Shown: positions 1-64,000 of the stretch, piece after piece
Layout: the number at the start of each line of letters is the position of its first letter
Position numbering within the stretch: position 1 is the stretch's first letter
Assembly (NCBI RefSeq): GCF_013403245.1
Contig: NZ_JACBNQ010000016.1
Location: 1-64,000 of the forward strand
From: Sedimentibacter hydroxybenzoicus DSM 7310
GTDB taxonomy: Bacteria; Bacillota; Clostridia; Tissierellales; Sedimentibacteraceae
Reading direction: 5' to 3'
Length of the DNA stretch: 64,000 bases
Position numbers and translations under genes: made by a program
The notes under the pieces: generated by a model
Told to the model about the DNA's origin: nothing
Databases searched by the model: none
The model's input: only the letters and a program-made list of their open reading frames with translations

Positions 1-38
1 TACTACAAAATCATTGAAAAATCAATGGTTTTGTAGTA
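1..38. repeat. Inverted repeat at the left window edge
   Basis: Two 17-bp arms (1-17 and 22-38) around a four-base A loop pair with one mismatch. The outer part of the arm reads TACTACAAAA. No coding frame covers it. It may be a terminator of a gene left of the window, a transcript hairpin or the end of a small mobile element; the window edge prevents a choice. Confidence 0.6.
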
Positions 39-77
39 TAATTATGTTTAATATCGTAAGTGTTTTTGCGCAGTCTG

Positions 78-151
78 CCGTCCCCTTGACACCCTTGTAA
101 CCCCGTCCCCTTGACACCCTTGACACCCTTAGTAACCCCGTCCCCTTGACA
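78..151. repeat. Short irregular tandem repeat
   Basis: The unit CCGTCCCCTTGACACCCTT occurs at 78-96 and 103-121 and, cut short, at 138-151, with an extra TGACACCCTT at 121-130. Spacing is irregular (25 then 35 bases). It is non-coding. The GTCCCC core also occurs in the large palindrome at 17262-17327, so the two may share an origin. Confidence 0.7.
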
Positions 152-177
152 GTCCAAACATCATGAATCTCTTTAAA

Positions 178-396
178 TTATTTGTGTTTATTATACATCA
201 TGAGAAAAATACCTATACAAGATAAAATAATAGGAATAAAAAAACCAATATTCATTGGAAATACATTAAATAATAAATAAGATACCGGAGATAATGCACC
301 TGCGACGCTTCGCATTATATTAATAAAAAATAACTCTAAAGAAAAGATCGAAATACCAAATAAAAAAACAATTAAGCCTACCTGTTTTTTATCCAT
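178..396 (-). CDS. Small two-helix membrane protein of unknown function
   Basis: This 72-residue protein has two long hydrophobic segments (about residues 5-23 and 44-67) with a short polar tail ending NKHK. I place the start at the ATG at 396 because a good ribosome binding site (AAAGGAG, 407-413) lies just upstream; an ATG at 417 would put that site inside the gene. It is the last gene in the agr-like cluster on the same strand, separated from the secreted-protein gene by a hairpin at 447-490. I recognise no family. Its position allows a role in immunity to, or export of, the neighbouring secreted product, but that is inference from location only. Confidence 0.6.
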   Translation of the reverse strand: MDKKQVGLIVFLFGISIFSLELFFINIMRSVAGALSPVSYLLFNVFPMNIGFFIPIILSCIGIFLMMYNKHK

Positions 397-440
397 TTTC
401 AAATTGCTCCTTTGCATAAACTATAATTTTATAATATCAC

Positions 441-493
441 AGTAAGTAAGCTCCCTATGACATCCTACAGAATATCATAGGGATAGCTTACTA
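441..493 (-). terminator. Hairpin between two agr-cluster genes
   Basis: TAAGCTCCCTATGA (447-460) pairs with 475-490, with one bulged position. There is no strong T-tract on the - strand, so it may be an RNA processing or stability hairpin rather than a true terminator. Confidence 0.45.
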
Positions 494-504
494 TCTGCGT
501 TATA

Positions 505-1161
505 TTAACTATTTGGGCTTCTTCGTAAAACAGATTCATTAATGTTAATAGCGTATGTTTTTGCCCGCGTTGTTATAGTGTGTTTTCCAACCTCTGTGCT
601 TATGGATAAAATATCGCCACCTAATGTTACAGTTACTCCACTTATAGTATATGTAAAAACAACTGTCCTGCTGATTCTTGCAGTAGTTGGGTATTGTTCT
701 ATCACGATGTCCCCTCCACTAATTGTTGTATTACTGAAGGATACTCCTGGCAAATATAAAACGGGGCCACCTATATGTTCTATATTAACCAACTTATTGG
801 TTGCTTTATTCCATACACATCGTACTTCAGTTGCTATGTAAACATCCTGACTATAATTACTACCACCAGTTATCTTTCCAGCCTTTTCATCAACGGATTT
901 ATATCTTACTTCTTCATCGTAACCATTTATTCCTATCGATTCTTCTTTTTCTAATTTATCAGCCTCTTCATAACTGATGTTTTTTTCTAATGCTAGGCTT
1001 GCTACAAATCTTTCCCTAGAATTTTTTGGGTAATCTTCTATATTGATTTTTTCAATACTAATTTCATTTTCCATTGCTGAAATAATATTAGAATTGATGC
1101 TTACAAATAACATCATTATTACCAATATGGAACTACAAATAATTTTTAATTGTTTTTTCAT
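505..1161 (-). CDS. Secreted protein of unknown function in the agr cluster
   Basis: This 218-residue protein begins with a classic signal peptide (MKKQ, then a hydrophobic stretch to about residue 29, ending ISA before MENE). The mature part has an acidic N-terminal segment (residues 30-90) and a C-terminal half rich in Thr, Ile, Val and Gly that alternates like beta strands. There is no Cys pair or sortase signal. An AAGGAG-type site precedes the ATG at the expected distance. It starts 34 bases after agrB on the same strand, so it is probably cotranscribed with agrDB and may be an output of that system. I recognise no family. Confidence 0.75.
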   Translation of the reverse strand: MKKQLKIICSSILVIMMLFVSINSNIISAMENEISIEKINIEDYPKNSRERFVASLALEKNISYEEADKLEKEESIGINGYDEEVRYKSVDEKAGKITGGSNYSQDVYIATEVRCVWNKATNKLVNIEHIGGPVLYLPGVSFSNTTISGGDIVIEQYPTTARISRTVVFTYTISGVTVTLGGDILSISTEVGKHTITTRAKTYAININESVLRRSPNS

Positions 1162-1195
1162 ATAAACACATCTCCTTTTATAGTTTTACTTACTC

Positions 1196-1762
1196 CTATC
1201 TGTTTTTTATAAAAATTTCTAAAACTAACATAAAATCCAATACCGCTAATGACATCACCATACTTACAACAACACTTTTCATTCCAAAAGTCATCAACAA
1301 AACCAAAACGCCCAACTCCAAACCAAGTATTATCCTGGCTTTCTTCCCATACACTTTTACCTCGGCAGCATCTAATGGTTTATTCATATCTTCCACCGGT
1401 GAGAGGATATATATAATCAATGCAGAAACTATAGAAATTGTTATACAAATAAAGTTTGTCCATGGTATAAACTCTATTGCCAAAAGTACTGAAATTATCA
1501 TCACTATGGAAAAAACATAGCATCCGATTTGTGTTCTTGCGTGATATCCCCCGGTATATATTCTTAGGGGTATGTATGCAGCAAGAAAGACTATCGTTTC
1601 AGTAGTTTTGTTAAAAACAAATCCTATGAGCAGGGTTGTGAGTATGTTGATAAAAAGTATAAAGCCCTGCCTAAGTCCATACGCATATATTTCTCTGTCT
1701 TCTGAGGATATTATCTCATTTTGAACCATCAGATTCGTTGCCTTTTCACAAACACCATACAT
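1196..1762 (-). CDS. agrB: AgrB-like membrane peptidase processing an AgrD-type prepeptide
   Basis: AgrB family proteins cut the AgrD precursor at its C-terminal side and help form the thiolactone ring of the autoinducing peptide at the membrane. This 188-residue protein has the family length, several membrane helices and the catalytic pair His74 and Cys81 in the motif YTGGYHARTQIGC. It starts two bases after the agrD stop codon with no clear ribosome binding site of its own, so translation is probably coupled to agrD. The sensor and regulator genes lie upstream on the same strand. The family call is firm; the substrate assignment rests on adjacency. Confidence 0.93.
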   Translation of the reverse strand: MYGVCEKATNLMVQNEIISSEDREIYAYGLRQGFILFINILTTLLIGFVFNKTTETIVFLAAYIPLRIYTGGYHARTQIGCYVFSIVMIISVLLAIEFIPWTNFICITISIVSALIIYILSPVEDMNKPLDAAEVKVYGKKARIILGLELGVLVLLMTFGMKSVVVSMVMSLAVLDFMLVLEIFIKNR

Positions 1763-1764
1763 AA

Positions 1765-1908
1765 TTAGAATTTACGAAGCTTAGTAGCCCCTGACGGCAG
1801 CTTTGGCTGATGAGCGGCAAATAAACAGCTCGTGTTTACATTCAAAGCTACAATCATTAATGCAAAAGACGCTAAATATTTTGTTAGTTTCATAACATGT
1901 TTTTGCAT
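1765..1908 (-). CDS. agrD: AgrD-like cyclic lactone autoinducer precursor
   Basis: The 47-residue product has the three parts of an AgrD precursor: an amphipathic N-terminal helix (MQKHVMKLTKYLASFAL), a core around residues 24-33 (VNTSCLFAAH), and a polar tail (QPKLPSGATKLRKF) with the QPKxP pattern typical of clostridial cyclic lactone autoinducers. Cys28 would form the thiolactone. The ATG at 1908 is chosen because GAAAGGGG (1917-1924) sits eight bases upstream; an ATG at 1914 is too close and a longer frame reaching 2007 crosses the promoter. The exact end of the mature peptide cannot be read from sequence. Confidence 0.88.
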   Translation of the reverse strand: MQKHVMKLTKYLASFALMIVALNVNTSCLFAAHQPKLPSGATKLRKF

Positions 1909-1936
1909 AAGCATTACCCCTTTCGTGTTTTTTCTA

Positions 1937-1942
1937 ATTATA
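1937..1942 (-). promoter_or_regulatory. -10 box of the agrD promoter
   Basis: TATAAT on the - strand, 29 bases before the agrD start. The -35 position (about 1960-1965, ACGGCA) is poor, as expected for a promoter that needs an activator. Paired direct repeats lie immediately upstream. Confidence 0.6.
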
Positions 1943-1969
1943 TCAGATGTTTTTATTTGTGCCGTTTGT

Positions 1970-2004
1970 TGTAATGAAATGTATGTTTTTTTGTAATGAA
2001 ATGT
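1970..2004 (-). promoter_or_regulatory. Putative LytTR/AgrA operator, two 13-bp direct repeats
   Basis: On the - strand ACATTTCATTACA occurs twice without mismatch (2004-1992 and 1982-1970). The period is 22 bp, about two helical turns. LytTR-domain regulators of the AgrA type bind pairs of direct repeats with this spacing (AgrA repeats resemble ACAGTTAAG with a 12-13 bp gap). The pair sits just upstream of a weak -35 region, and a LytTR regulator gene is encoded 1.3 kb upstream. Binding is inferred. Confidence 0.65.
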
Positions 2005-2009
2005 CAAAA

Positions 2010-2048
2010 AAAGAGATTCTTCGGGCTAAAGCCCTCTGAATGACAGAA
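2010..2048. repeat. Half copy of the GAGATTCTTC...GAATGACAG repeat
   Basis: The segment runs from AGAGATTCTTC to CTGAATGACAG. It matches the right half of the dispersed inverted repeat seen in fuller form at 57513-57592 and 53664-53746. Non-coding, between agrC and agrD. Confidence 0.6.
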
Positions 2049-2066
2049 GCGGATGATATGCGTTAT

Positions 2067-3341
2067 TCATAGCAATGGTAGTATTATATTTACTTTAAAT
2101 TCTTTATCATCGTAATTTATTTTCATATGACCATTATTTCTGTTCACAGCTTCTTCAACATTTCTTAACCCTATTCCATGGTTTTTTTCATCCTCTTTTG
2201 AGGTAAGCAATGTACCGTTTTTTTCTTTAACCTCTCCATTATACGTATTAGCAACGGTTATTAAAATACTTCCTTTACAATAGCTTATTTTAACAGATAG
2301 GAAATTTTCACCGCTGCATTTTTTCAATGCAGTAATGGCATTGTCCGTGAGATTGCCGAGTATAATTGTCATATCGTATGATGATATACTTAGCTTTTTT
2401 GGTACGGATACATCTACTTGCAATTCAACATCCATATTTGTTACTGCTTGCAGCTTATAGTTTAGTATACTGTCCACTATTACGTTTTCCGAATTTGAAT
2501 ACAATGTCCTTCCATCTACAGATGAAATAATTTTGTCCACGTACTCGTCAAATTTGGTGTATCCCTCAGCGGAATTAAGATTTTTCAATACAATCATATG
2601 ATTCTTTATGTCGTGCCTAACTGTTTGCAAAGAGTCAAGTGACTGCTGCATTATATCCAATTGCATTGCGTATGCATTGTTTTGCTGTTCCAAAAGAATT
2701 TTTTCTGTCTTAGCTGAGAATGAAAGATACAAGGTGTCATATAAAAATAATATGGCAAAATTTATACCTAAGATCGAAATAATAAGTATTATCATTTCAA
2801 TGTTGTTAAAACTGCCATGGGTAAAGAAGCTTATAAACTGATATAGAGATGCTACGGAAACAAAAATTGTACTGAACCAATAAAAATTAGGTACCGGAAT
2901 ATCATTCTTTATATTTTTTAGGTTAGTAAGAATTGTAACAAGCAGCATGGATAAAATACGAATCAAAACCAATCCCAAAGAGGAATCATATTCACTATAA
3001 CCAAAGACAGGTATTGCAAAATATCCTGTAAGAGCAACAACCAGTGTCTCTATAAGCATTAATGCTATAAAAGACAAGACGGAAAAAATGATTTTCTTCG
3101 CTAAAGAGCTTCTGTAATTAAGTGACAAGCAAAAGAAAAGCGTGATATTTATTATTAGTAACACAATGGGTTTTCTGACTGTAAAAAATATAAGCAAATT
3201 AATGAAGTAATATGCGATGTAGGAGAAAGCCTCTGCTTTTATGCTTGTACGCCGCTCATCAAAAAACAGCTTAAGCATCTTATAAATAATGTAGGTTCCA
3301 AAAATACTTGATATTACATAAGTAATTTCATATGAGCTCAT
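2067..3341 (-). CDS. agrC: AgrC-like sensor histidine kinase
   Basis: The 424-residue protein has a multi-pass membrane sensor region (about residues 1-205, six or seven helices), a coiled linker, then a GHKL kinase domain. The phospho-acceptor is His243 in TVRHDIKNHM. The ATP-binding lid shows the N box NLTDNAITAL and the glycine motif NHGIGLRNVEEAV near residue 390. This arrangement is typical of class-10 kinases that sense AgrD-derived peptides. The gene overlaps the upstream regulator by four bases (ATGA), and agrD/agrB follow on the same strand. The likely ligand is the cyclic peptide from the adjacent agrD. Confidence 0.9.
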   Translation of the reverse strand: MSSYEITYVISSIFGTYIIYKMLKLFFDERRTSIKAEAFSYIAYYFINLLIFFTVRKPIVLLIINITLFFCLSLNYRSSLAKKIIFSVLSFIALMLIETLVVALTGYFAIPVFGYSEYDSSLGLVLIRILSMLLVTILTNLKNIKNDIPVPNFYWFSTIFVSVASLYQFISFFTHGSFNNIEMIILIISILGINFAILFLYDTLYLSFSAKTEKILLEQQNNAYAMQLDIMQQSLDSLQTVRHDIKNHMIVLKNLNSAEGYTKFDEYVDKIISSVDGRTLYSNSENVIVDSILNYKLQAVTNMDVELQVDVSVPKKLSISSYDMTIILGNLTDNAITALKKCSGENFLSVKISYCKGSILITVANTYNGEVKEKNGTLLTSKEDEKNHGIGLRNVEEAVNRNNGHMKINYDDKEFKVNIILPLL

Positions 3342-4048
3342 AGGATGTTATCCTCCTCATACTTAATTTGCATTTCCTTTACATTCTTGGTTTTTGTCCT
3401 GCTGACAGGGATAATATCACCATTAATCATTTTTATTGAATCTTTTTCAATAATTTTAATATTATCATAATTAACTATATATGAGCGATGTGGCACGATA
3501 AATCTGCTTGCAAAAAGCTGTTCAGCCACCGAATCAATCCTTCCATAAAAATGATAGACTTCGTTTGTAGATATCAGCTTTATCTGTCTCCCAGCACTCT
3601 CAAAATAGATAATTTCTTTTATTGGCAGTCTATGTATTTCATTACCAATCTTAAATGAAAATGTCTTGTTTTCCTTTTCAAGAAGAGTTGCAGCAAGCTT
3701 TATATTTTGTATTATCTTTTTCCTGTCTAAGGGCTTCGACAGAAAATTCAGTGGCTGTACATCAAACAACTGCCTGTCATAGCTGCTTTTCGATGAAATA
3801 TACACAATTTTTGTTATATGGTCGTTCAGCTCATCTCTTATGAAGCGACCCACCTCTACACCATTAATTTTACCGATTTCTATATCCAAAAAAATCAAAT
3901 CAAATCTATTACCATCCTTCATATAGTTTATAAGAGTCTCTCCCGAATAAAATACATCCACCGGTAATTGTTTATCATAATCTAAAATAATATTTTCAAT
4001 CTCAGAACAAATTTCAACTGCATCATCACACACAGCAATTCTCATCAT
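3338..4048 (-). CDS. agrA: AgrA-like LytTR response regulator
   Basis: This 236-residue protein has an N-terminal receiver domain with acceptor Asp55 (DLIFLDIEIGK) and acidic Asp8/Asp9, and a C-terminal LytTR DNA-binding domain from about residue 135 (KEIIYFESAGRQIKL, FIVPHRSYIVN). It is the expected partner of the overlapping AgrC kinase. Two near-identical direct repeats in front of agrD match the spacing such regulators bind, which suggests autoinduction of agrDB. The second codon is also ATG, so the start could be one codon later. Confidence 0.92.
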   Translation of the reverse strand: MMRIAVCDDAVEICSEIENIILDYDKQLPVDVFYSGETLINYMKDGNRFDLIFLDIEIGKINGVEVGRFIRDELNDHITKIVYISSKSSYDRQLFDVQPLNFLSKPLDRKKIIQNIKLAATLLEKENKTFSFKIGNEIHRLPIKEIIYFESAGRQIKLISTNEVYHFYGRIDSVAEQLFASRFIVPHRSYIVNYDNIKIIEKDSIKMINGDIIPVSRTKTKNVKEMQIKYEEDNIL

Positions 4049-4083
4049 AATACGACCCCCTGAATATTATAATATTACATAAG

Positions 4084-4119
4084 GTTTTATCTTTTATATT
4101 AATGTTTTACCCTTTATAT
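4084..4119 (-). promoter_or_regulatory. Direct repeats in the agrA leader
   Basis: Two 16-bp copies (4084-4099 and 4104-4119, sharing about 14 of 16 bases) with a 20-bp period lie between a possible -10 box (TATAAT, 4121-4126) and the agrA start. They are very AT-rich, and the 20-bp period is not the 21-22 bp expected for LytTR sites. Possibly regulatory, possibly chance. Confidence 0.3.
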
Positions 4120-4184
4120 TATTATACCACATTGTTTACTGAATAAATATTTTTTTATAACTTGAAAATTTTGTATTTTTAAAT

Positions 4185-4259
4185 AAAAAAAGGAGATTCC
4201 TCGCTGTGCCTGGAACGACATATTGTCATCCGAGGACTTTAGTCAAGAATCTCCTTATA
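4185..4259 (-). terminator. Terminator after tyrS, built from a dispersed repeat
   Basis: On the - strand AAGGAGATTC near 4257 pairs with GAATCTCCTT and is followed by seven T. The interior carries a degraded copy of the GTCATCC...GAGGA repeat family, so a repeat appears to have been recruited as a terminator. Confidence 0.75.
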
Positions 4260-4271
4260 AAGGATAGGCTG

Positions 4272-5504
4272 TTAAATCAGTTTTATCCTATGGTATGTTT
4301 TTTTACCTTTTTTAATCATCAGCTTTCCGTCTTCAAAATCTGATTTTGAAACTGTTGCAGCTATATCATCAACTATATTGTCATTAACCGATACTCCCGA
4401 TTGTTCGATTAATCTTCTTCCCTCACTCTTCGTCTTGATGAGATTTGCTTTTATCATTAGGTCTATTACCGTCATCCCGTCTCCAAGTTCATCAGCCGTA
4501 AGATCTGTTGCAGGGATGTTCTCAGAATCAGCACTTCCGCCAAACAGTGCTCTTGCTGCTTCTTGTGCTTTGACTGCATCTTCTTCGGAGTGGATGAGCT
4601 TTGTAACTTCGTATGCAAGTATCTCTTTTGCTTTATTGATTTCGGCTCCTTCAAGTGCTCCAAGTCTTCTGACTTCATCCATAGGTATGAATGTTAACAG
4701 TGCAAGGCATTTTTCAACATCGGCATCGTCGATATTTCTCCAGTATTGGTAGAATTCATAGGGTGTAGTCTTGTTTCTGTCTAACCATAGGGCTCCCTTT
4801 TCGGTCTTGCCCATTTTCTTGCCTTCACTGTTTGTGAGCAGTGAGAAAGTCATACCGTATACCTGTTCTCCGGATTTCTTTCTCGTTAATTCGATACCGC
4901 CTATGATGTTAGACCATTGGTCATTGCCGCCGAACTGCATTTTACAGTTATATTTTTGATTCAATACGTAAAAATCATATGACTGCATCAGCATGTAGCC
5001 GAATTCAAAGAATGTAAGTCCTTGCTCCATCCTGTTCTTGTAGCAGTCAGCCGCAAGCATTTTATTAACTGAAAAGTGTACACCTACGTCTCTCATAAAC
5101 TCAAGATAATTCAAGGGTAAAAGCCACTCTGAGTTTCTCGGCATGATTGCTTTTCCGTCTGAAAAATCCAAGAATTTTTCAAATATCTTTTTAAAGTTTT
5201 CGGCATTCTGTGTTATAGTCTCAAAGGTCATAACCGAACGCATGCCTGTTCTGTCACTGGGGTCCCCTATCATGGTTGTTCCGTCTCCAAGCAGCGCTAT
5301 GGGCTTGTGTCCGTGCTGCTGCATTATGGACATAACCATTATTTGTATATAGTGCCCTATATGCAGACTGTCGGCAGTTGGGTCAAATCCAATATAAAAT
5401 GTAACTGATTCCTTACCTAACAAATCTCTTATTTCTTCTTCATGAGTACATTGTTCTATATAACCTCTCTCTTTCAATACATCAAAAACATTTCTCTTTT
5501 CCAT
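4272..5504 (-). CDS. tyrS: Tyrosyl-tRNA synthetase
   Basis: This class I synthetase charges tRNA-Tyr in the cytoplasm. The 410 residues match the family length. The ATP signatures are visible: HIGH at residues near 48 ([10 protein letters not shown]) and the KMSKS equivalent KKMGKT near 233. The C-terminal S4-like RNA-binding domain includes [16 protein letters not shown] ribosome binding site lies just before the ATG. A T-box leader with a Tyr specifier precedes it on the same strand, so expression should rise when tRNA-Tyr is uncharged. It is a single-gene unit ended by the hairpin downstream. Confidence 0.97.
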
Positions 5505-5529
5505 AAATTCCTCCTGAAACTTTTTTCCA

Positions 5530-5760
5530 AATTAAAAGGGTTATCTGTCCTGAAAGGACGAGATAACCCGTGGTACCACCTTAATTCGCAATAATTTGCC
5601 TTGTTCCGATTTATCGGTCGGTCTACCCGCTACGGTTTCCCATAGTAACTCCGGAAGCGTATTTCACACTTTGTTCTGAGAATCTTTCACCAACCGATTC
5701 ACTCTCTTGTTTTGTAACCAAACTGTTACTTTGTTCCTTCAACGTTATGATATTATATGT
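5530..5760 (-). promoter_or_regulatory. T-box leader of tyrS (Tyr specifier)
   Basis: On the - strand the conserved T-box GGTGGTACCACGG (5568-5580) is followed by a terminator (AGATAACCC type stem, 5538-5569, then T). Upstream, the specifier loop reads GAA-A-TAC, with the Tyr codon TAC at 5659-5661. The TGGT of the antiterminator fits the A73-CCA end expected for tRNA-Tyr. The same GAA-N-codon pattern occurs in the other three T-boxes of this window. Confidence 0.93.
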
Positions 5761-6009
5761 TATATAGATGAAATGATAATATAAATTTAAAATATTGTCA
5801 AGATAATTTAAATTTTAACGGAGTAAATATTGACTCATCATACAATCAATTCCAATCTAATTAACATTTCCTTAAGCAATTATGTACTTTCACCTTGTAT
5901 CTGTAATATAATTGTAAAATTTTTTTCTAATTACATTATTGTGTAATAATAATGTCACATTTGCCATTGAAAGAATTTTTTGTACGTTTAATTGCTTATT
6001 TTTCAGTGC
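5761..6009. other. AT-rich intergenic stretch
   Basis: Between the tyrS leader and the CAP-protein promoter. I see no open frame with a ribosome binding site and no clear repeat. It probably holds the two divergent promoters only. Confidence 0.5.
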
Positions 6010-6114
6010 TATAATACCAACATGAAGAAACTCATTGGCAAGTTATGTAGTTTCGTAAGAAGTAAGGGGTACCCTGCTTCCAAAAAAATCAAAAGCTTGA
6101 AAAGGAGTAACATT
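6010..6114 (+). promoter_or_regulatory. Promoter and leader of the CAP-protein gene
   Basis: A -10 box TATAAT (6010-6015) would start a leader of about 90 nt. The leader contains an imperfect inverted repeat around GGGGTACCC (6066-6074) whose flanks GAAG and CTTC also pair, then the site AAAGGAG before ATG 6115. I could not match it to a known riboswitch class. Confidence 0.4.
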
Positions 6115-6876
6115 ATGAAAAATAAAGTAATAGCATTAACATTAGCAGCAACATTAGCTTTATCATCAGCACCGGCATTTGCTGCAGATTGCACAACAGT
6201 TAATTACAACGATATCAACGACAAGTTGAGTAATTTTATCGGTAATTATGCTAAAACAAACACACAGTACAAAGTAAAAGTAAATGGAAAAGCGGTGGAC
6301 ATAAATTCAATTGATTGGAAAACACTACTTAGCGAAAAGAAATCAGAAGTTAAACAACCTGAGGTTAAAAAACCGGATATAACTAATCCGACACCTGAAA
6401 AACCTGTTGAAACTCCAAAAGCACCAATTCAGGAAACACCTGCACCGGAAGCACCTGCACCTAAAGAAGAAGATAAAACAGTTTCTTCATCTAATCAAAG
6501 CTTCGAGCAGCAGGTTGTGGAGCTTGTAAATGTAGAAAGACAAAAAGCAGGATTACCGGCACTTAAAATTGATTCAGCTATTTCAAACGTTGCAAGAACT
6601 AAATCAAAGGATATGGCTGTAAATAATTACTTTGCACATCAATCACCTACATACGGAAGTGCAGGAGACATGCTTACTAAATTTGGTATCAAATGGAATG
6701 CATGGGGTGAAAATATTGCATCCGGTCAAAGAACTCCTGAAGCAGTTGTAACTGCATGGATGAACTCACCCGGACACAGAGCTAATATATTATCATCAAA
6801 CTTTGGCAGAATCGGTGTTGGATATGTAACTAATTCAAACGGCACACCATACTGGACACAAGTATTTGCTAACTAA
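6115..6876 (+). CDS. Secreted CAP-domain (SCP/YkwD-like) protein
   Basis: I start this at ATG 6115 (253 residues), where AAAGGAG lies just upstream and a signal peptide begins (MKNKVIALTLAATLALSS, cleaved after AFA); a longer frame from 5992 lacks both. After a short region comes a Pro/Glu/Lys-rich linker (about residues 80-125) and then a C-terminal CAP domain: VELVNVERQKAGLP, an NNYFAHQSP helix, WGENIASG and MNSPGHRANIL with the cavity histidines. Such YkwD-type proteins are secreted in spore formers; their activity is mostly unknown. A terminator follows. Confidence 0.92.
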   Translation: MKNKVIALTLAATLALSSAPAFAADCTTVNYNDINDKLSNFIGNYAKTNTQYKVKVNGKAVDINSIDWKTLLSEKKSEVKQPEVKKPDITNPTPEKPVETPKAPIQETPAPEAPAPKEEDKTVSSSNQSFEQQVVELVNVERQKAGLPALKIDSAISNVARTKSKDMAVNNYFAHQSPTYGSAGDMLTKFGIKWNAWGENIASGQRTPEAVVTAWMNSPGHRANILSSNFGRIGVGYVTNSNGTPYWTQVFAN

Positions 6877-6888
6877 GATGACACCATT

Positions 6889-6919
6889 AAACAAGGTACA
6901 AAAATGTGCCTTGTTTTTT
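6889..6919 (+). terminator. Terminator after the CAP-protein gene
   Basis: ACAAGGTAC pairs with GTGCCTTGT and is followed by six T residues. Confidence 0.85.
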
Positions 6920-6985
6920 GATAACTTTAAGATTTGGATGCTATATTAGTACTTGACAATTATTAAATAAAGAAAGGGATACCCT

Positions 6986-8578
6986 ATGAAGAACAAAAAG
7001 AAAGTAATTGCAGCAATTATTGTTATAGTATTAGTTATTGCTGTTGCAGGCATCAATAGTATGAGGAAAAGCTCTCTGGCAAATGCACCGGGCATGAATT
7101 TCAGCAGTGAAACTGAATATACCGTTGCCAGGGACGACATATCCGTTTCAGTATCGGAAAGCGGTAATGTTAATCCCACCGACAAGAGGATTATAAAATC
7201 TGAAATTAACGGAACGGTTGAAAGCATTTATGTAACTGAGGGGGATCAGATTGAAAAGGATCAGATTCTCACCTCATTGAAATCTGAAACATCAAGCGGC
7301 AGCCAGACGGAAATCAACAGCATAAAGCTGAATATTGAAAAAGCAAAACGGGAATTGAACGATTTATATAGCAATCAGGGCGAATTAAATATTTATGCTC
7401 CTGTTTCAGGTGTTATATCCGGCTTAAGCATCGAAAATGGTAATCAGATAAGTGCAAATTATGATATAGCCAGCATTAAGGATACGGACAATTCATACAT
7501 TGAGGTGTACTTTACCAAGGAGCAATTTGATAATATATCCATATCCGACAGCGTTTCAATCTTTATGACCAAATATTTCTCTACCGAAACAGGAACCGTT
7601 GTTGAAAAAGACAGTACTCCCGTACAAATGGGTGGTGGCACATTCGGATACTTGGTAACTGTTAAGATGAGCAATCCGGGCGGATACAGTGTGGGAGATC
7701 TGGCTCAGATTACAGTATCCAATGCACAGGGCAGCTATCAGGGAATGAGTACAGGTGAAATAATCGATGTTAAGGAAGAAAAAGTTACTTCCAAGGTAAG
7801 CGGTAAAATCAAGACTGTAAATGTGGAAAACGGAAAATATGTCAACAAGGGAGATGTAATAGCCACCATAGAGGGTGATGACATAAGCCTGCAGATTGCG
7901 GAAAAACAAAATGCAATAGAAAAATACAACTCACAGATTGAGGATCTGGTTGAAGGTGATACCATATTTTCACCTATGAAGGGAACTATTTTGAAAATAG
8001 ACGTATCTGAGGATGAGGTTGTTGACAGAACAACTGCATTGATGACTGTTGCCGATCTTGACAGCATGGAGGTAAAAATATCTGTTGATGAGCTTGATAT
8101 CAACAAAATAAAGCTTGACCAGCCTGCAAATATCACCTGTGATGTTTATCCCAACGAAAAGTTTACAGGCAAGGTCTCTAAAATATCAATGGAGGGAAAT
8201 ACACAAAGCGGCGTAACAACCTATGATGTAACAATCAAGTTAGACGACAGAAAATCTCTCATGTCAGGTATGAATGTGGATGTTGAAATACTGGCTGACA
8301 GCAAGGAAAATGTATTGATCATCCCCATAGATGCCGTGAACAGATTAAACGGTGACTACGTAGTTACAGTAAAGGATGCGGCAGGAAACAAGACAGATGT
8401 CAAGGTGGAATTAGGACTTGCCACAAAAAAGAAGGTAGAAATATTATCCGGACTCAATGAAGGCGATGTTATTGTTTACCGTGCGTCTCAATCCCCTGAC
8501 ATGATGCCCGGAGGCATGATGATGATGCCTGCAGGCGGTGGTAATGCAGTTATCAGACAGGAAGGTCCGAGACAATGA
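6986..8578 (+). CDS. MacA/HlyD-type periplasmic-adaptor-like efflux subunit
   Basis: This 530-residue protein has one N-terminal membrane anchor (residues 6-25), then biotinyl-lipoyl-like hairpins (GTVESIYVTEGDQIEKDQIL; a second set at SGKIKTVNVENGKYV), a coiled-coil stretch, a beta-barrel region (EVKISVDELDINKIK) and a distal domain ending in SGLNEGDVIVYRA. The last 30 residues are very rich in Met, Gly and Pro. In Gram-positive bacteria such adaptors work with MacB-type ABC exporters; the next two genes are exactly those (four-base overlap with the ATPase). Two lipoyl units instead of one make it longer than MacA. The Met-rich tail could bind a metal, but that is speculative. Confidence 0.88.
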   Translation: MKNKKKVIAAIIVIVLVIAVAGINSMRKSSLANAPGMNFSSETEYTVARDDISVSVSESGNVNPTDKRIIKSEINGTVESIYVTEGDQIEKDQILTSLKSETSSGSQTEINSIKLNIEKAKRELNDLYSNQGELNIYAPVSGVISGLSIENGNQISANYDIASIKDTDNSYIEVYFTKEQFDNISISDSVSIFMTKYFSTETGTVVEKDSTPVQMGGGTFGYLVTVKMSNPGGYSVGDLAQITVSNAQGSYQGMSTGEIIDVKEEKVTSKVSGKIKTVNVENGKYVNKGDVIATIEGDDISLQIAEKQNAIEKYNSQIEDLVEGDTIFSPMKGTILKIDVSEDEVVDRTTALMTVADLDSMEVKISVDELDINKIKLDQPANITCDVYPNEKFTGKVSKISMEGNTQSGVTTYDVTIKLDDRKSLMSGMNVDVEILADSKENVLIIPIDAVNRLNGDYVVTVKDAAGNKTDVKVELGLATKKKVEILSGLNEGDVIVYRASQSPDMMPGGMMMMPAGGGNAVIRQEGPRQ

Positions 8579-9249
8579 TAGATTTAAAAAAAATTACCAA
8601 GACATATGACATGGGCTCGGTACAGGTGGAGGTTTTAAGAGGTATATCATTACATGTAGATGAAGGTGAATTTTTAGCCATAGTAGGTCCTTCGGGCTCC
8701 GGAAAATCCACTCTGATGAACATGATAGGATGCCTTGATACTCCTACAACCGGCGAGTACTATCTGGACGGAAAGGAAATAAGCACCTACAATGAAAAGC
8801 AGCTGTCTAAAATAAGGAATCAGAAGATAGGTTTTATATTTCAGAAATTTAACCTTCTTCCTAAATTGTCCGCATTGGAAAATGTGGAGCTCCCGTTGAT
8901 ATACAGAGGTATGACTCACAAGGAAAGAAGGCAAAGAAGCATAGATGCACTGACAAAGGTGGGATTGGAAGACAGGATGAATCACAAGCCTACGGAGCTT
9001 TCAGGAGGACAACAACAGCGTGTTGCCATTGCAAGGGCTCTGGCAGGAGATCCTCCTGTACTTCTTGCAGATGAGCCCACAGGTAACCTTGATTCCAAAT
9101 CGGGAAGCGACGTTATGACCCTGATTAAACAGCTCAGCAAGGAAGGCAAGACCATTGTGCTTATCACCCATGACAATGAAATAGCCATGGAGGCCAAAAG
9201 AACAATTATAATTAAAGACGGTATGCTTGTTAACAACAGTATAGCTTAG
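8575..9249 (+). CDS. MacB/LolD-type ABC exporter ATPase
   Basis: This 224-residue ATPase shows Walker [10 protein letters not shown] near residue 40, Q-loop FQKFNLLP, signature [15 protein letters not shown] and Walker [10 protein letters not shown] followed by the switch His in VLITHD. The TGNLDS form is typical of the MacB/LolD/FtsE group. It overlaps the adaptor gene by four bases (ATGA) and is followed after 13 bases by the permease, so the three form one tripartite exporter, probably for peptides, antibiotics or lipids. Confidence 0.95.
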
Positions 9250-9262
9250 AAAGGAAACGATT

Positions 9263-10426
9263 ATGAATATAAAAAGTGTTACTAAAATGGCCTTTCAATC
9301 TATTTTTTCCAATAAAATGAGAACATTTCTTACAATGCTCGGGATAATAATAGGTGTTTTTGCTGTAGTTGTACTGATTTCCATAGGACAGGGAGCAACC
9401 TCCGGAGTTACGGAAAGTATATCAAGCATGGGGTCAAACATTATAAGTGTTAACATATTTGGCAGGAGGGCGTCCTTTGATTACAGAGATGTGAGAGAAT
9501 TTGAAAAGCTTGAAGGAGTTAAAAGTGTAACCCCTGTTTATTCATCCAATGCGATGGTCAAATACGATCTGGAAACAGTTAATGTAGGCATAACAGGCGG
9601 CAATGAAAATTATATGGATATCAACAATTATGAAATAGGCTCCGGGAGAGCAATAAATCCTGTTGATGTTGATTATCGAAACAAGGTTGCGGTAATAGGG
9701 GTGACTACGGCAGAGGATTTGTTTGGCAGAGACAATCCGATTGACAAGGACATATCCATTAACGGAGAAAAATATACTGTTGTGGGCGTGCTGCAAAGCA
9801 AGGGAAGCTCAATAATGGGTGACAGCAATGCAATCGTCATAGTGCCAATAACATCACTGATGAGACAGGACAACACAAAGACAATAAATTCAATAACGAT
9901 ACAAGCCAATTCTTCTGAAGAATCTACGTCTGCAAAGACAAATATAGAGAATTATCTTCTGGATTATTTCGGTGATGATGAATCATACATGGTTTTCAGC
10001 CAGGATGAAATGCTTGAAACCATAGGCGAGGTAACCGGGATGATGACAGCCATGCTGGGAGGTATTGCAGGAATTTCACTGTTAGTTGGTGGCATAGGAA
10101 TTATGAATATAATGCTTGTGACCGTAACAGAAAGAACAAGAGAAATAGGTATAAGGAAAGCCATTGGCGCCGGCAGAGCAAACATATTGATTCAATTTTT
10201 AATAGAGTCATCCGTCATGAGCGGTGTAGGAGGTGTAATCGGTGCATCCTTGGGGGTAGCTGCTTCATATGCAGTCAGCAATATGATGGGCATAACCTAC
10301 TCCATAAACATACCTGTTATTTTAGGTGCATTTATATTTTCTCTGGCAGTGGGAGTTTTCTTCGGATTGTATCCCGCAAACAAGGCTTCCAAATTAAAGC
10401 CCGTAGATGCATTAAGATACGAATAA
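9263..10426 (+). CDS. MacB-type ABC exporter permease
   Basis: The 387-residue protein has an N-terminal helix (residues 18-42), a large extracytoplasmic MacB-core domain (about 45-265) and three C-terminal helices of the FtsX domain. The sequence MLVTVTERTREIGIRKAIGA marks the coupling helix. Four helices in total is the MacB topology. It is the last gene of the adaptor-ATPase-permease operon and ends at a strong hairpin shared with the convergent permease gene. Confidence 0.94.
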   Translation: MNIKSVTKMAFQSIFSNKMRTFLTMLGIIIGVFAVVVLISIGQGATSGVTESISSMGSNIISVNIFGRRASFDYRDVREFEKLEGVKSVTPVYSSNAMVKYDLETVNVGITGGNENYMDINNYEIGSGRAINPVDVDYRNKVAVIGVTTAEDLFGRDNPIDKDISINGEKYTVVGVLQSKGSSIMGDSNAIVIVPITSLMRQDNTKTINSITIQANSSEESTSAKTNIENYLLDYFGDDESYMVFSQDEMLETIGEVTGMMTAMLGGIAGISLLVGGIGIMNIMLVTVTERTREIGIRKAIGAGRANILIQFLIESSVMSGVGGVIGASLGVAASYAVSNMMGITYSINIPVILGAFIFSLAVGVFFGLYPANKASKLKPVDALRYE

Positions 10427-10447
10427 AAAAAGACAGAGGAAAAAACA

Positions 10448-10513
10448 ACAGAGGGATGCTTCACCTGTCCGAATGGACAGTGCGAAGCATCCCTCTATCT
10501 TTTGTCTTTTTTC
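10448..10513. terminator. Bidirectional terminator between convergent genes
   Basis: GAGGGATGCTTC (10451-10462) pairs perfectly with GAAGCATCCCTC (10484-10495), with a further inner stem; T-rich on the + side and A-rich on the other. It serves the efflux operon and the purine permease gene. Confidence 0.88.
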
Positions 10514-10535
10514 CCGTCATAATATGAATTTTTTA

Positions 10536-11840
10536 TTACATAAATATGAATCTTAAAACAAACAGAAGTGATAAAACCAACATAACAGGAGATATTTCTT
10601 TGTACCTGCCCGACATAGCTTTAAGAACTACATATGATATCATACCAAATACAATACCCTCAGCAATACTATACGCAAACGGCATTATTACTATAGTTAA
10701 GAAAGCTGGAATAGCTTCTGTATAATCATCAAAATTAATTTTTGTAATAGGGCTCATCATGAACAGTCCTACAATTACTAAAGCCGGCGCTGTTGCAGCC
10801 GTTGGGACTAATGTAAATAATGGTGCGAAGAATAAAGCTATTCCAAACATAATTGCAGTTGTCAATGAAGTTAAGCCTGTTCTGCCACCCTCTGCAACAC
10901 CTGATGCACTTTCAACATAAGTTGTAACAGTACTTGTTCCAAGACATGCACCTGCAATTGTACCAATAGAGTCTGCCATCAATGCAGCTCCAACTCTCGG
11001 TAGTTTGCCATTTTCATCTAACATATCAGCTTTTGTTGCAACTCCTGCCAAAGTACCAACCGTATCAAATATATCAACGAATAGGAATGTAAACACCGTA
11101 ATTAACATTTCAAAAGAGAATATTTCATTAAATCCAACAAACTTAAATGCAACATCCTTAACTGATGGGGGTAAACTGACTATTGTACCAAAATTCTCCG
11201 GCAATACTGTAACACCCATTGGAATACCGATAATTGTTGTTAAAACTATACCCAGTAATAATGCACCTTTAATATTTCTTGCTAATAAAAATCCCGTTAT
11301 AATAATTCCTATAACTGCCAAAAGCGGAGCACCTGATGTTAATTCTCCTAAGGCTACGATTGTTCCGTCTCCTGTTTTAACTATCCCGGCACCGGACAAA
11401 CCTATAAATGCTATAAATAAGCCTATTCCAACCGAAACAGCATTTTTTAAATTTAGTGGGATTGATTCAAATATTGCTTCTCTTGCTTTTACAACGGATA
11501 ATAATACAAAGATAATTCCTTCAATAAGAACAGCAGTTAACGCAAATTGCCATGTTTTACCCATGGGTCCTAATACCACCGAGAAAGCAAAGAATGCATT
11601 TAGTCCCATACCAGGTGCCAATGCAAATGGATATTTAGCATATATAGCCATTACTAACGTTGCTATCATTGATGATAAGGCAGTTGCTGTAAATACTCCG
11701 CCTAAATCCATGCCTGTTGAATTTAACATTCCCGGATTAACTACTAAAATATATGCCATTGTCATAAATGTAGTAATACCTGCTAAAACCTCCGTCTTTA
11801 CATCTGTATTGTGTTCTTTAAGCTTAAAAAACTTTTCCAT
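10536..11840 (-). CDS. NCS2-family guanine/hypoxanthine permease (PbuG/AzgA type)
   Basis: This 434-residue integral membrane protein belongs to the AzgA branch of nucleobase transporters. Family marks are the N-terminal LAGITTFMTMAYILVVNP, the QSGG-equivalent FVDIFDTVGTLAGVA near residue 260 and the segment GTSTVTTYVESASGVAEGGRTG cut here into its recognisable parts TTYVESASG and EGGRTGLTS. It is a proton symporter for guanine or hypoxanthine in characterised homologues. A guanine-class riboswitch with terminator precedes it, which fits this substrate. Single-gene unit. Confidence 0.93.
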   Translation of the reverse strand: MEKFFKLKEHNTDVKTEVLAGITTFMTMAYILVVNPGMLNSTGMDLGGVFTATALSSMIATLVMAIYAKYPFALAPGMGLNAFFAFSVVLGPMGKTWQFALTAVLIEGIIFVLLSVVKAREAIFESIPLNLKNAVSVGIGLFIAFIGLSGAGIVKTGDGTIVALGELTSGAPLLAVIGIIITGFLLARNIKGALLLGIVLTTIIGIPMGVTVLPENFGTIVSLPPSVKDVAFKFVGFNEIFSFEMLITVFTFLFVDIFDTVGTLAGVATKADMLDENGKLPRVGAALMADSIGTIAGACLGTSTVTTYVESASGVAEGGRTGLTSLTTAIMFGIALFFAPLFTLVPTAATAPALVIVGLFMMSPITKINFDDYTEAIPAFLTIVIMPFAYSIAEGIVFGMISYVVLKAMSGRYKEISPVMLVLSLLFVLRFIFM

Positions 11841-12082
11841 TGCTCCTCCTGATTTTTAATATGTTATTAAACTAATTATTGCTATTGTTTGCATATGCAT
11901 GTAAAATATGCTTTTTATGCTTAATCTATCACCGATTTCTTTCTTGCTTTGAACTATCGCCATTGAACTGCGCTCTTGTAATCGGATACATTTCTCTAAA
12001 GCAATCTACAAATACTATCTATACTTTAGAGGTGTGTACCCATACCTATTTACAAATCGGATTAGGGTATAAGCAGGGAACT

Positions 12083-12106
12083 AAAAAAAGCGAATAGAAC
12101 ATTCGC
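12083..12106 (-). terminator. Riboswitch terminator of the purine permease leader
   Basis: On the - strand GCGAAT pairs with ATTCGC and seven T follow. It lies 21 bases downstream of the aptamer and fits an OFF switch in which guanine binding favours the terminator. Confidence 0.8.
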
Positions 12107-12127
12107 ATCATACATAGTAAACAACTT

Positions 12128-12196
12128 ATCAATAGTCAAACAATTTACGGTCGTTTGGTAGAAACTCAGGAACCATATCTTCCACATTATATTGAT
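12128..12196 (-). promoter_or_regulatory. Guanine-class purine riboswitch aptamer
   Basis: On the - strand P1 is ATCAATA/TATTGAT (12196-12190 and 12134-12128). Conserved junction elements follow: TATAAT, GATATGG, GTTTCTACC, CCGTAAA and TTGACTAT. The pyrimidine that selects the ligand, in GACTAT, is C, which marks guanine/hypoxanthine rather than adenine binding. Downstream is the terminator and the NCS2 permease. Confidence 0.95.
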
Positions 12197-12462
12197 GCGC
12201 TAATATTTAGTTTTTTGTTCGCAAAGGTATTATATATTAAAACAAAAGAATTGGCAATAAATATTTTTTATTGACAAATTCCGCAAGTGTTAGGAATGCG
12301 AATTAATTTTCTATCCAAATATTTTGAATGTCTGTCTGCATTTCTTGCATTATTTCCCAAACCCTGACTTTACATTAATGAATTTTATAACAGTAAAGTT
12401 GCAAAAGCAAATGTTTCCTATAGCCAATTTATAATTTTTTTTAATTTTTTTGCATTTTATTC
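12197..12462. other. Intergenic DNA, AT-rich
   Basis: Between the riboswitch and the promoter of the small Cys-rich gene. I see no supported frame or repeat; the promoter of the purine permease must lie at its left end. Confidence 0.5.
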
Positions 12463-12491
12463 TTTACAAATTGCATAATTAATGTTATAAT
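12463..12491 (+). promoter_or_regulatory. Promoter of the small Cys-rich gene
   Basis: TTTACA and TATAAT separated by 17 bases, 30 bases before the start codon. This is a good vegetative-type promoter. Confidence 0.7.
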
Positions 12492-12521
12492 AGGCTATAA
12501 GTAATTTAAGGAGGTAATATT

Positions 12522-12674
12522 ATGAATACAGGCGTGAAAGATATTAAAGATGTAGTTGCAAAAATGACCTTTAGAAAATGTGGAACTATCACATGTATAT
12601 ATAATGTTGACAGTAAATGCAGCCAAAAAGAATGTGAATTACATGAACGTGGATTAAGAAAAGAAGAAGATTAA
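12522..12674 (+). CDS. Small Cys-rich protein, unknown function
   Basis: This 50-residue protein has a strong ribosome binding site (AAGGAGG), its own promoter and its own terminator, so it is very likely real. Residues are mostly charged and it contains four Cys at positions 20, 25, 33 and 38 (CGTITC and CSQKEC), a pattern suited to binding zinc or an iron-sulfur cluster. There is no signal peptide. I recall similar small proteins in other Clostridia, often with unreliable names, but no established function. Its neighbours (purine permease, SulP permease) give no hint. Confidence 0.75.
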   Translation: MNTGVKDIKDVVAKMTFRKCGTITCIYNVDSKCSQKECELHERGLRKEED

Positions 12675-12718
12675 AAAATACGAAGGTGTTGTTATGGATA
12701 GTAAATACTATACTCAAT

Positions 12719-12758
12719 AAAACGGAAGAGATGCATATGCTTATCTTCCGTTTTTATT
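12719..12758. terminator. Bidirectional terminator
   Basis: AACGGAAGA (12721-12729) pairs with TCTTCCGTT (12744-12752), with A residues before and five T after. It lies between the small Cys-rich gene and the convergent SulP gene. Confidence 0.85.
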
Positions 12759-12781
12759 TTCACATTTTAGGGTGATTCTAA

Positions 12782-14425
12782 TTATTTTTCTGCTGCTATC
12801 TCTATAATTTCAAGATTTTTTAACGCTTCAATTGCATCCCAAAAGAATAAATCATTTCCAACCAGTTCCGTCAGACCGGAACGATCGAGCATTTCTTTTA
12901 CTGAAGGTTGAATTCCGCAAAATAGTACGTTGGTATTATTTTTTAAAATTTTACTGACAATTTCTTTGAATTCACTCACTGCAGATTCATCGATGGTAGT
13001 AACGGCTCTCATTGATATAATTATATTTTCTGTATCTTCTGCATGAGCAACGAGTGATTTAAGCTTTTCTCTCGTAATAAAAAACAGCGGTCCGGTTAAA
13101 TAAATTATCTTTGTATTCATGTGATCCATTGAAAACTCATGACCCTTTATCCTTTTTAGATCAACGGGACTGACATCAATTCTGAGTTCATTATCCTTTA
13201 TGATAAACATCATCATCCCCAAAAACACACCCATCAATATTGCTATTGTAAGATCAAACAATACCGTGGCTGCCATTGTAATTGTAAATTCAATAATAGC
13301 TCTTCCAAATCTTTTGCCGAAAATAAATTTTATTTCATTCCATTCATTCATTCGCCATGCAGTTATTATTAAAACACTTGCCAAGGCTGACATGGGTATT
13401 CTTGAAATAAACTTACCTAAAAAAAGCATTGAAAACAATAAACCTAAGGATTGCACTATTGAAACTATACGTGTCTGACCTCCGGACTTTAATGCTATAC
13501 TTGTCCTTGCAAGCACAGCCGAAGCAGGAATACCACCCAAAAAAGGTATCAATATATTTCCTACTCCTTGAGCAATTAATTCTCTATCTGCGTTAAGCGG
13601 TTGATTTTTGATTTTTCCTGCAGATGCCCCGCACAACAAGCTTTCAATCATGCACAGTACGGCTATGCTTAACGCAGGACTTATCAAGCTTAATACCTTT
13701 CCTATAGATATGCTGCCTAAAGACAATCTGCTTTCTAGAAAGATTGTACTTGGTATCTCGCCAACCAGCATAACCGGAAGGTCGGCAATACGGTTAACAG
13801 CTAAAATAATAATCAATCCTGCCAGGGAAGAAGGTATTTTTGCATTCCATTTTTTTGGCCAGAAAATCATTATTGCCATTACCAATAAGCCTATAAGCAC
13901 CGCATACATGTTGGGCTTAAAACCAAGCTCCGCATAAGATAAAAGTTTTTCGACATTTGTTTTTCCATATGAAACTGTTCCGAAGAAATTATCAATCTGA
14001 CCCAAAGCAATAATAATTGCAATGCCTGATGTAAAACCGGTTATAACAGGAGCAGGTATAAATGAAACCAATTTGCCAAAACGAAATATCGATACAATCA
14101 GCAGCAATATTCCTGATAAAAATCCTGTAATCAAAATTCCTTCTGTGCCATGCGTAGCATAAACAGTAGCCAAAATTGCAATCATTGTGCCTGTGGGACC
14201 GGAAACCTGATAGGAAGCTCCCGCAAGTACTCCCATAATCAGACCCGCAACTATTGCGGAAATAATACCTGATGGTGCACCCGCTCCACTGCTTACACCA
14301 AATGCGAGGGCAAGTGGTAATGCAACAGCTGTAACTGTCAGCCCTGCCATAGCATCAAGAGTAAATTTTTTTAAATCATAATTTTTGAATTCAAGATTTA
14401 AATCCTGAAAATATTGTTTTATCAT
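12782..14425 (-). CDS. SulP-family anion transporter with STAS domain
   Basis: I use the ATG at 14425 (547 residues) because GGAG lies at the right distance; the next upstream candidate is a TTG without a site. Residues about 20-400 form the SulP membrane domain (FTLDAMAGLTVTAVALPLAL, SGPTGTMIAILATVY). The C-terminal part from about residue 435 is a STAS domain with the TTIDESAVSEF helix cap. SulP proteins carry sulfate, bicarbonate or dicarboxylates; the substrate here cannot be read from sequence. A CRP-type palindrome lies just upstream. Monocistronic, divergent from dpaA. Confidence 0.92.
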   Translation of the reverse strand: MIKQYFQDLNLEFKNYDLKKFTLDAMAGLTVTAVALPLALAFGVSSGAGAPSGIISAIVAGLIMGVLAGASYQVSGPTGTMIAILATVYATHGTEGILITGFLSGILLLIVSIFRFGKLVSFIPAPVITGFTSGIAIIIALGQIDNFFGTVSYGKTNVEKLLSYAELGFKPNMYAVLIGLLVMAIMIFWPKKWNAKIPSSLAGLIIILAVNRIADLPVMLVGEIPSTIFLESRLSLGSISIGKVLSLISPALSIAVLCMIESLLCGASAGKIKNQPLNADRELIAQGVGNILIPFLGGIPASAVLARTSIALKSGGQTRIVSIVQSLGLLFSMLFLGKFISRIPMSALASVLIITAWRMNEWNEIKFIFGKRFGRAIIEFTITMAATVLFDLTIAILMGVFLGMMMFIIKDNELRIDVSPVDLKRIKGHEFSMDHMNTKIIYLTGPLFFITREKLKSLVAHAEDTENIIISMRAVTTIDESAVSEFKEIVSKILKNNTNVLFCGIQPSVKEMLDRSGLTELVGNDLFFWDAIEALKNLEIIEIAAEK

Positions 14426-14455
14426 TTTTTGCTCCAATATATCAAGTAATCATAT

Positions 14456-14471
14456 TGTGAATCATATCACA
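14456..14471. promoter_or_regulatory. CRP/FNR-type palindrome in the sulP-dpaA intergenic region
   Basis: TGTGAATCATATCACA contains TGTGA-N6-TCACA, the CRP half-site arrangement. It lies 31-46 bases from the SulP start, at or downstream of its probable promoter, so it would more likely repress. No CRP/FNR gene is in the window. Confidence 0.4.
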
Positions 14472-14572
14472 GGTAGATAGTTAAAGCAACATGAAAAGCA
14501 CAAGAATCGCTTAAATTTCAATGATTTTATGCAAACATTTGCATTATGCTCTAATTATGTAACTTTTTAATA

Positions 14573-14599
14573 ACCCAATCATAAAATAAGACATATTGT
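14573..14599 (+). promoter_or_regulatory. Possible sigma-K-type promoter of dpaAB
   Basis: AC at 14573-14574 and CATATTGT at 14592-14599 fit the mother-cell pattern AC-N17-CATANNNT. In Bacillus subtilis the dipicolinate synthase operon is expressed in the mother cell late in sporulation. The match is short and could be chance. Confidence 0.4.
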
Positions 14600-14617
14600 G
14601 TAAAAAAGGAGGACGAT

Positions 14618-15478
14618 ATTATCCAATTTGATGTGTGTTTTATAGGTGGGGATTTAAGGCAGACATATTTGGCTAATCTGCTGTATGAAAACGGATTTAA
14701 TGTAATAACATATCGATTAATAAACAGTAAAGAATTTAATTTAAATACTACAGATGATATAAGCTATGCTATGAATTTCAGCAAATTAATCATAACACCA
14801 ATTCCATTTTCAAAGGATAAAAAGCATATTACGGACCATATTCAGAATGAAAATAAACTCACTTTTGAAGAATTCTTACTTCATCTCAAATCAACTCATT
14901 GCTTAATAGGCGGAAACATTATTAAAGAAGCTATAGAAATCTGCAATAAAAACAATATTCCTTATCTTGATTTAATGAAAGTCGAGGAAATTGCAATGTT
15001 CAATGCTATTGCAACTGCTGAAGGTGCAATTGCTGAGGCGGTGACGAAAAGCTTAGGCAACCTCCATGGAAGCAGAGGATTGGTACTTGGATACGGTAAG
15101 ACGGGAAAGGTAATCGCATCTAAACTGAACGCTCTTAATGTAGACGTAACAGTAGGTGCAAGAAGTAAAATTGCGTTAACCGAAGCTTTTGTCAACGGCT
15201 GTGATATATTAGAGCTTGATGAGCTTAAAAGTAAAATATCCAAATTTGATTATATTTTCAATACAATACCCTTTATAGTACTGACGAAAGAACTTTTATC
15301 GACTCTATCACCAAAAATAACAATTATAGATATCGCTTCTTTACCGGGAGGGATTGACTACGCAGCTGCTAAAGAGCTGAACATCAATGCACATTTATGT
15401 TTAGGAATACCGGGAAAGTATGCTCCTTTGGCATCCGCTGAAATTTTATTTAATGAAATATTGCCCTTATTGAAATAA
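14618..15478 (+). CDS. dpaA: Dipicolinate synthase subunit A
   Basis: DpaA with DpaB oxidises the lysine-pathway intermediate dihydrodipicolinate (or its hydroxy precursor) to dipicolinic acid for the spore core. The N-terminal domain starts with FDVCFIGGDLRQ and the C-terminal NAD(P)-binding domain has GLVLGYGKTGKVIA near residue 155. The first standard start is GTG at 14633, but that is 20 bases from the ribosome binding site AAAGGAGG (14605-14612) and cuts into the first beta strand. An ATT at 14618 is five bases from the site and restores it, giving 286 residues. I favour ATT. dpaB follows directly. Confidence 0.9.
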   Translation: MIQFDVCFIGGDLRQTYLANLLYENGFNVITYRLINSKEFNLNTTDDISYAMNFSKLIITPIPFSKDKKHITDHIQNENKLTFEEFLLHLKSTHCLIGGNIIKEAIEICNKNNIPYLDLMKVEEIAMFNAIATAEGAIAEAVTKSLGNLHGSRGLVLGYGKTGKVIASKLNALNVDVTVGARSKIALTEAFVNGCDILELDELKSKISKFDYIFNTIPFIVLTKELLSTLSPKITIIDIASLPGGIDYAAAKELNINAHLCLGIPGKYAPLASAEILFNEILPLLK

Positions 15479-15501
15479 ATATGAAAGAAAGTAGGATTAT
15501 T

Positions 15502-16089
15502 ATGATTTTATCAGGTAAAAATATAGGAATCGGAATTACCGGATCATTTTGTACTTTTGATAAAATAATTCCTCCGATTACAAAGTTAAAAGAGCTTGAG
15601 GCAAATGTATCTACCGTATTTTCTGACAATGCAAAATCTTGTGACACAAGATTTTGTGAAGCAGAAGATTTCCTTAAGCTTGTATATCAATTAACCGGAA
15701 ACGAGCCCATTACAACAATTGTAGATGCCGAACCGGTTGGTCCTAAAAATTTATTCGACATTTTTATAATTGCACCTGCTACGGGAAACACCATTGCAAA
15801 ATTAGCCAATGCAATTACCGACACTCCTGTACTGATGGCTGCAAAAGCGCATCTCAGAAACAATAAACCTGTTGTTATTTCTGTTTCAACAAACGATGCA
15901 CTAAGCATGAACTTTAAAAACATAGGTACACTTTACAATACTAAAAATATATTTTTTGTTCCCTTTGGTCAAGATAACTATAGGTCCAAACCTAACTCCA
16001 TGGTTGCTGATGTTGACCAAATGATACCGACCATTGAAAAGGCGCTTGAAGGAAAACAAATCCAGCCGGTCATTATACTGCCGCAATAA
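15502..16089 (+). CDS. dpaB: Dipicolinate synthase subunit B
   Basis: This flavoprotein-like subunit (HFCD/Flavodoxin-like fold) pairs with DpaA in dipicolinate formation in the mother cell. The start ATG at 15502 gives 195 residues beginning MILSGKNIGIGITGSFCTF, which matches the family; an in-frame ATG at 15481 directly follows the dpaA stop and has no binding site. Visible motifs are GITGSFCTF at the N-terminus and FDIFIIAPATGNTIAKLAN near residue 85. Presence of dpaAB separates this organism from cluster I clostridia, which lack it and use another enzyme. Confidence 0.94.
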   Translation: MILSGKNIGIGITGSFCTFDKIIPPITKLKELEANVSTVFSDNAKSCDTRFCEAEDFLKLVYQLTGNEPITTIVDAEPVGPKNLFDIFIIAPATGNTIAKLANAITDTPVLMAAKAHLRNNKPVVISVSTNDALSMNFKNIGTLYNTKNIFFVPFGQDNYRSKPNSMVADVDQMIPTIEKALEGKQIQPVIILPQ

Positions 16090-16100
16090 TAACAACCCTC

Positions 16101-16220
16101 AGGCTGTTGAAAAAGTTCATCCTGCAAGGCGCCGGAAGCCGGGCAACCGCAGCGTATTAGACATACGTGAGGATTGACCGGCTGAATGGCAACGACGCAG
16201 GGGGACTTTTTCAGCAGCCT
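16101..16220. repeat. 120-bp palindromic repeat, copy A
   Basis: Ends are imperfect inverted repeats (AGGCTGTTGAAAAAGT and ACTTTTTCAGCAGCCT). The interior carries CATCCTGCAAGGCGCCGG and CAACGACGCAGG. It lies between convergent dpaB and the FMN-oxidase homologue. Copy B is at 41569-41689 and an internally deleted copy C at 38357-38426. It has no coding capacity. Its base content is far more GC-rich than the surroundings. Confidence 0.85.
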
Positions 16221-16223
16221 GAT

Positions 16224-17240
16224 TTATAGTATTATTTTATCTCTCGTTATGTCACTTAGGCTTTTGCATCCGGACATAATCATTACATCTCTTAGCTCAG
16301 CACCTATTTTTTCCGTGTAAAGTTCCACACCTTCTGCTCCTCCGCCAAATGCGGCTATAACGTATGTCCTGCCGATCAGCACCGCATCTGCTCCCAATGC
16401 AATTGCTTTAAATACATCCGCACCTGATCTGATGCCTCCGTCTACAAATATTTTTAATTTATCCCCAACTGCTTCTCTGATTTCAGACAGCATTGCACAG
16501 GTTGCGGGAGCATCCTGGAGAACTCTTCCGCCATGGGAGGAAACAACTATACCGTAAGCACCTGCTTCTAATGCTTTCAATGCACCTTCCTTAGTCATAA
16601 CACCCTTAACTATGAATGGTACTTTAGTGGATGATGCTAATTCAGATAACTCTTCAACGCTTTTTGCAGAAACCGGTTTTCCTGCTAAAGCAAGGTTTAC
16701 TAAACCTGCTGAATCTATATCCATTGCAAAGGCCATAGCACCTGCTTCTTCAAGCATCTTTATTTTTTCTAATGCTTTGTCGTTTTTCCACGGCTTTATT
16801 GTAGGGACAGCAACTCCATTTGCTGCTTTAATGTATGGCAGGCTGTCAAGAAAAAAGCTGTCATTTGCCCCATCACCTGTAAACGCAGCAGTACCCGCCT
16901 TTAAAGAACCATTTACAACTGCATCTATATATTCCGACTCTGTAATTGCTCCATTGTAATTTAAGTTCATGCCGCCAATTGGTGCTACGAAAAACGGATA
17001 TTTGAAATCCTTGCCGAACAATGATATTGATGTATCTTGTCCCTCATTTTGATAAATAGTATCTAATTTTATTTTTACTGACGACAGAAAATCGACACAA
17101 ATCTTAAAAGCATTGCCGTTTCCTTTTCCTCCTGTTCCCGGGATTTCTCCCTTGCACACTATTCCGTTGCATTCCTTACATACTCTGCAGTTAGGTGCCA
17201 TCTTTTCTTTTGCATTTTGTAAAACTTCATTATAGTTCAT
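16224..17240 (-). CDS. FMN-dependent alpha-hydroxyacid oxidase/dehydrogenase homologue
   Basis: The 338-residue TIM-barrel protein belongs to the lactate oxidase / glycolate oxidase family. The FMN-site elements FFVAPIGGMN, FIVKGVMTKEGA (flavin Lys), SSHGGRVLQDAPAT (catalytic His) and FVDGGIRSGADVFKA are intact. The first 50 residues hold an extra cluster of Cys (CRVCKECNGIVCKG) absent from oxygen-using lactate oxidases, which could bind an iron-sulfur cluster or metal. In an anaerobe the electron acceptor is unlikely to be oxygen. Monocistronic; substrate unknown. Confidence 0.85.
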   Translation of the reverse strand: MNYNEVLQNAKEKMAPNCRVCKECNGIVCKGEIPGTGGKGNGNAFKICVDFLSSVKIKLDTIYQNEGQDTSISLFGKDFKYPFFVAPIGGMNLNYNGAITESEYIDAVVNGSLKAGTAAFTGDGANDSFFLDSLPYIKAANGVAVPTIKPWKNDKALEKIKMLEEAGAMAFAMDIDSAGLVNLALAGKPVSAKSVEELSELASSTKVPFIVKGVMTKEGALKALEAGAYGIVVSSHGGRVLQDAPATCAMLSEIREAVGDKLKIFVDGGIRSGADVFKAIALGADAVLIGRTYVIAAFGGGAEGVELYTEKIGAELRDVMIMSGCKSLSDITRDKIIL

Positions 17241-17261
17241 ATCTTCCTCCTACAGCATTTG

Positions 17262-17327
17262 GGCATTTTGGGGACGGACCTTTTTGTGGCTGCGGGCAGC
17301 CACAAAAAGGTCCGTCCCCAAAATGCC
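17262..17327. repeat. Perfect 32-bp palindrome with 2-nt loop
   Basis: Arms 17262-17293 and 17296-17327 are exact reverse complements; outer arm GGCATTTTGGGGACGGACC. It lies between the valS stop and the next - strand gene. It has no T-tract of a normal terminator, though the stem alone would block or slow transcription. Its length and perfection suggest recent origin. Confidence 0.9.
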
Positions 17328-17338
17328 TTTCAAACACT

Positions 17339-19987
17339 TTATTTATTTAATTGCTCTAATCTTTCTGCTACCTTATCCATCATCGATTGGTATTTAGCCA
17401 ATTTTTCTTTTTCTTCCGCAACTACATTTTCAGGTGCTTTACTCATGAATTTTTCATTGTTAAGCTTATTATTTACCCTGTCAAGCTCACCTTGAAGTTT
17501 TGTTTTTTCTTTTTCAAGGCGCTCTATTTCTTTTTTATAGTCAATTAAATCAGAAAGAGGCAGATATATTTCTGTTCCGTCAATTACGGACGATGCAGTA
17601 TCTTCACCTATCATTGATTTATCACTTACTACCTTGATTTCCGTAATATTAGCCAAAGTTGCAAAATGTAAAGCACTTGACTCAATATATTCTTTAATAC
17701 CTTCTTTAGAAGGAACAAATATTGCTCTTGCTTTTCTCGAAGGCACAACATTCATTTCTGCTCTGATGTTACGTATGCTTCTCACTGCTTCCATAATAAA
17801 TTCCATGGTGCTTTCCGCTTTTTCAAAGTTTTCACCTTCATTGTAGAACGGCCATTGCTCTTTAACCAATCTGTTATCAACATTCGGTAAATATGACCAG
17901 ATTTCTTCTGTAATGAACGGCATGAACGGATGAAGCAATTTAAGCATATTCTTTAACACTTTTATTAATACAAATCTTGCAGTGTCCTTATCTAAGCCTT
18001 CTTCACCGTATAATCTCGGTTTAACAATTTCAATGTACCAATCGCAGTATTCGTTCCATATGAAATCATAAACTCTTTGAGCAGCCATACCCAATTCAAA
18101 TTTATCCAGATTTTCCGTTACTTCCTTAGCTGCCTTATTTGCTCTTGAAATAATCCACTTATCTTCTGTTTTATAGTTGCTTTCGGCTGCAGCTTCATCT
18201 ATTAAATCACCGTCAATATTCATAAGAACAAATCTTGACGCATTCCACAGCTTATTGGCAAAGTTACGGCTTGATTCCAGTTTGTCATTATTGAACCTCG
18301 TATCGTTTCCGGGGGATATTCCGGTCATAAGCATGAATCTGAGAGCATCTGCGCCGAACTGATCTATCACTTCAAGAGGATCAATACCGTTTCCTAAGGA
18401 CTTGCTCATTTTTCTTCCTTCGGCATCTCTCACCAAGCCGTGTATAAATACATGCTTAAACGGCGATTCACCTGTCGCTTCCAAGGCTGAGAATACCATA
18501 CGTACAACCCAGAAGAATATTATATCATATCCTGTTACCAATACATCTGTCGGATAAAAGTATTTTAAATCCTCCGTTTCATGAGGCCAGCCCAAGGTTG
18601 AGAACGGCCATAGCCCCGAAGAAAACCATGTATCAAGAACATCTTCGTCCTGTTTTATATTTGTACTGTTACATTTGGTACATTTTGGGGGAGCTTCTTT
18701 TGCAACCATTATCTCTCCGCATTCCTGACAATAGTATGCAGGTATTCTGTGACCCCACCACAATTGTCTTGAAATACACCAGTCTCTTATGTTTTCAAGC
18801 CAATGGGTATATATCTTTGTAAAGCGTTCCGGAACAAATTCAACCTTTTTATCCTTGTTTGCCTGAAGAGCAGGCTTTGCCAAAGGATCCATCTTAACGA
18901 ACCATTGGTCTGATACTCTAGGTTCTATAATATTGTGACAGCGGTAGCACGTTCCTACATTGTGATCAGTATCCTCTGTCCTTAACATAAATCCATTTTC
19001 TTCAAGGTCCTTAACAAATTGTTTTCTACATTCGTAACGATCCATACCGTTATATTTTCCTGCAACTTCGTTCATGGTTCCGTCTTCGTTCATACAGTTT
19101 AATTGCTCTAAATTGTGTCTCAAACCGATTTCAAAGTCATTAGGGTCGTGGCACGGAGTTATTTTCAAAGCTCCTGTTCCCTTAGTCATGTCAGGATATT
19201 CATCGCCTATTATAGGAATTTCTCTTCCTACCAACGGAACTATAACTTTTCTGCCTATTAAATGTTTGTATCTTTCGTCTTCAGGATGTGCGGCTATGGC
19301 AACATCACCGAATATTGTTTCAGGTCTCGTTGTTGCAATTATAAAAAACTCATCCGGATTATCAACGAACGGATATTTTACATAGTAATATTTACCCGGT
19401 GTGTCCTCGTATTCAACCTCGGCATCCGAAAGTGTGGTATGACAATCAGGACACCAGTTTATAATTCTATTTCCTTTATAAATAAGTCCTTTGTTGTACA
19501 ATGATATGAAAAACTCGATAACTGCCTCATTGCAGCCCTCATCCATCGTAAATCTTTCTCTTGACCAATCACATGAGTTACCTAATTTCTTCACCTGTTC
19601 AACTATTTTTCCGCCGTATTCTTCCTTCCACTTCCATGCTCTTTTTAAGAACTCATCCCTGCCTATTTCTTCTTTAGTTTTTCCTTCTTCTTTTTTCAGT
19701 TTTTCAACCACCTTAACCTCTGTGGCAATACTTGCATGGTCCGAGCCCGGCAGCCACAGAGCTTCAAAGCCCTCCATCCTCTTCCATCTTGTCAGAACAT
19801 CCTGAAGTGTCATATCCAACGCATGCCCCATATGAAGCTGACCTGTAATATTTGGAGGCGGCATCACTATAGTGAACGGCTTCTTATCCTTATTGATTTC
19901 GGCTTTAAAGCAATTTTCTTCCATCCAAGCACTGTAGATTTTTTCTTCAAATTCTTTTGGATTATACTTACTTGGTATATTGTTCAT
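17339..19987 (-). CDS. valS: Valyl-tRNA synthetase
   Basis: This class I synthetase of 882 residues charges tRNA-Val. Motifs are HIGH-type QLHMGHALD near residue 45, the zinc-type ribbons with paired Cys ([30 protein letters not shown]), the KMSKS loop [10 protein letters not shown] near 520, and a C-terminal coiled coil ([19 protein letters not shown]). I start at ATG 19987, which has GAGAGG ten bases upstream, rather than the ATG nine bases earlier. A T-box with a Val specifier precedes it. The end adjoins the 32-bp palindrome. Confidence 0.97.
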
Positions 19988-20061
19988 ACATATCATTCCT
20001 CTCTATATTTTAAATGTAAATAATTAAGCTTATGCTATTTCTCCCAAAATTGGGTTAGGTC

Positions 20062-20300
20062 ATGAAAAAAGGGCTTTCTCATCACAAAGGACGAGAAAAC
20101 CCGCGGTACCACCTAATTTCCGTTTCCGGCTCTTAATTTATATAACGGCTTCAACCGTTTAATCTTACTGCTGCTTCAGATTAAATGCTCAAAAGCTACC
20201 TTCGATACAAATTGACTTATGAAGATTCTCAACCCATGATCTTCAATCTCTGTAAGTTTTAAGCACCTACTCCTCTTTTTCATCGCAAATTATTTAATTA
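20062..20300 (-). promoter_or_regulatory. T-box leader of valS (Val specifier)
   Basis: On the - strand the T-box GGTGGTACCGCGG (near 20100-20113) precedes a terminator stem (20071-20102, GGGCTTTCTC with partner) and six T. The specifier loop reads GAA-G-GTA with the Val codon at 20197-20199. The TGGT bulge fits A73 of tRNA-Val. Confidence 0.92.
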
Positions 20301-20352
20301 CATATCATGATATTAAATCTTTAAAGCTTTGTCAACAGGTTTTTATTATTAA

Positions 20353-21639
20353 TTACGGAGCAAGCCTGTTTCTGTCTCTCGGGAAGGTTGATGCTTCTCT
20401 GACATTTTCCAGACCGAGGAGCATAGCGGTTATTCTTTCGAGACCTATTGCCAGACCACCATGTGGAGGCATGCCATGTCTGAATACGGACATGTATCCT
20501 TCAAAATTATTTGGATTAAGACCATGCTTAAGCATATTGCTCTTTAGTTTTTCACATTGATGTATCCTCTGCCCTCCCGTTGTTATTTCAAGACCTCTGA
20601 ACAGCAGGTCAAAGCTGTGTGTTTCGTATTCTCCAGCAGGCATGGTGTACATGGGTCTTTTTGACTGGGAATAATGTGTCAGAAAAACAAAATCAGAATT
20701 GTATTTTTCCTTTACGTATCCGGATATAAGAGCTTCGCCCTCGGGGTCTAAATCTCCATCAATATTATTCTTGCCGTATTGTGTTTTTAAAATCTGTATC
20801 GCCTCAGTCAATTTTAATTTTGGGATTTCCATAGGAACAACAGGTATATGAGCATCTAAAAGCTCAAGCTCTGTCCTGCATATCTGAGTAAGATTTGTAA
20901 TCATAAATCGCAGCAGCTCGGTTTCAAGCTCCATTATCTCGTACTCGTCCTCGATGAATCCCATCTCAAGATCAAGACTGACATATTCGTTGAGATGCCT
21001 CTTTGTGTCGTGACTTTCCGCTCTGTATACGTGTCCTGTTTCAAATACTCTCTCATATCCTGCTCCAACCATCATCTGTTTGTAAAATTGCGGACTTTGA
21101 GCGAGGTATGCTTTTTTATCAAAGTAGTCCACGGTGAAAAGATTTGTTCCGCCTTCGGTTCCCTCGGCTACAATTTTCGGCGTAAATATCTGTGTAAATC
21201 CCTGTTGTGTCAGATACTGCGAAAATCCCTGTGCCAGCGCTGCCTGAATTCTAAATATTGCGTTTATTTTCGGATTTCTCATACTGAGCACTCTGTTGTT
21301 TAAAAGCACATCCAGATTTAACTCAAGGGATTCCTTATTGATTTCTATGGGTAAATCTTCGGCAGGGGATATGACATTCAGTGCATGTACCTGTATTTCA
21401 ACACCATCTTTAACTGACTCGTTTTTTATTGCCGTTCCTCTTACTTCAACAACACTTTCAAGCTTCAACCCTTTTATTTCAATATCCCTCGTATCCACCA
21501 CGCATTGGATTATCCCGCTTCTGTCCCTGACCAGCAGAAACGCAATTTTACCCATGCTCCTTATCCTGTGGAGCCATCCTTTTATTATGACTTCATTTCC
21601 TGTAAATTTTTTTGTTTCACTTATTAATATTCTTTTCAT
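20353..21639 (-). CDS. aspS: Archaeal-type (probably non-discriminating) aspartyl-tRNA synthetase
   Basis: The 428-residue protein is of the short AspS2 type without the large bacterial insertion domain. It has an N-terminal OB-fold anticodon domain (VIIKGWLHRIRSMGKIAFLL) and a class II core with motif 2 (VYRAESHDTKRHLNEYVS) and motif 3 (GGLAIGLERITAMLLG). AspS2 enzymes in bacteria often also load Asp on tRNA-Asn for later amidation; no asnS or gatCAB is visible here to confirm it. Start ATG 21639 has GGAGGG upstream; a longer frame runs into the leader. Controlled by a T-box with duplicated 3' module. Confidence 0.93.
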   Translation of the reverse strand: MKRILISETKKFTGNEVIIKGWLHRIRSMGKIAFLLVRDRSGIIQCVVDTRDIEIKGLKLESVVEVRGTAIKNESVKDGVEIQVHALNVISPAEDLPIEINKESLELNLDVLLNNRVLSMRNPKINAIFRIQAALAQGFSQYLTQQGFTQIFTPKIVAEGTEGGTNLFTVDYFDKKAYLAQSPQFYKQMMVGAGYERVFETGHVYRAESHDTKRHLNEYVSLDLEMGFIEDEYEIMELETELLRFMITNLTQICRTELELLDAHIPVVPMEIPKLKLTEAIQILKTQYGKNNIDGDLDPEGEALISGYVKEKYNSDFVFLTHYSQSKRPMYTMPAGEYETHSFDLLFRGLEITTGGQRIHQCEKLKSNMLKHGLNPNNFEGYMSVFRHGMPPHGGLAIGLERITAMLLGLENVREASTFPRDRNRLAP

Positions 21640-21663
21640 AAAACACCCTCCTATTTTATAATA

Positions 21664-21710
21664 AAAAAAATCGCCCCTATGCAAGAGGCGATGACCGCGG
21701 TACCACTCTT
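21664..21710 (-). promoter_or_regulatory. Second T-box antiterminator/terminator module of aspS
   Basis: On the - strand AGTGGTACCGCGG (near 21696-21708) is followed by an ATCGCC/GGCGAT stem (21670-21692) and eight T. It lies only about 50 bases after the terminator of the first module, with no room for its own Stem I, so it looks like a duplicated 3' half of a T-box. Confidence 0.8.
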
Positions 21711-21754
21711 ATTAACCACATGCCAAAAATAATCAAAAAACAACGATAGAATAA

Positions 21755-22000
21755 TAAAAGCTCACTTCATTTTAAGAAGTGAGCTGCCCACGGTACCATT
21801 CTTTTTAACTATTTCTGAACAAATAGTTCTCTTTATTTCCTGTAACGGAGAAATCCGGATTTCCCTACTTGCCATGCTTTCAGAAAATCAACTCCGGGAG
21901 GTCTTTCGGTATAATTCATCTCATCAGGCTTCCACCGTCCCCGACTCGCTGCAGAGCTCCAGATACCTACTCTTCCCATCTCAGTGTAATTAATATGATG
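21755..22000 (-). promoter_or_regulatory. T-box leader of aspS (Asp specifier), first module
   Basis: The T-box AATGGTACCGTGG (near 21788-21800) precedes a perfect 10-bp terminator stem (AGCTCACTTC and partner, 21759-21785). Aligning the specifier loop with the other T-boxes here gives GAA-A-GAC, so the codon is Asp GAC at 21901-21903. The antiterminator bulge is TGGT, whereas the G73 usual in tRNA-Asp and tRNA-Asn would prefer TGGC; a G-U pair would be needed. Confidence 0.85.
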
Positions 22001-22161
22001 ATACTACAATAGCATGGTAGTTCAGATTTGTCAACGCGTATTTTGGAGCGTATTTTTCCCTTTTATTGACACTGCGGCAAGTGATGTAAAATTTAAATTG
22101 TATTTTTGTATTTTTGATGTTAATATATTAAAATTAAACAACGTTATCATCAGGAGTAAAT

Positions 22162-22683
22162 ATGTATCAGATTATTGCACAGACTGTCGGATTTATCGGT
22201 ACAGGCATAATGTTTCTTTCATATCAGTGCAAGGACAATAAAAAATTATTTTTGATGCAGATGCTTTCCAACATCGTATACACGCTTCACTTTTTCATGT
22301 TGGGTGCTATATCGGGAAGCATGAATATAATAGTAAGTATGCTCAGAAATTTTGTCTTGCTTAATTCCAAACATCAATGGACAAGAAATAAATATTGGCT
22401 CTGGTTGTTCATAGGTCTTCATTTGATTATAGTCATTCTGACATGGAATGATGTATTCAGCTTATTGCCTGCTATCGGAATGATTGCAATGGCTGTTTCA
22501 TCATGGACAAGAAACGGAAAAAATGTGAGAATGGCAAATTTGTTTATAAATTCTCCTGCGTGGCTGATTTATGATATTCACGTACGTTCTTACGCAGGTA
22601 TATTCTGTGAAGTGTTACTTTTAATGTCTGTGATTATTTCATTTATAAGATACGGAGTTAAAGCTTTAGACCATGATAATTAA
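22162..22683 (+). CDS. YgjV-like membrane protein
   Basis: The 173-residue protein has about five to six membrane helices and the family's N-terminal pattern (IAQTVGFIGTGIMFLSYQCK) plus the C-terminal NSPAWLIYDIH. Members of the YgjV (Imp-YgjV) family are inner-membrane proteins without settled function. Ribosome binding site AGGAG precedes the ATG. It is a single gene, convergent with the LysR gene (stops 10 bases apart). Confidence 0.85.
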   Translation: MYQIIAQTVGFIGTGIMFLSYQCKDNKKLFLMQMLSNIVYTLHFFMLGAISGSMNIIVSMLRNFVLLNSKHQWTRNKYWLWLFIGLHLIIVILTWNDVFSLLPAIGMIAMAVSSWTRNGKNVRMANLFINSPAWLIYDIHVRSYAGIFCEVLLLMSVIISFIRYGVKALDHDN

Positions 22684-22693
22684 TTTATCTGAC

Positions 22694-23563
22694 TTATTCT
22701 CTCTTTCTGTATTGCAAATATTCCAAAAACTTCTTTACCGAAAGGGAAAGAAGTTTTTTATCTCTCATGGCTATCCCAATATTTCTGAAAGCAGGAACTT
22801 CAAGCTCTTTTGCTATAATTTTATACGGTATCCGCTTCAGTATTAATTCAGGTAATATACTGATTCCCAGACCGTTTTCAATCATGGACATAATAGCATA
22901 ATCATCCCATGTCGTAAAATGAACCTGCGGTATAATATTATGTTTCTCAAATATTTCCGAAATTTCCGCTTTGGCACCTTTTTCTAAAAGCATAAACGGG
23001 CTGTTCGATAGTTCATCAATCGGGAAAGCATCGCAATCTACAAGGGGATGATCCTGCGGGATCACAACCAGCAAACGATCCTGCTCCAAAAAAATCGTTT
23101 CAAGCTCCGGTTTTGTAGGAAGCCGCAAAAAGCCAAAGTCGACACGTCCCTCTGAAATCCAGCTTTCAATTTCGGTATAATCTCCAAGTAAAAGCTCAAA
23201 ATTGATTTTAGGATAAGTTTCCTGAAAAATCTTAATCATATTAGGAAGCCAATGAGTTGCTACACTTGAAAATGTTCCTATGCGAATTATCCCTGTTTGA
23301 ATTCCGTGCAGCTCTTCGATTTGTGTCAATAAAATTTCATGCTCATTACAAATTCTTTTTAACTGAGGTAATAACCTTAGTCCATCTGAGGTCAGACTGA
23401 CACCGCCGCGTCCTCTTTCAAGAAGCAATACTCTCCATTCTGTTTCTAAATCATTAATCATACGACTAATACCGGACTGTGTATAGTTCAATACTTCAGC
23501 AGCTTTCGTAAAACTGCCGTATTCTACAGCTTTGATAAATGCCATATATTTTTGTATACTCAT
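22694..23563 (-). CDS. LysR-type transcriptional regulator
   Basis: I take ATG 23563 (289 residues), with AGAGG seven bases upstream. Residues 1-60 form the winged helix-turn-helix (FIKAVEYGSFTKAAEVLNYTQSGISRMI), followed by a LysR substrate domain with GIIRIGTFSSVATHWLP. It is divergent from an EamA transporter gene 150 bases away and probably controls it, as LysR regulators usually do with divergent neighbours. The effector cannot be read. Confidence 0.93.
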   Translation of the reverse strand: MSIQKYMAFIKAVEYGSFTKAAEVLNYTQSGISRMINDLETEWRVLLLERGRGGVSLTSDGLRLLPQLKRICNEHEILLTQIEELHGIQTGIIRIGTFSSVATHWLPNMIKIFQETYPKINFELLLGDYTEIESWISEGRVDFGFLRLPTKPELETIFLEQDRLLVVIPQDHPLVDCDAFPIDELSNSPFMLLEKGAKAEISEIFEKHNIIPQVHFTTWDDYAIMSMIENGLGISILPELILKRIPYKIIAKELEVPAFRNIGIAMRDKKLLSLSVKKFLEYLQYRKRE

Positions 23564-23712
23564 ACCAAACCTCTTTGTATCCGATTTGCTCATATATAAC
23601 ATGATAAACATTCGCTTTTGTAATATATGATGCTATGATATACTAATATCACAAAAAATTCAAGCATAATAGAATAAATAGTTTGAAATCTATATATACG
23701 AGGGGGACTTAA

Positions 23713-24579
23713 ATGAAGACTGCATATTTAAAATATATCTCGGCTCTGCTCATGTTCGGCTCCAATGGAATTGTGGCAAGTTACATTTTACTGAGCAGCT
23801 ATGAAATTGTTTTTTTAAGAACTTTAATAGGAAGCATGTTTCTGATATTGATATTTTTATTTTCTAAAACAGAGCGTATGTTTTGGAAGAACAAATCACA
23901 CTCCATGTACTTAATTATTTCGGGCATAGCCATGGGTGCAAGCTGGATATTTTTATATGAAGCATACTCGCAAATCGGTGTAAGCATTGCTACACTATCG
24001 TATTATTGCGGTCCTGTTATTATCATGATTCTTTCACCGGTTCTGTTCAAGGAAAGACTGGCAAATACAAAGCTGTTAGGGTTTTTTGCCGTAATAATCG
24101 GAATGTTTTTTGTAAACTATCAAGCTTTATCACAGGGAATAATTTCTTGGGGATTGATACTTAGTATATTATCAGCAATAATGTACGCAATAATGGTGGT
24201 ATTCAATAAAAAAGCCGTAAGCATAACGGGACTTGAAAATTCCATGTACCAGTTAGTTACAAGCTTTTTTGCGGTTGCAATTTTCGTTGGAATAAAGCAA
24301 GGTTTTTCAATTGATATCGTTCATACAAATTTACCGGCTATACTGCTGTTAGGTGTTGTAAATACCGGAATAGGATGTTATTTCTATTTCTCCTCTATTG
24401 ATGACCTTCCGGTGCAGACCGTTTCAATCTGTGGATATCTGGAGCCTCTTTCTGCGTTGATTTTCTCAGCAGCAATATTGGGAGAAAAGTTAGGTGCTTT
24501 ACAAATAGCCGGTGCCATTTTAATCTTGGGAGGAGCCGCATTCGGCGAATTAGCTGTCTCTGACAGATCTCTTCGCTGA
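23713..24579 (+). CDS. EamA-family (DMT superfamily) transporter
   Basis: This 288-residue protein has ten predicted helices in two EamA repeats (residues 1-140 and 145-280), with the typical GVSIATLSYYCGPVIIMILS at the end of the first and YLEPLSALIFSAAILGE in the second. Members export amino acids or metabolites. GAGGGGG precedes the start. A divergent LysR gene is its likely regulator. Its last 30 bases overlap the end of the ABC ATPase gene on the other strand. Confidence 0.92.
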   Translation: MKTAYLKYISALLMFGSNGIVASYILLSSYEIVFLRTLIGSMFLILIFLFSKTERMFWKNKSHSMYLIISGIAMGASWIFLYEAYSQIGVSIATLSYYCGPVIIMILSPVLFKERLANTKLLGFFAVIIGMFFVNYQALSQGIISWGLILSILSAIMYAIMVVFNKKAVSITGLENSMYQLVTSFFAVAIFVGIKQGFSIDIVHTNLPAILLLGVVNTGIGCYFYFSSIDDLPVQTVSICGYLEPLSALIFSAAILGEKLGALQIAGAILILGGAAFGELAVSDRSLR

Positions 24580-25335
24580 AATTACAGGTCTGTTTTCTTC
24601 ATCTAAAGTAACACTTCCTATTACCCCATAAACTTCTTTTAGCATTTTTTCTGTTATTACATCCTTGGCTGACCCTGAATCGTAATATTCACCTTCACCT
24701 GTTATTATTACAATGTGGTCGGCATATCTTGCGGCTAAATTAATATCATGTAAAACCACTATTATATCTATTTTTCTGTCTTTAATTATTCTATGAAGAA
24801 GATGACATAACTCCAGTTGTTTTTGTAAATCCAAAGAATTCGTAGGCTCGTCCAAAAGAATAATCTTTGGTTCTCTAACAAGTGTTTGTGCTATAAAAAC
24901 CAGCTTTTTCTGACCACCACTCAGCTCACCAAAGCTCCTGCCTGCAAGGTCTTTGATGTTCAGTGCCTCTAATGTATCCATTACCGCATTTAAATCTTCA
25001 TCTGAAACACGTTGTTTTAAATCCGGTAATCTTCCAAGCAGAACCATCTCAAGTACACTCAACATAGAAAAATCAATATCCATCTGGGGAAGATAGGACA
25101 TTACTTTTGTTTTCTCATCAGTTTTCATTTTTGTAATACTCTCTGTTCCAAAATATATAGCACCTTCATATTTTAAAAGCCCAAATATGGCTTTTAAAAG
25201 TGTAGATTTACCTGCACCATTCGGACCCAGAACAGCATTAAGCCCCGGTCCGAATTCTACATCAAGGTTTTTGAATACATCATGTTTTGATTTGACTCCT
25301 TTGTATGAATACGTCAGACTATTTACTTTAAGCAT
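24550..25335 (-). CDS. FecE-type ABC importer ATPase
   Basis: I start at ATG 25335 (261 residues), which overlaps the permease stop as TAATG; the frame stays open far upstream but that part is permease in another frame. Motifs: Walker A GPNGAGKST, signature LSGGQKKLVFIAQ, Walker B ILLDEPTNSLD and switch VLHDINLAA. It should drive the FecCD permease and flavin-domain binding protein encoded just upstream. The 3' end overlaps the convergent EamA gene by 30 bases. Confidence 0.94.
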   Translation of the reverse strand: MLKVNSLTYSYKGVKSKHDVFKNLDVEFGPGLNAVLGPNGAGKSTLLKAIFGLLKYEGAIYFGTESITKMKTDEKTKVMSYLPQMDIDFSMLSVLEMVLLGRLPDLKQRVSDEDLNAVMDTLEALNIKDLAGRSFGELSGGQKKLVFIAQTLVREPKIILLDEPTNSLDLQKQLELCHLLHRIIKDRKIDIIVVLHDINLAARYADHIVIITGEGEYYDSGSAKDVITEKMLKEVYGVIGSVTLDEENRPVISAKRSVRDS

Positions 25336-26393
25336 TACAAAGTCCTCATCTTTCTGAATACTATAAAAAGAAATATAGGTACGCCAATCATTGCGGTCAC
25401 AAGACCGATGGGAAGCACCACACCTGGTATAACAATTTTGCTGACAACAAATGAAACAGAGACAACAAAAGCTCCTAACATAGCAGAAAGAGGCAGAAAA
25501 AACCGCTGGTCTTCCCCTACAAACTGGCGTGCAATGTGGGGTGCGATAATCCCCACAAAACCGATTGCCCCTATAAAGCACACTGAAACGGCTGTAAGCA
25601 GAGATGTCAGCAATATAACCATTTGACGAACTTTTTGTGTGTCAACACCTAAGCTCCGTGCTTTTGTATCATCCAAAGTCATAGCTGTCAGTTTCCATGA
25701 GTTCAGATAAAAAACAATAAAGCAAACGACTACTACCGAAAAAACAATGTAAAATTTAGTCCATGTTGTTTTCAACAAGCTTCCCATATTCCAGAAAACC
25801 ATACTTTTTAAGTCCTCATCATTTGCGATATACTGTAAAATCATAGTAGCCGCATTAAAAAGAAAATTAAGGGCAACTCCAAATAGTATGATGCCATTTT
25901 TACCTGCTCCGGGTCTGAGTGAAAAGGCATAGACAAGAACGGAAGCCAATAAGGCAAATAAAAATGAATTAGTAGTAACCATAAGCGGCTCCGAAGCCTT
26001 TACGACATTCATATTTAAAATAAGTCCCATTGCCGCACCAAAGGTTGCTGCATTGGTAATACCAAGGGTATAGGGGCTGGCAATAGGATTTCGAAGGATT
26101 GTTTGTATCTCACAACCTCCCATACCAAGACCCGCCCCAACAGCAACTGCCATCAGAGCCATGGGTAAGCGTATTTGATTGACTATCATTACGGTATGTC
26201 CTTTACCTTCCTTCAAGAAAATAGCTATAATTATTTCTTTAAGCGTAATATCTGAAGAGCCTATGAAAATATTGAGAATTACCAAAGCAAATAAAGCAGC
26301 AAGGAGAACCGCTGACAAGGCGACTCTCCTTTTAATCATTGCATTGTACAATTCGCGGTTTACATTGTTTTCTAATTGTTGTGTTTTTATCAT
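25335..26393 (-). CDS. FecCD/BtuC-type ABC importer permease
   Basis: I use ATG 26393 (352 residues), which overlaps the binding-protein stop by four bases (ATGA). The protein has about ten membrane helices. Recognisable FecCD segments are IRLPMALMAVAVGAGLGMGGCEIQ (first part RLPMALMAVAVG), QTILRNPIASPYTLGITNA, GAIGFVGIIAPHIAR and the GVVLPIGLVTAMIGVPIF end. It forms the channel of a siderophore-, heme- or corrinoid-type importer. Confidence 0.94.
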   Translation of the reverse strand: MIKTQQLENNVNRELYNAMIKRRVALSAVLLAALFALVILNIFIGSSDITLKEIIIAIFLKEGKGHTVMIVNQIRLPMALMAVAVGAGLGMGGCEIQTILRNPIASPYTLGITNAATFGAAMGLILNMNVVKASEPLMVTTNSFLFALLASVLVYAFSLRPGAGKNGIILFGVALNFLFNAATMILQYIANDEDLKSMVFWNMGSLLKTTWTKFYIVFSVVVVCFIVFYLNSWKLTAMTLDDTKARSLGVDTQKVRQMVILLTSLLTAVSVCFIGAIGFVGIIAPHIARQFVGEDQRFFLPLSAMLGAFVVSVSFVVSKIVIPGVVLPIGLVTAMIGVPIFLFIVFRKMRTL

Positions 26394-27937
26394 TTCCTGG
26401 TAACTCCATCCCACTTATGACTCCAGACATTAACACTGCTGTCTGTTAACATGAATCGATCAAAATACTCATCAATGATGGCATCTACATCAATGTTTTC
26501 AAACTCTTCAGGATAGAGCCATGAAGCTATTTTAATTACTGCAAAGAAAGAGTATGTGGATCTGTTCATAGCCTGAGAAAGATTGTACAGGTTACCATCT
26601 TTTATTGCTTTAAGTTCGCTCCATCCGGTTCTGTTAACAATATCATAAGAGGGTTCTGAATGGGTGGCATTAGCATGATTATCCATCCAGCCTCCACCGC
26701 TCATAATCACAAATTCAGGATTAGCTTCCAGTACGATTTCAGGGTCCAATGTATTACTGCTGCCTTTTCCGGAAGCTGCATCTATCAATATCGGATCAGC
26801 GATATTTTCGCCACCTGCATAATCAATCAACACTCCCCATCCGGAAAGACTCGTAGCGGTTGATCCAAATACTTCAGCAGCCCCTCCCTTTTCATAGTAA
26901 ACAGTAGCCTTGTCTGTTTTTTCGTCCAAATTCATGGAATCAATCAGGGTGTATTGCTCATCAATAAATGTACTTACTTCAGCAGCCCTCTCATCTTTCT
27001 GGAACAGTCTGCCAAGTATTTTGAAAGTATCTTGTGTTGAGGTTGTAAGATTTTTACCCGGAACGTCTATTAATACTATCGGTATACCCGCCTCTGTAAG
27101 CTGCGGTTCAATTTCAAGAGCATATTTATGTGCCTGCATTGCGGAATTTACAATTAAAACGTCCGGATCCTGAGCAAGAATCATTTCTAAGTCAAAGGGA
27201 GCATTGTGCTCAGAAATCTGACCAAAATGAGTCATATAGGTTCCTACAACAGGTGTATAAAGCTTGTCATAACCCAGAATTCCGTTTCCTCCATCGTTAC
27301 CGGAAGCCACCAATTTATGAAAAGCATCTTCACCTAATATTGGGATGATAAAGTCGATTACATCCATAGTGCTCAGTGCATATGTAGAAATCGGCACATC
27401 AATGCTGACTTCGCGTCCTTTTACATCCTTTATAACAATGGTATCAGTGGTTGGAACTTTTTCAGGCATTGTCGATGCATCGTATTTGGCTACCTTCCAT
27501 TTATCAACTTCTTTAGGTACATAACCGAGTGCGGCAGGATCAAGTCCCGCACTGCTCAGTGCATTCGCAACTGCACCGATAATTCCATCGCTGGTTCTTG
27601 TAGCTCCTGCCACAGAATCAACTCTGAGAGACTGAGCCTCAACAATCAGCTTTGGAAGCTTTTCGATTGCAATGTCTCCAATACCCGGTGTTTCCCCATG
27701 GTCTTCTCCTACCGCAACAGACAGTATTTTTCCTGTTTCATCAAGCTCAACCGATACATTCAGATTGCCATGATAACCTTCGGCAGAACCATCATATGTT
27801 CCTGCAAAAGATGTATCGGGTTTTTCACCTTCGTTTGCTGGAGCCTGAGTTTGCTCGTCTTGTCCGCATGCTGTTAAAGACAAAACAATTACTAAAACCA
27901 AGGCAACAAAGGTTAATACTTTTTTAAAACCTTTCAT
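26390..27937 (-). CDS. Lipoprotein fusing an FMN-binding domain to an ABC binding protein
   Basis: The 515-residue protein has a lipobox (SLTAC, Cys24), then an FMN_bind domain (about residues 45-130) with the flavinylation motif DSVAGATRTS (acceptor Thr113 or Thr115), then a periplasmic-binding-protein fold of the Fe-siderophore/heme/B12 type from about 160 (DTIVIKDVKGREVSIDVP to the C-terminus). ApbE-type transferases attach FMN to such motifs on the outside of the membrane. A redox flavin on an importer's binding protein suggests that the ligand, perhaps a ferric chelate, is reduced at capture. No apbE is in the window. Confidence 0.9.
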   Translation of the reverse strand: MKGFKKVLTFVALVLVIVLSLTACGQDEQTQAPANEGEKPDTSFAGTYDGSAEGYHGNLNVSVELDETGKILSVAVGEDHGETPGIGDIAIEKLPKLIVEAQSLRVDSVAGATRTSDGIIGAVANALSSAGLDPAALGYVPKEVDKWKVAKYDASTMPEKVPTTDTIVIKDVKGREVSIDVPISTYALSTMDVIDFIIPILGEDAFHKLVASGNDGGNGILGYDKLYTPVVGTYMTHFGQISEHNAPFDLEMILAQDPDVLIVNSAMQAHKYALEIEPQLTEAGIPIVLIDVPGKNLTTSTQDTFKILGRLFQKDERAAEVSTFIDEQYTLIDSMNLDEKTDKATVYYEKGGAAEVFGSTATSLSGWGVLIDYAGGENIADPILIDAASGKGSSNTLDPEIVLEANPEFVIMSGGGWMDNHANATHSEPSYDIVNRTGWSELKAIKDGNLYNLSQAMNRSTYSFFAVIKIASWLYPEEFENIDVDAIIDEYFDRFMLTDSSVNVWSHKWDGVTRK

Positions 27938-27982
27938 TTTTTCCTCCTAATAAAGTTATCTATATTAATGCTTTGCCAGCCA

Positions 27983-28402
27983 TTAATCTGAGTTATGCGA
28001 ATAATCTTTATCTGTATCTATTTTAGGCACAAAGACTTTTATATCCAGTACCGGACTATTATCGAATGCGTCCAGTCCCGTAACCGTTATTATATTTTCT
28101 TTTACTGAAATTATCTTGCAAACGCACAGAGCAATTGGATTAGGTCTGTGGGGAGATCTGATTGTAAATACTCCCTTTTCTGTTTTACTGCCCGGTGGTG
28201 TGGATTTGAGAGTTTCCCTGTTTGCTCTGTCACCCCAATAAAGGACTACTATATGACTTAACTCTTCAATCCCATCCAAACCGTCTATATACTCCGGAAA
28301 AATTTCAATTGTAGATTCCTGATTTGAAAGTTTTCCTTGTCTCGGGGCGTCTCCTTTTTCTTTATAAATACTGTGAACAATACCAATTCTTTTTAAATTC
28401 AT
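27983..28402 (-). CDS. trmO: TrmO-like tRNA t6A37 methyltransferase
   Basis: The 139-residue protein has the TsaA/TrmO fold and motifs (RIGIVHSIYKEKGDAPRQG, GIEELSHIVVLYW, GVFTIRSPHRPNPIALCV). TrmO of Escherichia coli N6-methylates t6A at tRNA position 37. In Clostridia and archaea homologues often sit beside metal-transport genes, as here (between nrdG and the flavin-binding importer), and their role there is unclear. It is 13 bases from nrdG on the same strand. Confidence 0.88.
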   Translation of the reverse strand: MNLKRIGIVHSIYKEKGDAPRQGKLSNQESTIEIFPEYIDGLDGIEELSHIVVLYWGDRANRETLKSTPPGSKTEKGVFTIRSPHRPNPIALCVCKIISVKENIITVTGLDAFDNSPVLDIKVFVPKIDTDKDYSHNSD

Positions 28403-28415
28403 AATTCATCCTTCC

Positions 28416-28934
28416 TTATAAATCCTCTTCATCATTCCAGAGAACTATATTATTTTTCTCCAAAGATTTTTTAATATCTATAATTCTTTGATTCGTTGAA
28501 CCTATGAACCGTAAATTGTTTTTGAATAAGCTTTTATCAAATTTACCGTCAACCAATATATCACATAATTTCAGCAGCTCAAGATATTCTTTATTTTGAA
28601 GTATCTCTTCGTAGGTACGTCCGCTATATATCCATATATTCTTACGGGTATTTGATTTGATTTTTTCCGCAAGCAAAGCAAGGGTCTTTGCCTGCATCAT
28701 GGGCTCACCGCCTATAAATGTGATGTTTGTAAAGCTCCCTGTAATTTTTTCAAAAACCTCATCTATCTCCATGGCATGGCCTGAACTAATATCCCAGAGA
28801 TTTTTATTGTGACATCCTTCACAGCGTATGTCACATCCGCTTAAATATAGAGATGTTCTGAAACCTGTTCCGTCTACTATGGTATTTTCTACAATATTGG
28901 CTACATAGAGCAATTTATCATTCAGTTGCTTCAA
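28416..28934 (-). CDS. nrdG: Anaerobic ribonucleotide reductase activating enzyme
   Basis: This 172-residue radical-SAM enzyme generates the glycyl radical of NrdD. The 4Fe-4S motif is CDIRCEGC (Cys34, Cys38, Cys41) and the SAM-binding segment FIGGEPM follows near residue 95. Length fits NrdG. It overlaps nrdD by four bases (ATGA), so the two are translationally coupled. Confidence 0.97.
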   Translation of the reverse strand: MKQLNDKLLYVANIVENTIVDGTGFRTSLYLSGCDIRCEGCHNKNLWDISSGHAMEIDEVFEKITGSFTNITFIGGEPMMQAKTLALLAEKIKSNTRKNIWIYSGRTYEEILQNKEYLELLKLCDILVDGKFDKSLFKNNLRFIGSTNQRIIDIKKSLEKNNIVLWNDEEDL

Positions 28935-30220
28935 TTATGCTTCACCCTGTCTTTTAATTCTGCCTTCTTTGCATTATTCCAGCTGTCAACTCCTCCAACC
29001 AGGTACCCTGTTATTCTCTGAATCGTATCAATATCCTTGCTGCCGCATTCAGGGCACATCTCCAGATTGTCCGAAGCATCTTCATATCCGCAGCTTTTAC
29101 ATCTGTTTCTGGTATGGTTTACTGAGCCGTATCCCATATTGTACTTATCCATCAGGTCAACGGTCTGCATAACGGCTGACGGGTTATGGGTGGCATCACC
29201 GTCAAGCTCCACATAAAATATATGTCCCCCTTTTTCAAATTCATGATAGGGTGCTTCAATTTTAGCTTTATGCTCTATGGAGCATTTATACCATACAGGC
29301 ACGTGAGAGCTGTTTGTATAATATTTCTTATCAGTAATATGAGGAATGCTGCCAAACTGCTTTCTGTCTTTTTTAATGAATCTGCCGCTTAAGCCCTCTG
29401 CAGGGGTTGAAAGCAAGCTGTAATTCAAGTCGTAATAATCCGACTTTTCCTTTATTCTTCTGTTCATATATTCAACAATTTCAATTCCAAGCTCCTGAGC
29501 TTTTTCATCTTCGCCGTGATGCTTTCCGGTTAATGCTATTAATGCTTCAGCCAAACCGATAAATCCTATTCCCAATGTTCCGTGCTTCAATATACTTTTA
29601 ACGCTGTCATCGGGACTGAGCTTTTCACTTTCAAGCCACATTCCCGACATAAGCATGGGAAATTGCTTCTTTATTGCAGTGCATTGAAATACGTATCTGT
29701 CATAGAGCTGCTCCGCAGCTGCGTCTATACATTTCTGAAGTCTTTTGAAAAACTCTCTTTTCTTAGTATCAAGACCTTCCATATCCCTGCATTCCAATGC
29801 AAGTTTAACTATATTGATTGTTGTAAATGATAGATTTCCCCTTCCGATTGAGGTTTTTTCGCCGTGTCTGTTTTCAAAAACTCTTGTCCTGCAGCCCATG
29901 GTGGCAACCTCTTTTTCAAACCTGCGGGGATCATTTGCATCCCAATCTTCATGTGCATTGTACGTAGCATCTAAATTTAAATAGTTGGGGAAAAACCTTC
30001 TTGCCGTTACCTTGCAGGAAAACTTATATAAATCATAATTCCTGTCCTCAGGCAGATAGTTTGCACCTCTTTTTTTCTTCCATATTTGTATTGGAAAAAT
30101 AGGAGTTTCTCCGTTCCCCACACCTTTGTATGTTGAAATCAACAGCTCTCTTATTATGCATCTGCCTTCGGCACTGGTGTCTGTGCCGTAATTTATGGAG
30201 CTGAAAACAACTTGATTACC
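28931..30220 (-). CDS. nrdD: Class III ribonucleotide reductase, exon 2 (C-terminal part)
   Basis: This segment encodes 429 residues that continue NrdD exactly where exon 1 stops: exon 1 ends HSRG and exon 2 starts GNQVVFSSINYGTDTS, which together form the family sequence. It holds the zinc ribbon (CKSCGYEDASDNLEMCPECG as two CxxC pairs) and the glycyl-radical region RITGYLVGGVDSWNNAK. Read alone it would start at ATG 30223, but that G is the last base of the intervening sequence. With exon 1 the protein is 733 residues, normal for the class. Key residues are intact, so this is not decay. Confidence 0.92.
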   Translation of the reverse strand, partial: GNQVVFSSINYGTDTSAEGRCIIRELLISTYKGVGNGETPIFPIQIWKKKRGANYLPEDRNYDLYKFSCKVTARRFFPNYLNLDATYNAHEDWDANDPRRFEKEVATMGCRTRVFENRHGEKTSIGRGNLSFTTINIVKLALECRDMEGLDTKKREFFKRLQKCIDAAAEQLYDRYVFQCTAIKKQFPMLMSGMWLESEKLSPDDSVKSILKHGTLGIGFIGLAEALIALTGKHHGEDEKAQELGIEIVEYMNRRIKEKSDYYDLNYSLLSTPAEGLSGRFIKKDRKQFGSIPHITDKKYYTNSSHVPVWYKCSIEHKAKIEAPYHEFEKGGHIFYVELDGDATHNPSAVMQTVDLMDKYNMGYGSVNHTRNRCKSCGYEDASDNLEMCPECGSKDIDTIQRITGYLVGGVDSWNNAKKAELKDRVKHN

Positions 30221-30654
30221 CATTGTTATTACCTCAAGGCTTTTTATCCTTGACTCTAGAGGTTTCCCTCATTTGACAGCTAGTTGTGTTACTGTCTTAT
30301 CGGCTAGTCTATTCCAGCCTAGTTTAGCATATATTTTCATCCTCGACATTACGTTAGGCTATTGACTTTTAAGTCATATAGGTTAGTTCTATCAACTAAC
30401 ATGGGGAACACTCTTGGAAGGATTATATTCTAATTACTCATTAGTTTCACCTTCTATGCGTTACGGTGCGAAAGCTTTTTAAAGCTTTAAAATATTTATA
30501 AATATTTTAGTATCAAATACTCGTTACCTCGGTGTTGGCATACACTTTATCAAATATTGATTTCTACACGTGGGGTGTGTCAAGTGTTTAGCTTCCTCCG
30601 ATTTTGCTCCCTTTTTCATCAGGCATTTCTGCATGAAGGAGGCAGTTATTGTTT
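30221..30654 (-). ncRNA. Intervening sequence in nrdD, probable group I intron
   Basis: Exact removal of these 434 bases restores an unbroken nrdD frame. The 5' exon ends in T and the element ends in G, as group I introns do. An internal guide GCCUC in ACTGCCTCC pairs with exon GAGGU through a final U-G pair (P1), and the adjacent ACU can pair with exon-2 GGU (P10). Downstream elements fit the core: AUCGG/CCGAU as P3, AGACUA as part of P7 with GAGUC as its partner, then a P9 stem CAAGG/CCTTG just before the 3' end. P4-P6 are not resolved. No endonuclease gene is inside. It lacks group II ends (GUGYG) and domain V. Confidence 0.78.
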
Positions 30655-31566
30655 ACCTCTACTATGTATCGTATTCATATTGTGAATAAATGCTTCCATT
30701 GCTTGATGCACTCGCTTCACGGTATTGTTTACGGACTGCTGCATATATCTTGAATTTCCTTCAAGTCCTTCTAAAGGTTTTTCGATATAATCCTCTATTT
30801 CGATATCACAAAGTTCGCTTAAATCAATATTCAAAAGTTCTTCTATCTTACGGATTTCTTCCTTGTATGTAAGTTTTACGTAAGGAGCCAGATAAAAATC
30901 AAAAGCAGGTATTGACTGACCGCCATGCATTTCATTCTGTATCTGCTCCATGGAAATACATCCTATTATGGAAGCCGTTTCTATACGCTTTGCAGGTCTG
31001 CTGGAGCCGTGTCCCGCTCTGAACCCTTTTGTGAGAATATAATCCAATGGATGCTGCAAGCACGTAAGTGATTTTGTAGGATAATAATCCTTATCATGCA
31101 CATGTATGTAGTTATTCTCCACATAATTTTTTGACTGCTCGGACAGAAGGCAATCATCAACAAAGGGCTTTGAGGATTCGCTGGCAAATTTCATCATCAT
31201 GCCTGCGGGAGTATCAGCGTTCATATTTGCATTTTCTCTCGTAACGTCGTTGGGAACTGCATTGACTATATCCATGTATATATCGTATTGCCTTCTCCCT
31301 CTTGCAACATTTCTTTTATTTCTGTAAATTATATATTCCTTGGCTACATCCTTTCGCTGACTTGCCATCAGCTTCTTTTCAACAAGATCCTGTATGTCCT
31401 CCACAGAAATGGTTTCATTCGTTTCATCGGTTATTTCCTGTGCTATTTGTTTTGCAATTCCTATATCCTGTCCCATTGCTGTATGGCTCATTGCCTTGAG
31501 AATTGCATCTGATATTTTACTTTTATCAAATCCTATAAGTCTTCCGTCTCTCTTTATAACATTCAT
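30655..31566 (-). CDS. nrdD: Class III ribonucleotide reductase, exon 1 (N-terminal part)
   Basis: These 304 residues start with an ATP-cone (MNVIKRDGRLIGFDKSKI; SVEDIQDLVEKKLM) that senses ATP/dATP, then the first half of the reductase barrel (YYPTKSLTCLQHPLDYIL, GGQSIPAFDFYLAPYV). Unspliced, the frame stops three codons into the intervening sequence (KQ stop). AAGGAGG lies upstream of ATG 31566. The gene starts 18 bases after cbiO on the same strand, so it may share the cobalt/cobalamin transcript. Confidence 0.93.
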
Positions 31567-31584
31567 TCGATGTCCTCCTTAGAA

Positions 31585-32376
31585 TCAATCACTAAATAAT
31601 TCACTTTCATTTTTGTACAGCTCTTTTCCCAAATATTTGTGAACCTTAACCAAAAATGGTTCTTCCAATCCGGCTTTATCTAAAATTTCTTTGTTAAGAA
31701 ATATTGTTTCCTTTTTACCTTCCGACAGCAATTGTCCCTTGTTAAGTACATATATATAGTCACATGCCTCGTAAATAAAATTCATGTCGTGACTTGAAAC
31801 AACAATAGACTTTTCTTGCTTTTCGCTTAAATTTTCTAATATACTCTTCACATTTTCCTGTGACCTGTAATCCAATCCTGCCGTCGGTTCATCAAAAAAA
31901 ATAATGTTATGATTCATTGCCGCCACACCTGCAATTGATACGTTCTTTTTCTGACCGTAGCTCAAGAAGTGTACCGGTTTATTTTGCAATTCTGTTATGC
32001 CTGTTTTCTCCATAGCAAGCTTAACTCTTTTCTGCACCTCATCTTCATTAAATTTAAGATTTCTAAGCGCAAAAGCCACATCATCAAAAACACTTGAAAA
32101 AAATATTTGCTTATCCGGGTCCTGAAATACTATGCCTGTATTTTTTCTCAACTCCGACAATGTTCGCTTATCATACTTCAACTCTTTTTCATTAAAAAGT
32201 ACCCTTCCCTTCGTGGGCTTAAAGAGACCTAAAAATATCATGAACAATGTTGATTTTCCTGAACCGTTTGATCCTACTATGCCTATTTTTGCACCTTTTT
32301 TTAAGTCTATGTTAACGTCTTTTAGTGCCACAGTACCATCTTCATAAATGTATGTTACATCTTCCATTCTTAACAT
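31585..32376 (-). CDS. cbiO: Cobalt ECF transporter ATPase CbiO
   Basis: The 263-residue ATPase powers the CbiMNQO cobalt importer. It has Walker A GSNGSGKST, Q-loop VFQDPDKQIFF typical of ECF ATPases, a signature variant LSYGQKKNVSIAG, Walker B IIFFDEPTAGLD and the switch SSHDMNFI. Only one ATPase gene is present, so it acts as a homodimer. It is the last gene of the cobalt block, before nrdD. Confidence 0.95.
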   Translation of the reverse strand: MLRMEDVTYIYEDGTVALKDVNIDLKKGAKIGIVGSNGSGKSTLFMIFLGLFKPTKGRVLFNEKELKYDKRTLSELRKNTGIVFQDPDKQIFFSSVFDDVAFALRNLKFNEDEVQKRVKLAMEKTGITELQNKPVHFLSYGQKKNVSIAGVAAMNHNIIFFDEPTAGLDYRSQENVKSILENLSEKQEKSIVVSSHDMNFIYEACDYIYVLNKGQLLSEGKKETIFLNKEILDKAGLEEPFLVKVHKYLGKELYKNESELFSD

Positions 32377-32392
32377 AATGCACCTGCTTTTA

Positions 32393-33094
32393 TCAGTCTA
32401 CGTAAAAATTACCGTCGAAATGCTTTAGTTCCAGTATTGATTCCATATCCTTAAATCTCATCATTATTCTGACAAACAGTATTTTAATCAATACTGCCAA
32501 TGAATTCATTGAATTTTTATATCCGTCATATCCGAACTTCATTTTTTGAGCAGTATGAATTAAAATTGCTTCTTCAAAAAATATTGCTATAAACCTGTAT
32601 GTCAATACATATAGCTCAATAAATACTGGCGGCAGCTTTGCTTTTTTCATAACCTTTATCTGCTGGCTGCATGGCGTTGTGAGAATGAGAAAATACATGC
32701 CCGCTATACCACTTAATGCTCTCAGCCCCAATGTAAGTCCGTTTTTGACAGCTCCTTCCGCCAAACCGATGTAAAAATTTAAAACGTGAAATTGTTTGAA
32801 ATATATAAATCCTTCAGTATATGCTTTATCTGAAAAACCAAAAGTAAATACAATAGTAAAAATGCTTATTAATAAATATACCGCGGGAGCTGCAATCATC
32901 TTGGCATATGATTGTTTTGGAATACCTGCTCCGAATATTGTTGTCAAGACAATTCCTGCAATCATTAGACATAAAAAATATATGTTTGAGCTGATGATTG
33001 ATAACAATATCAAAAGAAATGAAATTGTTACCTTAAAATAAGGATTTGAATTGCAGAATTTATTTGTGTACGCAAATCTATCTATAATAAGCAT
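32393..33094 (-). CDS. cbiQ: Cobalt ECF transporter transmembrane subunit CbiQ
   Basis: The 233-residue membrane protein begins like CbiQ (MLIIDRFAYTNKFCNSNPYFK) and carries helices to about residue 130. It then has the coupling region with the two short alanine/arginine-type motifs replaced here by RALSGIAGMYFL and VRIMMRFKDMESILE. It joins CbiM to the ATPase dimer. It lies between cbiN and cbiO with short gaps. Confidence 0.93.
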   Translation of the reverse strand: MLIIDRFAYTNKFCNSNPYFKVTISFLLILLSIISSNIYFLCLMIAGIVLTTIFGAGIPKQSYAKMIAAPAVYLLISIFTIVFTFGFSDKAYTEGFIYFKQFHVLNFYIGLAEGAVKNGLTLGLRALSGIAGMYFLILTTPCSQQIKVMKKAKLPPVFIELYVLTYRFIAIFFEEAILIHTAQKMKFGYDGYKNSMNSLAVLIKILFVRIMMRFKDMESILELKHFDGNFYVD

Positions 33095-33108
33095 TTTATA
33101 CCCTCTTT

Positions 33109-33393
33109 TTATTGTTTAGCTAATCTTTTGCCTCTCACAAGACCGTAGAAATATCCTATAACTCCTGCTCCTATTGCTGCCTGCAATGAAAACAATAAGC
33201 TTTCAATTTCACCGCTTGCCGGCTCTATTAACGGACTGAACCATGGTTCATAATCAGGATTTATCTCTGTTATAACTTCCTCCGCCTGTCCGTCGGCTCC
33301 GCCAAATTCAGCATCCTTTAAAATTAACAGCGGCACAGTCAGCATTACAATTAATACTAAAATCAATAAAATATTTTTAGTTGATCCTTTCAA
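33109..33393 (-). CDS. cbiN: Cobalt ECF transporter auxiliary subunit CbiN
   Basis: The 94-residue protein has two membrane helices (residues 7-25 and 65-85) around an extracytoplasmic loop with [20 protein letters not shown], the CbiN signature. CbiN assists CbiM in cobalt loading. The start is a TTG at 33393 with GGAGGG upstream, overlapping cbiM by 17 bases. Confidence 0.93.
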
Positions 33394-34102
33394 GCTGGTA
33401 CCCTCCCTCTTTTTGATAATTTACAATTAATTCGAAAACTATTACCGATAAAATTCCTTCAGCTATGGCAAGCGGAATCTGCGTAACTGCAAATATGCTT
33501 AAGAATTTAGTCAAAGAACCCATTACTCCGCTCACTGCATCCGGATGAGCCAATGCGAGCTGCACGGATGTTACCATGTATGTGACCAAATCTCCCAGAG
33601 CTGCCGCTAAAAATACGGCAAGCTTTTTATTGGTACTCTTTAACAGCTTGTATGTAAAATACGCTGCAAAAGGTCCTACAATTGCCATTGAAAATACATT
33701 TGCTCCCAATGTGCTTATGCCGCCGTGAGCAAGCAAAAGCGCCTGAAACAGCAAGACTATAAGTCCTGATACAGCCATAGGCAAAGGGCCGAACAATATT
33801 GCGCCGAGTCCGGTGCCCGTTGGGTGTGACGTGCTGCCTGTTACTGAAGGCATTTTAAGGGCTGATAATATAAATACAAATGCAGTTACCAAAGCAAATA
33901 ATAATTTTTGATTTGGATTTTTGTTAAATGTTTTGGATATTGTTCTTATGCCCATAACAACAAAAGGCAGACTCACAACTGTCCAGAATATTGCCCAACC
34001 TACAGGCAAAAACCCTTCCATAATGTGCATTCCAAAAATATAATTTGGAGATAATAGCATTACCGACAGCAATGCCATACATAAAATAAATCTTTTTTTC
34101 AT
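33377..34102 (-). CDS. cbiM: Cobalt-specific S component CbiM
   Basis: The 241-residue membrane protein binds cobalt at the N-terminus of its mature form. A leader (residues 1-24) precedes [16 protein letters not shown], in which Met and His ligate the metal in studied homologues. Six more helices follow, with [20 protein letters not shown] as the second family block. With CbiN, CbiQ and CbiO it supplies cobalt for the chelatase CbiK encoded just upstream. Confidence 0.95.
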
Positions 34103-34129
34103 TTCTTCCTCCTTTATTTATACTGTAAT

Positions 34130-34906
34130 TTATACAGTTAAAATCTCATTTAATCTGCCAACAAATAAATTGACAGCATTCTCATTTTCACCCAGACCCG
34201 TGAAAAACATTTCTACATTTATTCCATTGGCAGCAATTTTAGATTTTATCGATTCTACGTCATCTGAACCGATATCATTTAATGCATGATCCCCTGAAAC
34301 TATCAAAAGCGGATAAAGATAAATTTTCTTGTATTTCTCTGCTTTTAATTTATCCATAATATCGTCAATGTACGGATTCCCTTCGATATTTGCTATATGA
34401 ATATTGCTTGTATCCATTCTCAGCAGCTTTTCAATCTGCTCATAATATTTGTGAGCTTCATGTCCCGTACCGTGTCCAACCAGTATTACTGCCTCATCAT
34501 CATTCAGATCAGTCTTTATATATGATTTTATAACGTTTATTTCATCTTCTCCCATATGGTCATCTAAAAATGTTCTTGCCGTTTTTATCTCTTCAAAGCT
34601 GTCTTTATATTCGTTAACCGCTCTTAAAACCTTCTCATATTCAAATCCCGGTACTACGTGAGTTACAGATACGTAGACATGGGTGTAATTTTCTTCCTTC
34701 AGCTTCTGTAAACAGCTCTTCATATTATGGATATCCAGATTTTCTTCCCGTTTCATTTTTCTTCTGATAATTTCTGACGTGAATACTCTGAAGCAGTCAA
34801 TGTTTTTATATTTACCCTTGACCGCATTTTCAATGGTCTCAATATATCTTTCTCTTGAATCTTTTATTGAGCATCCAAAGCTTGCAACAACTATTGCTTT
34901 TTTCAT
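34130..34906 (-). CDS. cbiK: Sirohydrochlorin cobaltochelatase CbiK
   Basis: This 258-residue enzyme inserts cobalt into sirohydrochlorin, the first committed step of the anaerobic cobalamin route. It begins AIVVASFGCSIKDSRE and has the catalytic/metal His segments VSVTHVVPGFEYEKV and LVGHGTGHEAHKYY and the C-terminal IVSGDHALNDIGSDD. There is no signal peptide, so it is the cytoplasmic form. It neighbours the cobalt importer genes, so uptake and insertion are coexpressed. Confidence 0.95.
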   Translation of the reverse strand: MKKAIVVASFGCSIKDSRERYIETIENAVKGKYKNIDCFRVFTSEIIRRKMKREENLDIHNMKSCLQKLKEENYTHVYVSVTHVVPGFEYEKVLRAVNEYKDSFEEIKTARTFLDDHMGEDEINVIKSYIKTDLNDDEAVILVGHGTGHEAHKYYEQIEKLLRMDTSNIHIANIEGNPYIDDIMDKLKAEKYKKIYLYPLLIVSGDHALNDIGSDDVESIKSKIAANGINVEMFFTGLGENENAVNLFVGRLNEILTV

Positions 34907-34928
34907 ATTTCCTCCAAAATTTCGTATT

Positions 34929-35663
34929 TTATTTCATTTCCCTGTAACTCATGTAGACACTGATAATATATAACAATAATGCATATGCTGTGAGAACCAA
35001 AATTGAGCTGTATGAGAATCTCCCCTCCAATACGATGCTTCTGAGTGATGTAGATGCATGAGACAGAGGCAATATACCCACTATTGACTTTACGGCACCC
35101 GGCAAATTCTCCAACGAAAAGAATGTTCCGCACAAAAATGACATTGGCGTCATTATGTATGTATTGAATCTCCCCATATCGTAATGACTCTCAATTGATA
35201 GGGCGGCAGCATATCCCAATGCAGAAAACACAAAGCTGTTTAAAAAGCAAATTACCAAAAAATAAAGACTGATTTCTATTATGACTCCGAATAACAATGA
35301 TACCAATATAATAAGAATGCTTGCGTAAATCCCTCTCAATGCTCCCGACAATATGTATCCAAAGGACATAAGGGGCATGCTTATAGGAGACGTCAGATAA
35401 TATTCGAAGCTTCTTTCATACAGCTTTGATGTAATAATCCTTGTAGATACTGCATTAAAGCCCGTATTCATGGTTGTCATGGCGATAAGCCCGGGTATGA
35501 GGAAATGCATGTATGTGGCTCCTTCCACCACTACATCCTTGCCAAGCCCCCATCCGAAAGCAATAAGATACAATACAGGACTCATGACGGCTGAGGAGGT
35601 AATTCTTCCTATTCGCCTTTTAAAAAACAAATATTCTCTCCACAAAACAGTAACTATTTCCAT
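34929..35663 (-). CDS. ABC-2 type transporter permease
   Basis: The 244-residue permease has six helices and the ABC-2 (DrrB-like) pattern, including FLIPGLIAMTTMNTGFNAVS and PMSFLCGTFFSLENLPG. The ATG at 35663 overlaps the ATPase stop (TGATG), so the two subunits are coupled. Such pairs export drugs or lipids. Here it lies in the cobalamin operon between cbiK and a FecE-type ATPase gene; the substrate is unknown. Confidence 0.9.
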   Translation of the reverse strand: MEIVTVLWREYLFFKRRIGRITSSAVMSPVLYLIAFGWGLGKDVVVEGATYMHFLIPGLIAMTTMNTGFNAVSTRIITSKLYERSFEYYLTSPISMPLMSFGYILSGALRGIYASILIILVSLLFGVIIEISLYFLVICFLNSFVFSALGYAAALSIESHYDMGRFNTYIMTPMSFLCGTFFSLENLPGAVKSIVGILPLSHASTSLRSIVLEGRFSYSSILVLTAYALLLYIISVYMSYREMK

Positions 35664-36499
35664 CACACTACCTTCCTGTTTGTATAATTGTAAAAGACAT
35701 CCTCCAGGGTTGTTTCCCTTACGGTATAATTCGAGCTTTTTATGCCTGCGGAATAATCCAGTGCTTTTTGCTTTGAGTCAAAAAATTTATATGCTGTTTT
35801 TAGTTCTGCATCGAAATATTCAACGGTATAAGCCCCCAGCTGCTCTTTCAGGTTCTCGGGTGTGCTGTCCTGAATAATAACGCCCTTGTCAATAAGACAT
35901 ACTCTGCTGCACAAATATTCTGCTTCCTCAATGTAGTGAGTAGTCAGCAGCACTGTCTTGTTCCTTGACTTAAGATATTTTAAAATATCCCATATCTTTC
36001 TTCTTCCGTTTATATCTATCCCTACAGTGGGTTCATCCAGTATAATTATATCCGGATCATTTATGAGAGCTTTTGCTATTGTAAGCCGCCTTGCCATACC
36101 ACCTGACAAATTTCCCGTCATTCTGTCCTTGAAATCTGATAATTCAACGAAATCCAAAAGCTCATCTATTTTATTCCTGTAATTTTCTACTCTGAAAAGT
36201 TTTGCGGCAAAAACAAGATTTTCATATACGGTAAGTTCCTTGTCCAGATTGGAATACTGAGGTACAATGCCCATAATTCCTTTTATTTCTTTATTGTTTC
36301 TGTTCATTAAACTCCCGTTAATGTATACATTTCCGGCAGTAGGCTTTAACAAGCCCGTAATTATTTTTATGGTTGTTGTCTTGCCTGCTCCGTTTGGTCC
36401 TAAAACTCCCATAAATTCACCTGATTTTATAACTAAATCAATATTATTTACGGCTGTAAAATTATTGAATTTTTTACTGAGATCTTTTATTTCAATCAT
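35663..36499 (-). CDS. ABC-2 type transporter ATPase (DrrA-like)
   Basis: The 278-residue ATPase has Walker A GPNGAGKTT, Q-loop VPQYSNLDKELT, signature NLSGGMARRLTIAK, Walker B IILDEPTVGID and switch TTHYIEEAEYL, then a C-terminal DrrA-type regulatory extension (residues 215-278). It overlaps the upstream FecE-type gene by 8 bases and the downstream permease by one. Confidence 0.93.
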   Translation of the reverse strand: MIEIKDLSKKFNNFTAVNNIDLVIKSGEFMGVLGPNGAGKTTTIKIITGLLKPTAGNVYINGSLMNRNNKEIKGIMGIVPQYSNLDKELTVYENLVFAAKLFRVENYRNKIDELLDFVELSDFKDRMTGNLSGGMARRLTIAKALINDPDIIILDEPTVGIDINGRRKIWDILKYLKSRNKTVLLTTHYIEEAEYLCSRVCLIDKGVIIQDSTPENLKEQLGAYTVEYFDAELKTAYKFFDSKQKALDYSAGIKSSNYTVRETTLEDVFYNYTNRKVV

Positions 36500-37298
36500 C
36501 TTGACACTTCCCTGCTGTATTGTTATTCTTCTTAGGGATAAAGTACGGACAATTGTTTACTTTATCTTCATAAATGTCGGCATCGATTCTGAAAATATCT
36601 TTTAATAAATCCTTGCTGACTATCCGGCACGGTTCTCCATATTCTCTTAACTCACCTTCATGCATGACCATCATCTTATCAGAATATCTTGCCGCCTGAT
36701 TTATGTCGTGCAAAACCATGACAACAGTTATGCCAAGGGTTTTGTTCAGATCCTTTACCATTTCCAGCGTCTCCATCTGATAGCAGATATCAAGAAATGT
36801 TGTTGGCTCATCAAGCAAAAGCATTTTAGGCTTTTGTGCCAGAGTCATTGCAATCCAGGCTCTTTGACGCTCTCCGCCGGAAAGCGTAGCTACATATCTG
36901 TCCTTCATGTGAAATAGTCCCGTTTTTTCCAGCGACCATGCGATTACTTCCTTGTCATCCTTTCCCATCCTTTTCCCAAACTTAAGGTGAGGAAACCGTC
37001 CGTATGAAACTAATTCTTCAATGGAAACATCTGAGGACACAGCTTTGACCTGAGGAAGCACAGCAAGATTTCTGGCTATTTCCTTTGTGTTAATACGTCT
37101 TATATTGACTTCGTTAAAATAAATATCTCCGCTCCTTGGCTTTAAGTAACGGCTGATTGTTTTTATAAGCGTGGATTTCCCAGAGCCGTTAGGACCGATA
37201 ATGGTTACTATTTCGCCTGATTTAACATTAAAGCTGATATTCTTAAGTATACTTTTTTCGTCGTAGCTTACATTCAAACCTTCAACTTTTAAGTCCAT
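36492..37298 (-). CDS. FecE/BtuD-type ABC importer ATPase (cobalamin operon)
   Basis: The 268-residue ATPase has Walker A GPNGSGKST, signature LSGGERQRAWIAMTLAQ, Walker B LLLDEPTTFLD and switch VLHDINQAARYSD, all typical of siderophore and corrinoid importers. It follows its permease directly and precedes the ABC-2 pair. It lies in the cbi gene block, so a corrinoid or cobalt chelate is a plausible ligand, but ferric siderophores cannot be excluded. Confidence 0.93.
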   Translation of the reverse strand: MDLKVEGLNVSYDEKSILKNISFNVKSGEIVTIIGPNGSGKSTLIKTISRYLKPRSGDIYFNEVNIRRINTKEIARNLAVLPQVKAVSSDVSIEELVSYGRFPHLKFGKRMGKDDKEVIAWSLEKTGLFHMKDRYVATLSGGERQRAWIAMTLAQKPKMLLLDEPTTFLDICYQMETLEMVKDLNKTLGITVVMVLHDINQAARYSDKMMVMHEGELREYGEPCRIVSKDLLKDIFRIDADIYEDKVNNCPYFIPKKNNNTAGKCQDD

Positions 37299-38300
37299 TT
37301 AATGTTCCTTCTTTCTTCTCAGCAAATATAGGAAAAACGGTGCTCCAAGTGCTGACATAATAATTCCTACAGGTATTTCGAGAGGAGCAAACATAACTCT
37401 TGCCAATGTATCACAAAGGACAACCACCGCAGAACCGGTAAAAATAGTTGCCGGAATCAGGTACCTGTAGTCTGAGCCTATAAAAAGCCGTGTGATGTGA
37501 GGAACTATAAGACCCACAAATCCTAATAATCCCACCACGCTGACTGCAGCTCCCGCAAGCAAGGAGGAAATTATTATAAAGAAAAATCTTGTTGCTTCCA
37601 CATTTAATCCCAGTCCTGTGGCTACCTCATCCCCAAGCATGAGTATGTTCAATTTGTTTGTAACAAATAAAAGAAGTATTATTCCTATAACCGCATAATT
37701 GAATATCATATCAACATGCTTCCAGTTGGTAGATGACAGCCCTCCTACCATAAACCCTATAACTCCTGCAACCTTCTCAGGATAAAATGTCATTATGGCA
37801 TTATTGCCTGCACCCAGCAGGGAAGAAACCGCTACTCCGGCCAGAATAAGCCGTGTTGTCGCTGCTCCTTCCTTCCAGGCTAGAAAATATATAAAAAGTG
37901 TGGCTAAAAGTGCTCCTGCAAAAGCACCCAAAGGTGCAAGATAATAGTAATCAGGAAAAATTATCAGTACAATCAAAGTCATAAGTCCTGCACCGGAAGA
38001 AACTCCGATTATATTAGGACTTGCCAGGGGATTTCGCATTACGCCCTGAAGTATGCAGCCTGATAATGCCAGACTCGTTCCCACCAATGACGCAGTTATT
38101 GTTCTTGGCAATCTTACATTCCATATTATCTGATAATTGACTGTTGCTTCTTCAAAGAATATGGCACTTATTATCTCCGACGGAGATATTTTTACAGCCC
38201 CGTTCATTATGCTTATAAAGAATCCCACAATTGAAAAACATATACAAGCAATTAAAATTGTACCTTTTTTTATTTTGTCTTTTCTATTTATGTTAGTCAT
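37299..38300 (-). CDS. FecCD/BtuC-type ABC importer permease (cobalamin operon)
   Basis: This 333-residue protein has about ten helices and the FecCD marks NVRLPRTITASLVGTSLALSG (RLPRTITASLVG), LQGVMRNPLASPNIIGVSSGA, VSVVGLLGFVGLIVPHITR and EIPVGIIMSALGAPFF. It pairs with the binding protein upstream and the ATPase one base downstream. A short palindromic repeat separates it from the binding-protein gene. Confidence 0.94.
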   Translation of the reverse strand: MTNINRKDKIKKGTILIACICFSIVGFFISIMNGAVKISPSEIISAIFFEEATVNYQIIWNVRLPRTITASLVGTSLALSGCILQGVMRNPLASPNIIGVSSGAGLMTLIVLIIFPDYYYLAPLGAFAGALLATLFIYFLAWKEGAATTRLILAGVAVSSLLGAGNNAIMTFYPEKVAGVIGFMVGGLSSTNWKHVDMIFNYAVIGIILLLFVTNKLNILMLGDEVATGLGLNVEATRFFFIIISSLLAGAAVSVVGLLGFVGLIVPHITRLFIGSDYRYLIPATIFTGSAVVVLCDTLARVMFAPLEIPVGIIMSALGAPFFLYLLRRKKEH

Positions 38301-38356
38301 AATTTATTTCTACCAGCCTTTACATTCCGATATTGATGACGACAATAAAATACATA

Positions 38357-38426
38357 AGGTTGCCGAAAAGGTTCGTCCTGCAAGGCGCCTGAACAGCAAC
38401 GCAGCAGGCAGGACTTTTCGGCGACC
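38357..38426. repeat. Palindromic repeat, deleted copy C
   Basis: This 70-bp element starts AGGTTGCCGAAAAGGTTCG and ends GACTTTTCGGCGACC. It shares the block TCCTGCAAGGCGCC with copies A and B but lacks their centre, and its arms have compensating changes that keep the stem. It lies between the binding protein and permease genes, where it may separate their expression. Confidence 0.75.
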
Positions 38427-38428
38427 GA

Positions 38429-39475
38429 CTATTCTGAAAACACTTCCGGATATATCATCTTTGCCAATCCTTCATATGCTTCAGGATATCTGTCATTTGG
38501 CTTGTACAAATATAAATCCTTTGGAAGAACGATGTATCTGTCTTCTTTTACTGCTGTAAGAGATGCCCACGCAGGATTGTCCAAAGCATCAGATTTCAGT
38601 CTTTCAGTAATTTTCTCCAGGTCGCTTCCCATTGTTTGTACAAAGATGAAATCAGGATCCTCCTGTAATATTCTTTCTATGCTGAATGTCTTTGTGTCAG
38701 CACCTGCATCAACTGAATCAGATATGTTAATTACATTTAAGTCCTTTATCATTTCCCCAACCATAGTATTTGAATCTCTTACTGTTGTATTTTTTGCTGT
38801 GGCAAATATTATTACAGCTTTATAATTTTTGTCTTTAGGTGCTTTTGCAATTATTTCGTCAACCTTCTTTTGTATGTTGCTTACATGGTTTTCGTACAAA
38901 TCTTCCCTGCCGGTAATAGCCGTAAACATCCTTACTGTTTTATAATAATCCTCAAGTATATCATTATCTAAATTAATAACCTGTATTTTATTCTGCTCAA
39001 ATGAGGGTACCATTTCTCTTTGTGCTGAATAGCTACCTGAAATAATAATCAAATCAGGCTGCAGTGACAATATTTTTTCAAGACTTGGAGCTCCCATTGA
39101 ACCCACAACTTCTGCCGACATAGCATTTTCAACTATTTTGTCTTCGGATTCTTCAACTCTGCCTACAACCTTTCCACCTGCCTGATCCCAGATTTCTAAA
39201 AGAGAATTCTGCAGTACAACAACCCTTTGAGGATTCTTTGTTATTGTTACTTCCTTGCCTGATTCATCTGTGAATACAACATTTTCTTCATTAATTTTTA
39301 TTCCGTAATCTGATGATTCATCTTTACTTTTATCATCTTCCGGATTTGCAGCTTCTTCTGATGGGTTTTCTACTACCGGCTGCTCATTTTCACTGCCATC
39401 CTTGCTGCACCCTGCAAAAATCACCGCCATAATTGCAATTGTTAACATAATTTTTAAAAATATTGATTTTTTCAT
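38429..39475 (-). CDS. ABC importer substrate-binding lipoprotein (cobalamin operon)
   Basis: The 348-residue lipoprotein (lipobox VIFAGC, Cys22) has a negatively charged linker (residues 30-60), then a FepB/BtuF-like fold: VTITKNPQRVVVL, LEKILSLQPDLIIISGSYS and a C-terminal GLAKMIYPE. AGGAGG lies upstream of the ATG. It differs from the BtuF-like protein at 49116, so the genome has two such binding proteins with probably different ligands. Confidence 0.92.
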   Translation of the reverse strand: MKKSIFLKIMLTIAIMAVIFAGCSKDGSENEQPVVENPSEEAANPEDDKSKDESSDYGIKINEENVVFTDESGKEVTITKNPQRVVVLQNSLLEIWDQAGGKVVGRVEESEDKIVENAMSAEVVGSMGAPSLEKILSLQPDLIIISGSYSAQREMVPSFEQNKIQVINLDNDILEDYYKTVRMFTAITGREDLYENHVSNIQKKVDEIIAKAPKDKNYKAVIIFATAKNTTVRDSNTMVGEMIKDLNVINISDSVDAGADTKTFSIERILQEDPDFIFVQTMGSDLEKITERLKSDALDNPAWASLTAVKEDRYIVLPKDLYLYKPNDRYPEAYEGLAKMIYPEVFSE

Positions 39476-39491
39476 TTTTTCCTCCGATTAA

Positions 39492-40211
39492 TTAATATTT
39501 TGTTTCATAACCTCTTTTAGTTATGATCTTATTGTTTTTTATATAGGTTGAGCTGTTGCCCACTATTACTATGCTCAGCATATCAACCGTTTCATAATCA
39601 ATTGTATCTATTGTGCAAATGTGTACCTCCTGATTTTCCCTGCATGCGTTTTTAACTATGCCCACAGGAGTTGAACCAGATTTATGTATTTTCATTATTT
39701 TAAAGGCATCTTTCAAATAATCCGGTCGTCCCTTGCTCCGGGGATTGTAAATACATATAACGAAATCACCCTCTGACGCCAAAGCAACTCTTTTATATAT
39801 CAGATCAAGGGACGTTAATAAATCACTCAGGCTTATATGGCAGAAGTCATGCATGAGTGGTGCTCCCAATACAGCTGCTGCTGCCGTGGATGCGGTTACT
39901 CCGCTGATTACCCTGACTTCCTCATCCTCTGACAATTCTAAAATCAAGCCTGCCATACCGTACACTCCTGCATCTCCAGAGCTTATAACCGATACGGTCT
40001 TGCCTGTTTTTGAAATTTCTATGGCTTTTTTGACCCTGTCCACTTCCTGCTTCATGCCGTTTGAAACAACTTCTTTGTCTTTTATCAGATCCTTTACCAG
40101 GTCAATATATGTTTTATAACCGACTATAACATCTGATTCCTCAAATGCCGACATTGCTTCGTACGTCATTGTTTCCCGGTTTCCGGGACCTATTCCTACT
40201 GCGTATATCAT
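39492..40211 (-). CDS. cbiH: Cobalt-precorrin-3 C17-methyltransferase CbiH
   Basis: This SAM-dependent enzyme methylates C17 with ring contraction. I use ATG 40211 (239 residues, MIYAVGIGPGNRETMT), which overlaps the cbiL stop by four bases and has GGGAG upstream. Family signatures are VGIGPG, VISSGDAGVYGMAG and ICIYNPRSKGRPDYL near residue 175. It is the last biosynthetic gene before the importer genes. Confidence 0.95.
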   Translation of the reverse strand: MIYAVGIGPGNRETMTYEAMSAFEESDVIVGYKTYIDLVKDLIKDKEVVSNGMKQEVDRVKKAIEISKTGKTVSVISSGDAGVYGMAGLILELSEDEEVRVISGVTASTAAAAVLGAPLMHDFCHISLSDLLTSLDLIYKRVALASEGDFVICIYNPRSKGRPDYLKDAFKIMKIHKSGSTPVGIVKNACRENQEVHICTIDTIDYETVDMLSIVIVGNSSTYIKNNKIITKRGYETKY

Positions 40212-40909
40212 GATATCTCCCATTTTTTATTTATTAATATGGTGGTAAAATACGATACATCAGATTTTTTTACATCCTTAATATTCTGATATATTATTTC
40301 TTCATCCTTGGACGAATTGCTTACAACCAGAGAATTCTTCTCCAGTCCTTCATCGATAATCATTTTTAAAATCTCATCAAAATTATTGTATACCTTCATT
40401 AAAACAATCGAATTTTCATTTTTAATATATCTTCTAAGCCTTTCTGCACCCATAGTAGCAGGCAAAATTATTAAGGGGTCCTCCCCTTCCACTAAAGGAA
40501 AATTGTTGTTGGAGGCAATATCCAAAAATGATGCTATGCCGGGTATTGTTGTTATCTTTATTTTATCCTTCAAAATTTTTAAAAGGTAAACATAGGTACT
40601 GTAGACCATCGGATCTCCGATAGTTATAAAGCCTACATCCTTTCCGACCATTACATCTTTGATTATTTCAGATGCAATTTCACTCCATGCATTCTGAAGC
40701 TCTTCCGTATTGTAATTCATAGGAAAATGTCTTGCCTTTATTATTGTTTTCTCATTTATATAATCTTTTACAATACTGTGTGCAGTGCTGTATTTTTCTG
40801 TTTTTTTAGCGGTAGGTACGTATAAAATATCAAGTGTATCCAGTACGTCTATTGCCTTTTTTGTTACTGTCAGACTGTTTCCCACACCTACTCCGATACC
40901 GTAAAACAT
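40208..40909 (-). CDS. cbiL: Cobalt-precorrin-2 C20-methyltransferase CbiL
   Basis: The 233-residue SAM-dependent methyltransferase starts MFYGIGVGVGNSLTVTKKA and holds FITIGDPMVYSTYVYLLK and the typical TTIPGIASFLDIAS. It carries out the first methylation after cobalt insertion. AAAGGAGG lies upstream. It overlaps cbiH by four bases. Confidence 0.95.
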   Translation of the reverse strand: MFYGIGVGVGNSLTVTKKAIDVLDTLDILYVPTAKKTEKYSTAHSIVKDYINEKTIIKARHFPMNYNTEELQNAWSEIASEIIKDVMVGKDVGFITIGDPMVYSTYVYLLKILKDKIKITTIPGIASFLDIASNNNFPLVEGEDPLIILPATMGAERLRRYIKNENSIVLMKVYNNFDEILKMIIDEGLEKNSLVVSNSSKDEEIIYQNIKDVKKSDVSYFTTILINKKWEIS

Positions 40910-40919
40910 AAAGCCTCCT

Positions 40920-41546
40920 TTAAATGTTATATAATAAAGCGTTGCATATTGACGCAGCTATATTGCTTCCTCCCTTTCTTCCCCTCGCAACAATGTATTC
41001 CACATTATTCAGGCTCATTATCAGTTCCTTCGCTTCAACTACATTTACAAAGCCCACTGGAACCCCTATTATAACCTCCGGATTAATCATTCCGCTCTTT
41101 ATCATTTCATAAAGCTTTATTAAAGCCGTAGGAGCATTGCCCACCGCAAAAATTAAGGGACCTTTTATCATGGCTGCCCTCTCCATGGAAACAGCAGCTC
41201 TCGTTTCTCCCCTCATGGCGGCTTCCTTCGCCACATCTTCATCAGCCATGAAGCACTGGATATTTACTCCATATTTAGCGGCTGCTTTTTTATTTATGCC
41301 CGAATAAGCCATGTTTGTGTCTGTAACAATTGTTGCTCCATTTTTCAGAGCATCCTTCGCCTTTTTCACGGCATTTTTTGAAAAGCACATGTTATCCAAG
41401 TAGTCAAAGTCGGCCGATGTATGTATTACTCTTTTTACTATGGGCTCTATTTCCTTTTCAATCTGTATTTCTCCCATTTCTTCCTGTATTATTTCAAAGC
41501 TTCTCTTTTCAATGTTATTTGGCTCTACAAATATAATATTTTCCAT
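40920..41546 (-). CDS. cbiC: Cobalt-precorrin-8 methylmutase CbiC
   Basis: CbiC moves the C11 methyl group to C12 to form cobyrinate. ATG 41546 (208 residues) has AGGAGG at the right place; a longer frame would extend into repeat copy B. Motifs: catalytic His in RVIHTSADFDYLDN, DTNMAYSGINK, FAVGNAPTALIKL and GVPVGFVNVVEAKE. It lies between the repeat and cbiL. Confidence 0.95.
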   Translation of the reverse strand: MENIIFVEPNNIEKRSFEIIQEEMGEIQIEKEIEPIVKRVIHTSADFDYLDNMCFSKNAVKKAKDALKNGATIVTDTNMAYSGINKKAAAKYGVNIQCFMADEDVAKEAAMRGETRAAVSMERAAMIKGPLIFAVGNAPTALIKLYEMIKSGMINPEVIIGVPVGFVNVVEAKELIMSLNNVEYIVARGRKGGSNIAASICNALLYNI

Positions 41547-41568
41547 TTTTCCTCCTCTTAATTTCCTT

Positions 41569-41689
41569 AGGCTGTTGAAAAAGTTCATCCTGCAAGGCGC
41601 CGGAAGACGGGCAACCGCAGCGTATTCGGACATACGTGAGGATTGACCGACTGAACGGCAACGACGCAGGTGGGCTTTTTCAGCGGCCT
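41569..41689. repeat. 120-bp palindromic repeat, copy B
   Basis: It is nearly identical to copy A (16101-16220) along its whole length, with a few substitutions, such as GACGGG for GCCGGG. It lies between cbiG and cbiC, inside the operon, ending two bases before the cbiG stop. Confidence 0.85.
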
Positions 41690-41690
41690 A

Positions 41691-42731
41691 TTAAAACCTC
41701 ACCTCATATTCATCTACAGCTGCCGCCACCGTAACCGAATTGACAACCGTTTTATTTATTATCATCTTTTTTGTTTTGCTGCCCATAATTGCCGCTCTTT
41801 CACATACGGTGTCAACTCCCGCAACGCTTTTTACAAAGTCAGAGCTTGAAAATTGCCCCTCTGCCCTGTTAAGCTCGTCCTTTGAATAAGTGTGAAAGGG
41901 TACTTTGAAAATCTCGGCCGTCCTCTTTATAGCTTCCTCTTCTTTTTTTAAATCAATTGAATTTATGGAGCTGATTGCAAAGTGAGAAATATTGTTCCTT
42001 CTTAAAACTTCCTTTACCGCATTATAAACATCATTGAAATCTGTTCCCTTTCTGCAGCCCACTCCCACTGATACAATCCTTGGAATTAAATTCAGCGTAC
42101 TTTTAAATGGAGCCTTATCTGAATCGAGACTTATGCATATTCCTGTTTCCTTTTCGTCAAAATCAATTTCATCAGGGATACTTCCTGTCACATTAAAATC
42201 AGACTTGAACCCTATTTTCTTATCCTCCAATATGTCCGCAGCAATATTCCTTGCCCTTTTTAAGCTCATTATGTGGAGGTTGCTGTTATGAGCCCATTCA
42301 TCAACTGCAAATTTACCGTTAATATCGGTTGCGGTGGTTATGATGGGATTGCCGCCTGCAATGTCCGCAATTTTTTTTGTAAGCCTATTAGCTCCGCCTA
42401 TATGACCGCTCAAAAGAGAAATCACATTTATGCCTTTTTCATCCATACAGATAACGGCAGGATCAGTTTTTTTACTTCTGACGAAAGGGGCTATGGCTCT
42501 TACCGCTATGCCTGTAGAACCCACGAAAATAATGCAATCAGCACTTCTAAACGATTCGTCCATTGATTTGTATAAATTTTCTTCCCGCAGCTTAACCAAC
42601 TTGGCAGAATCCGTATATCTCTTGGGAACATAGGCATTCACTTCATCATCATTTAAATGTTCAATTAATTTATCGCAGAGCCTTGCTCCGTTACCAGAAA
42701 ATGCGTATATGTCAATTTTCATTTTTTTCAC
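41691..42731 (-). CDS. cbiG: Cobalt-precorrin-5A hydrolase CbiG
   Basis: CbiG opens the delta-lactone and releases acetaldehyde in the anaerobic route. The 346 residues comprise an N-terminal domain (CIIFVGSTGIAVRAIAPFV; SLLSGHIGGANRLT) and a C-terminal domain (RIVSVGVGCRKGTDFNDVYN) ending with HTYSKDELN and AAIMGS. It overlaps cbiA by four bases (ATGA). Presence of cbiG with cbiK marks the cobalt-early pathway. Confidence 0.95.
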   Translation of the reverse strand: MKKMKIDIYAFSGNGARLCDKLIEHLNDDEVNAYVPKRYTDSAKLVKLREENLYKSMDESFRSADCIIFVGSTGIAVRAIAPFVRSKKTDPAVICMDEKGINVISLLSGHIGGANRLTKKIADIAGGNPIITTATDINGKFAVDEWAHNSNLHIMSLKRARNIAADILEDKKIGFKSDFNVTGSIPDEIDFDEKETGICISLDSDKAPFKSTLNLIPRIVSVGVGCRKGTDFNDVYNAVKEVLRRNNISHFAISSINSIDLKKEEEAIKRTAEIFKVPFHTYSKDELNRAEGQFSSSDFVKSVAGVDTVCERAAIMGSKTKKMIINKTVVNSVTVAAAVDEYEVRF

Positions 42732-44092
42732 CTGTTACTTGAATACTCAATAGATTTTTTAATAAAGTTTTCTGCAAAGCTTAGATTTCCTACAAAATTT
42801 ATATGAGGATATCCCACGAATTTTGTATCATCTGCTATGATTGCCTTCCAACTTCTGTCAGACTCCGGCTTAACAGCCAAAAATGATTCTCCCGTGTTGG
42901 TGCTGTCCGAATAATGAAATTCATGACCGTTTATTTCTTCTCCGGCTTTGCACATTAAATTATCTTTCTGACTTATTAATGTAATATATCCAAATCTCTT
43001 AAGAGATCCTGTCATGCAGCTGTTCCCTTCTATTACTCCCACAAGGCTGTAAGTTATGCCGTCCCTATTTGTAAAGCCTTCCATTAAGTACATGTATCCT
43101 CCGCATTCCGCAAATGTAGGAATACCCTCATTAATTTTTGACTTTATATCGTCAAGCATGGATTTATTCTGTGAAAGCTCTTCCACATATAATTCCGGAT
43201 AACCGCCTCCAAAGTATAAGCCTCCGATGTCTTTGGGAAGTTCCTTGTCCTTAAGGGGGCTGAATTTAATTATTTCAGCGCCCATTTCTGCAAGTATGTC
43301 AATATTATCCTCGTAGTAAAAGCAAAATGCTTTATCGTATGCCACTGCAATTTTTGTTTTATCTATATAATTTATATCCGGTTCGTCATATTCTACGGGC
43401 TCCGCACCTGCTGCCAGCAAATATAGTCCTTCCAGATCAATTGTCTTTAATGCCTGCTGTCCTAATTTCTCTATGATTGATTCAAGGTTCCCGATTTCCT
43501 CGGCAGTTACCAGCCCCAGATGTCTGCTTTCAAGCTTGCAGTCCGACAGCTCCGGCATGTAGCCGTAAACCCTGACATCCGTATTCGATTCAATGATTTT
43601 TCTGTAATATTCATACATTGCGCTTGAAACACAGTTTAATATAACGCCCTTTATATTACTTTTTTCCCTGAAGCTTTTAAACCCTTCAATTATTGCACAT
43701 ACTGACACTGCCATACCCTTTGGATTAATGACCAATACCACCGGGCAATTAAGGGACAGTGCAAGCTCATATGAGCTGCATGAAGTATTTGTTCCTATAC
43801 CGTCGTAATAGCCCATCACTCCTTCAATAATTGAAATATCAGCACCGTTGCTATTTTTGCTGAATACATATTTATAGTTGTTTTCACCCATCATGAATCT
43901 ATCTAAATTTCTGGAGGGAATTTTAATAACTTTTGTATGAAACATGGGGTCTATGTAATCAGGTCCCACCTTAAATCCTGCAGTTTTTTTGCCGGTCATT
44001 GCAAATGCTTTTAAAATTGCCGATGTTACGGTTGTTTTGCCGTTGTTGCTTCCTGCGGCGGAAATCATAATTCTTGGAGAATTTGCTATCAC
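42728..44092 (-). CDS. cbiA: Cobyrinate a,c-diamide synthase CbiA
   Basis: The 454-residue glutamine amidotransferase amidates the a and c side chains using ATP. The N-terminal P-loop is SAAGSNNGKTTVTSA; DYIDPMFHTKV follows. The C-terminal GATase domain has GGLYFGGGYPELYVEEL and the nucleophile Cys in TFAECGGYMYLM. It overlaps cbiET and cbiG by four bases each. Confidence 0.96.
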   Translation of the reverse strand: MIANSPRIMISAAGSNNGKTTVTSAILKAFAMTGKKTAGFKVGPDYIDPMFHTKVIKIPSRNLDRFMMGENNYKYVFSKNSNGADISIIEGVMGYYDGIGTNTSCSSYELALSLNCPVVLVINPKGMAVSVCAIIEGFKSFREKSNIKGVILNCVSSAMYEYYRKIIESNTDVRVYGYMPELSDCKLESRHLGLVTAEEIGNLESIIEKLGQQALKTIDLEGLYLLAAGAEPVEYDEPDINYIDKTKIAVAYDKAFCFYYEDNIDILAEMGAEIIKFSPLKDKELPKDIGGLYFGGGYPELYVEELSQNKSMLDDIKSKINEGIPTFAECGGYMYLMEGFTNRDGITYSLVGVIEGNSCMTGSLKRFGYITLISQKDNLMCKAGEEINGHEFHYSDSTNTGESFLAVKPESDRSWKAIIADDTKFVGYPHINFVGNLSFAENFIKKSIEYSSNR

Positions 44093-45309
44093 AGTACACC
44101 ACTTCCCTTGCCGCTGATTATATAGATTGGATTTTGTCCCATCATAAGATCGTACCTTCCCATTTTTTTTGATTTTGCCGCAGTGATGCTGACAATTTCC
44201 ACATCATTGAATCTGTATTTTTCCATACAACTTATTGCTTCGTTTAAGCTTTGAAGCGTGATTGTATTAATAACCACGTTGACATAAGGATTTTTCTGTA
44301 AAACTGTATTTATTATTTCATCCATATTGCCGCTGCTTCCTCCTATGAAGCAAGCGTCCGGCTTTGGAAGGTTTTCTATTGCTTCTGGTGCTGTTCCTCT
44401 TATAACTTCAACGTTGTACATTCTGAATTTCTCTATGTTTTTCTCTATCAAGTACGCTGTATCATCATCTCTTTCCACGGCATACAGTGTTCCGTTATTT
44501 AACTTTAAAGCTGTTTCAACCGATACGGAGCCTGTTCCTGCACCAATATCGTATACTGTATAATCACTTTTCAGATTAAGCTTTCCGATGCTTACAGTCC
44601 TTACTTCACTTTTAGTCATAGGTGCTTTGCCTGTAACGAATTCTTCATCCTTTATGGAGCGGTATGCTTCATCTGCGGAAATGTAATCATCGTTGTGGAC
44701 TATCATAACAGCAAGACCGTCAAAGGTCATTTCAGCGATGGCGTGTGCTTCGCCTTCAACTATCCTTTCATCATCATAAGATAATTTTTCTCCTACACTT
44801 ACCTTTAAGTGTCCCAGCCCCTTGCTTGTAAGGATTTCACATATGCTGCCGGGACCAAAATCTCCCGAGGTAAGAATAAATGTTTTTTTATTGAAAATAA
44901 CGTTGGATATAATGTTTAGATTTCTGCCGTGAGCGCTGACATATTTTATGTCGTCCCATGGTATATTCAATTTTGATGAAAAGTATTGGAGCGAGCTGAT
45001 TGCAGGAATATTTTCAAGCCTAATGTCCTTATACGTTCCCAAAATCTCAGTAATTTTTTTTGATAAGCTGTAAAATCCGCTGTCCCCGGAAACCAAAATC
45101 CCGTATGATTTATAATCTCCTTGAGCTATATAATTACATATACTTTCGGCATTTGAGCTTTCGTATGTTTGCTTGTTCAACTCCATAAAATCCTTGAGCA
45201 TTCTCTTAGCCCCTATCAAACAATCACACGATTTTATTGTCTCTATGGCTTTGTTATGAATATAGCTTAAATTTCCGATACCCAGTCCGATTATAGAAAC
45301 CTTTTTCAT
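44089..45309 (-). CDS. cbiET: Fused precorrin C5,C15-methyltransferase/decarboxylase CbiET
   Basis: This 406-residue protein joins CbiE (residues 1-200: SIIGLGIGNLSYIHNKA, ILVSGDSGFYSLSKK) to CbiT (205-406: YTVYDIGAGTGSVSVETAL, CFIGGSSGNMDEIINT). Together they methylate C5 and C15 and decarboxylate the C12 acetate. Fusions of this kind are common (CobL). It overlaps cbiJ and cbiA. Confidence 0.96.
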   Translation of the reverse strand: MKKVSIIGLGIGNLSYIHNKAIETIKSCDCLIGAKRMLKDFMELNKQTYESSNAESICNYIAQGDYKSYGILVSGDSGFYSLSKKITEILGTYKDIRLENIPAISSLQYFSSKLNIPWDDIKYVSAHGRNLNIISNVIFNKKTFILTSGDFGPGSICEILTSKGLGHLKVSVGEKLSYDDERIVEGEAHAIAEMTFDGLAVMIVHNDDYISADEAYRSIKDEEFVTGKAPMTKSEVRTVSIGKLNLKSDYTVYDIGAGTGSVSVETALKLNNGTLYAVERDDDTAYLIEKNIEKFRMYNVEVIRGTAPEAIENLPKPDACFIGGSSGNMDEIINTVLQKNPYVNVVINTITLQSLNEAISCMEKYRFNDVEIVSITAAKSKKMGRYDLMMGQNPIYIISGKGSGVL

Positions 45310-46058
45310 ATGTTCCCTCTTATTATTTCCTTGAAATTTTTCAGTGTTATTCCTTCTTCTTCAGCCATTTTTAATACGAGGCATTTCGTATTTGTTTTAA
45401 TGCATGCGCTTATCTTTTCTTCAAATCCTCCGGATGCCGCACTTTCCTTCGTTACGAGGAATTTTGTACCATTTGAGCCAATGGAATTTATCATAGCAAT
45501 ATTAAGCTCTTCACTGAAGGGTCCCTGCATGCAGATAATGTTTTTGTTGGAATAAGCAAGCTCCAAAGCTCTTTTCAACGAGCTTTCCATAGGCAGAATT
45601 CTCACAAAAATCCTTTCCTTATAATTATTGATGCCCGTAAATTTATCTAAATCCTTGCTGCCGGTGGTTAACAATATATTTCCTTCATTATCATTCAAAT
45701 ATCTTACAATATTTTCAACATGGTCAAAGTATATGGGATATTCATCTTTATCTGCTTCTCTTATAATTCTGTAATATTTTAAATTACAGTATTCTGCTGC
45801 CTCCCTGACATTTTGCGAAACAATTTTTGCAAATGGATGGGTTGCATCTACTACATAGTCAACGCTGCTGTTTTTAAATAATTCAATCATACTCTTCTTA
45901 TCGAGACGGCTTTGATGAACATTTACATTTTTTAAGCCCTTAACAAATTGCTCGCCATATTCTGTAGCTATGTATAAATCAGTTTCTGCATTTAATTCAC
46001 TCAGAAACTCAGCCAGCAGGCGTCCTTCTGTCGTTCCGCCGAAAATACACACATTCAT
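45306..46058 (-). CDS. cbiJ: Cobalt-precorrin-6A reductase CbiJ
   Basis: The 250-residue NAD(P)H-dependent reductase starts VCIFGGTTEGRLLAEFL and contains VDATHPFAKIVSQNV, LLTTGSKDLDKF and MQGPFSEELN, the order seen in CobK/CbiJ. It overlaps cbiF by one base (TAATG) and cbiET by four. Confidence 0.95.
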   Translation of the reverse strand: MNVCIFGGTTEGRLLAEFLSELNAETDLYIATEYGEQFVKGLKNVNVHQSRLDKKSMIELFKNSSVDYVVDATHPFAKIVSQNVREAAEYCNLKYYRIIREADKDEYPIYFDHVENIVRYLNDNEGNILLTTGSKDLDKFTGINNYKERIFVRILPMESSLKRALELAYSNKNIICMQGPFSEELNIAMINSIGSNGTKFLVTKESAASGGFEEKISACIKTNTKCLVLKMAEEEGITLKNFKEIIRGNI

Positions 46059-46813
46059 TACTTGATTCCCTCTCTGAACTCGTGCGAGAATTTGGGGTTG
46101 TACAATTCACTTCTTTCATAATCATCCCCAAGGAAATTACCGACCAGAATCAATGCCGTCTTTGTTATGTTGTTGTCCTTCATTGTTTGAGGCAGACTTT
46201 GAACAGTGCATCTAAATATTTTCTCATCAGGCCATGTTGCCTTGTAAACCACGGCGACGGGAGTTTCCTTTTCATATCCTCCCGCAATCAGTTCCTTTGA
46301 TAATTCTTCCGTTAAGCCGGAGCTTAAAAATAAAACCATAGTTGATTTATGTGCGGCAAATGACCGTATGCTTTCTCTTTCCGGAACGGGAGTCCTGCCC
46401 TCCATACGGGTTATAATTACAGACTGGCTCACATTCGGCAATGTATATTCGGCACTCAATGATGCCGCCGCACCGAAAAACGAGCTGACACCCGGAACTA
46501 CGTCATACCTGATATCTAATGCTTTCAGCAAATCAATCTGCTCTCTGATTGCACCATATATGCTGGGGTCTCCCGTATGCAGTCTCACAGTATCCTTGTT
46601 TTCTTTTTCAGCTTTTTGTATAACATCTACAACTTCCTCCAAAGTCATATGCGCGCTGTTATAAATTTCTGCCCCTTCTTTTGCATAGCTTAATAACTCC
46701 TTATTTACCAATGAGCCGGCATATATTATTACGTCAGCTTCGGACAAATACTTATGTCCTCTCATTGTTATCAAATCCGTTGCACCTGGACCTGCTCCTA
46801 CAAAATGCACCAT
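46058..46813 (-). CDS. cbiF: Cobalt-precorrin-4 C11-methyltransferase CbiF
   Basis: The 251-residue SAM-dependent enzyme starts VHFVGAGPGATDLITMRG and has the family segments YAGSLVNKELL, RLHTGDPSIYGAIREQ and VPGVSSFFGAAASL. It methylates C11. It lies 12 bases downstream of cbiD. Confidence 0.96.
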   Translation of the reverse strand: MVHFVGAGPGATDLITMRGHKYLSEADVIIYAGSLVNKELLSYAKEGAEIYNSAHMTLEEVVDVIQKAEKENKDTVRLHTGDPSIYGAIREQIDLLKALDIRYDVVPGVSSFFGAAASLSAEYTLPNVSQSVIITRMEGRTPVPERESIRSFAAHKSTMVLFLSSGLTEELSKELIAGGYEKETPVAVVYKATWPDEKIFRCTVQSLPQTMKDNNITKTALILVGNFLGDDYERSELYNPKFSHEFREGIK

Positions 46814-46825
46814 TTTATCCTCCTG

Positions 46826-47911
46826 TTAATTCAAAATACCGTGATTATTTGAATAAATAATCAATTTAATTTTAATTCTGTTGTCCACTTTTTTATTTAT
46901 ATAATAGAGGGCTCTTTCACTTATTTTACTAATCACCTTATTTTTCAGCTTCTCTCTGATCAAAATATCGACTGCCTGCTCCGTCGCAGCACAGGAAAGT
47001 ATCTCTGCAATTACACTGCTTCCTGCTCCGTAGAGTCCTGCATAACAAGCAAACATCTCCATCCGGAAATCTCCCGTATGAGAATGGGTATTCATCATTC
47101 CTCCGGCCACCTTTACCATTTTGCCTATATGCCCAACTATTAATATTTCATTAAAATCAAGCTCCAAAGCAAAATTTAAGACCTCTCCAAGATAGTTGCC
47201 GAATTTTAAACTGTTTTCGCTGCGTATACCAAGTGTATTATCAATAAATTTTTCCGCATAATTGCCGGGAAATGCCAGAAGCGTATTGTATCCTCTTTCT
47301 TTTATTACCTGCATTTCAACTTTTAAGCTATCAATCAGAGCCTTTTCACTCATGGGCTCCACAATACCCGTAGTACCTATTATAGATATGCCACCCACAA
47401 TCCCAAGCTGAGGATTAAAGGTTTTCTTTGCTGCCTCTTCTCCTTCTGGTACGGATATTACAATGTTTACTCCTCCGTTGTAACCATATTCTGTGCATAT
47501 CTTTTGAACATTTTCAGTTATCATTTTTCTTGGTACTGAATTTATGGCAGGTCCTCCAACAGGGCAATCCAAACCCTTTTGAGTAACGTACCCTACGCCT
47601 TTTCCTCCGCTAATGTGAATTTCACCTGAATCATCAAGGTTTACATCCGCATATATTAAAATTCCGTCTGTTACATCAGGATCATCCCCACTATCTTTTT
47701 TTACGCAGCACCTTACCCCATGTATGCTGAAGGTGGGCTCTTTAATGTTAATACTCCATATTTCACCCTTAGGCAATCTGACTGAAACTTTGTCCACAGC
47801 CTCACCGGTAAATATCATCAACACAGCAGCAGTTGCAGCGGCAGCCGCACATGTGCCCGTAGTAAATCCACATCTTAACTTTTTCCCGTTTTTATACATA
47901 TATTTTTCCAT
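46826..47911 (-). CDS. cbiD: Cobalt-precorrin-5B C1-methyltransferase CbiD
   Basis: The 361-residue enzyme has the family marks RCGFTTGTCAAAAATAAV near the start, GGKGVGYVTQKGLDCPVG and GHIGKMVKVAGGMMNTHS. It methylates C1 in the anaerobic route. GGAG lies just before ATG 47911. It is the first gene after the - strand cobalamin riboswitch and so of the biosynthetic block. Confidence 0.96.
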   Translation of the reverse strand: MEKYMYKNGKKLRCGFTTGTCAAAAATAAVLMIFTGEAVDKVSVRLPKGEIWSINIKEPTFSIHGVRCCVKKDSGDDPDVTDGILIYADVNLDDSGEIHISGGKGVGYVTQKGLDCPVGGPAINSVPRKMITENVQKICTEYGYNGGVNIVISVPEGEEAAKKTFNPQLGIVGGISIIGTTGIVEPMSEKALIDSLKVEMQVIKERGYNTLLAFPGNYAEKFIDNTLGIRSENSLKFGNYLGEVLNFALELDFNEILIVGHIGKMVKVAGGMMNTHSHTGDFRMEMFACYAGLYGAGSSVIAEILSCAATEQAVDILIREKLKNKVISKISERALYYINKKVDNRIKIKLIIYSNNHGILN

Positions 47912-47954
47912 ATTATCTCCATGACAGGCAGAGTATACCTTAGTGGCAGCAGCT

Positions 47955-48120
47955 CGTAGGCTTCATCTCAAATTTGTTCGCTCCCGTTGGTTGTTATACG
48001 TCAGGACATCGCAGGGGAATGCATCAAATTTGTTTACTCGCTACCGCTCGCACAAATTTGGCATTCTGTGCGTTTGACCTACCAACCATTTTTCAGAAAA
48101 AAGACTCTGAAAAATGGGGT
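47955..48120. repeat. Hairpin-repeat region in the cbiD leader
   Basis: It contains one complete hairpin (GAATGC, AT, CAAATTTGT at 48017-48033 pairing with 48052-48066), one partial unit (CAAATTTGTTCGCTCCCGTT at 47970-47989) and a stem CCATTTTTCAG/CTGAAAAATGG (48086-48117). The first two match, in inverted orientation, units in the array at 48825-49090. Confidence 0.75.
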
Positions 48121-48126
48121 TAGGGC

Positions 48127-48157
48127 ATAAAAAAACTTCCGCGTTTACGGAAGTTTA
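48127..48157 (-). terminator. Terminator of the cbiD cobalamin riboswitch
   Basis: On the - strand AACTTCCG pairs with CGGAAGTT and T residues follow (A run at 48129-48135 on +). It lies about 75 bases downstream of the aptamer. Confidence 0.85.
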
Positions 48158-48229
48158 AATAACACTAATTATTTTATTACAATATAATTATTCTAGATAA
48201 TCCCTCCGAAAATCTATAAACACACACAT

Positions 48230-48389
48230 CCTGGCAGGTCTCCTGACTTTCGGTTCATCTAACATTCACCTTCCCATGCATAGCACAGTGGCATCGAACA
48301 TTATCACCTTTCACAGTAGCGGGGGCTGTAACAGCTTTTACTGTTTTCCCTTTTAAAACAATTGTTACCAAAATATCGATATTAAATTT
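48230..48389 (-). promoter_or_regulatory. Cobalamin riboswitch of the cbiD operon
   Basis: On the - strand the B12 box AGTCAGGAGACCTGCCAGG (48231-48249) closes the element. Upstream lie GGGAAAACAG, CAGCCCCCGCTACTGTGA, GGTGATAATG and GATGCCACTGTGC with GGGAAGGTGAATG, the conserved AdoCbl-riboswitch core. A terminator downstream implies that cobalamin shuts off the operon. Confidence 0.95.
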
Positions 48390-48395
48390 GCCCTA

Positions 48396-48424
48396 ATTAT
48401 ATATTACGGTTTTTATAATGTCAA
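48396..48424 (-). promoter_or_regulatory. Promoter of the cbiD operon
   Basis: TTGACA (48424-48419) and TATAAT (48401-48396) on the - strand with a 17-base spacer; near-consensus. Confidence 0.8.
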
Positions 48425-48438
48425 TATATTTAAAGTTA

Positions 48439-48470
48439 TTAATCAGACCTTAATCAGACCTTCATCAGAC
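48439..48470. repeat. Three tandem 11-bp repeats between divergent promoters
   Basis: TTAATCAGACC twice and TTCATCAGAC once, in exact tandem, in the gap between the cbiD promoter and the btuFCD promoter. The 11-bp period puts the copies on one face of the helix, as for a protein-binding site. Confidence 0.65.
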
Positions 48471-48495
48471 ATCGTCAAATTAAAAAGCTTATTTA

Positions 48496-48524
48496 TTGAC
48501 ATTTACAGAGTATTATAATATACT
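48496..48524 (+). promoter_or_regulatory. Promoter of the btuFCD operon
   Basis: TTGACA (48496-48501), 17-base spacer, TATACT (48519-48524). Confidence 0.8.
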
Positions 48525-48549
48525 TTACTTAACTAAACATCTTTTGATA

Positions 48550-48732
48550 TTGGTGCGCATAAAATGCGATAATAGGGAATTAGGTTAAAGTCCTAAACAG
48601 TCCTGCTGCCGTAATGAGAGAGCGATTTTTAAGGCAATGCCAACCACTGGGAAACCGGGAAGGTTAAAAATCTGCAATGACCTCTAAGTCGGAAAACCTG
48701 CCAGTATTATTTGCGTAAATACCGCAAATGCT
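48550..48732 (+). promoter_or_regulatory. Cobalamin riboswitch of the btuFCD operon
   Basis: The conserved elements appear in order: GGGAATTAGGTTAAAGTCC, CAGTCCTGCTGCCGTAATGA, GCAATGCCAACCACTGG, ACCGGGAAGG and the B12-box region AAGTCGGAAAACCTGCCAG (48686-48704). A further stem TTTGCG/CGCAAA follows before the terminator. Confidence 0.95.
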
Positions 48733-48794
48733 ATGCTTTTCAGAGAAAAAAGTCAGTAGCAACCTGAATACATATTCAAAGCAATTGTGGGCTT

Positions 48795-48825
48795 TACGTT
48801 TCGAAAATTCGAAGCGTATTTTTTT
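48795..48825 (+). terminator. Terminator of the btuFCD cobalamin riboswitch
   Basis: TACGTTTCGAA (48795-48805) pairs with TTCGAAGCGTA (48808-48818), with one wobble pair, and seven T follow. Confidence 0.85.
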
Positions 48826-49090
48826 ATGGTGCTACCACCATTTGTTAGAGCGACAGCGATGAACAAATGGATGGTAGACCTAATGCAGCATAATCCAAAT
48901 TTGCACGACCGACGGGAGTGAACAAATTTGTGATGGAGCCTGCTAATGACTTGACCCGATTTCTTCGACCGGAGGAAGAAAGAAATCGATGGTAAGTCAA
49001 ATGCATAGAATGCCAAATTTATGTGAGTGAAATGAACAAATAAATTTGTTGCATTCCCCTGCTTATGGTGCTACCACCATTCGTTCGACC
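48825..49090. repeat. Array of four hairpin units flanked by an 18-bp direct repeat
   Basis: Units: 48832-48877, 48895-48936, 48948-48998, 49008-49056. Each has its own arm sequence (CCATTTGTT, CCAAATTTG, CCGATTTCTT, CCAAATTTAT) but a similar purine-rich loop (for example GACCGACGGGAGTGAA). TATGGTGCTACCACCATT stands at both ends (48825-48842 and 49065-49082). The array lies in the transcript between the riboswitch terminator and the btuF start. Confidence 0.8.
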
Positions 49091-49115
49091 TTAACATATT
49101 ACACGGAGGACCAAA

Positions 49116-50093
49116 ATGAACAAAATTATAAAAAAAATCTCTTTATCCATTGCTATTATACTTATATTTGCAGGCTTGGTTGCATGCACAAGCAACGGAC
49201 AACCGGCAGAGCCTGCGGATCATGGAGCAAACCAAGAACAGCCTCAGTCAGAAACTCCCAAATTACCAACTACCGACAGAGCCGGTAACGAGGTAAATAT
49301 ACCGGAAGAAATAAATAGAATCATATCCATTTCACCTTCCAATACCGAAATAATTATCGCATTAGGATCAGGCGATAAATTGGTTGCCGTAGATAAGCAT
49401 TCTTCGGATATTGAAGGAATCCCTGCAGATATCCCTCAATTTGATATAATGAATCCTGATGTGGAGCAATTGGTTGCCTTAGATCCGGATGTTATATACG
49501 CAACAGGAATGAGTATGGCAAAGGGCAATGATCCGTTTAAGCCGATTAAGGATTTAGGAATCACTGTTGTTTATATTCCGTCAAGCAGCAGCATAGAAGG
49601 AATATATGAAGATATATTATATATATCAGAAACCTTACAAGTTAGGAATAAAGCCGTAGACATTGTTAATGATATGATAGAAAAAATAGATGAGTATAGA
49701 GAATTCGGTTCAAAAATAGAGAATAAAAAAACTGTTTATTTTGAAATAGCAGGAGCTCCTAATTTATACAGCTTCGGAAGCGGTGTATTCTTAAATGAAA
49801 TGATTGAGATTTTAGGTGCAGAAAATATATTAAAGGATCAGGAACAATGGATTGCAGTATCGGAAGAAGCGATAGTGTCTGAAAATCCGGACGTTATCCT
49901 TACGAATGTGGATTATATAGCAAATGCTGTAGACGAAATTAAAATTCGTTCAGGATGGGAAAATATAACCGCCGTGAAAAATAATGATGTTTATTATATT
50001 GATAAGGATGCAAGTTCATTGTCAAACCACAATATTATTAAGGCATTAGATCAAATGGCAAGGGCAATTTATCCTGACGCTTATAAAAAATGA
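49116..50093 (+). CDS. btuF: Corrinoid-binding lipoprotein, BtuF-like
   Basis: The 325-residue lipoprotein (lipobox GLVAC, Cys24) has a FepB/BtuF fold: INRIISISPSNTEIIIALGSGDKLVAV, here seen as SISPSNTEII and ALGSGDKLVAVD, then LVALDPDVIYATG and WIAVSEEAIVSENPD. The order and the cobalamin riboswitch upstream point to cobalamin or cobinamide as ligand. CGGAGGA precedes ATG 49116. It overlaps the permease gene by four bases. Confidence 0.93.
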   Translation: MNKIIKKISLSIAIILIFAGLVACTSNGQPAEPADHGANQEQPQSETPKLPTTDRAGNEVNIPEEINRIISISPSNTEIIIALGSGDKLVAVDKHSSDIEGIPADIPQFDIMNPDVEQLVALDPDVIYATGMSMAKGNDPFKPIKDLGITVVYIPSSSSIEGIYEDILYISETLQVRNKAVDIVNDMIEKIDEYREFGSKIENKKTVYFEIAGAPNLYSFGSGVFLNEMIEILGAENILKDQEQWIAVSEEAIVSENPDVILTNVDYIANAVDEIKIRSGWENITAVKNNDVYYIDKDASSLSNHNIIKALDQMARAIYPDAYKK

Positions 50094-51109
50094 GAAATAT
50101 TAAATTCACAGCTTCTATAATCATTTGTTTGCTGATTTTTGTATCAGGCATTGCGTTAGGAAGTATTAATGTACCATTTAACGAGGTAATAAGCATTATC
50201 TCACACAAAATATTTAATACGGAATTGTTACCGTCAATAATATCCAATCATGTGTCTATAGTTTGGAATTTAAGGCTGCCAAGAACTATATTGGCATTTA
50301 TCGTAGGCGGTGCTCTTGCTATAAGCGGTACTGTTATGCAATCCGTGTTGAAAAATCCTCTTGCATCATCGTATACCTTGGGTGTGTCCTCAGGAGCCTC
50401 CTTAGGTGCTGCTTTAGTAATCGTAACAGGGTTCAGAATACCGCTCTTAGGATTATTCACCCTGCCGAGCATAGGCTTATTATGCGGATTGTTTACTGTA
50501 TTTATTGCAGTCAAATTTGCGGCTAAAATGGATAAAAATTTAGAAAATAATACAATTATATTGGTCGGAATGGTTTTTTCTTTGTTTGTTAATGCATTAT
50601 TAACATTAGTGACCGCTTTATCTGATGAACATCTTCAGCAGCTTACTTATTGGCAAATGGGTTCATTCAGCTTAAAGGACTGGTCAAGCGTATTGGTTCT
50701 GTTCCCGATTGTATTGGTAGGAGCTATAGTTATAAGAAGCTATTCAAGAGAAATGGACATAATGACCTTTGGTGAAGAACAGGCATTTACAATGGGTGTG
50801 GATGTATATAGACTGAAATGGCTGCTGCTTGGTTTGTCAGCCGCGCTTACAGGCAGTGCAGTTTCGTTTGTAGGTGTCATTGGCTTTATAGATTTAATCG
50901 CACCTCATGTTGTGAGAAAAATATTTGGTTCTTCACATAGAATTGTTATCCCGATGTCAATGATCTTCGGCGGATCCTTCATGATTATATGTGATTTAAT
51001 AGCAAGAACCATAATATCACCTTCCGAGCTCCCGGTGGGTGCTGTTACGGCATTGGTGGGAGCACCGTTTTTCGCCTATGTATATTTCTCAAAAAGAAAG
51101 GAATTATAA
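50090..51109 (+). CDS. btuC: Corrinoid ABC importer permease, BtuC-like
   Basis: The 339-residue protein has ten helices and FecCD marks (NLRLPRTILAFIVGGALAISG, cut here as RLPRTILAFIVG; KNPLASSYTLGVSSGASLG; SFVGVIGFIDLIAPHVVRK; LPVGAVTALVGAPFFAY). It starts in an ATGA overlap with btuF and ends directly before the ATPase start. Confidence 0.95.
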   Translation: MRNIKFTASIIICLLIFVSGIALGSINVPFNEVISIISHKIFNTELLPSIISNHVSIVWNLRLPRTILAFIVGGALAISGTVMQSVLKNPLASSYTLGVSSGASLGAALVIVTGFRIPLLGLFTLPSIGLLCGLFTVFIAVKFAAKMDKNLENNTIILVGMVFSLFVNALLTLVTALSDEHLQQLTYWQMGSFSLKDWSSVLVLFPIVLVGAIVIRSYSREMDIMTFGEEQAFTMGVDVYRLKWLLLGLSAALTGSAVSFVGVIGFIDLIAPHVVRKIFGSSHRIVIPMSMIFGGSFMIICDLIARTIISPSELPVGAVTALVGAPFFAYVYFSKRKEL

Positions 51110-51907
51110 ATGCTCACTTTAAAAAATGTATCGGCAGGTTACAACGGATATGACGTATTAAAAAACATATCTCTGAATATAAGCGAGGGTGAAAACCTAT
51201 GTATCATAGGTCCAAACGGCTGCGGCAAAACAACTCTTATAAAGGCAATTGCCGGACTTATTCCCCACACAGGTAACATAAAAATAAATGATGTAAACAT
51301 ATTATCCATGAAGCGTGCTGAAGTGGCTAAGAAAATGGCTGTAATGAGTCAGATTTCTTCTATTTATTTTTCTTATACGGTTTATGAAACCGTACTTTTA
51401 GGACGATATCTGCATATGAAGGACAGAAGCTTTAAGCAGCCCTCCGTAAAAGATAAGGAATATACAGAAAAGTGCTTAAAAGCAGTTGATTTATACAGTC
51501 TGAAGGATAAGCAAATCAATACATTGTCAGGTGGTCAGCTGCAACGAGTATATTTAGCAAGAACATTGGCTCAGGAGCCAAAAATTATATTGCTTGACGA
51601 GCCGACTAATCACCTTGATTTGAAAAATCAAGCTGAGCTGATAGATTTTTTGAAAAATTGGTCTAAAGAAAAAGGGCATGCTGTAATAGGAGTTCTTCAT
51701 GATTTGAATTTAACCATGAAATTGGCCGACAACATTTTGCTTTTAGATAAAGGTGAAATTGCTGCTTACGGTAAGGCAACTGATGTAATATCATCTAAGC
51801 TGTTAAATAAGGTGTATGACATGGATGTGGCAGGATATATGACAGATTCATTAAAGCAATGGGAATACTATACCGGTGAACCATTTAAGTTAAGGAAAGT
51901 TAATTAA
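51110..51907 (+). CDS. btuD: Corrinoid ABC importer ATPase, BtuD-like
   Basis: The 265-residue ATPase has Walker A GPNGCGKTT, signature LSGGQLQRVYLARTLAQ, Walker B ILLDEPTNHLD and switch VLHDLNLTMK. It completes the BtuFCD importer controlled by the + strand cobalamin riboswitch. A terminator follows. Confidence 0.95.
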   Translation: MLTLKNVSAGYNGYDVLKNISLNISEGENLCIIGPNGCGKTTLIKAIAGLIPHTGNIKINDVNILSMKRAEVAKKMAVMSQISSIYFSYTVYETVLLGRYLHMKDRSFKQPSVKDKEYTEKCLKAVDLYSLKDKQINTLSGGQLQRVYLARTLAQEPKIILLDEPTNHLDLKNQAELIDFLKNWSKEKGHAVIGVLHDLNLTMKLADNILLLDKGEIAAYGKATDVISSKLLNKVYDMDVAGYMTDSLKQWEYYTGEPFKLRKVN

Positions 51908-51920
51908 AATAATTTAATAT

Positions 51921-51968
51921 GCCTCCAACGTAGATAAAATTGAATTTATTCACCTTGGAGGTTTTTTA
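51921..51968 (+). terminator. Terminator after btuD
   Basis: CCTCCAA (51922-51928) pairs with TTGGAGG (51955-51961), followed by six T; a weak AT-rich inner stem lies between. Confidence 0.8.
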
Positions 51969-52039
51969 TCTGTATAAATGGTTAATATATTCAAATCTAG
52001 GTATAATATACAATAAATATTTAACTTTAGGAGGAATGT

Positions 52040-53023
52040 ATGAAAAAATTAATTGGCTTAGGTTTAATAATTCTCATGCTGTTTACTGCATGTGAATATA
52101 ACGATACAGATGTACCTGACAATAATAATGATAATCAGGATGAATATTCTATAGAGGAATTTTTTCCGGTAATCGAAAATACTAAGTATTCATATAAAGG
52201 CGAAGGAAATGAATTTGCATCATACACAGTCTTCATAGATTATATAAGCAATAACCGATTCCAGACAAGGACTAATAACGGCGGAACCGAAACTGTCAAG
52301 GTTTATGAGTTTAAGGATAATCAACTGATCGAGCTGTACAGCAGAGGAGAAGCTTACTTCAGGGAAGATTTTACAAACCGTGAATTTCAAGAGGGTAATG
52401 TAGTATTAAAGCTGCCATATACCGGAGAATTAAAACAAATTGTAACTTCACAAGGTAATTTCAATGCAATTGAAGTAATAACCGAAAACGATCAAGGAAC
52501 AAATACAAATTACTATGCGAAGGATGTCGGTTTAGTAAAATCAATATATAAAAGTGATGACTACGAGGTATCATCAACTTTAGACAACGTTGAACAAAAT
52601 ATATCTTTAATTCAAACTGTTACATTGTATTATCCTGATATTGATGGAGTTCATTTAAACTCTGTGGATGTGCAAGTATCCTTCAACACAAATGATTCGA
52701 CGAAGGATGTTATCGAAAAAACTGTCAAGGATTTATCTGTATATGAATTGTTCAGCATAAATACCGAAATAAATGAGCTTTACTTTGATGAAAATGATGA
52801 AAGCGTGCATATTGACTTATCAAATAATTTTATCGAGGAAATGAATGCCGGATCAGGATTTGAAAGTCTGATGCTTCAGAGTATTGCCAACACCTTAGGC
52901 TCATACTACGGTGTGGAAAATATATATCTTACCGTAGACGGGAATTTATACGAATCAGGACATATTTCCTTAAAAGAAAATGAACCGCTTAAGGCAGATT
53001 ACAGTATTGTAAATAATCAATAA
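52040..53023 (+). CDS. GerMN-domain lipoprotein
   Basis: This 327-residue lipoprotein (lipobox LFTAC, Cys18) has an acidic Asn/Asp-rich linker, a middle domain (residues 40-185; IENTKYSYKGEGNEFASYTVF) and a C-terminal GerMN domain (about 205-315; VTLYYPDIDGVHL, ALGSYYGVEN-like segment NTLGSYYGVENIYLTVDG). GerM proteins act in sporulation and germination; the domain may bind peptidoglycan. GGAGGA precedes the start. Single-gene unit between two terminators. Confidence 0.88.
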   Translation: MKKLIGLGLIILMLFTACEYNDTDVPDNNNDNQDEYSIEEFFPVIENTKYSYKGEGNEFASYTVFIDYISNNRFQTRTNNGGTETVKVYEFKDNQLIELYSRGEAYFREDFTNREFQEGNVVLKLPYTGELKQIVTSQGNFNAIEVITENDQGTNTNYYAKDVGLVKSIYKSDDYEVSSTLDNVEQNISLIQTVTLYYPDIDGVHLNSVDVQVSFNTNDSTKDVIEKTVKDLSVYELFSINTEINELYFDENDESVHIDLSNNFIEEMNAGSGFESLMLQSIANTLGSYYGVENIYLTVDGNLYESGHISLKENEPLKADYSIVNNQ

Positions 53024-53025
53024 GC

Positions 53026-53056
53026 AGAAAAGAGGGTGCCCCCCTCTTTTCTAAAT
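53026..53056. terminator. Bidirectional terminator, GerMN gene and cysE
   Basis: AGAAAAGAGGG pairs with CCCTCTTTTCT around a short loop (TGCCC). It lies between convergent genes and overlaps the last codons of cysE. Confidence 0.75.
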
Positions 53057-53608
53057 TGCGTAATCGTATAATGATATTATCTTACCGTTATGCTTTACTT
53101 CTCTTGCAGGAATTCCCACAACTGTTGAATTAGGTCTTGTGTCGCTTAACACGACTGCGTTTGCTCCTACCTTGGTACCTGAAGCTATATAAATATTTCC
53201 TAATATTTTAGCTGCTGCACCGATTACTACATTATCCCCCACTGTGGGATGTCTTTTACCTTTTTCGTTCCCTGTACCGCCCAATGTAGCACCATGAAAC
53301 ATAGTTACATTGTTGCCTACAACAGCAGTTTCACCTATAACAACTCCCATGCCGTGGTCTATGAAAAGACCCTTGCCGATTGTTGCTCCGGGATGAATTT
53401 CTATGCCCGTAACGTGTCTTGCTATATTTGAAATCCATCTTGCCAAAAAGAATCTTTTCTTTTTGTACAGGCTGTGAGATATTTTGTATGCGATTAATGC
53501 CTTAATGTGAGGGTATAGCAGCAATACCTCTATTCTGTTTCTTGCAGCGGGATCTCTGCCGAATACCGAATCTATATCTTCAATAATTGATTTAAGAAAT
53601 TTAATCAT
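53051..53608 (-). CDS. cysE: Serine O-acetyltransferase
   Basis: The enzyme makes O-acetylserine, the substrate of CysK. I use ATG 53608 (185 residues) with AAAGGG upstream. An N-terminal helical part (residues 1-60) is followed by hexapeptide repeats with the active-site elements [17 protein letters not shown] and [12 protein letters not shown]. Length fits the short Gram-positive type. It lies 146 bases downstream of cysK on the same strand, with a repeat between, so it may share the Cys T-box. Confidence 0.94.
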
Positions 53609-53663
53609 ATTATCAACCCTTTCCAATTTCTATTTAATAATTACTACTTAAAGTTACCTAACA

Positions 53664-53746
53664 ATTTGTCATCCTGAGTGATAACGAAGGATCTCATCAT
53701 TTAAAAGCCGAGCTTCCTCACTGACGTTCGGAATGACAATTGCGGA
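53664..53746. repeat. Dispersed inverted repeat (TCATCCTGAG family)
   Basis: It runs from TTGTCATCCTGAGTG to CGTTCGGAATGACAA, with GAAGGATCTCA and GAGCTTCCTC inside; arms pair imperfectly. Non-coding, between cysK and cysE. Related to copies at 57513-57592, 4185-4259 and 2010-2048. Confidence 0.75.
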
Positions 53747-53754
53747 CGATACAA

Positions 53755-54648
53755 TTAGTAATACTTAACCATTGACAAATACTTTTCGCCGCCGTCCGGA
53801 GCTATGGTCAATATTTTTTTATTATTACCGTATTTGACCGCAAGCTTTCTTGCTGCTGCTACGTTGGCTCCTGAGGAAATACCAACTAATATACCTGTTT
53901 TAGCTGATACCTCAACGGCTGTGTCAATTGCCTCTTCTTCGGTTATCGTCAATATTTCATCAACATTTTCTCCGTTGTATGTGTTGGGAATAAAACCAGC
54001 ACCGATGCCCTGAATCTTATGAGGTCCAGGATTCCCTCCTGATATTACGGGAGATTTTTCAGGCTCCACACCTGCAATTTTAATGTTTTTATTATACTCT
54101 TTCAATCTTTTTGAAACTCCTGTAATAGTTCCGCCTGTGCCTACACCTGCCGTAAATATATCCAAATCATTTAACTGCTTTATTATTTCCTCGGCTGTAG
54201 TCATATAATGAAATTCCGGATTAGCAGGATTGTTAAATTGATCTGGCATAAAATTCTTGCTGTTTTCCTTTAAGATTTCATTTGCTCTTTCAATTGCACC
54301 CTTCATGCCTTTCGGTCCTTCGGTTAAAACTAATGTTGCCCCATATGAAGAAATCATTGTTCTTCTTTCCACACTCATAGTTTCAGGCATAGTCAAAATA
54401 ACCTTGTATCCCTTTAATCTGCCTATCAATGCTAATGCAATACCTGTATTACCGCTGGTTGGTTCAACTATGACGCTGTCTTTTTGCAATAATCCTTTTT
54501 TCTCTGCATCTAAAATCATACCTAGTGCAGTTCTGTCCTTAATGCTCCCTCCGGGATTGAATTTTTCCATTTTAATAAAAATATTTTCTCCCGGCAATTG
54601 TACTACAGGTGTGTTACCTATTAAATTTAATGTTGTAAATTGTTTCAT
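53755..54648 (-). CDS. cysK: Cysteine synthase A (O-acetylserine sulfhydrylase)
   Basis: The 297-residue PLP enzyme joins O-acetylserine and sulfide to cysteine. PLP Lys lies in FNPGGSIKDRTALGMI near residue 37, the phosphate/substrate loop is EPTSGNTGIALA, the PLP phosphate loop is GVGTGGTITGVSK and the C-terminal ISSGANVAAA follows. A Cys-specific T-box precedes it, so it responds to uncharged tRNA-Cys. Confidence 0.96.
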   Translation of the reverse strand: MKQFTTLNLIGNTPVVQLPGENIFIKMEKFNPGGSIKDRTALGMILDAEKKGLLQKDSVIVEPTSGNTGIALALIGRLKGYKVILTMPETMSVERRTMISSYGATLVLTEGPKGMKGAIERANEILKENSKNFMPDQFNNPANPEFHYMTTAEEIIKQLNDLDIFTAGVGTGGTITGVSKRLKEYNKNIKIAGVEPEKSPVISGGNPGPHKIQGIGAGFIPNTYNGENVDEILTITEEEAIDTAVEVSAKTGILVGISSGANVAAARKLAVKYGNNKKILTIAPDGGEKYLSMVKYY

Positions 54649-54699
54649 ATTATTACCTTCCTTTTAACCCGATAAACTAAGGAAATTTATTTTAATAGC

Positions 54700-55000
54700 T
54701 ATGCATCGCAGGATATAAAAAACTCCGCCACTATATAAATAACTATATAGAGACGGAGTATATCCGCGGTTCCACTCTTTTTGACAATAAAATTGCCCAC
54801 CTTTTGCTAGCACCATCATGCTATTATACGATAACGGATATGCTCCGCAGCAGCCTACTTTTATACAGTAATTTCGAATTTCGGTGCTGTACTCCAAAGG
54901 GCACTTCACATATACCTCCAATAAGTATCCTTTCAGCCATGAGATACTCTCTCTAAAATTTCAGCATATATTACTTTCCTTCTTCATAGTATTTCCTACT
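54700..55000 (-). promoter_or_regulatory. T-box leader of cysK (Cys specifier)
   Basis: On the - strand the T-box is AGTGGAACCGCGG (near 54764-54776), followed by an ACTCCG-type terminator stem (54720-54760) and six T. The specifier loop is GAA-G-TGC with the Cys codon at 54901-54903. The bulge is TGGA, not TGGT, which fits the U73 discriminator of tRNA-Cys. Two independent positions thus agree on Cys. Confidence 0.94.
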
Positions 55001-55085
55001 AATTTAGTTGGGTTTATATTTTTTCTTATTATATTATACTCAATCATAAAATGCAACAGTTTTTATAAAATTTTTTTATGACAAA

Positions 55086-55709
55086 TTAAACCTCTTTATT
55101 CCCTATTAACTTTTTTATAAAGCTGTAGGTAATTTTAGCAGTCAATCCCCAGATTATAAAATCTTTGTACTTATAAAAATACACCGGATATCTTAAGCTT
55201 TCCCAATTATATTTACTTCCGTCATTAACCATATGGTATGGGAAATCATTATCTGCCTTGGGGTAATAATTCATAAAATATTTTTCCGGCTCATTTTCCA
55301 AAAAATAAGACAGAGGTACATAAAATATTTCGGAAACCTCATCCTCATTGTATTTGATTTCGTTTATATTCGTATTTTTAATATATCCTAAATATGTATA
55401 AACAAATGAACCGCTTTTACTTGTGGCATAGTCCAATTCCTTTATTATTTCTATGTTTTCCATATCTATGCCCAGCTCTTCGTGGGTCTCTCTTACTGCT
55501 GCATATTCAGGGCTTTCACCGTCTTCAATCTTCCCTCCGGGAAAAGAAATTTCTCCCGGCTGTCTTATGGATTTCGATCTTATTTCATATATCAGGTTAA
55601 GTTCTCCTTCTACTTCTATTATGGGGAGCAATACCGAAAATCTAAAATCCTCATCCATAGGCTGCGGTACATTTTTTTCTATTAGTTTTTTTACATAATT
55701 TATGTTCAT
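55086..55709 (-). CDS. Nudix hydrolase, CoA-pyrophosphatase-like
   Basis: The 207-residue protein has a complete Nudix box (GGKIEDGESPEYAAVRETHE, continuing ELGI) near residues 59-82, preceded by RQPGEISFPGG, the pattern of CoA/ADP-ribose-type hydrolases such as YeaB/NudL. Four-base overlap (ATGA) with the upstream GDT1-family gene. Substrate is inferred from the family only. Confidence 0.88.
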   Translation of the reverse strand: MNINYVKKLIEKNVPQPMDEDFRFSVLLPIIEVEGELNLIYEIRSKSIRQPGEISFPGGKIEDGESPEYAAVRETHEELGIDMENIEIIKELDYATSKSGSFVYTYLGYIKNTNINEIKYNEDEVSEIFYVPLSYFLENEPEKYFMNYYPKADNDFPYHMVNDGSKYNWESLRYPVYFYKYKDFIIWGLTAKITYSFIKKLIGNKEV

Positions 55710-56260
55710 TTATCTATAAACCTCATAAGTCCAAATATAATAAATACCAATCCCGATATTATTCTTATTATATTAGAAGGTATGCGTTTAGTCAATGATG
55801 TTCCTATTATTATCCCGACCAGACCTATTGCAAGCATCCCTGAAACAGAGCCCATAAGAACCAATGCAGGATAGTCAGCTTCCATTGCCAATGTCATTGC
55901 TGTAAGCTGTGTTTTATCTCCTATTTCCCCCAGTAAAAATGTAAGTGCCGTCGTAATTACCGGACCAAATTTGAAGCTTTTCTTTTTTCCTTCCTCTTCT
56001 TCGTATACAATGGTTAAAATGCCAAAAATAACAAATATAAATCCGGCAAATATCTGAAGAAGTTCACCTTGTATAACGTTAGACAGACAGCATCCGATTA
56101 CAACGGCTGCTCCGTGATTTATAAAAACTCCTAAAAGTATTCCTAAAAGCATTTGCATCATTGTATATTTTGCCGATAATGTCATAAGCATCAATTGAGT
56201 TTTATCTCCGATTTCCGCGGTAAATACAAGTGCAAAGGCTTCTAAAAATTCTCCTGCCAT
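55706..56260 (-). CDS. GDT1/TMEM165 (UPF0016) cation transporter
   Basis: ATG 56260 (184 residues) has GGAGGA upstream. Two repeats each carry the family motif (FTAEIGDKTQLMLMTL near residue 12 and LLGEIGDKTQLTAMTL near 105), with six helices in all. Bacterial members export manganese; yeast and human ones move Mn and Ca. A charged cytoplasmic loop (EEEEGKKKS) joins the halves. Overlaps the Nudix gene. Confidence 0.92.
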   Translation of the reverse strand: MAGEFLEAFALVFTAEIGDKTQLMLMTLSAKYTMMQMLLGILLGVFINHGAAVVIGCCLSNVIQGELLQIFAGFIFVIFGILTIVYEEEEGKKKSFKFGPVITTALTFLLGEIGDKTQLTAMTLAMEADYPALVLMGSVSGMLAIGLVGIIIGTSLTKRIPSNIIRIISGLVFIIFGLMRFIDK

Positions 56261-56393
56261 ACTTTCCTCCATATATAATTATTTTACAGAAATTCTCTTT
56301 AATAAAAACAAGTTATATATTATAATATTTTCAGATATACATAATAAGAACCATACATTTATTTAATTGAGTATATATAATTTTGGAGGAATT

Positions 56394-57491
56394 ATGGGAT
56401 TTAACATTTTAATAACAACCGCTCCTTTTGGTAACGGTCATAAAATGGTAGCAACGGCATTAAAGAATGCATTTATCAATAAAGGTTATAATAACGTATT
56501 TGTTGTTGATTTATTTACTGAAGCACATCCGACAATTACGGAAACAATTAAAAAGGCTTATATTAAAAGCTATGATTTTGGTGAAGCATATTCTATGCTG
56601 TATTATGGCTCAGAAAAGCTGACAGATAAAAGAATCATTGAAATATACCGAAATTTCGGATATAAAAAGCTAAGAGATATAGCTAAGTCATTCAAACCGG
56701 ATGTAATAATCAATACATTTCCTATTTTAGCCTCATTAAAAATAAAAAATGAATCGGGGGAAAACATCCCTGTTTTCAATATTGTTACGGATTTTTATGT
56801 CCATAAACTATGGTTAAGCAAGGAAATAGATAAATTTTATATAGCCACAGAGGAATTGCAGGAGGAATTGAAAAAGCTGAACATACCTGTTGAAAAAACA
56901 GTCGTTTCAGGAATTCCCATAAGAGAGGCTTTTGAAGAAGTAGAAAGTATTTCTATGCTGTATAAAAAATATAGATTCAAAAGAAACAAAAAAATTGTCT
57001 TGATTAATTCAGGAGCTTTTGGAGTTTTTAAGAATATAAAAAAAGTATGTATAGAGCTTTGCAAATACAAATCAATTCAGGTTGCCGTGGTATGCGGTAA
57101 CAATACACTGCAAAAATCAAAGCTTGAATCATTAAAACTAAGAAATTTAAAGGTTTTCGGATTCATAGAAAACATAGATGATCTATATAAAATAGCATGT
57201 TGCATGATAACTAAATCCGGTGGTATAACATTGAGTGAAGCATTGGCTGTCCAGCTTCCTTTAATAATAATCAAGCCCGTACCCGGACAGGAAAAAGAAA
57301 ATGCATTGTATTTTGAGAAAAAAGGAGCTGCCATAATTGCAAATAATTCTTATCAGATAATAAATAGCACCATCGAATTGATAAACAGTCCCTCGATACT
57401 AAATGCAATGAAAAATAATATGAAAAAAATGTACAATAAATCATCCTCTTTCAAAATTGTTGAGGATGTTGTTGAAACTATAGAGAAATAA
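56394..57491 (+). CDS. MGDG synthase/MurG-like glycosyltransferase
   Basis: ATG 56394 (365 residues) has TTGGAGGAATT upstream; a longer frame from 56367 has none. The N-terminal MGDG-synthase-type domain begins FNILITTAPFGNGHKMVATAL with the acceptor-site GNGH, and the C-terminal GT-B domain has NSGAFGVFKNIKK, TKSGGITLSEALAV and KPVPGQEKENALYF. Homologues (UgtP) add glucose or galactose from UDP-sugars to diacylglycerol. Monocistronic. Sugar and acceptor are inferred. Confidence 0.88.
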   Translation: MGFNILITTAPFGNGHKMVATALKNAFINKGYNNVFVVDLFTEAHPTITETIKKAYIKSYDFGEAYSMLYYGSEKLTDKRIIEIYRNFGYKKLRDIAKSFKPDVIINTFPILASLKIKNESGENIPVFNIVTDFYVHKLWLSKEIDKFYIATEELQEELKKLNIPVEKTVVSGIPIREAFEEVESISMLYKKYRFKRNKKIVLINSGAFGVFKNIKKVCIELCKYKSIQVAVVCGNNTLQKSKLESLKLRNLKVFGFIENIDDLYKIACCMITKSGGITLSEALAVQLPLIIIKPVPGQEKENALYFEKKGAAIIANNSYQIINSTIELINSPSILNAMKNNMKKMYNKSSSFKIVEDVVETIEK

Positions 57492-57512
57492 GACAATAAC
57501 TGATACTGTCAT

Positions 57513-57592
57513 CCTGAGCGGTAGTGAAGGATCTCATCTTTAAAATTCTGAGATTCTGAGATTCTTCACTACGTTCAGAATGACAGAGAACG
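57513..57592. repeat. Dispersed inverted repeat (TCATCCTGAG family), fullest copy
   Basis: GTCATCCTGAGCGGTAGTGA at the left pairs with the right end TTCACTACGTTCAGAATGAC; GAAGGATCTCA pairs with TGAGATTCTTC, and an extra CTGAGATT lies in the loop. Non-coding, between convergent genes. Confidence 0.8.
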
Positions 57593-57628
57593 TAAGATAT
57601 CGATATATTCATAGCAATAACACAAAAA

Positions 57629-58390
57629 TTAACTGTTAAATTTATTTATTTCTTCCACACACTTAGAGCTGTAGAAGGTTATATCCATACCCATTGATAT
57701 AAATTTGAATCCTTGTTCGGCACGTTTCTTGGCTGTCTCACCGTTTCCGGCGAAAACACCCGCAATTTTATTATATTTTTTAGTTATCTCAAGTACTTTC
57801 TTAGCTGCATTTTCAACCAATTCATGTGTAACCTGTCCTGTTACTCCCATTGATTGAGACATATCATACGGTCCTAAAAAGATAACGTCTATCTCAGGTA
57901 TCTTGCATATTTCCTCTAAATTATCCAAACATATTTTATTTTCGCAGTGAGTTATTATTAATGTTTGTTCGTTTGAATGATCGGTAAAATTGGAAACACC
58001 GGACATCCCATAGTCAGCGGATTTAGGAAATGCCAAGCCTCTTTTGCCTATGGGTTCATATTTACTGCGCTCTATTATTTCTTTAGCAGCTTCAGCATTA
58101 TTCACTTGCGGCACCTGAATTCCGTGAGCACCTATATCGAGGGTATGAAGTATCGTACTTTCTAACCTGTCAGGTATTCTTATGATTGGAGTTATGCCTC
58201 TTACCTCTGCCGCTCTTATCATATGCTGAGTACTTTCTGATCTCATAGGTCCGTGCTCATTATCAATTATAACAAAATCAAATCCTGCTAATCCGGCGAT
58301 TTCCACCAAATCAGGTGCATTACAAACAATGAATGTTCCTATGACTGTCCTGCCTTCTTTTAATTTCTTCTTAACCTTATTTTCAAACAT
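57629..58390 (-). CDS. HpcH/HpaI-family aldolase
   Basis: ATG 58390 (253 residues) has GGAGG upstream. This class II pyruvate aldolase family cleaves 4-hydroxy-2-oxoacids (for example 4-hydroxy-2-oxoheptanedioate or 2-keto-3-deoxy sugar acids). Visible are IDNEHGPMRSESTQHMIRA (metal/substrate region), RIPDRLESTILHTLDIGAHG, GIQVPQVNNAEAAKE and the C-terminal GVFAGNG. It lies downstream of the meta-cleavage cluster but after a terminator, so it probably has its own promoter. Confidence 0.9.
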   Translation of the reverse strand: MFENKVKKKLKEGRTVIGTFIVCNAPDLVEIAGLAGFDFVIIDNEHGPMRSESTQHMIRAAEVRGITPIIRIPDRLESTILHTLDIGAHGIQVPQVNNAEAAKEIIERSKYEPIGKRGLAFPKSADYGMSGVSNFTDHSNEQTLIITHCENKICLDNLEEICKIPEIDVIFLGPYDMSQSMGVTGQVTHELVENAAKKVLEITKKYNKIAGVFAGNGETAKKRAEQGFKFISMGMDITFYSSKCVEEINKFNS

Positions 58391-58502
58391 TTTTACCTCC
58401 AAGTATGCTATCTTAATAAAAAGAGTATACTAAAAATTCAGAAAATTATCAACTTGTAGTTCCAATGGATTTTGAAATATTGATACTAAAAGATGGCTAA
58501 AC

Positions 58503-58531
58503 AAAAGACCGTCTCGTTTTTGAGACAGTCC
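58503..58531 (-). terminator. Terminator after the 4-hydroxy-2-oxovalerate aldolase gene
   Basis: On the - strand GACTGTCTC pairs with GAGACGGTC (two wobble pairs), followed by TTTTGTTT. Confidence 0.8.
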
Positions 58532-58541
58532 CAATAATATT

Positions 58542-59558
58542 TTATTTATTCTTTAGTTTAGAAAGGTCGCTTGCAACTTCAATTATCCAGTCTTCCTGCC
58601 CGCCAACGGCTTTTCTGTTTCCTAACTCAATTATTATATCTCTTACATCAACATTAAATCTTTCCGCTGCTCTTCTTGAGTGCAGCAGAAAGCTTGAATA
58701 ACATCCCGCATATCCCAAAATCATAGCATCAAGATTTGTATTTGTTTTAAGACCCTTTGATTCGAGAACCGGAATAAGTGCATTTGTACTTGCATCCATC
58801 GTCTTATATAAATCGGCATTTATATCATAGTTCATTTTTTTCATAACCGCCACAAGAGTATCTGTTGATGTATTTCCTGATCCTGCACCTAAGCCTGAAA
58901 GCGAACCATCAATGTAGGTTGCTCCTGACTCTATCGCTGCCAAAGAATTTCCGATAGCCAAACCAAGGTTATTGTGGGAATGATGTCCTACAGGTATGCT
59001 TAAGTTTTGTACAAGAGTTGAAATTTTATCTCTTACATCTACAGGAAGCATTGCTCCTGCTGAGTCCGTGCAGTATACTATATCTGCTCCATAGGACTCA
59101 AATTTTTTAGCTTCTTCCAGCACTCTCTCTACACTTGCCATATGTGCCATCATTAAAAAGCCGACTGTAAAAAGTCCCATTTTTTTAGCTGCTCTAACGT
59201 GCTGAGCAGCCACATCTGCCTCTGTAACGTGAGTTGCTACCCTTACTGCGTTCGCTCCGCAGTCCTGTGCCCTTTCAAGATCCTCCACGGTGCCGATTCC
59301 CGGTATTAAAAGTACAGCCAGTTTTGAATTTTTAACAACTGAAGCTGCTGCCCTAACTAATTCAAAATCATTATATGGTGAAAATCCATAGTTAATTGTT
59401 GAACCCGTAAGACCGTCTCCATGCCCTACCTCTATTATATCTATACCCGCTGCATCCAGTGATGATGCTATTTTTTTAACATCTTCAGGTGAAAATTTAT
59501 GCGAAACAGTATGGCTGCCATCACGAAGTGTTGTATCTGTTATATATATTTTTGACAT
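58542..59558 (-). CDS. 4-hydroxy-2-oxovalerate aldolase
   Basis: The 338-residue TIM-barrel aldolase (DmpG/BphI/MhpE) splits 4-hydroxy-2-oxovalerate into pyruvate and acetaldehyde. Metal and catalytic residues are seen in ITDTTLRDGSHTVSHKF and GHHSHNNLGLAIGNS, and the C-terminal communication domain (SSFLLHSRRAAERF, VGGQEDWIIEVA) that docks the dehydrogenase is present. It starts four bases after the acetaldehyde dehydrogenase, as expected for the channelling complex. Confidence 0.96.
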   Translation of the reverse strand: MSKIYITDTTLRDGSHTVSHKFSPEDVKKIASSLDAAGIDIIEVGHGDGLTGSTINYGFSPYNDFELVRAAASVVKNSKLAVLLIPGIGTVEDLERAQDCGANAVRVATHVTEADVAAQHVRAAKKMGLFTVGFLMMAHMASVERVLEEAKKFESYGADIVYCTDSAGAMLPVDVRDKISTLVQNLSIPVGHHSHNNLGLAIGNSLAAIESGATYIDGSLSGLGAGSGNTSTDTLVAVMKKMNYDINADLYKTMDASTNALIPVLESKGLKTNTNLDAMILGYAGCYSSFLLHSRRAAERFNVDVRDIIIELGNRKAVGGQEDWIIEVASDLSKLKNK

Positions 59559-59562
59559 TATT

Positions 59563-60435
59563 TTACACCCCCATCAGTTTTCTTGCCTTAGCCTCTGCTA
59601 TATGAACGGCAGCAGACGTTATTATATCAAGATTACCTGAATAAACCGGCAGGTAATCACCGAGACCTTCTACCTCAACCATCATTGTAACTATGTCATC
59701 CTGAATAATCGGCTCCAGCAAGAATCGATATCCGGGCACATAGCTTTGAACAGTTTTTAAACACTCAAATGCAGCAGCCTGTATCTTTTCCATATCTGGA
59801 TTCTTAACTTTAGTATAAATGGTATTTCTCATATAAATCGGAGGCTCTGCAGGATTAAGGACTATTATTACCTTTGCATTATCTGCGCCTCCTATTTTCT
59901 CTAATGCATTCTTTGTAGTTTGTGTAAATTCGTCAATATTTGCTCTGGTTCCTGGACCCGCACTCTTGCTGCTTATTGATGATACTATTTCTGCATAAGA
60001 TACTCCTACTGCATTGTTTATAGCAGCAACCATCGGTGTGGTTGCCTGACCTGCACATGTAACAAGGTTTACATTATCCAAATCTAAAAAATTCTCGTCA
60101 AGATTCACTGCAGGTACACAGAAAGGACCAACAGCCGCAGGTGTTAAGTCCAAAGCAAACATTCCTGCTTCTTTTAGCTTAGGAGCTGCCGACAAATGTC
60201 CGCCTGCTGATGTACAATCAAATACCATATCAATTGTTCCCTTATATTTTTCTACAAGGTAATCAACTCCGCCGTCTGATGCATCTATACCCATTTCTCT
60301 GACCGCCGCAAGGTTTTCAGACTCCCTGTGACTCACTACACAAGCAACCTCAAGAAGTTCACTCCTGCCTAATTTTATAATAAGATCCTGTCCTATGTTT
60401 CCGGGACCAATTATGCCAACTTTAATCTTTTCCAA
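59563..60435 (-). CDS. Acylating acetaldehyde dehydrogenase
   Basis: This DmpF/BphJ/MhpF-type enzyme turns acetaldehyde into acetyl-CoA with NAD and CoA. I favour a TTG start at 60435 (290 residues, then EKIKVGIIGPGNIGQDL) because GGGAGG lies eight bases upstream; the ATG at 60456 overlaps the upstream stop but has no site. The catalytic Cys is in LVTCAGQATTPMVAAIN near residue 130. The partner aldolase follows directly. Confidence 0.94.
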   Translation of the reverse strand: MEKIKVGIIGPGNIGQDLIIKLGRSELLEVACVVSHRESENLAAVREMGIDASDGGVDYLVEKYKGTIDMVFDCTSAGGHLSAAPKLKEAGMFALDLTPAAVGPFCVPAVNLDENFLDLDNVNLVTCAGQATTPMVAAINNAVGVSYAEIVSSISSKSAGPGTRANIDEFTQTTKNALEKIGGADNAKVIIVLNPAEPPIYMRNTIYTKVKNPDMEKIQAAAFECLKTVQSYVPGYRFLLEPIIQDDIVTMMVEVEGLGDYLPVYSGNLDIITSAAVHIAEAKARKLMGV

Positions 60436-60455
60436 TACATTATCCTCCCATACCA

Positions 60456-61232
60456 TTATTCAAACTTCACACTTATACTGCCAAGCTCAGAAAAATTTGC
60501 TGTATATTTATTTCCCTTTTCAGCGGTAAGCATTCCGGAAAGTGCTCCCGACAAAACTATTTCTCCCTTCTTAAGCACAACTCCATATTTGGAGAGAGCA
60601 TTTGCAAGCCATGCTACAGAAAAAGCAGGATCTCCTAATACCGCAGAGCCAAGACCGGAGTTGATTTTTTCACTATCCTTATAAAGATTCATTTCTATAT
60701 TTTTAAGGTCTATTGTTTTAGGATCAATTTTTCTGTCGCTTATGACATACATTCCTGATGATGCGTTGTCTGCAACGGTATCTATCAGACTTATCTTCCA
60801 GTCCTTTATTCTGCTGTCAACTATTTCTATAGCCGCAGCTACATATTCTGTTGCATTAAGTACATCCTTTGCAGTTGCATCAGGCCCTTTAATATCTTCC
60901 TTAAGAACAAATGCAATTTCTCCTTCTACCTTAGGCTGTATCATTGTATTAATCTGTATAGTATTATTTTTAACCTCCATACTGTCAAGCAGATGACCAA
61001 AGTCAGGTGTATTTACACCAAGCATATTCTGAACAGCAAGAGACGTTAACCCGATTTTTTTACCTGTTACCTTTTTCCCACCGGATAATTCTCTTTCAAT
61101 ATTAATAAGCTGTATCTTGTATGCATCATCTACAGTAAAATTAGTATCCTTTGATATCTGTTCTATTGCAATACAACTCTTTTCTGCTTTCTTCAAAGCT
61201 TGAGCAAGTTTCTCATGTATTGTAAATTCCAT
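60456..61232 (-). CDS. 2-oxopent-4-enoate (2-hydroxydienoate) hydratase
   Basis: The 258-residue enzyme (DmpE/MhpD type) adds water to 2-hydroxypenta-2,4-dienoate to give 4-hydroxy-2-oxovalerate. Metal ligands lie in KVEGEIAFVLKED, and SLIDTVADNASSGMYV and KKGEIVLSGALSG mark the family. Decarboxylases of 4-oxalocrotonate have the same fold, but the neighbours favour hydratase. AGGAGGA precedes the ATG. Confidence 0.93.
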   Translation of the reverse strand: MEFTIHEKLAQALKKAEKSCIAIEQISKDTNFTVDDAYKIQLINIERELSGGKKVTGKKIGLTSLAVQNMLGVNTPDFGHLLDSMEVKNNTIQINTMIQPKVEGEIAFVLKEDIKGPDATAKDVLNATEYVAAAIEIVDSRIKDWKISLIDTVADNASSGMYVISDRKIDPKTIDLKNIEMNLYKDSEKINSGLGSAVLGDPAFSVAWLANALSKYGVVLKKGEIVLSGALSGMLTAEKGNKYTANFSELGSISVKFE

Positions 61233-61303
61233 ATTTTCCTCCTAAATATTCGTTAATCTTTATTCTCTCTATTTAATAATAAGAGGTCAGAAGACCTCCT
61301 ATT

Positions 61304-62128
61304 TTAATCTGCTAAGAAATTATCTACTAATTGTGAGAACTGAGCAGTTTTTTCAATCTGTGTCCAATGTCCGCAATGTCCGAATACATGAAGTGCGGCA
61401 TCATCTATCAGATTAAACAGCTTGTATGAATTGGATACAGGAATTACCAGATCCTCTCTTCCGTGAATAATTAATACCGGCTGCTTAATATTCGCAATTT
61501 CTTCGTCTGTTCGAGCCATAAATTCTACCCATTGCTGTCTGGGAGCCGGGAACATTGCCGAAAAAGACTCTTGAAATCCCGGTTCTATACTTGCTTCATA
61601 TCTCATTTGAGCTAAATCATCAGTAGCAATATTCTTATTGTCTACAAACAGTAAAAGCATTTCCTTCATCCTTTCGAAGGATGGTTCATAACCCCATACA
61701 TCATCAAGACCCTTTGTTATAGGAAAGCTTACTCCCATTGCACCCATAAGTACAACCTTTCTGATTCTTTCAGGGTAGTCAATAGCCATGGCAAGTGCCA
61801 ATGCTCCTCCGAAGGAGTTTCCTACTATATCAGTTTTTTCTATACATAAAGCATCTAAGAAATCCACTGTTTGCTTCACCCATGTTTTCATATTCAACGG
61901 AAGGTCTTCCTTTCTTTCGGTATATCCAAAACCAAGCATATCAGGTGCTATTACTCTTCTGTTTTTAGAAAGTTTAGGAATTACAAGCCTCCAATTAGCC
62001 CACGCCGAAACACCGGGACCCGAACCATGAGCCAGTATTACCGGGAAACCCTCTCCTTCATCATGATAATTTGTCATAAATGTTCCTGTTTTTATGGTTT
62101 TTGCAATTTCTGGTTTTAAATTTGACAT
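61304..62128 (-). CDS. Alpha/beta hydrolase of the meta-cleavage C-C hydrolase family
   Basis: The 274-residue protein has the triad Ser105 (GNSFGGALA), Asp226 (HGREDLVIP) and His254 (GHCGHWTQIEK), and the oxyanion loop LAHGSGPGVSAWANWR that marks BphD/MhpC/DmpD hydrolases. These cleave C-C bonds in 2-hydroxy-6-oxodienoates to 2-hydroxypentadienoate and an acid. It is the first enzyme gene of the cluster, next to the hydratase gene. Its natural substrate in an anaerobe is unknown. Confidence 0.92.
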   Translation of the reverse strand: MSNLKPEIAKTIKTGTFMTNYHDEGEGFPVILAHGSGPGVSAWANWRLVIPKLSKNRRVIAPDMLGFGYTERKEDLPLNMKTWVKQTVDFLDALCIEKTDIVGNSFGGALALAMAIDYPERIRKVVLMGAMGVSFPITKGLDDVWGYEPSFERMKEMLLLFVDNKNIATDDLAQMRYEASIEPGFQESFSAMFPAPRQQWVEFMARTDEEIANIKQPVLIIHGREDLVIPVSNSYKLFNLIDDAALHVFGHCGHWTQIEKTAQFSQLVDNFLAD

Positions 62129-62198
62129 TAATATTTCCTCCTATTATATATAATTATTAATTCTCACCTAAATTTGTTATATAAAGATAAGTTGTATT

Positions 62199-63512
62199 TT
62201 ACAATATCCACATTACTGACTGCGGTATAAATGTTATTATCATAAGAGCTACTATTAATGCTGCAAGGAAAGGCATAACTTCTTTTGATATATCCTGAAT
62301 ACTTGTGTTAAATCCTCTCGCTGCAGTAAATAGTGTAACTCCAAATGGCGGAGTAAGCATACCTATTGCAAGATTAGTCGCTAGCATTATACCAAAATGA
62401 ACAGGATCTACCCCAAGTTCTATAGCTATTGGCAATGCAATTGGTACTAATATGTATTGAATAGCTCCTGATTCCATAAACATTCCTGCAATTAGAACTA
62501 TTATATTAACTACAAGTAATATTAAATACTTGCTGTGTGTTACTGACAAAGCTAAATTAAGTATTGTCTGAGGAATCTTAGCATAGGTCATAACCCAGCC
62601 GAATAACGCGGCCAAAGCCATTATAAGCATTATTCCGGCAGTAGATAAAGCTGATTTGTAAAATATCTCCGGTAAATCGCACCATTTCATTTCCTTATAA
62701 ACATAAATTCCGATTATTATCGAATATATGACTGCTACAACTGCTGATTCTGTTGGTGTAAATATCCCTGCAAAAACTCCTCCGACTATAATTATAGGAG
62801 TACCAAGTGCCCATAAAGAATCTATAAAATATTTATATCCTGATAACTTTTTTTCTTCTCTTGTCTCCGGAACATCTTGAAGTACTCTTTCACCACTTGC
62901 TATTTTATCCGCACGATCTTTGTAATTTCTTTTTTTAGCAATAAAATATGTTGGTAACATTAAAGCAATTCCAACAATAAATCCTGCAGGGAAGCCAACC
63001 TTATACAGGTCCGATACCGCTACCTTAGATAAAACAGCATATATTATAAATGCTATACTTGGAGGTATTACTATACCAATTGGTGAAGCAGAAGCAATAA
63101 TTGCAGCACTGAATCCTTTGCTGTATCCTGCTCTCATCATACCCGCATACATAACACCTCCAATAGCCGCAGCTGTAGCTATACCACTGCCGGAAATTGC
63201 CGCGAAAAACATACATGCTATAATAGCAACTATACCCATTCCACCGTGAATATTTCCTACTGCCGACGCGGCCATATTAACTATTCTTTTTGCTATGCCG
63301 CCTCTGTTCATTAAATCACCGGCTAGTATAAAGAATGGTACCGCTAATAACGCAGTGGAATCTATACCAGCGAACAGTTTTTGAATTATAACAACTGTCT
63401 TTATATCATTACTAAGAGAAAAAATTAATGAAGAAAGCCCTAATCCCACAGCTATAGGAGCTCCCGCAACTAAAAGAATTAATGCACTTCCAAATAATAA
63501 TCCTCCGCTCAT
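62199..63512 (-). CDS. dctM: TRAP transporter large permease (DctM)
   Basis: The 437-residue protein has about twelve helices and the DctM marks ALLAVPFFILAGDLMNRGGIA (seen as VPFFILAGDLMNRGG), GGVMYAGMMRAGYSKGF, SPIGIVIPPSIAFIIYAV and LTPPFGVTLF. It forms the channel of a sodium-driven importer for organic acids. Its start overlaps the small-permease stop (TAATG). The cluster context suggests a ligand that feeds the meta-cleavage enzymes. Confidence 0.95.
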   Translation of the reverse strand: MSGGLLFGSALILLVAGAPIAVGLGLSSLIFSLSNDIKTVVIIQKLFAGIDSTALLAVPFFILAGDLMNRGGIAKRIVNMAASAVGNIHGGMGIVAIIACMFFAAISGSGIATAAAIGGVMYAGMMRAGYSKGFSAAIIASASPIGIVIPPSIAFIIYAVLSKVAVSDLYKVGFPAGFIVGIALMLPTYFIAKKRNYKDRADKIASGERVLQDVPETREEKKLSGYKYFIDSLWALGTPIIIVGGVFAGIFTPTESAVVAVIYSIIIGIYVYKEMKWCDLPEIFYKSALSTAGIMLIMALAALFGWVMTYAKIPQTILNLALSVTHSKYLILLVVNIIVLIAGMFMESGAIQYILVPIALPIAIELGVDPVHFGIMLATNLAIGMLTPPFGVTLFTAARGFNTSIQDISKEVMPFLAALIVALMIITFIPQSVMWIL

Positions 63513-64000
63513 TATAAAGCCCCCCTCCTTTTCTCTAACTCAAAAATATTGTTCAAGATATATACAATAACTTGAAAAACCATAATAATAAATGCAGCAG
63601 GAAATATTCCATAAACTATTTTCATTGATATTCTTAAATTTGTTGAAACCTGTGTACCTGCCAACTTCATCATATCAAATCCATAGAATATAGCTGCCCC
63701 AAAAAATGCTATTGTTAATAATTGCTGTAGCAGATACGCCCATTTAACATATTTTTGGGGTATTATCGTTTCAAGGACGCTTACATTTATATGGCTCCTA
63801 TTTCCGGATATCACTGCCGACCCAAACATTACTAGTGCAATATTAGTATATCTTGTAAGCTCCTCTGTCCAATGAAACCCTGTACTAAAAACGTACCTTA
63901 GAACTATTTGAGAAAAATATGTAATAGTCATAACAGAAAAGCATATTATCAATATAAATTTTAAAATCTTATTTAAACAGCTGTTAATATTATTTAATAC
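63512..64000 (-). CDS. dctQ: TRAP transporter small permease (DctQ), cut by the window edge
   Basis: The frame is open to the right edge (16 further codons upstream of a TTG at 63952), so the start lies outside. At least 162 residues; four helices with the DctQ pattern (TYFSQIVLRYVFSTGFHWTEELTRY, seen as VLRYVF and WTEELTRY). It partners DctM. The binding protein DctP is probably to the right. Confidence 0.9.
   Translation of the reverse strand, partial: VLNNINSCLNKILKFILIICFSVMTITYFSQIVLRYVFSTGFHWTEELTRYTNIALVMFGSAVISGNRSHINVSVLETIIPQKYVKWAYLLQQLLTIAFFGAAIFYGFDMMKLAGTQVSTNLRISMKIVYGIFPAAFIIMVFQVIVYILNNIFELEKRRGAL

Follow-up and report, generated by a model that had tools for sequence, protein, structure and literature searches.

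The nrdD gene on the minus strand of the window (the whole 64,000-nt stretch of DNA analyzed here) is interrupted by 434 nt (30654–30221), which very probably constitute a self-splicing group IA intron that lacks a homing endonuclease and belongs to a mostly viral family with a re-paired P7 helix. The 5' nrdD frame (31566..30646) continues for two codons beyond the exon (HSRGKQ) and then reaches a stop, and the 3' frame runs from 30223 to 28931. Removal of 30654..30221 joins 304 and 429 codons in frame to give 733 codons, with HSRG linked to GNQV, as a sequence-only reading of this DNA had claimed. The two halves match positions 4–326 and 327–744 of the NCBIfam NrdD profile NF005497 and therefore adjoin at 326/327, with no part of NrdD lost or doubled. 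When the joined protein was searched in 61 genomes (its own included), 59 gave some match, many of them distant only, and the site was read in the ten related bacterial genomes with a close nrdD match spanning it (L118–L125, L128, and L150). HSRGGNQV was unbroken in all ten. The 434-nt element was thus inserted into a conserved site that is empty in these relatives, and the same two separate proteins in a homologue, which the sequence-only reading had named as evidence against itself, were seen in none of these relatives. Against the nearest relative, pN for the exons was 0.036 and 0.045 versus pS of 0.505 and 0.494, and both exons look constrained; they are also open without a frameshift, and the adjoining nrdG gene is intact.

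Anatomy of the element and its genomic setting

Together with 20 bases on each side, the element folds 3.95 standard deviations better than 100 dinucleotide shuffles. A P3–P7 pseudoknot, P7.1, the U–G pair of P1, and a terminal G occur in group I order (Table 1). Subgroup IA is distinguished by P7.1 (and P7.2) between P7 and P3, and the helix order and topology, with P7.1 present, therefore place the element in group I, IA type. The 5' exon ends in U, the element ends in G30221, and exon GAGGU pairs with guide GCCUC through a U–G pair, all as originally described; the same exon and guide sequences recur in a phage nrdD intron (L149). The adjacent P10 that had been thought possible can be drawn as ACU with GGU, but spans only 3 bp; P4 has only 4 bp, and P3 has 6–7 bp. 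Of the helices that the sequence-only reading had placed in group I order, P3 and P7 stood up to tests across the family and P9 is taken from the fold, and P4–P6, which it had left unassigned, can now be given as UCGG/CCGA (P4) and GGU/ACC (P6). The extra hairpins in P6, in P8, and after P9 have no counterpart in L149, and the latter two are also missing from the consensus of the family model described below.

No frame for a homing endonuclease was found in the 434 nt, in agreement with the earlier reading, and neither was a frame of the size of an insertion-sequence transposase. An IStron was rejected based upon the absence of a transposase frame in the 434 nt and of an Rfam match, and a group II intron because Rfam gave no such match for the element. 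An Rfam match to LOOT (16.8 bits, below the 46.4 threshold, and on the wrong strand) was taken as chance.

In the splicing pathway that we propose, guide GCCUC would pair with the exon end GAGGU, free guanosine bound in P7 would attack after the splice-site U, and the exon end thus released would in turn attack behind G30221, the last base of the element; with HSRG and GNQV joined, NrdD would again have its 733 residues. Stops inside introns may aid intron folding by stalling the ribosome, according to PMC3984707, and the in-frame stop two codons into this intron would fit such a role.

Table 1. Features of the interrupted nrdD gene and of the element within it (window coordinates)
Feature	Position	Strand	Basis
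nrdD 5' exon, 304 codons, ends ...AGA GGU	30655..31566	-	frames, NF005497 match, joined codon count
nrdD 3' exon, 429 codons + stop	28931..30220	-	frames, NF005497 match, joined codon count
Very probable group I (IA-type) intron, 434 nt, no endonuclease frame	30221..30654	-	R1 model match 30464-30225
P1, exon side: GAGGU, with the 5' splice site after its final U	30655..30659	-
Internal guide GCCUC, first G pairs with splice-site U	30639..30643	-
P10 candidate, 3 bp: ACU with exon GGU	30646-30644	-
P2 hairpin	30615..30637	-
P3 5' strand GGGAGC, partner GUUCCC; A30605-U30410 can add one pair	30606..30611	-
P4 5' strand UCGG; 3' strand CCGA 30532-30529	30598..30601	-
P6 5' strand GGU; 3' strand ACC 30467-30465	30526..30528	-
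P6 extension, three hairpins between P6 strands	30521-30471	-
P7 5' strand GCAUA (264-268); bulged C30460 (263), A30461 (262)	30455..30459	-
P7.1 GAAGG/CCUUC enclosing P7.2 CUAAU/AUUAG	30417..30454	-
P3 3' strand GUUCCC, second half of P3-P7 pseudoknot	30404..30409	-
P8 CAU...CCU/AGGAUG, broken by two extra hairpins 30400-30359	30338..30403	-
P7 3' strand UAUGC (307-311), then U30326 (312)	30327..30331	-
P9 hairpin from fold; model aligns same stretch with larger insertion	30302..30319	-
Extra hairpin GACAG/CUGUC after P9	30275..30296	-
P9.1-type hairpin GAGGGAAACCUC, part of search motif	30259..30270	-
P9.2-type hairpin UCAAGG/CCUUGA	30234..30253	-
Terminal G of intron (omega G)	30221	-	family 3' ends

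The host genome (3.8 Mb in 71 contigs) encodes a class II reductase elsewhere, an adenosylcobalamin-dependent enzyme (TIGR02505, contig C27). Among 24 same-genus genomes, some of them incomplete assemblies, seven had a near full-length close match to nrdD, two a partial match spanning the site, two the gene in pieces with the middle missing (G008:C98 and G013:C1), and 13 a distant match or none; nrdD seems dispensable in the genus. Within window positions 28416–34906, the gene starts 18 bases past the stop of an ATPase gene that we take to be part of a cobalt/cobalamin uptake cluster. This neighbor and the cofactor of the second reductase possibly point to a B12-linked switch between the two enzymes. 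Two cobalamin riboswitches lie back to back and divergent at window positions 48216–48387 (-) and 48534–48719 (+).

A family of introns with a re-paired P7

The Rfam Intron_gpI model (RF00028), which the sequence-only reading had proposed as a check, returned no match in the 64-kb window at gathering score, none in a 641-base stretch holding the element, even with permissive filters and a cutoff of E≤10, and none on the whole host genome. This negative result would have told against group I, and relatives were therefore sought by sequence. Permissive blastn detected shared blocks in the gyrA genes of phages phiR1-37, AR9, and BpSp, another adjoining a split capsid gene, and one in the tape-measure region of a C. 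difficile plasmid. A motif of 21 bases from the 3' hairpin region of the element was present in 82 stretches of viral sequence and in 21 from species genomes; over all loci, it gave 116 matches in 85 distinct contexts, including that of the window. Translation revealed a clearly interrupted bacterial dnaE gene in five of the 21 genome loci, and more showed a short FLNPER-type exon. The other interrupted host genes, named from motifs, are presumably gyrA and terminase genes. No other nrdD insertion was seen among the 21 motif-bearing genome stretches, a collection outside which the host genome may lie. Four loci (L105, L110, L113, and L115) each had at least two RF00028 matches in or near dnaE, a bacterial polymerase gene with introns in tandem, and group II intron matches were also present on L104, L107, and L112.

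From 36 of these relatives (alignment A1), we built a covariance model, R1, that spans P7 to the 3' end; the window was excluded on purpose, and L036, L056, and L109 (the last with a misplaced 3' end) of the 40 candidate stretches were also omitted. R1 scored the window at 114.9 bits (E 1.8e-19, a rough calibration), its sole match at E≤1 in the 64 kb, and the element was also its sole match on the host genome. The group I class proposed by the sequence-only reading, which a covariance search without a group I core would have undermined, is thereby upheld by the family model, though RF00028 fails, by the covarying core, and by canonical-P7 relatives that RF00028 itself calls. In A1, 96.4% of cells were paired, 25 of 33 pairs were changed on both sides (four of five in P7.1), and the covariation score reached 0.625; shuffled alignments scored 0.191 ± 0.011, and slid controls no higher than 0.127. 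P3 was evaluated in 39 of the 85 contexts, namely those with a full set of anchors (the other 46 lack one); it had at least 4 bp in 31 and at least 6 bp in 28, versus 30% and 7.5%, respectively, when 3' strands were dealt to other members. Of 29 distinct cores that have P3, 27 contain both P4 and P6, compared to 5.2% of shuffled cores; P6 occurs as GGU/ACC, GUG/CAC, CUG/CAG, GCU/AGU, GAU/AUU, and GGA/UCC, among other versions.

A scan of viral sequences with a P7/P7.1 pattern produced at least 120 stretches, and R1 gave at least 80 matches in 70 loci when run over L203 and 73 new loci among the matches listed. These 70 loci (alignment A3) comprise 67 distinct sequences, none of them in the A2 alignment used below for P7. 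All five P7 pairs were intact in 76 of 80 A3 rows among the matches listed, the other four lacking an intact P7; because the pattern fixes the 5' strand of P7, only the 3' strand is an independent test. Covariation in A3 was 0.486 versus 0.121. L203 had been a candidate for a fourth nrdD 5' junction and was dropped, as its translation is not nrdD. With filters that lose weak matches, R1 members appeared in five of 100 near relatives and five of 391 class-sampled genomes (the host genome counted in both), and the family is therefore sparse in these bacteria; scans of viral contigs gave far more members. In Mammaliicoccus phage phi116 (L013), a minus-strand "hypothetical protein" at 3001–3132 (-), probably spurious, overlies a family core (R1 3020–3167 +), and a ROOL RNA lies at 172–761 of L040, a viral contig with two R1 matches.

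The P7 helix of the window is GCAUA/UAUGC rather than the usual GACUA/UAGUC. In the Tetrahymena numbering of PMC10020454, transferred through an alignment made here, the window keeps G264–C311 (GC in 36 of 36 A1 rows) and replaces A265–U310 by C265–G310 (C–G in 33 of 36). Both A–U and C–G occur at 265–310 in the same intron family, and we do not deem A265–U310 obligatory for that reason. P7 was paired in all 36 A1 rows and in 73 of 77 rows of A2 (76 of them distinct, L161 being a duplicate of L099). In two of the remaining four rows (L020 and L113), long insertions have thrown off the alignment, and P7 is paired when viewed outside it; the others are L107 (2534) and L010 (4192). Among the 73 intact A2 helices, ten are canonical GACUA/UAGUC and 63 are GCAUA/UAUGC or GCGUA/UACGC, variants with C–G for A265–U310 and A–U or G–C for C266–G309. 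Position 261 is A in every row (36 of 36 and 77 of 77), and the 262–312 pair and bulged base 263 are A–U with C in 56, G–C with A in 16, and A–U with A in one of the 73 rows. A further type, GAGUA/UACUC, is present in three A3 rows.

Cryo-EM has revealed four stacked triples at the guanosine site, including A261–A265–U310 and A306–C266–G309 (PMC10020454). The window P7 is a putative guanosine site, and judged by its sequence it would depart from the known one in layers beside the bound guanosine. Based upon these patterns, we lean, if slightly, toward a broader view: that the family is a large and mostly unannotated group IA clade, mainly in phage and in a few bacterial housekeeping genes, in which compensatory change rebuilt P7 (C265–G310, A–U or G–C at 266–309, A261 kept, and 262–312/263 switching as a unit), a modified triple sandwich binds guanosine, and standard models miss the members largely by treating P7 as letters. 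The guanosine site is a central and well-studied part of group I introns, and since both the 265–310 and 266–309 pairs change with pairing kept in 63 of 73 intact-P7 rows, its tolerance can be tested with natural sequences.

Detection by RF00028 and competing explanations

In the RF00028 consensus, the P7 strands appear as AGACUA and AUAUAGUCu, both marked unpaired. Thirteen of 14 loci in one RF00028 test carry UAGUC, and RF00028 matched six of these 13 beside the family motif (L105, L109, L110, L112, L113, and L115), with scores of 63.8–85 bits. At L104, the match lay ~270 bases from the motif and may be the same intron; at L031, L036, L085, L093, L100, and L107, there was no match at the family intron. 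Seven of the 13 canonical members, some with long insertions, were thus missed. Among variant-P7 loci, RF00028 matched the family intron in zero of six at E≤1 (the sole match being a separate intron in L012), in zero of 20 at gathering score, and in none of a further 18 loci, 15 with an R1 match, at gathering score. Across T4, SPO1, Twort, AR9, phiR1-37, and two viral records, the model gave 39 matches, of which 23 were taken as loci; UAGUC was correctly placed by pattern in 22 of these and was seen by eye in the SPO1 locus. At E≤0.001, it matched five places in phiR1-37 and 18 in AR9, and the gyrA introns that R1 finds in these two phages were not among them.

We take the negative RF00028 result as a limit of the model and not as evidence against group I, because the model also misses relatives with the same P7 type. 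The variant P7 is likely to be one cause, as RF00028 treats P7 as unpaired letters and found canonical members in part and variant members never; it is not the sole cause, as seven of 13 canonical members were missed too. This is a blind spot of a model that matched 18 places in AR9 and missed two gyrA introns of the variant type, and genes like the window nrdD are therefore likely to be annotated as fragments.

Apart from the one chance match on the other strand, Rfam is silent about the element, as might be expected of an intervening RNA outside group I, perhaps of a new ribozyme class. That reading is largely refuted, however, and we give it almost no credence: canonical-P7 relatives with the same 3' motif are recognized by RF00028 with the scores given above, and the pseudoknot, P7.1, U–G pair, and terminal G of the window follow group I order. 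Splicing might also be dispensed with altogether if the gene were split into two polypeptides, the second starting at an AUG at the end of the element (30223–30221) that shares the frame of the 3' exon and is preceded by GAGG 8 bases upstream; a phage nrdD intron too ends in an in-frame AUG. We consider this arrangement very unlikely, since it would cut NrdD inside HSRGGNQV, which is unbroken in ten of ten relatives, the element belongs to a structured RNA family, and the GAGG overlaps the P9.2-type stem.

An intron that arrived recently or has decayed and splices inefficiently, so that nrdD is a pseudogene whose role falls to the class II enzyme, is a less remote prospect but still improbable. 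The adenosylcobalamin-dependent reductase of the host (TIGR02505) would permit it; 15 of 24 same-genus genomes, some incompletely assembled, have no close nrdD match that is near full-length or spans the site; the intron bears extra hairpins; and constraint on the exons, measured against relatives, averages over the time before insertion. By contrast, the core helices are intact with standard pairs, both exons are open with no frameshift, and nrdG is intact.

Phage counterparts and known systems

An identical nrdD intron occurs in three viral contigs (IMG/VR 2925368107_000001, designated L149, 2558309135_000008, and 2558309125_000009). It shares with the window the insertion point HSRG|GNQV, exon GAGGU and guide CUGCCUC, and the intron family (R1 183 bits), and it has no frame in about 294 nt; it differs in its P7 (GCGUA/UACGC with a bulged A), in lacking the extra hairpins, and in residing in a phage gene and not a chromosomal one. 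In phiCDIF1296T, kin of the L149 phage, nrdD was matched in one unbroken piece, and the DNA past the insertion site is 92.6% identical to that of the L149 phage. By identity, the nearest intron to that of the window is in L033, a 244.7-kb viral contig (82% over 153 columns). In a tree that omits six rows (L107 twice, L010 4192, L113, L020, and L161), neither pairing was rejected (p-AU 0.368 for the window with the L149 phage nrdD intron, and 0.158). Co-conversion of the flanking exon is a mark that homing leaves; a test for it against the nearest intronless relative was elevated at ±3 codons, where 28 of 728 windows were as high, and not at ±5 codons (120 of 724) or wider. The identical site and guide in a phage nrdD gene suggest phage transfer of the intron, a question that the tree does not decide. 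In Thomasclavelia phage TR-TP1, an HNH endonuclease gene divides nrdD in two (L153 1001–4124), with no R1 member there.

Introns in phage nrdD are already known as such from Jug phages: according to PMC12363816, nrdD is fragmented in 95 of 104 genomes, and metatranscriptome reads support splicing for 37 of the 76 group I introns predicted there, with nrdD as one of the examples. Available portions of other papers describe a group I database for which the Rfam model served as the seed (PMC11835236) and a Staphylococcus jumbo phage in which Rfam detected no introns (PMC10638138), and mention introns of AR9 and jumbo phages with no description of their structure in those portions (PMC5312081 and PMC7598289). 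In the largely open-access literature, within the text available to us, we found neither a clade with a re-paired P7 nor a group I intron in bacterial nrdD.

Close structural parallels come from gyrA in Bacillus phage AR9 and in Yersinia phage phiR1-37, whose introns have the core of the window, a GCAUA/UAUGC P7, the bulged C, and the 3' hairpins, but interrupt another gene at another site; AR9 gyrA is annotated as a join of three pieces, and the gyrA pieces of phiR1-37 have a frame, g328, between them. RF00028 shares the P3-to-P8 architecture of the window and differs in its consensus P7. The group IA introns of T4 (nrdD and two further RF00028 matches) and of the SPO1 DNA polymerase gene resemble the window in A262–U312, in bulged C263, and in a U directly after the 3' strand of P7 (UAGUC in their case), and, like most of the family, they lie in phage genes; unlike the window, they have the canonical A265–U310, and those of T4 nrdD and SPO1 encode endonucleases. 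The T4 nrdD intron, invoked by the sequence-only reading as a precedent, is indeed an annotated group IA intron but occupies another site, as NTLFSSNGQT (corresponding to NTIHSRGGNQ) is unbroken in the second T4 exon. Finally, the introns of bacterial flagellin, recA, nrdE, and nrdF genes share with that of the window a chromosomal protein gene, an in-frame stop, and a suspected phage link; nrdD is not among the bacterial intron genes named in the part of PMC3984707 from which this comparison is drawn.
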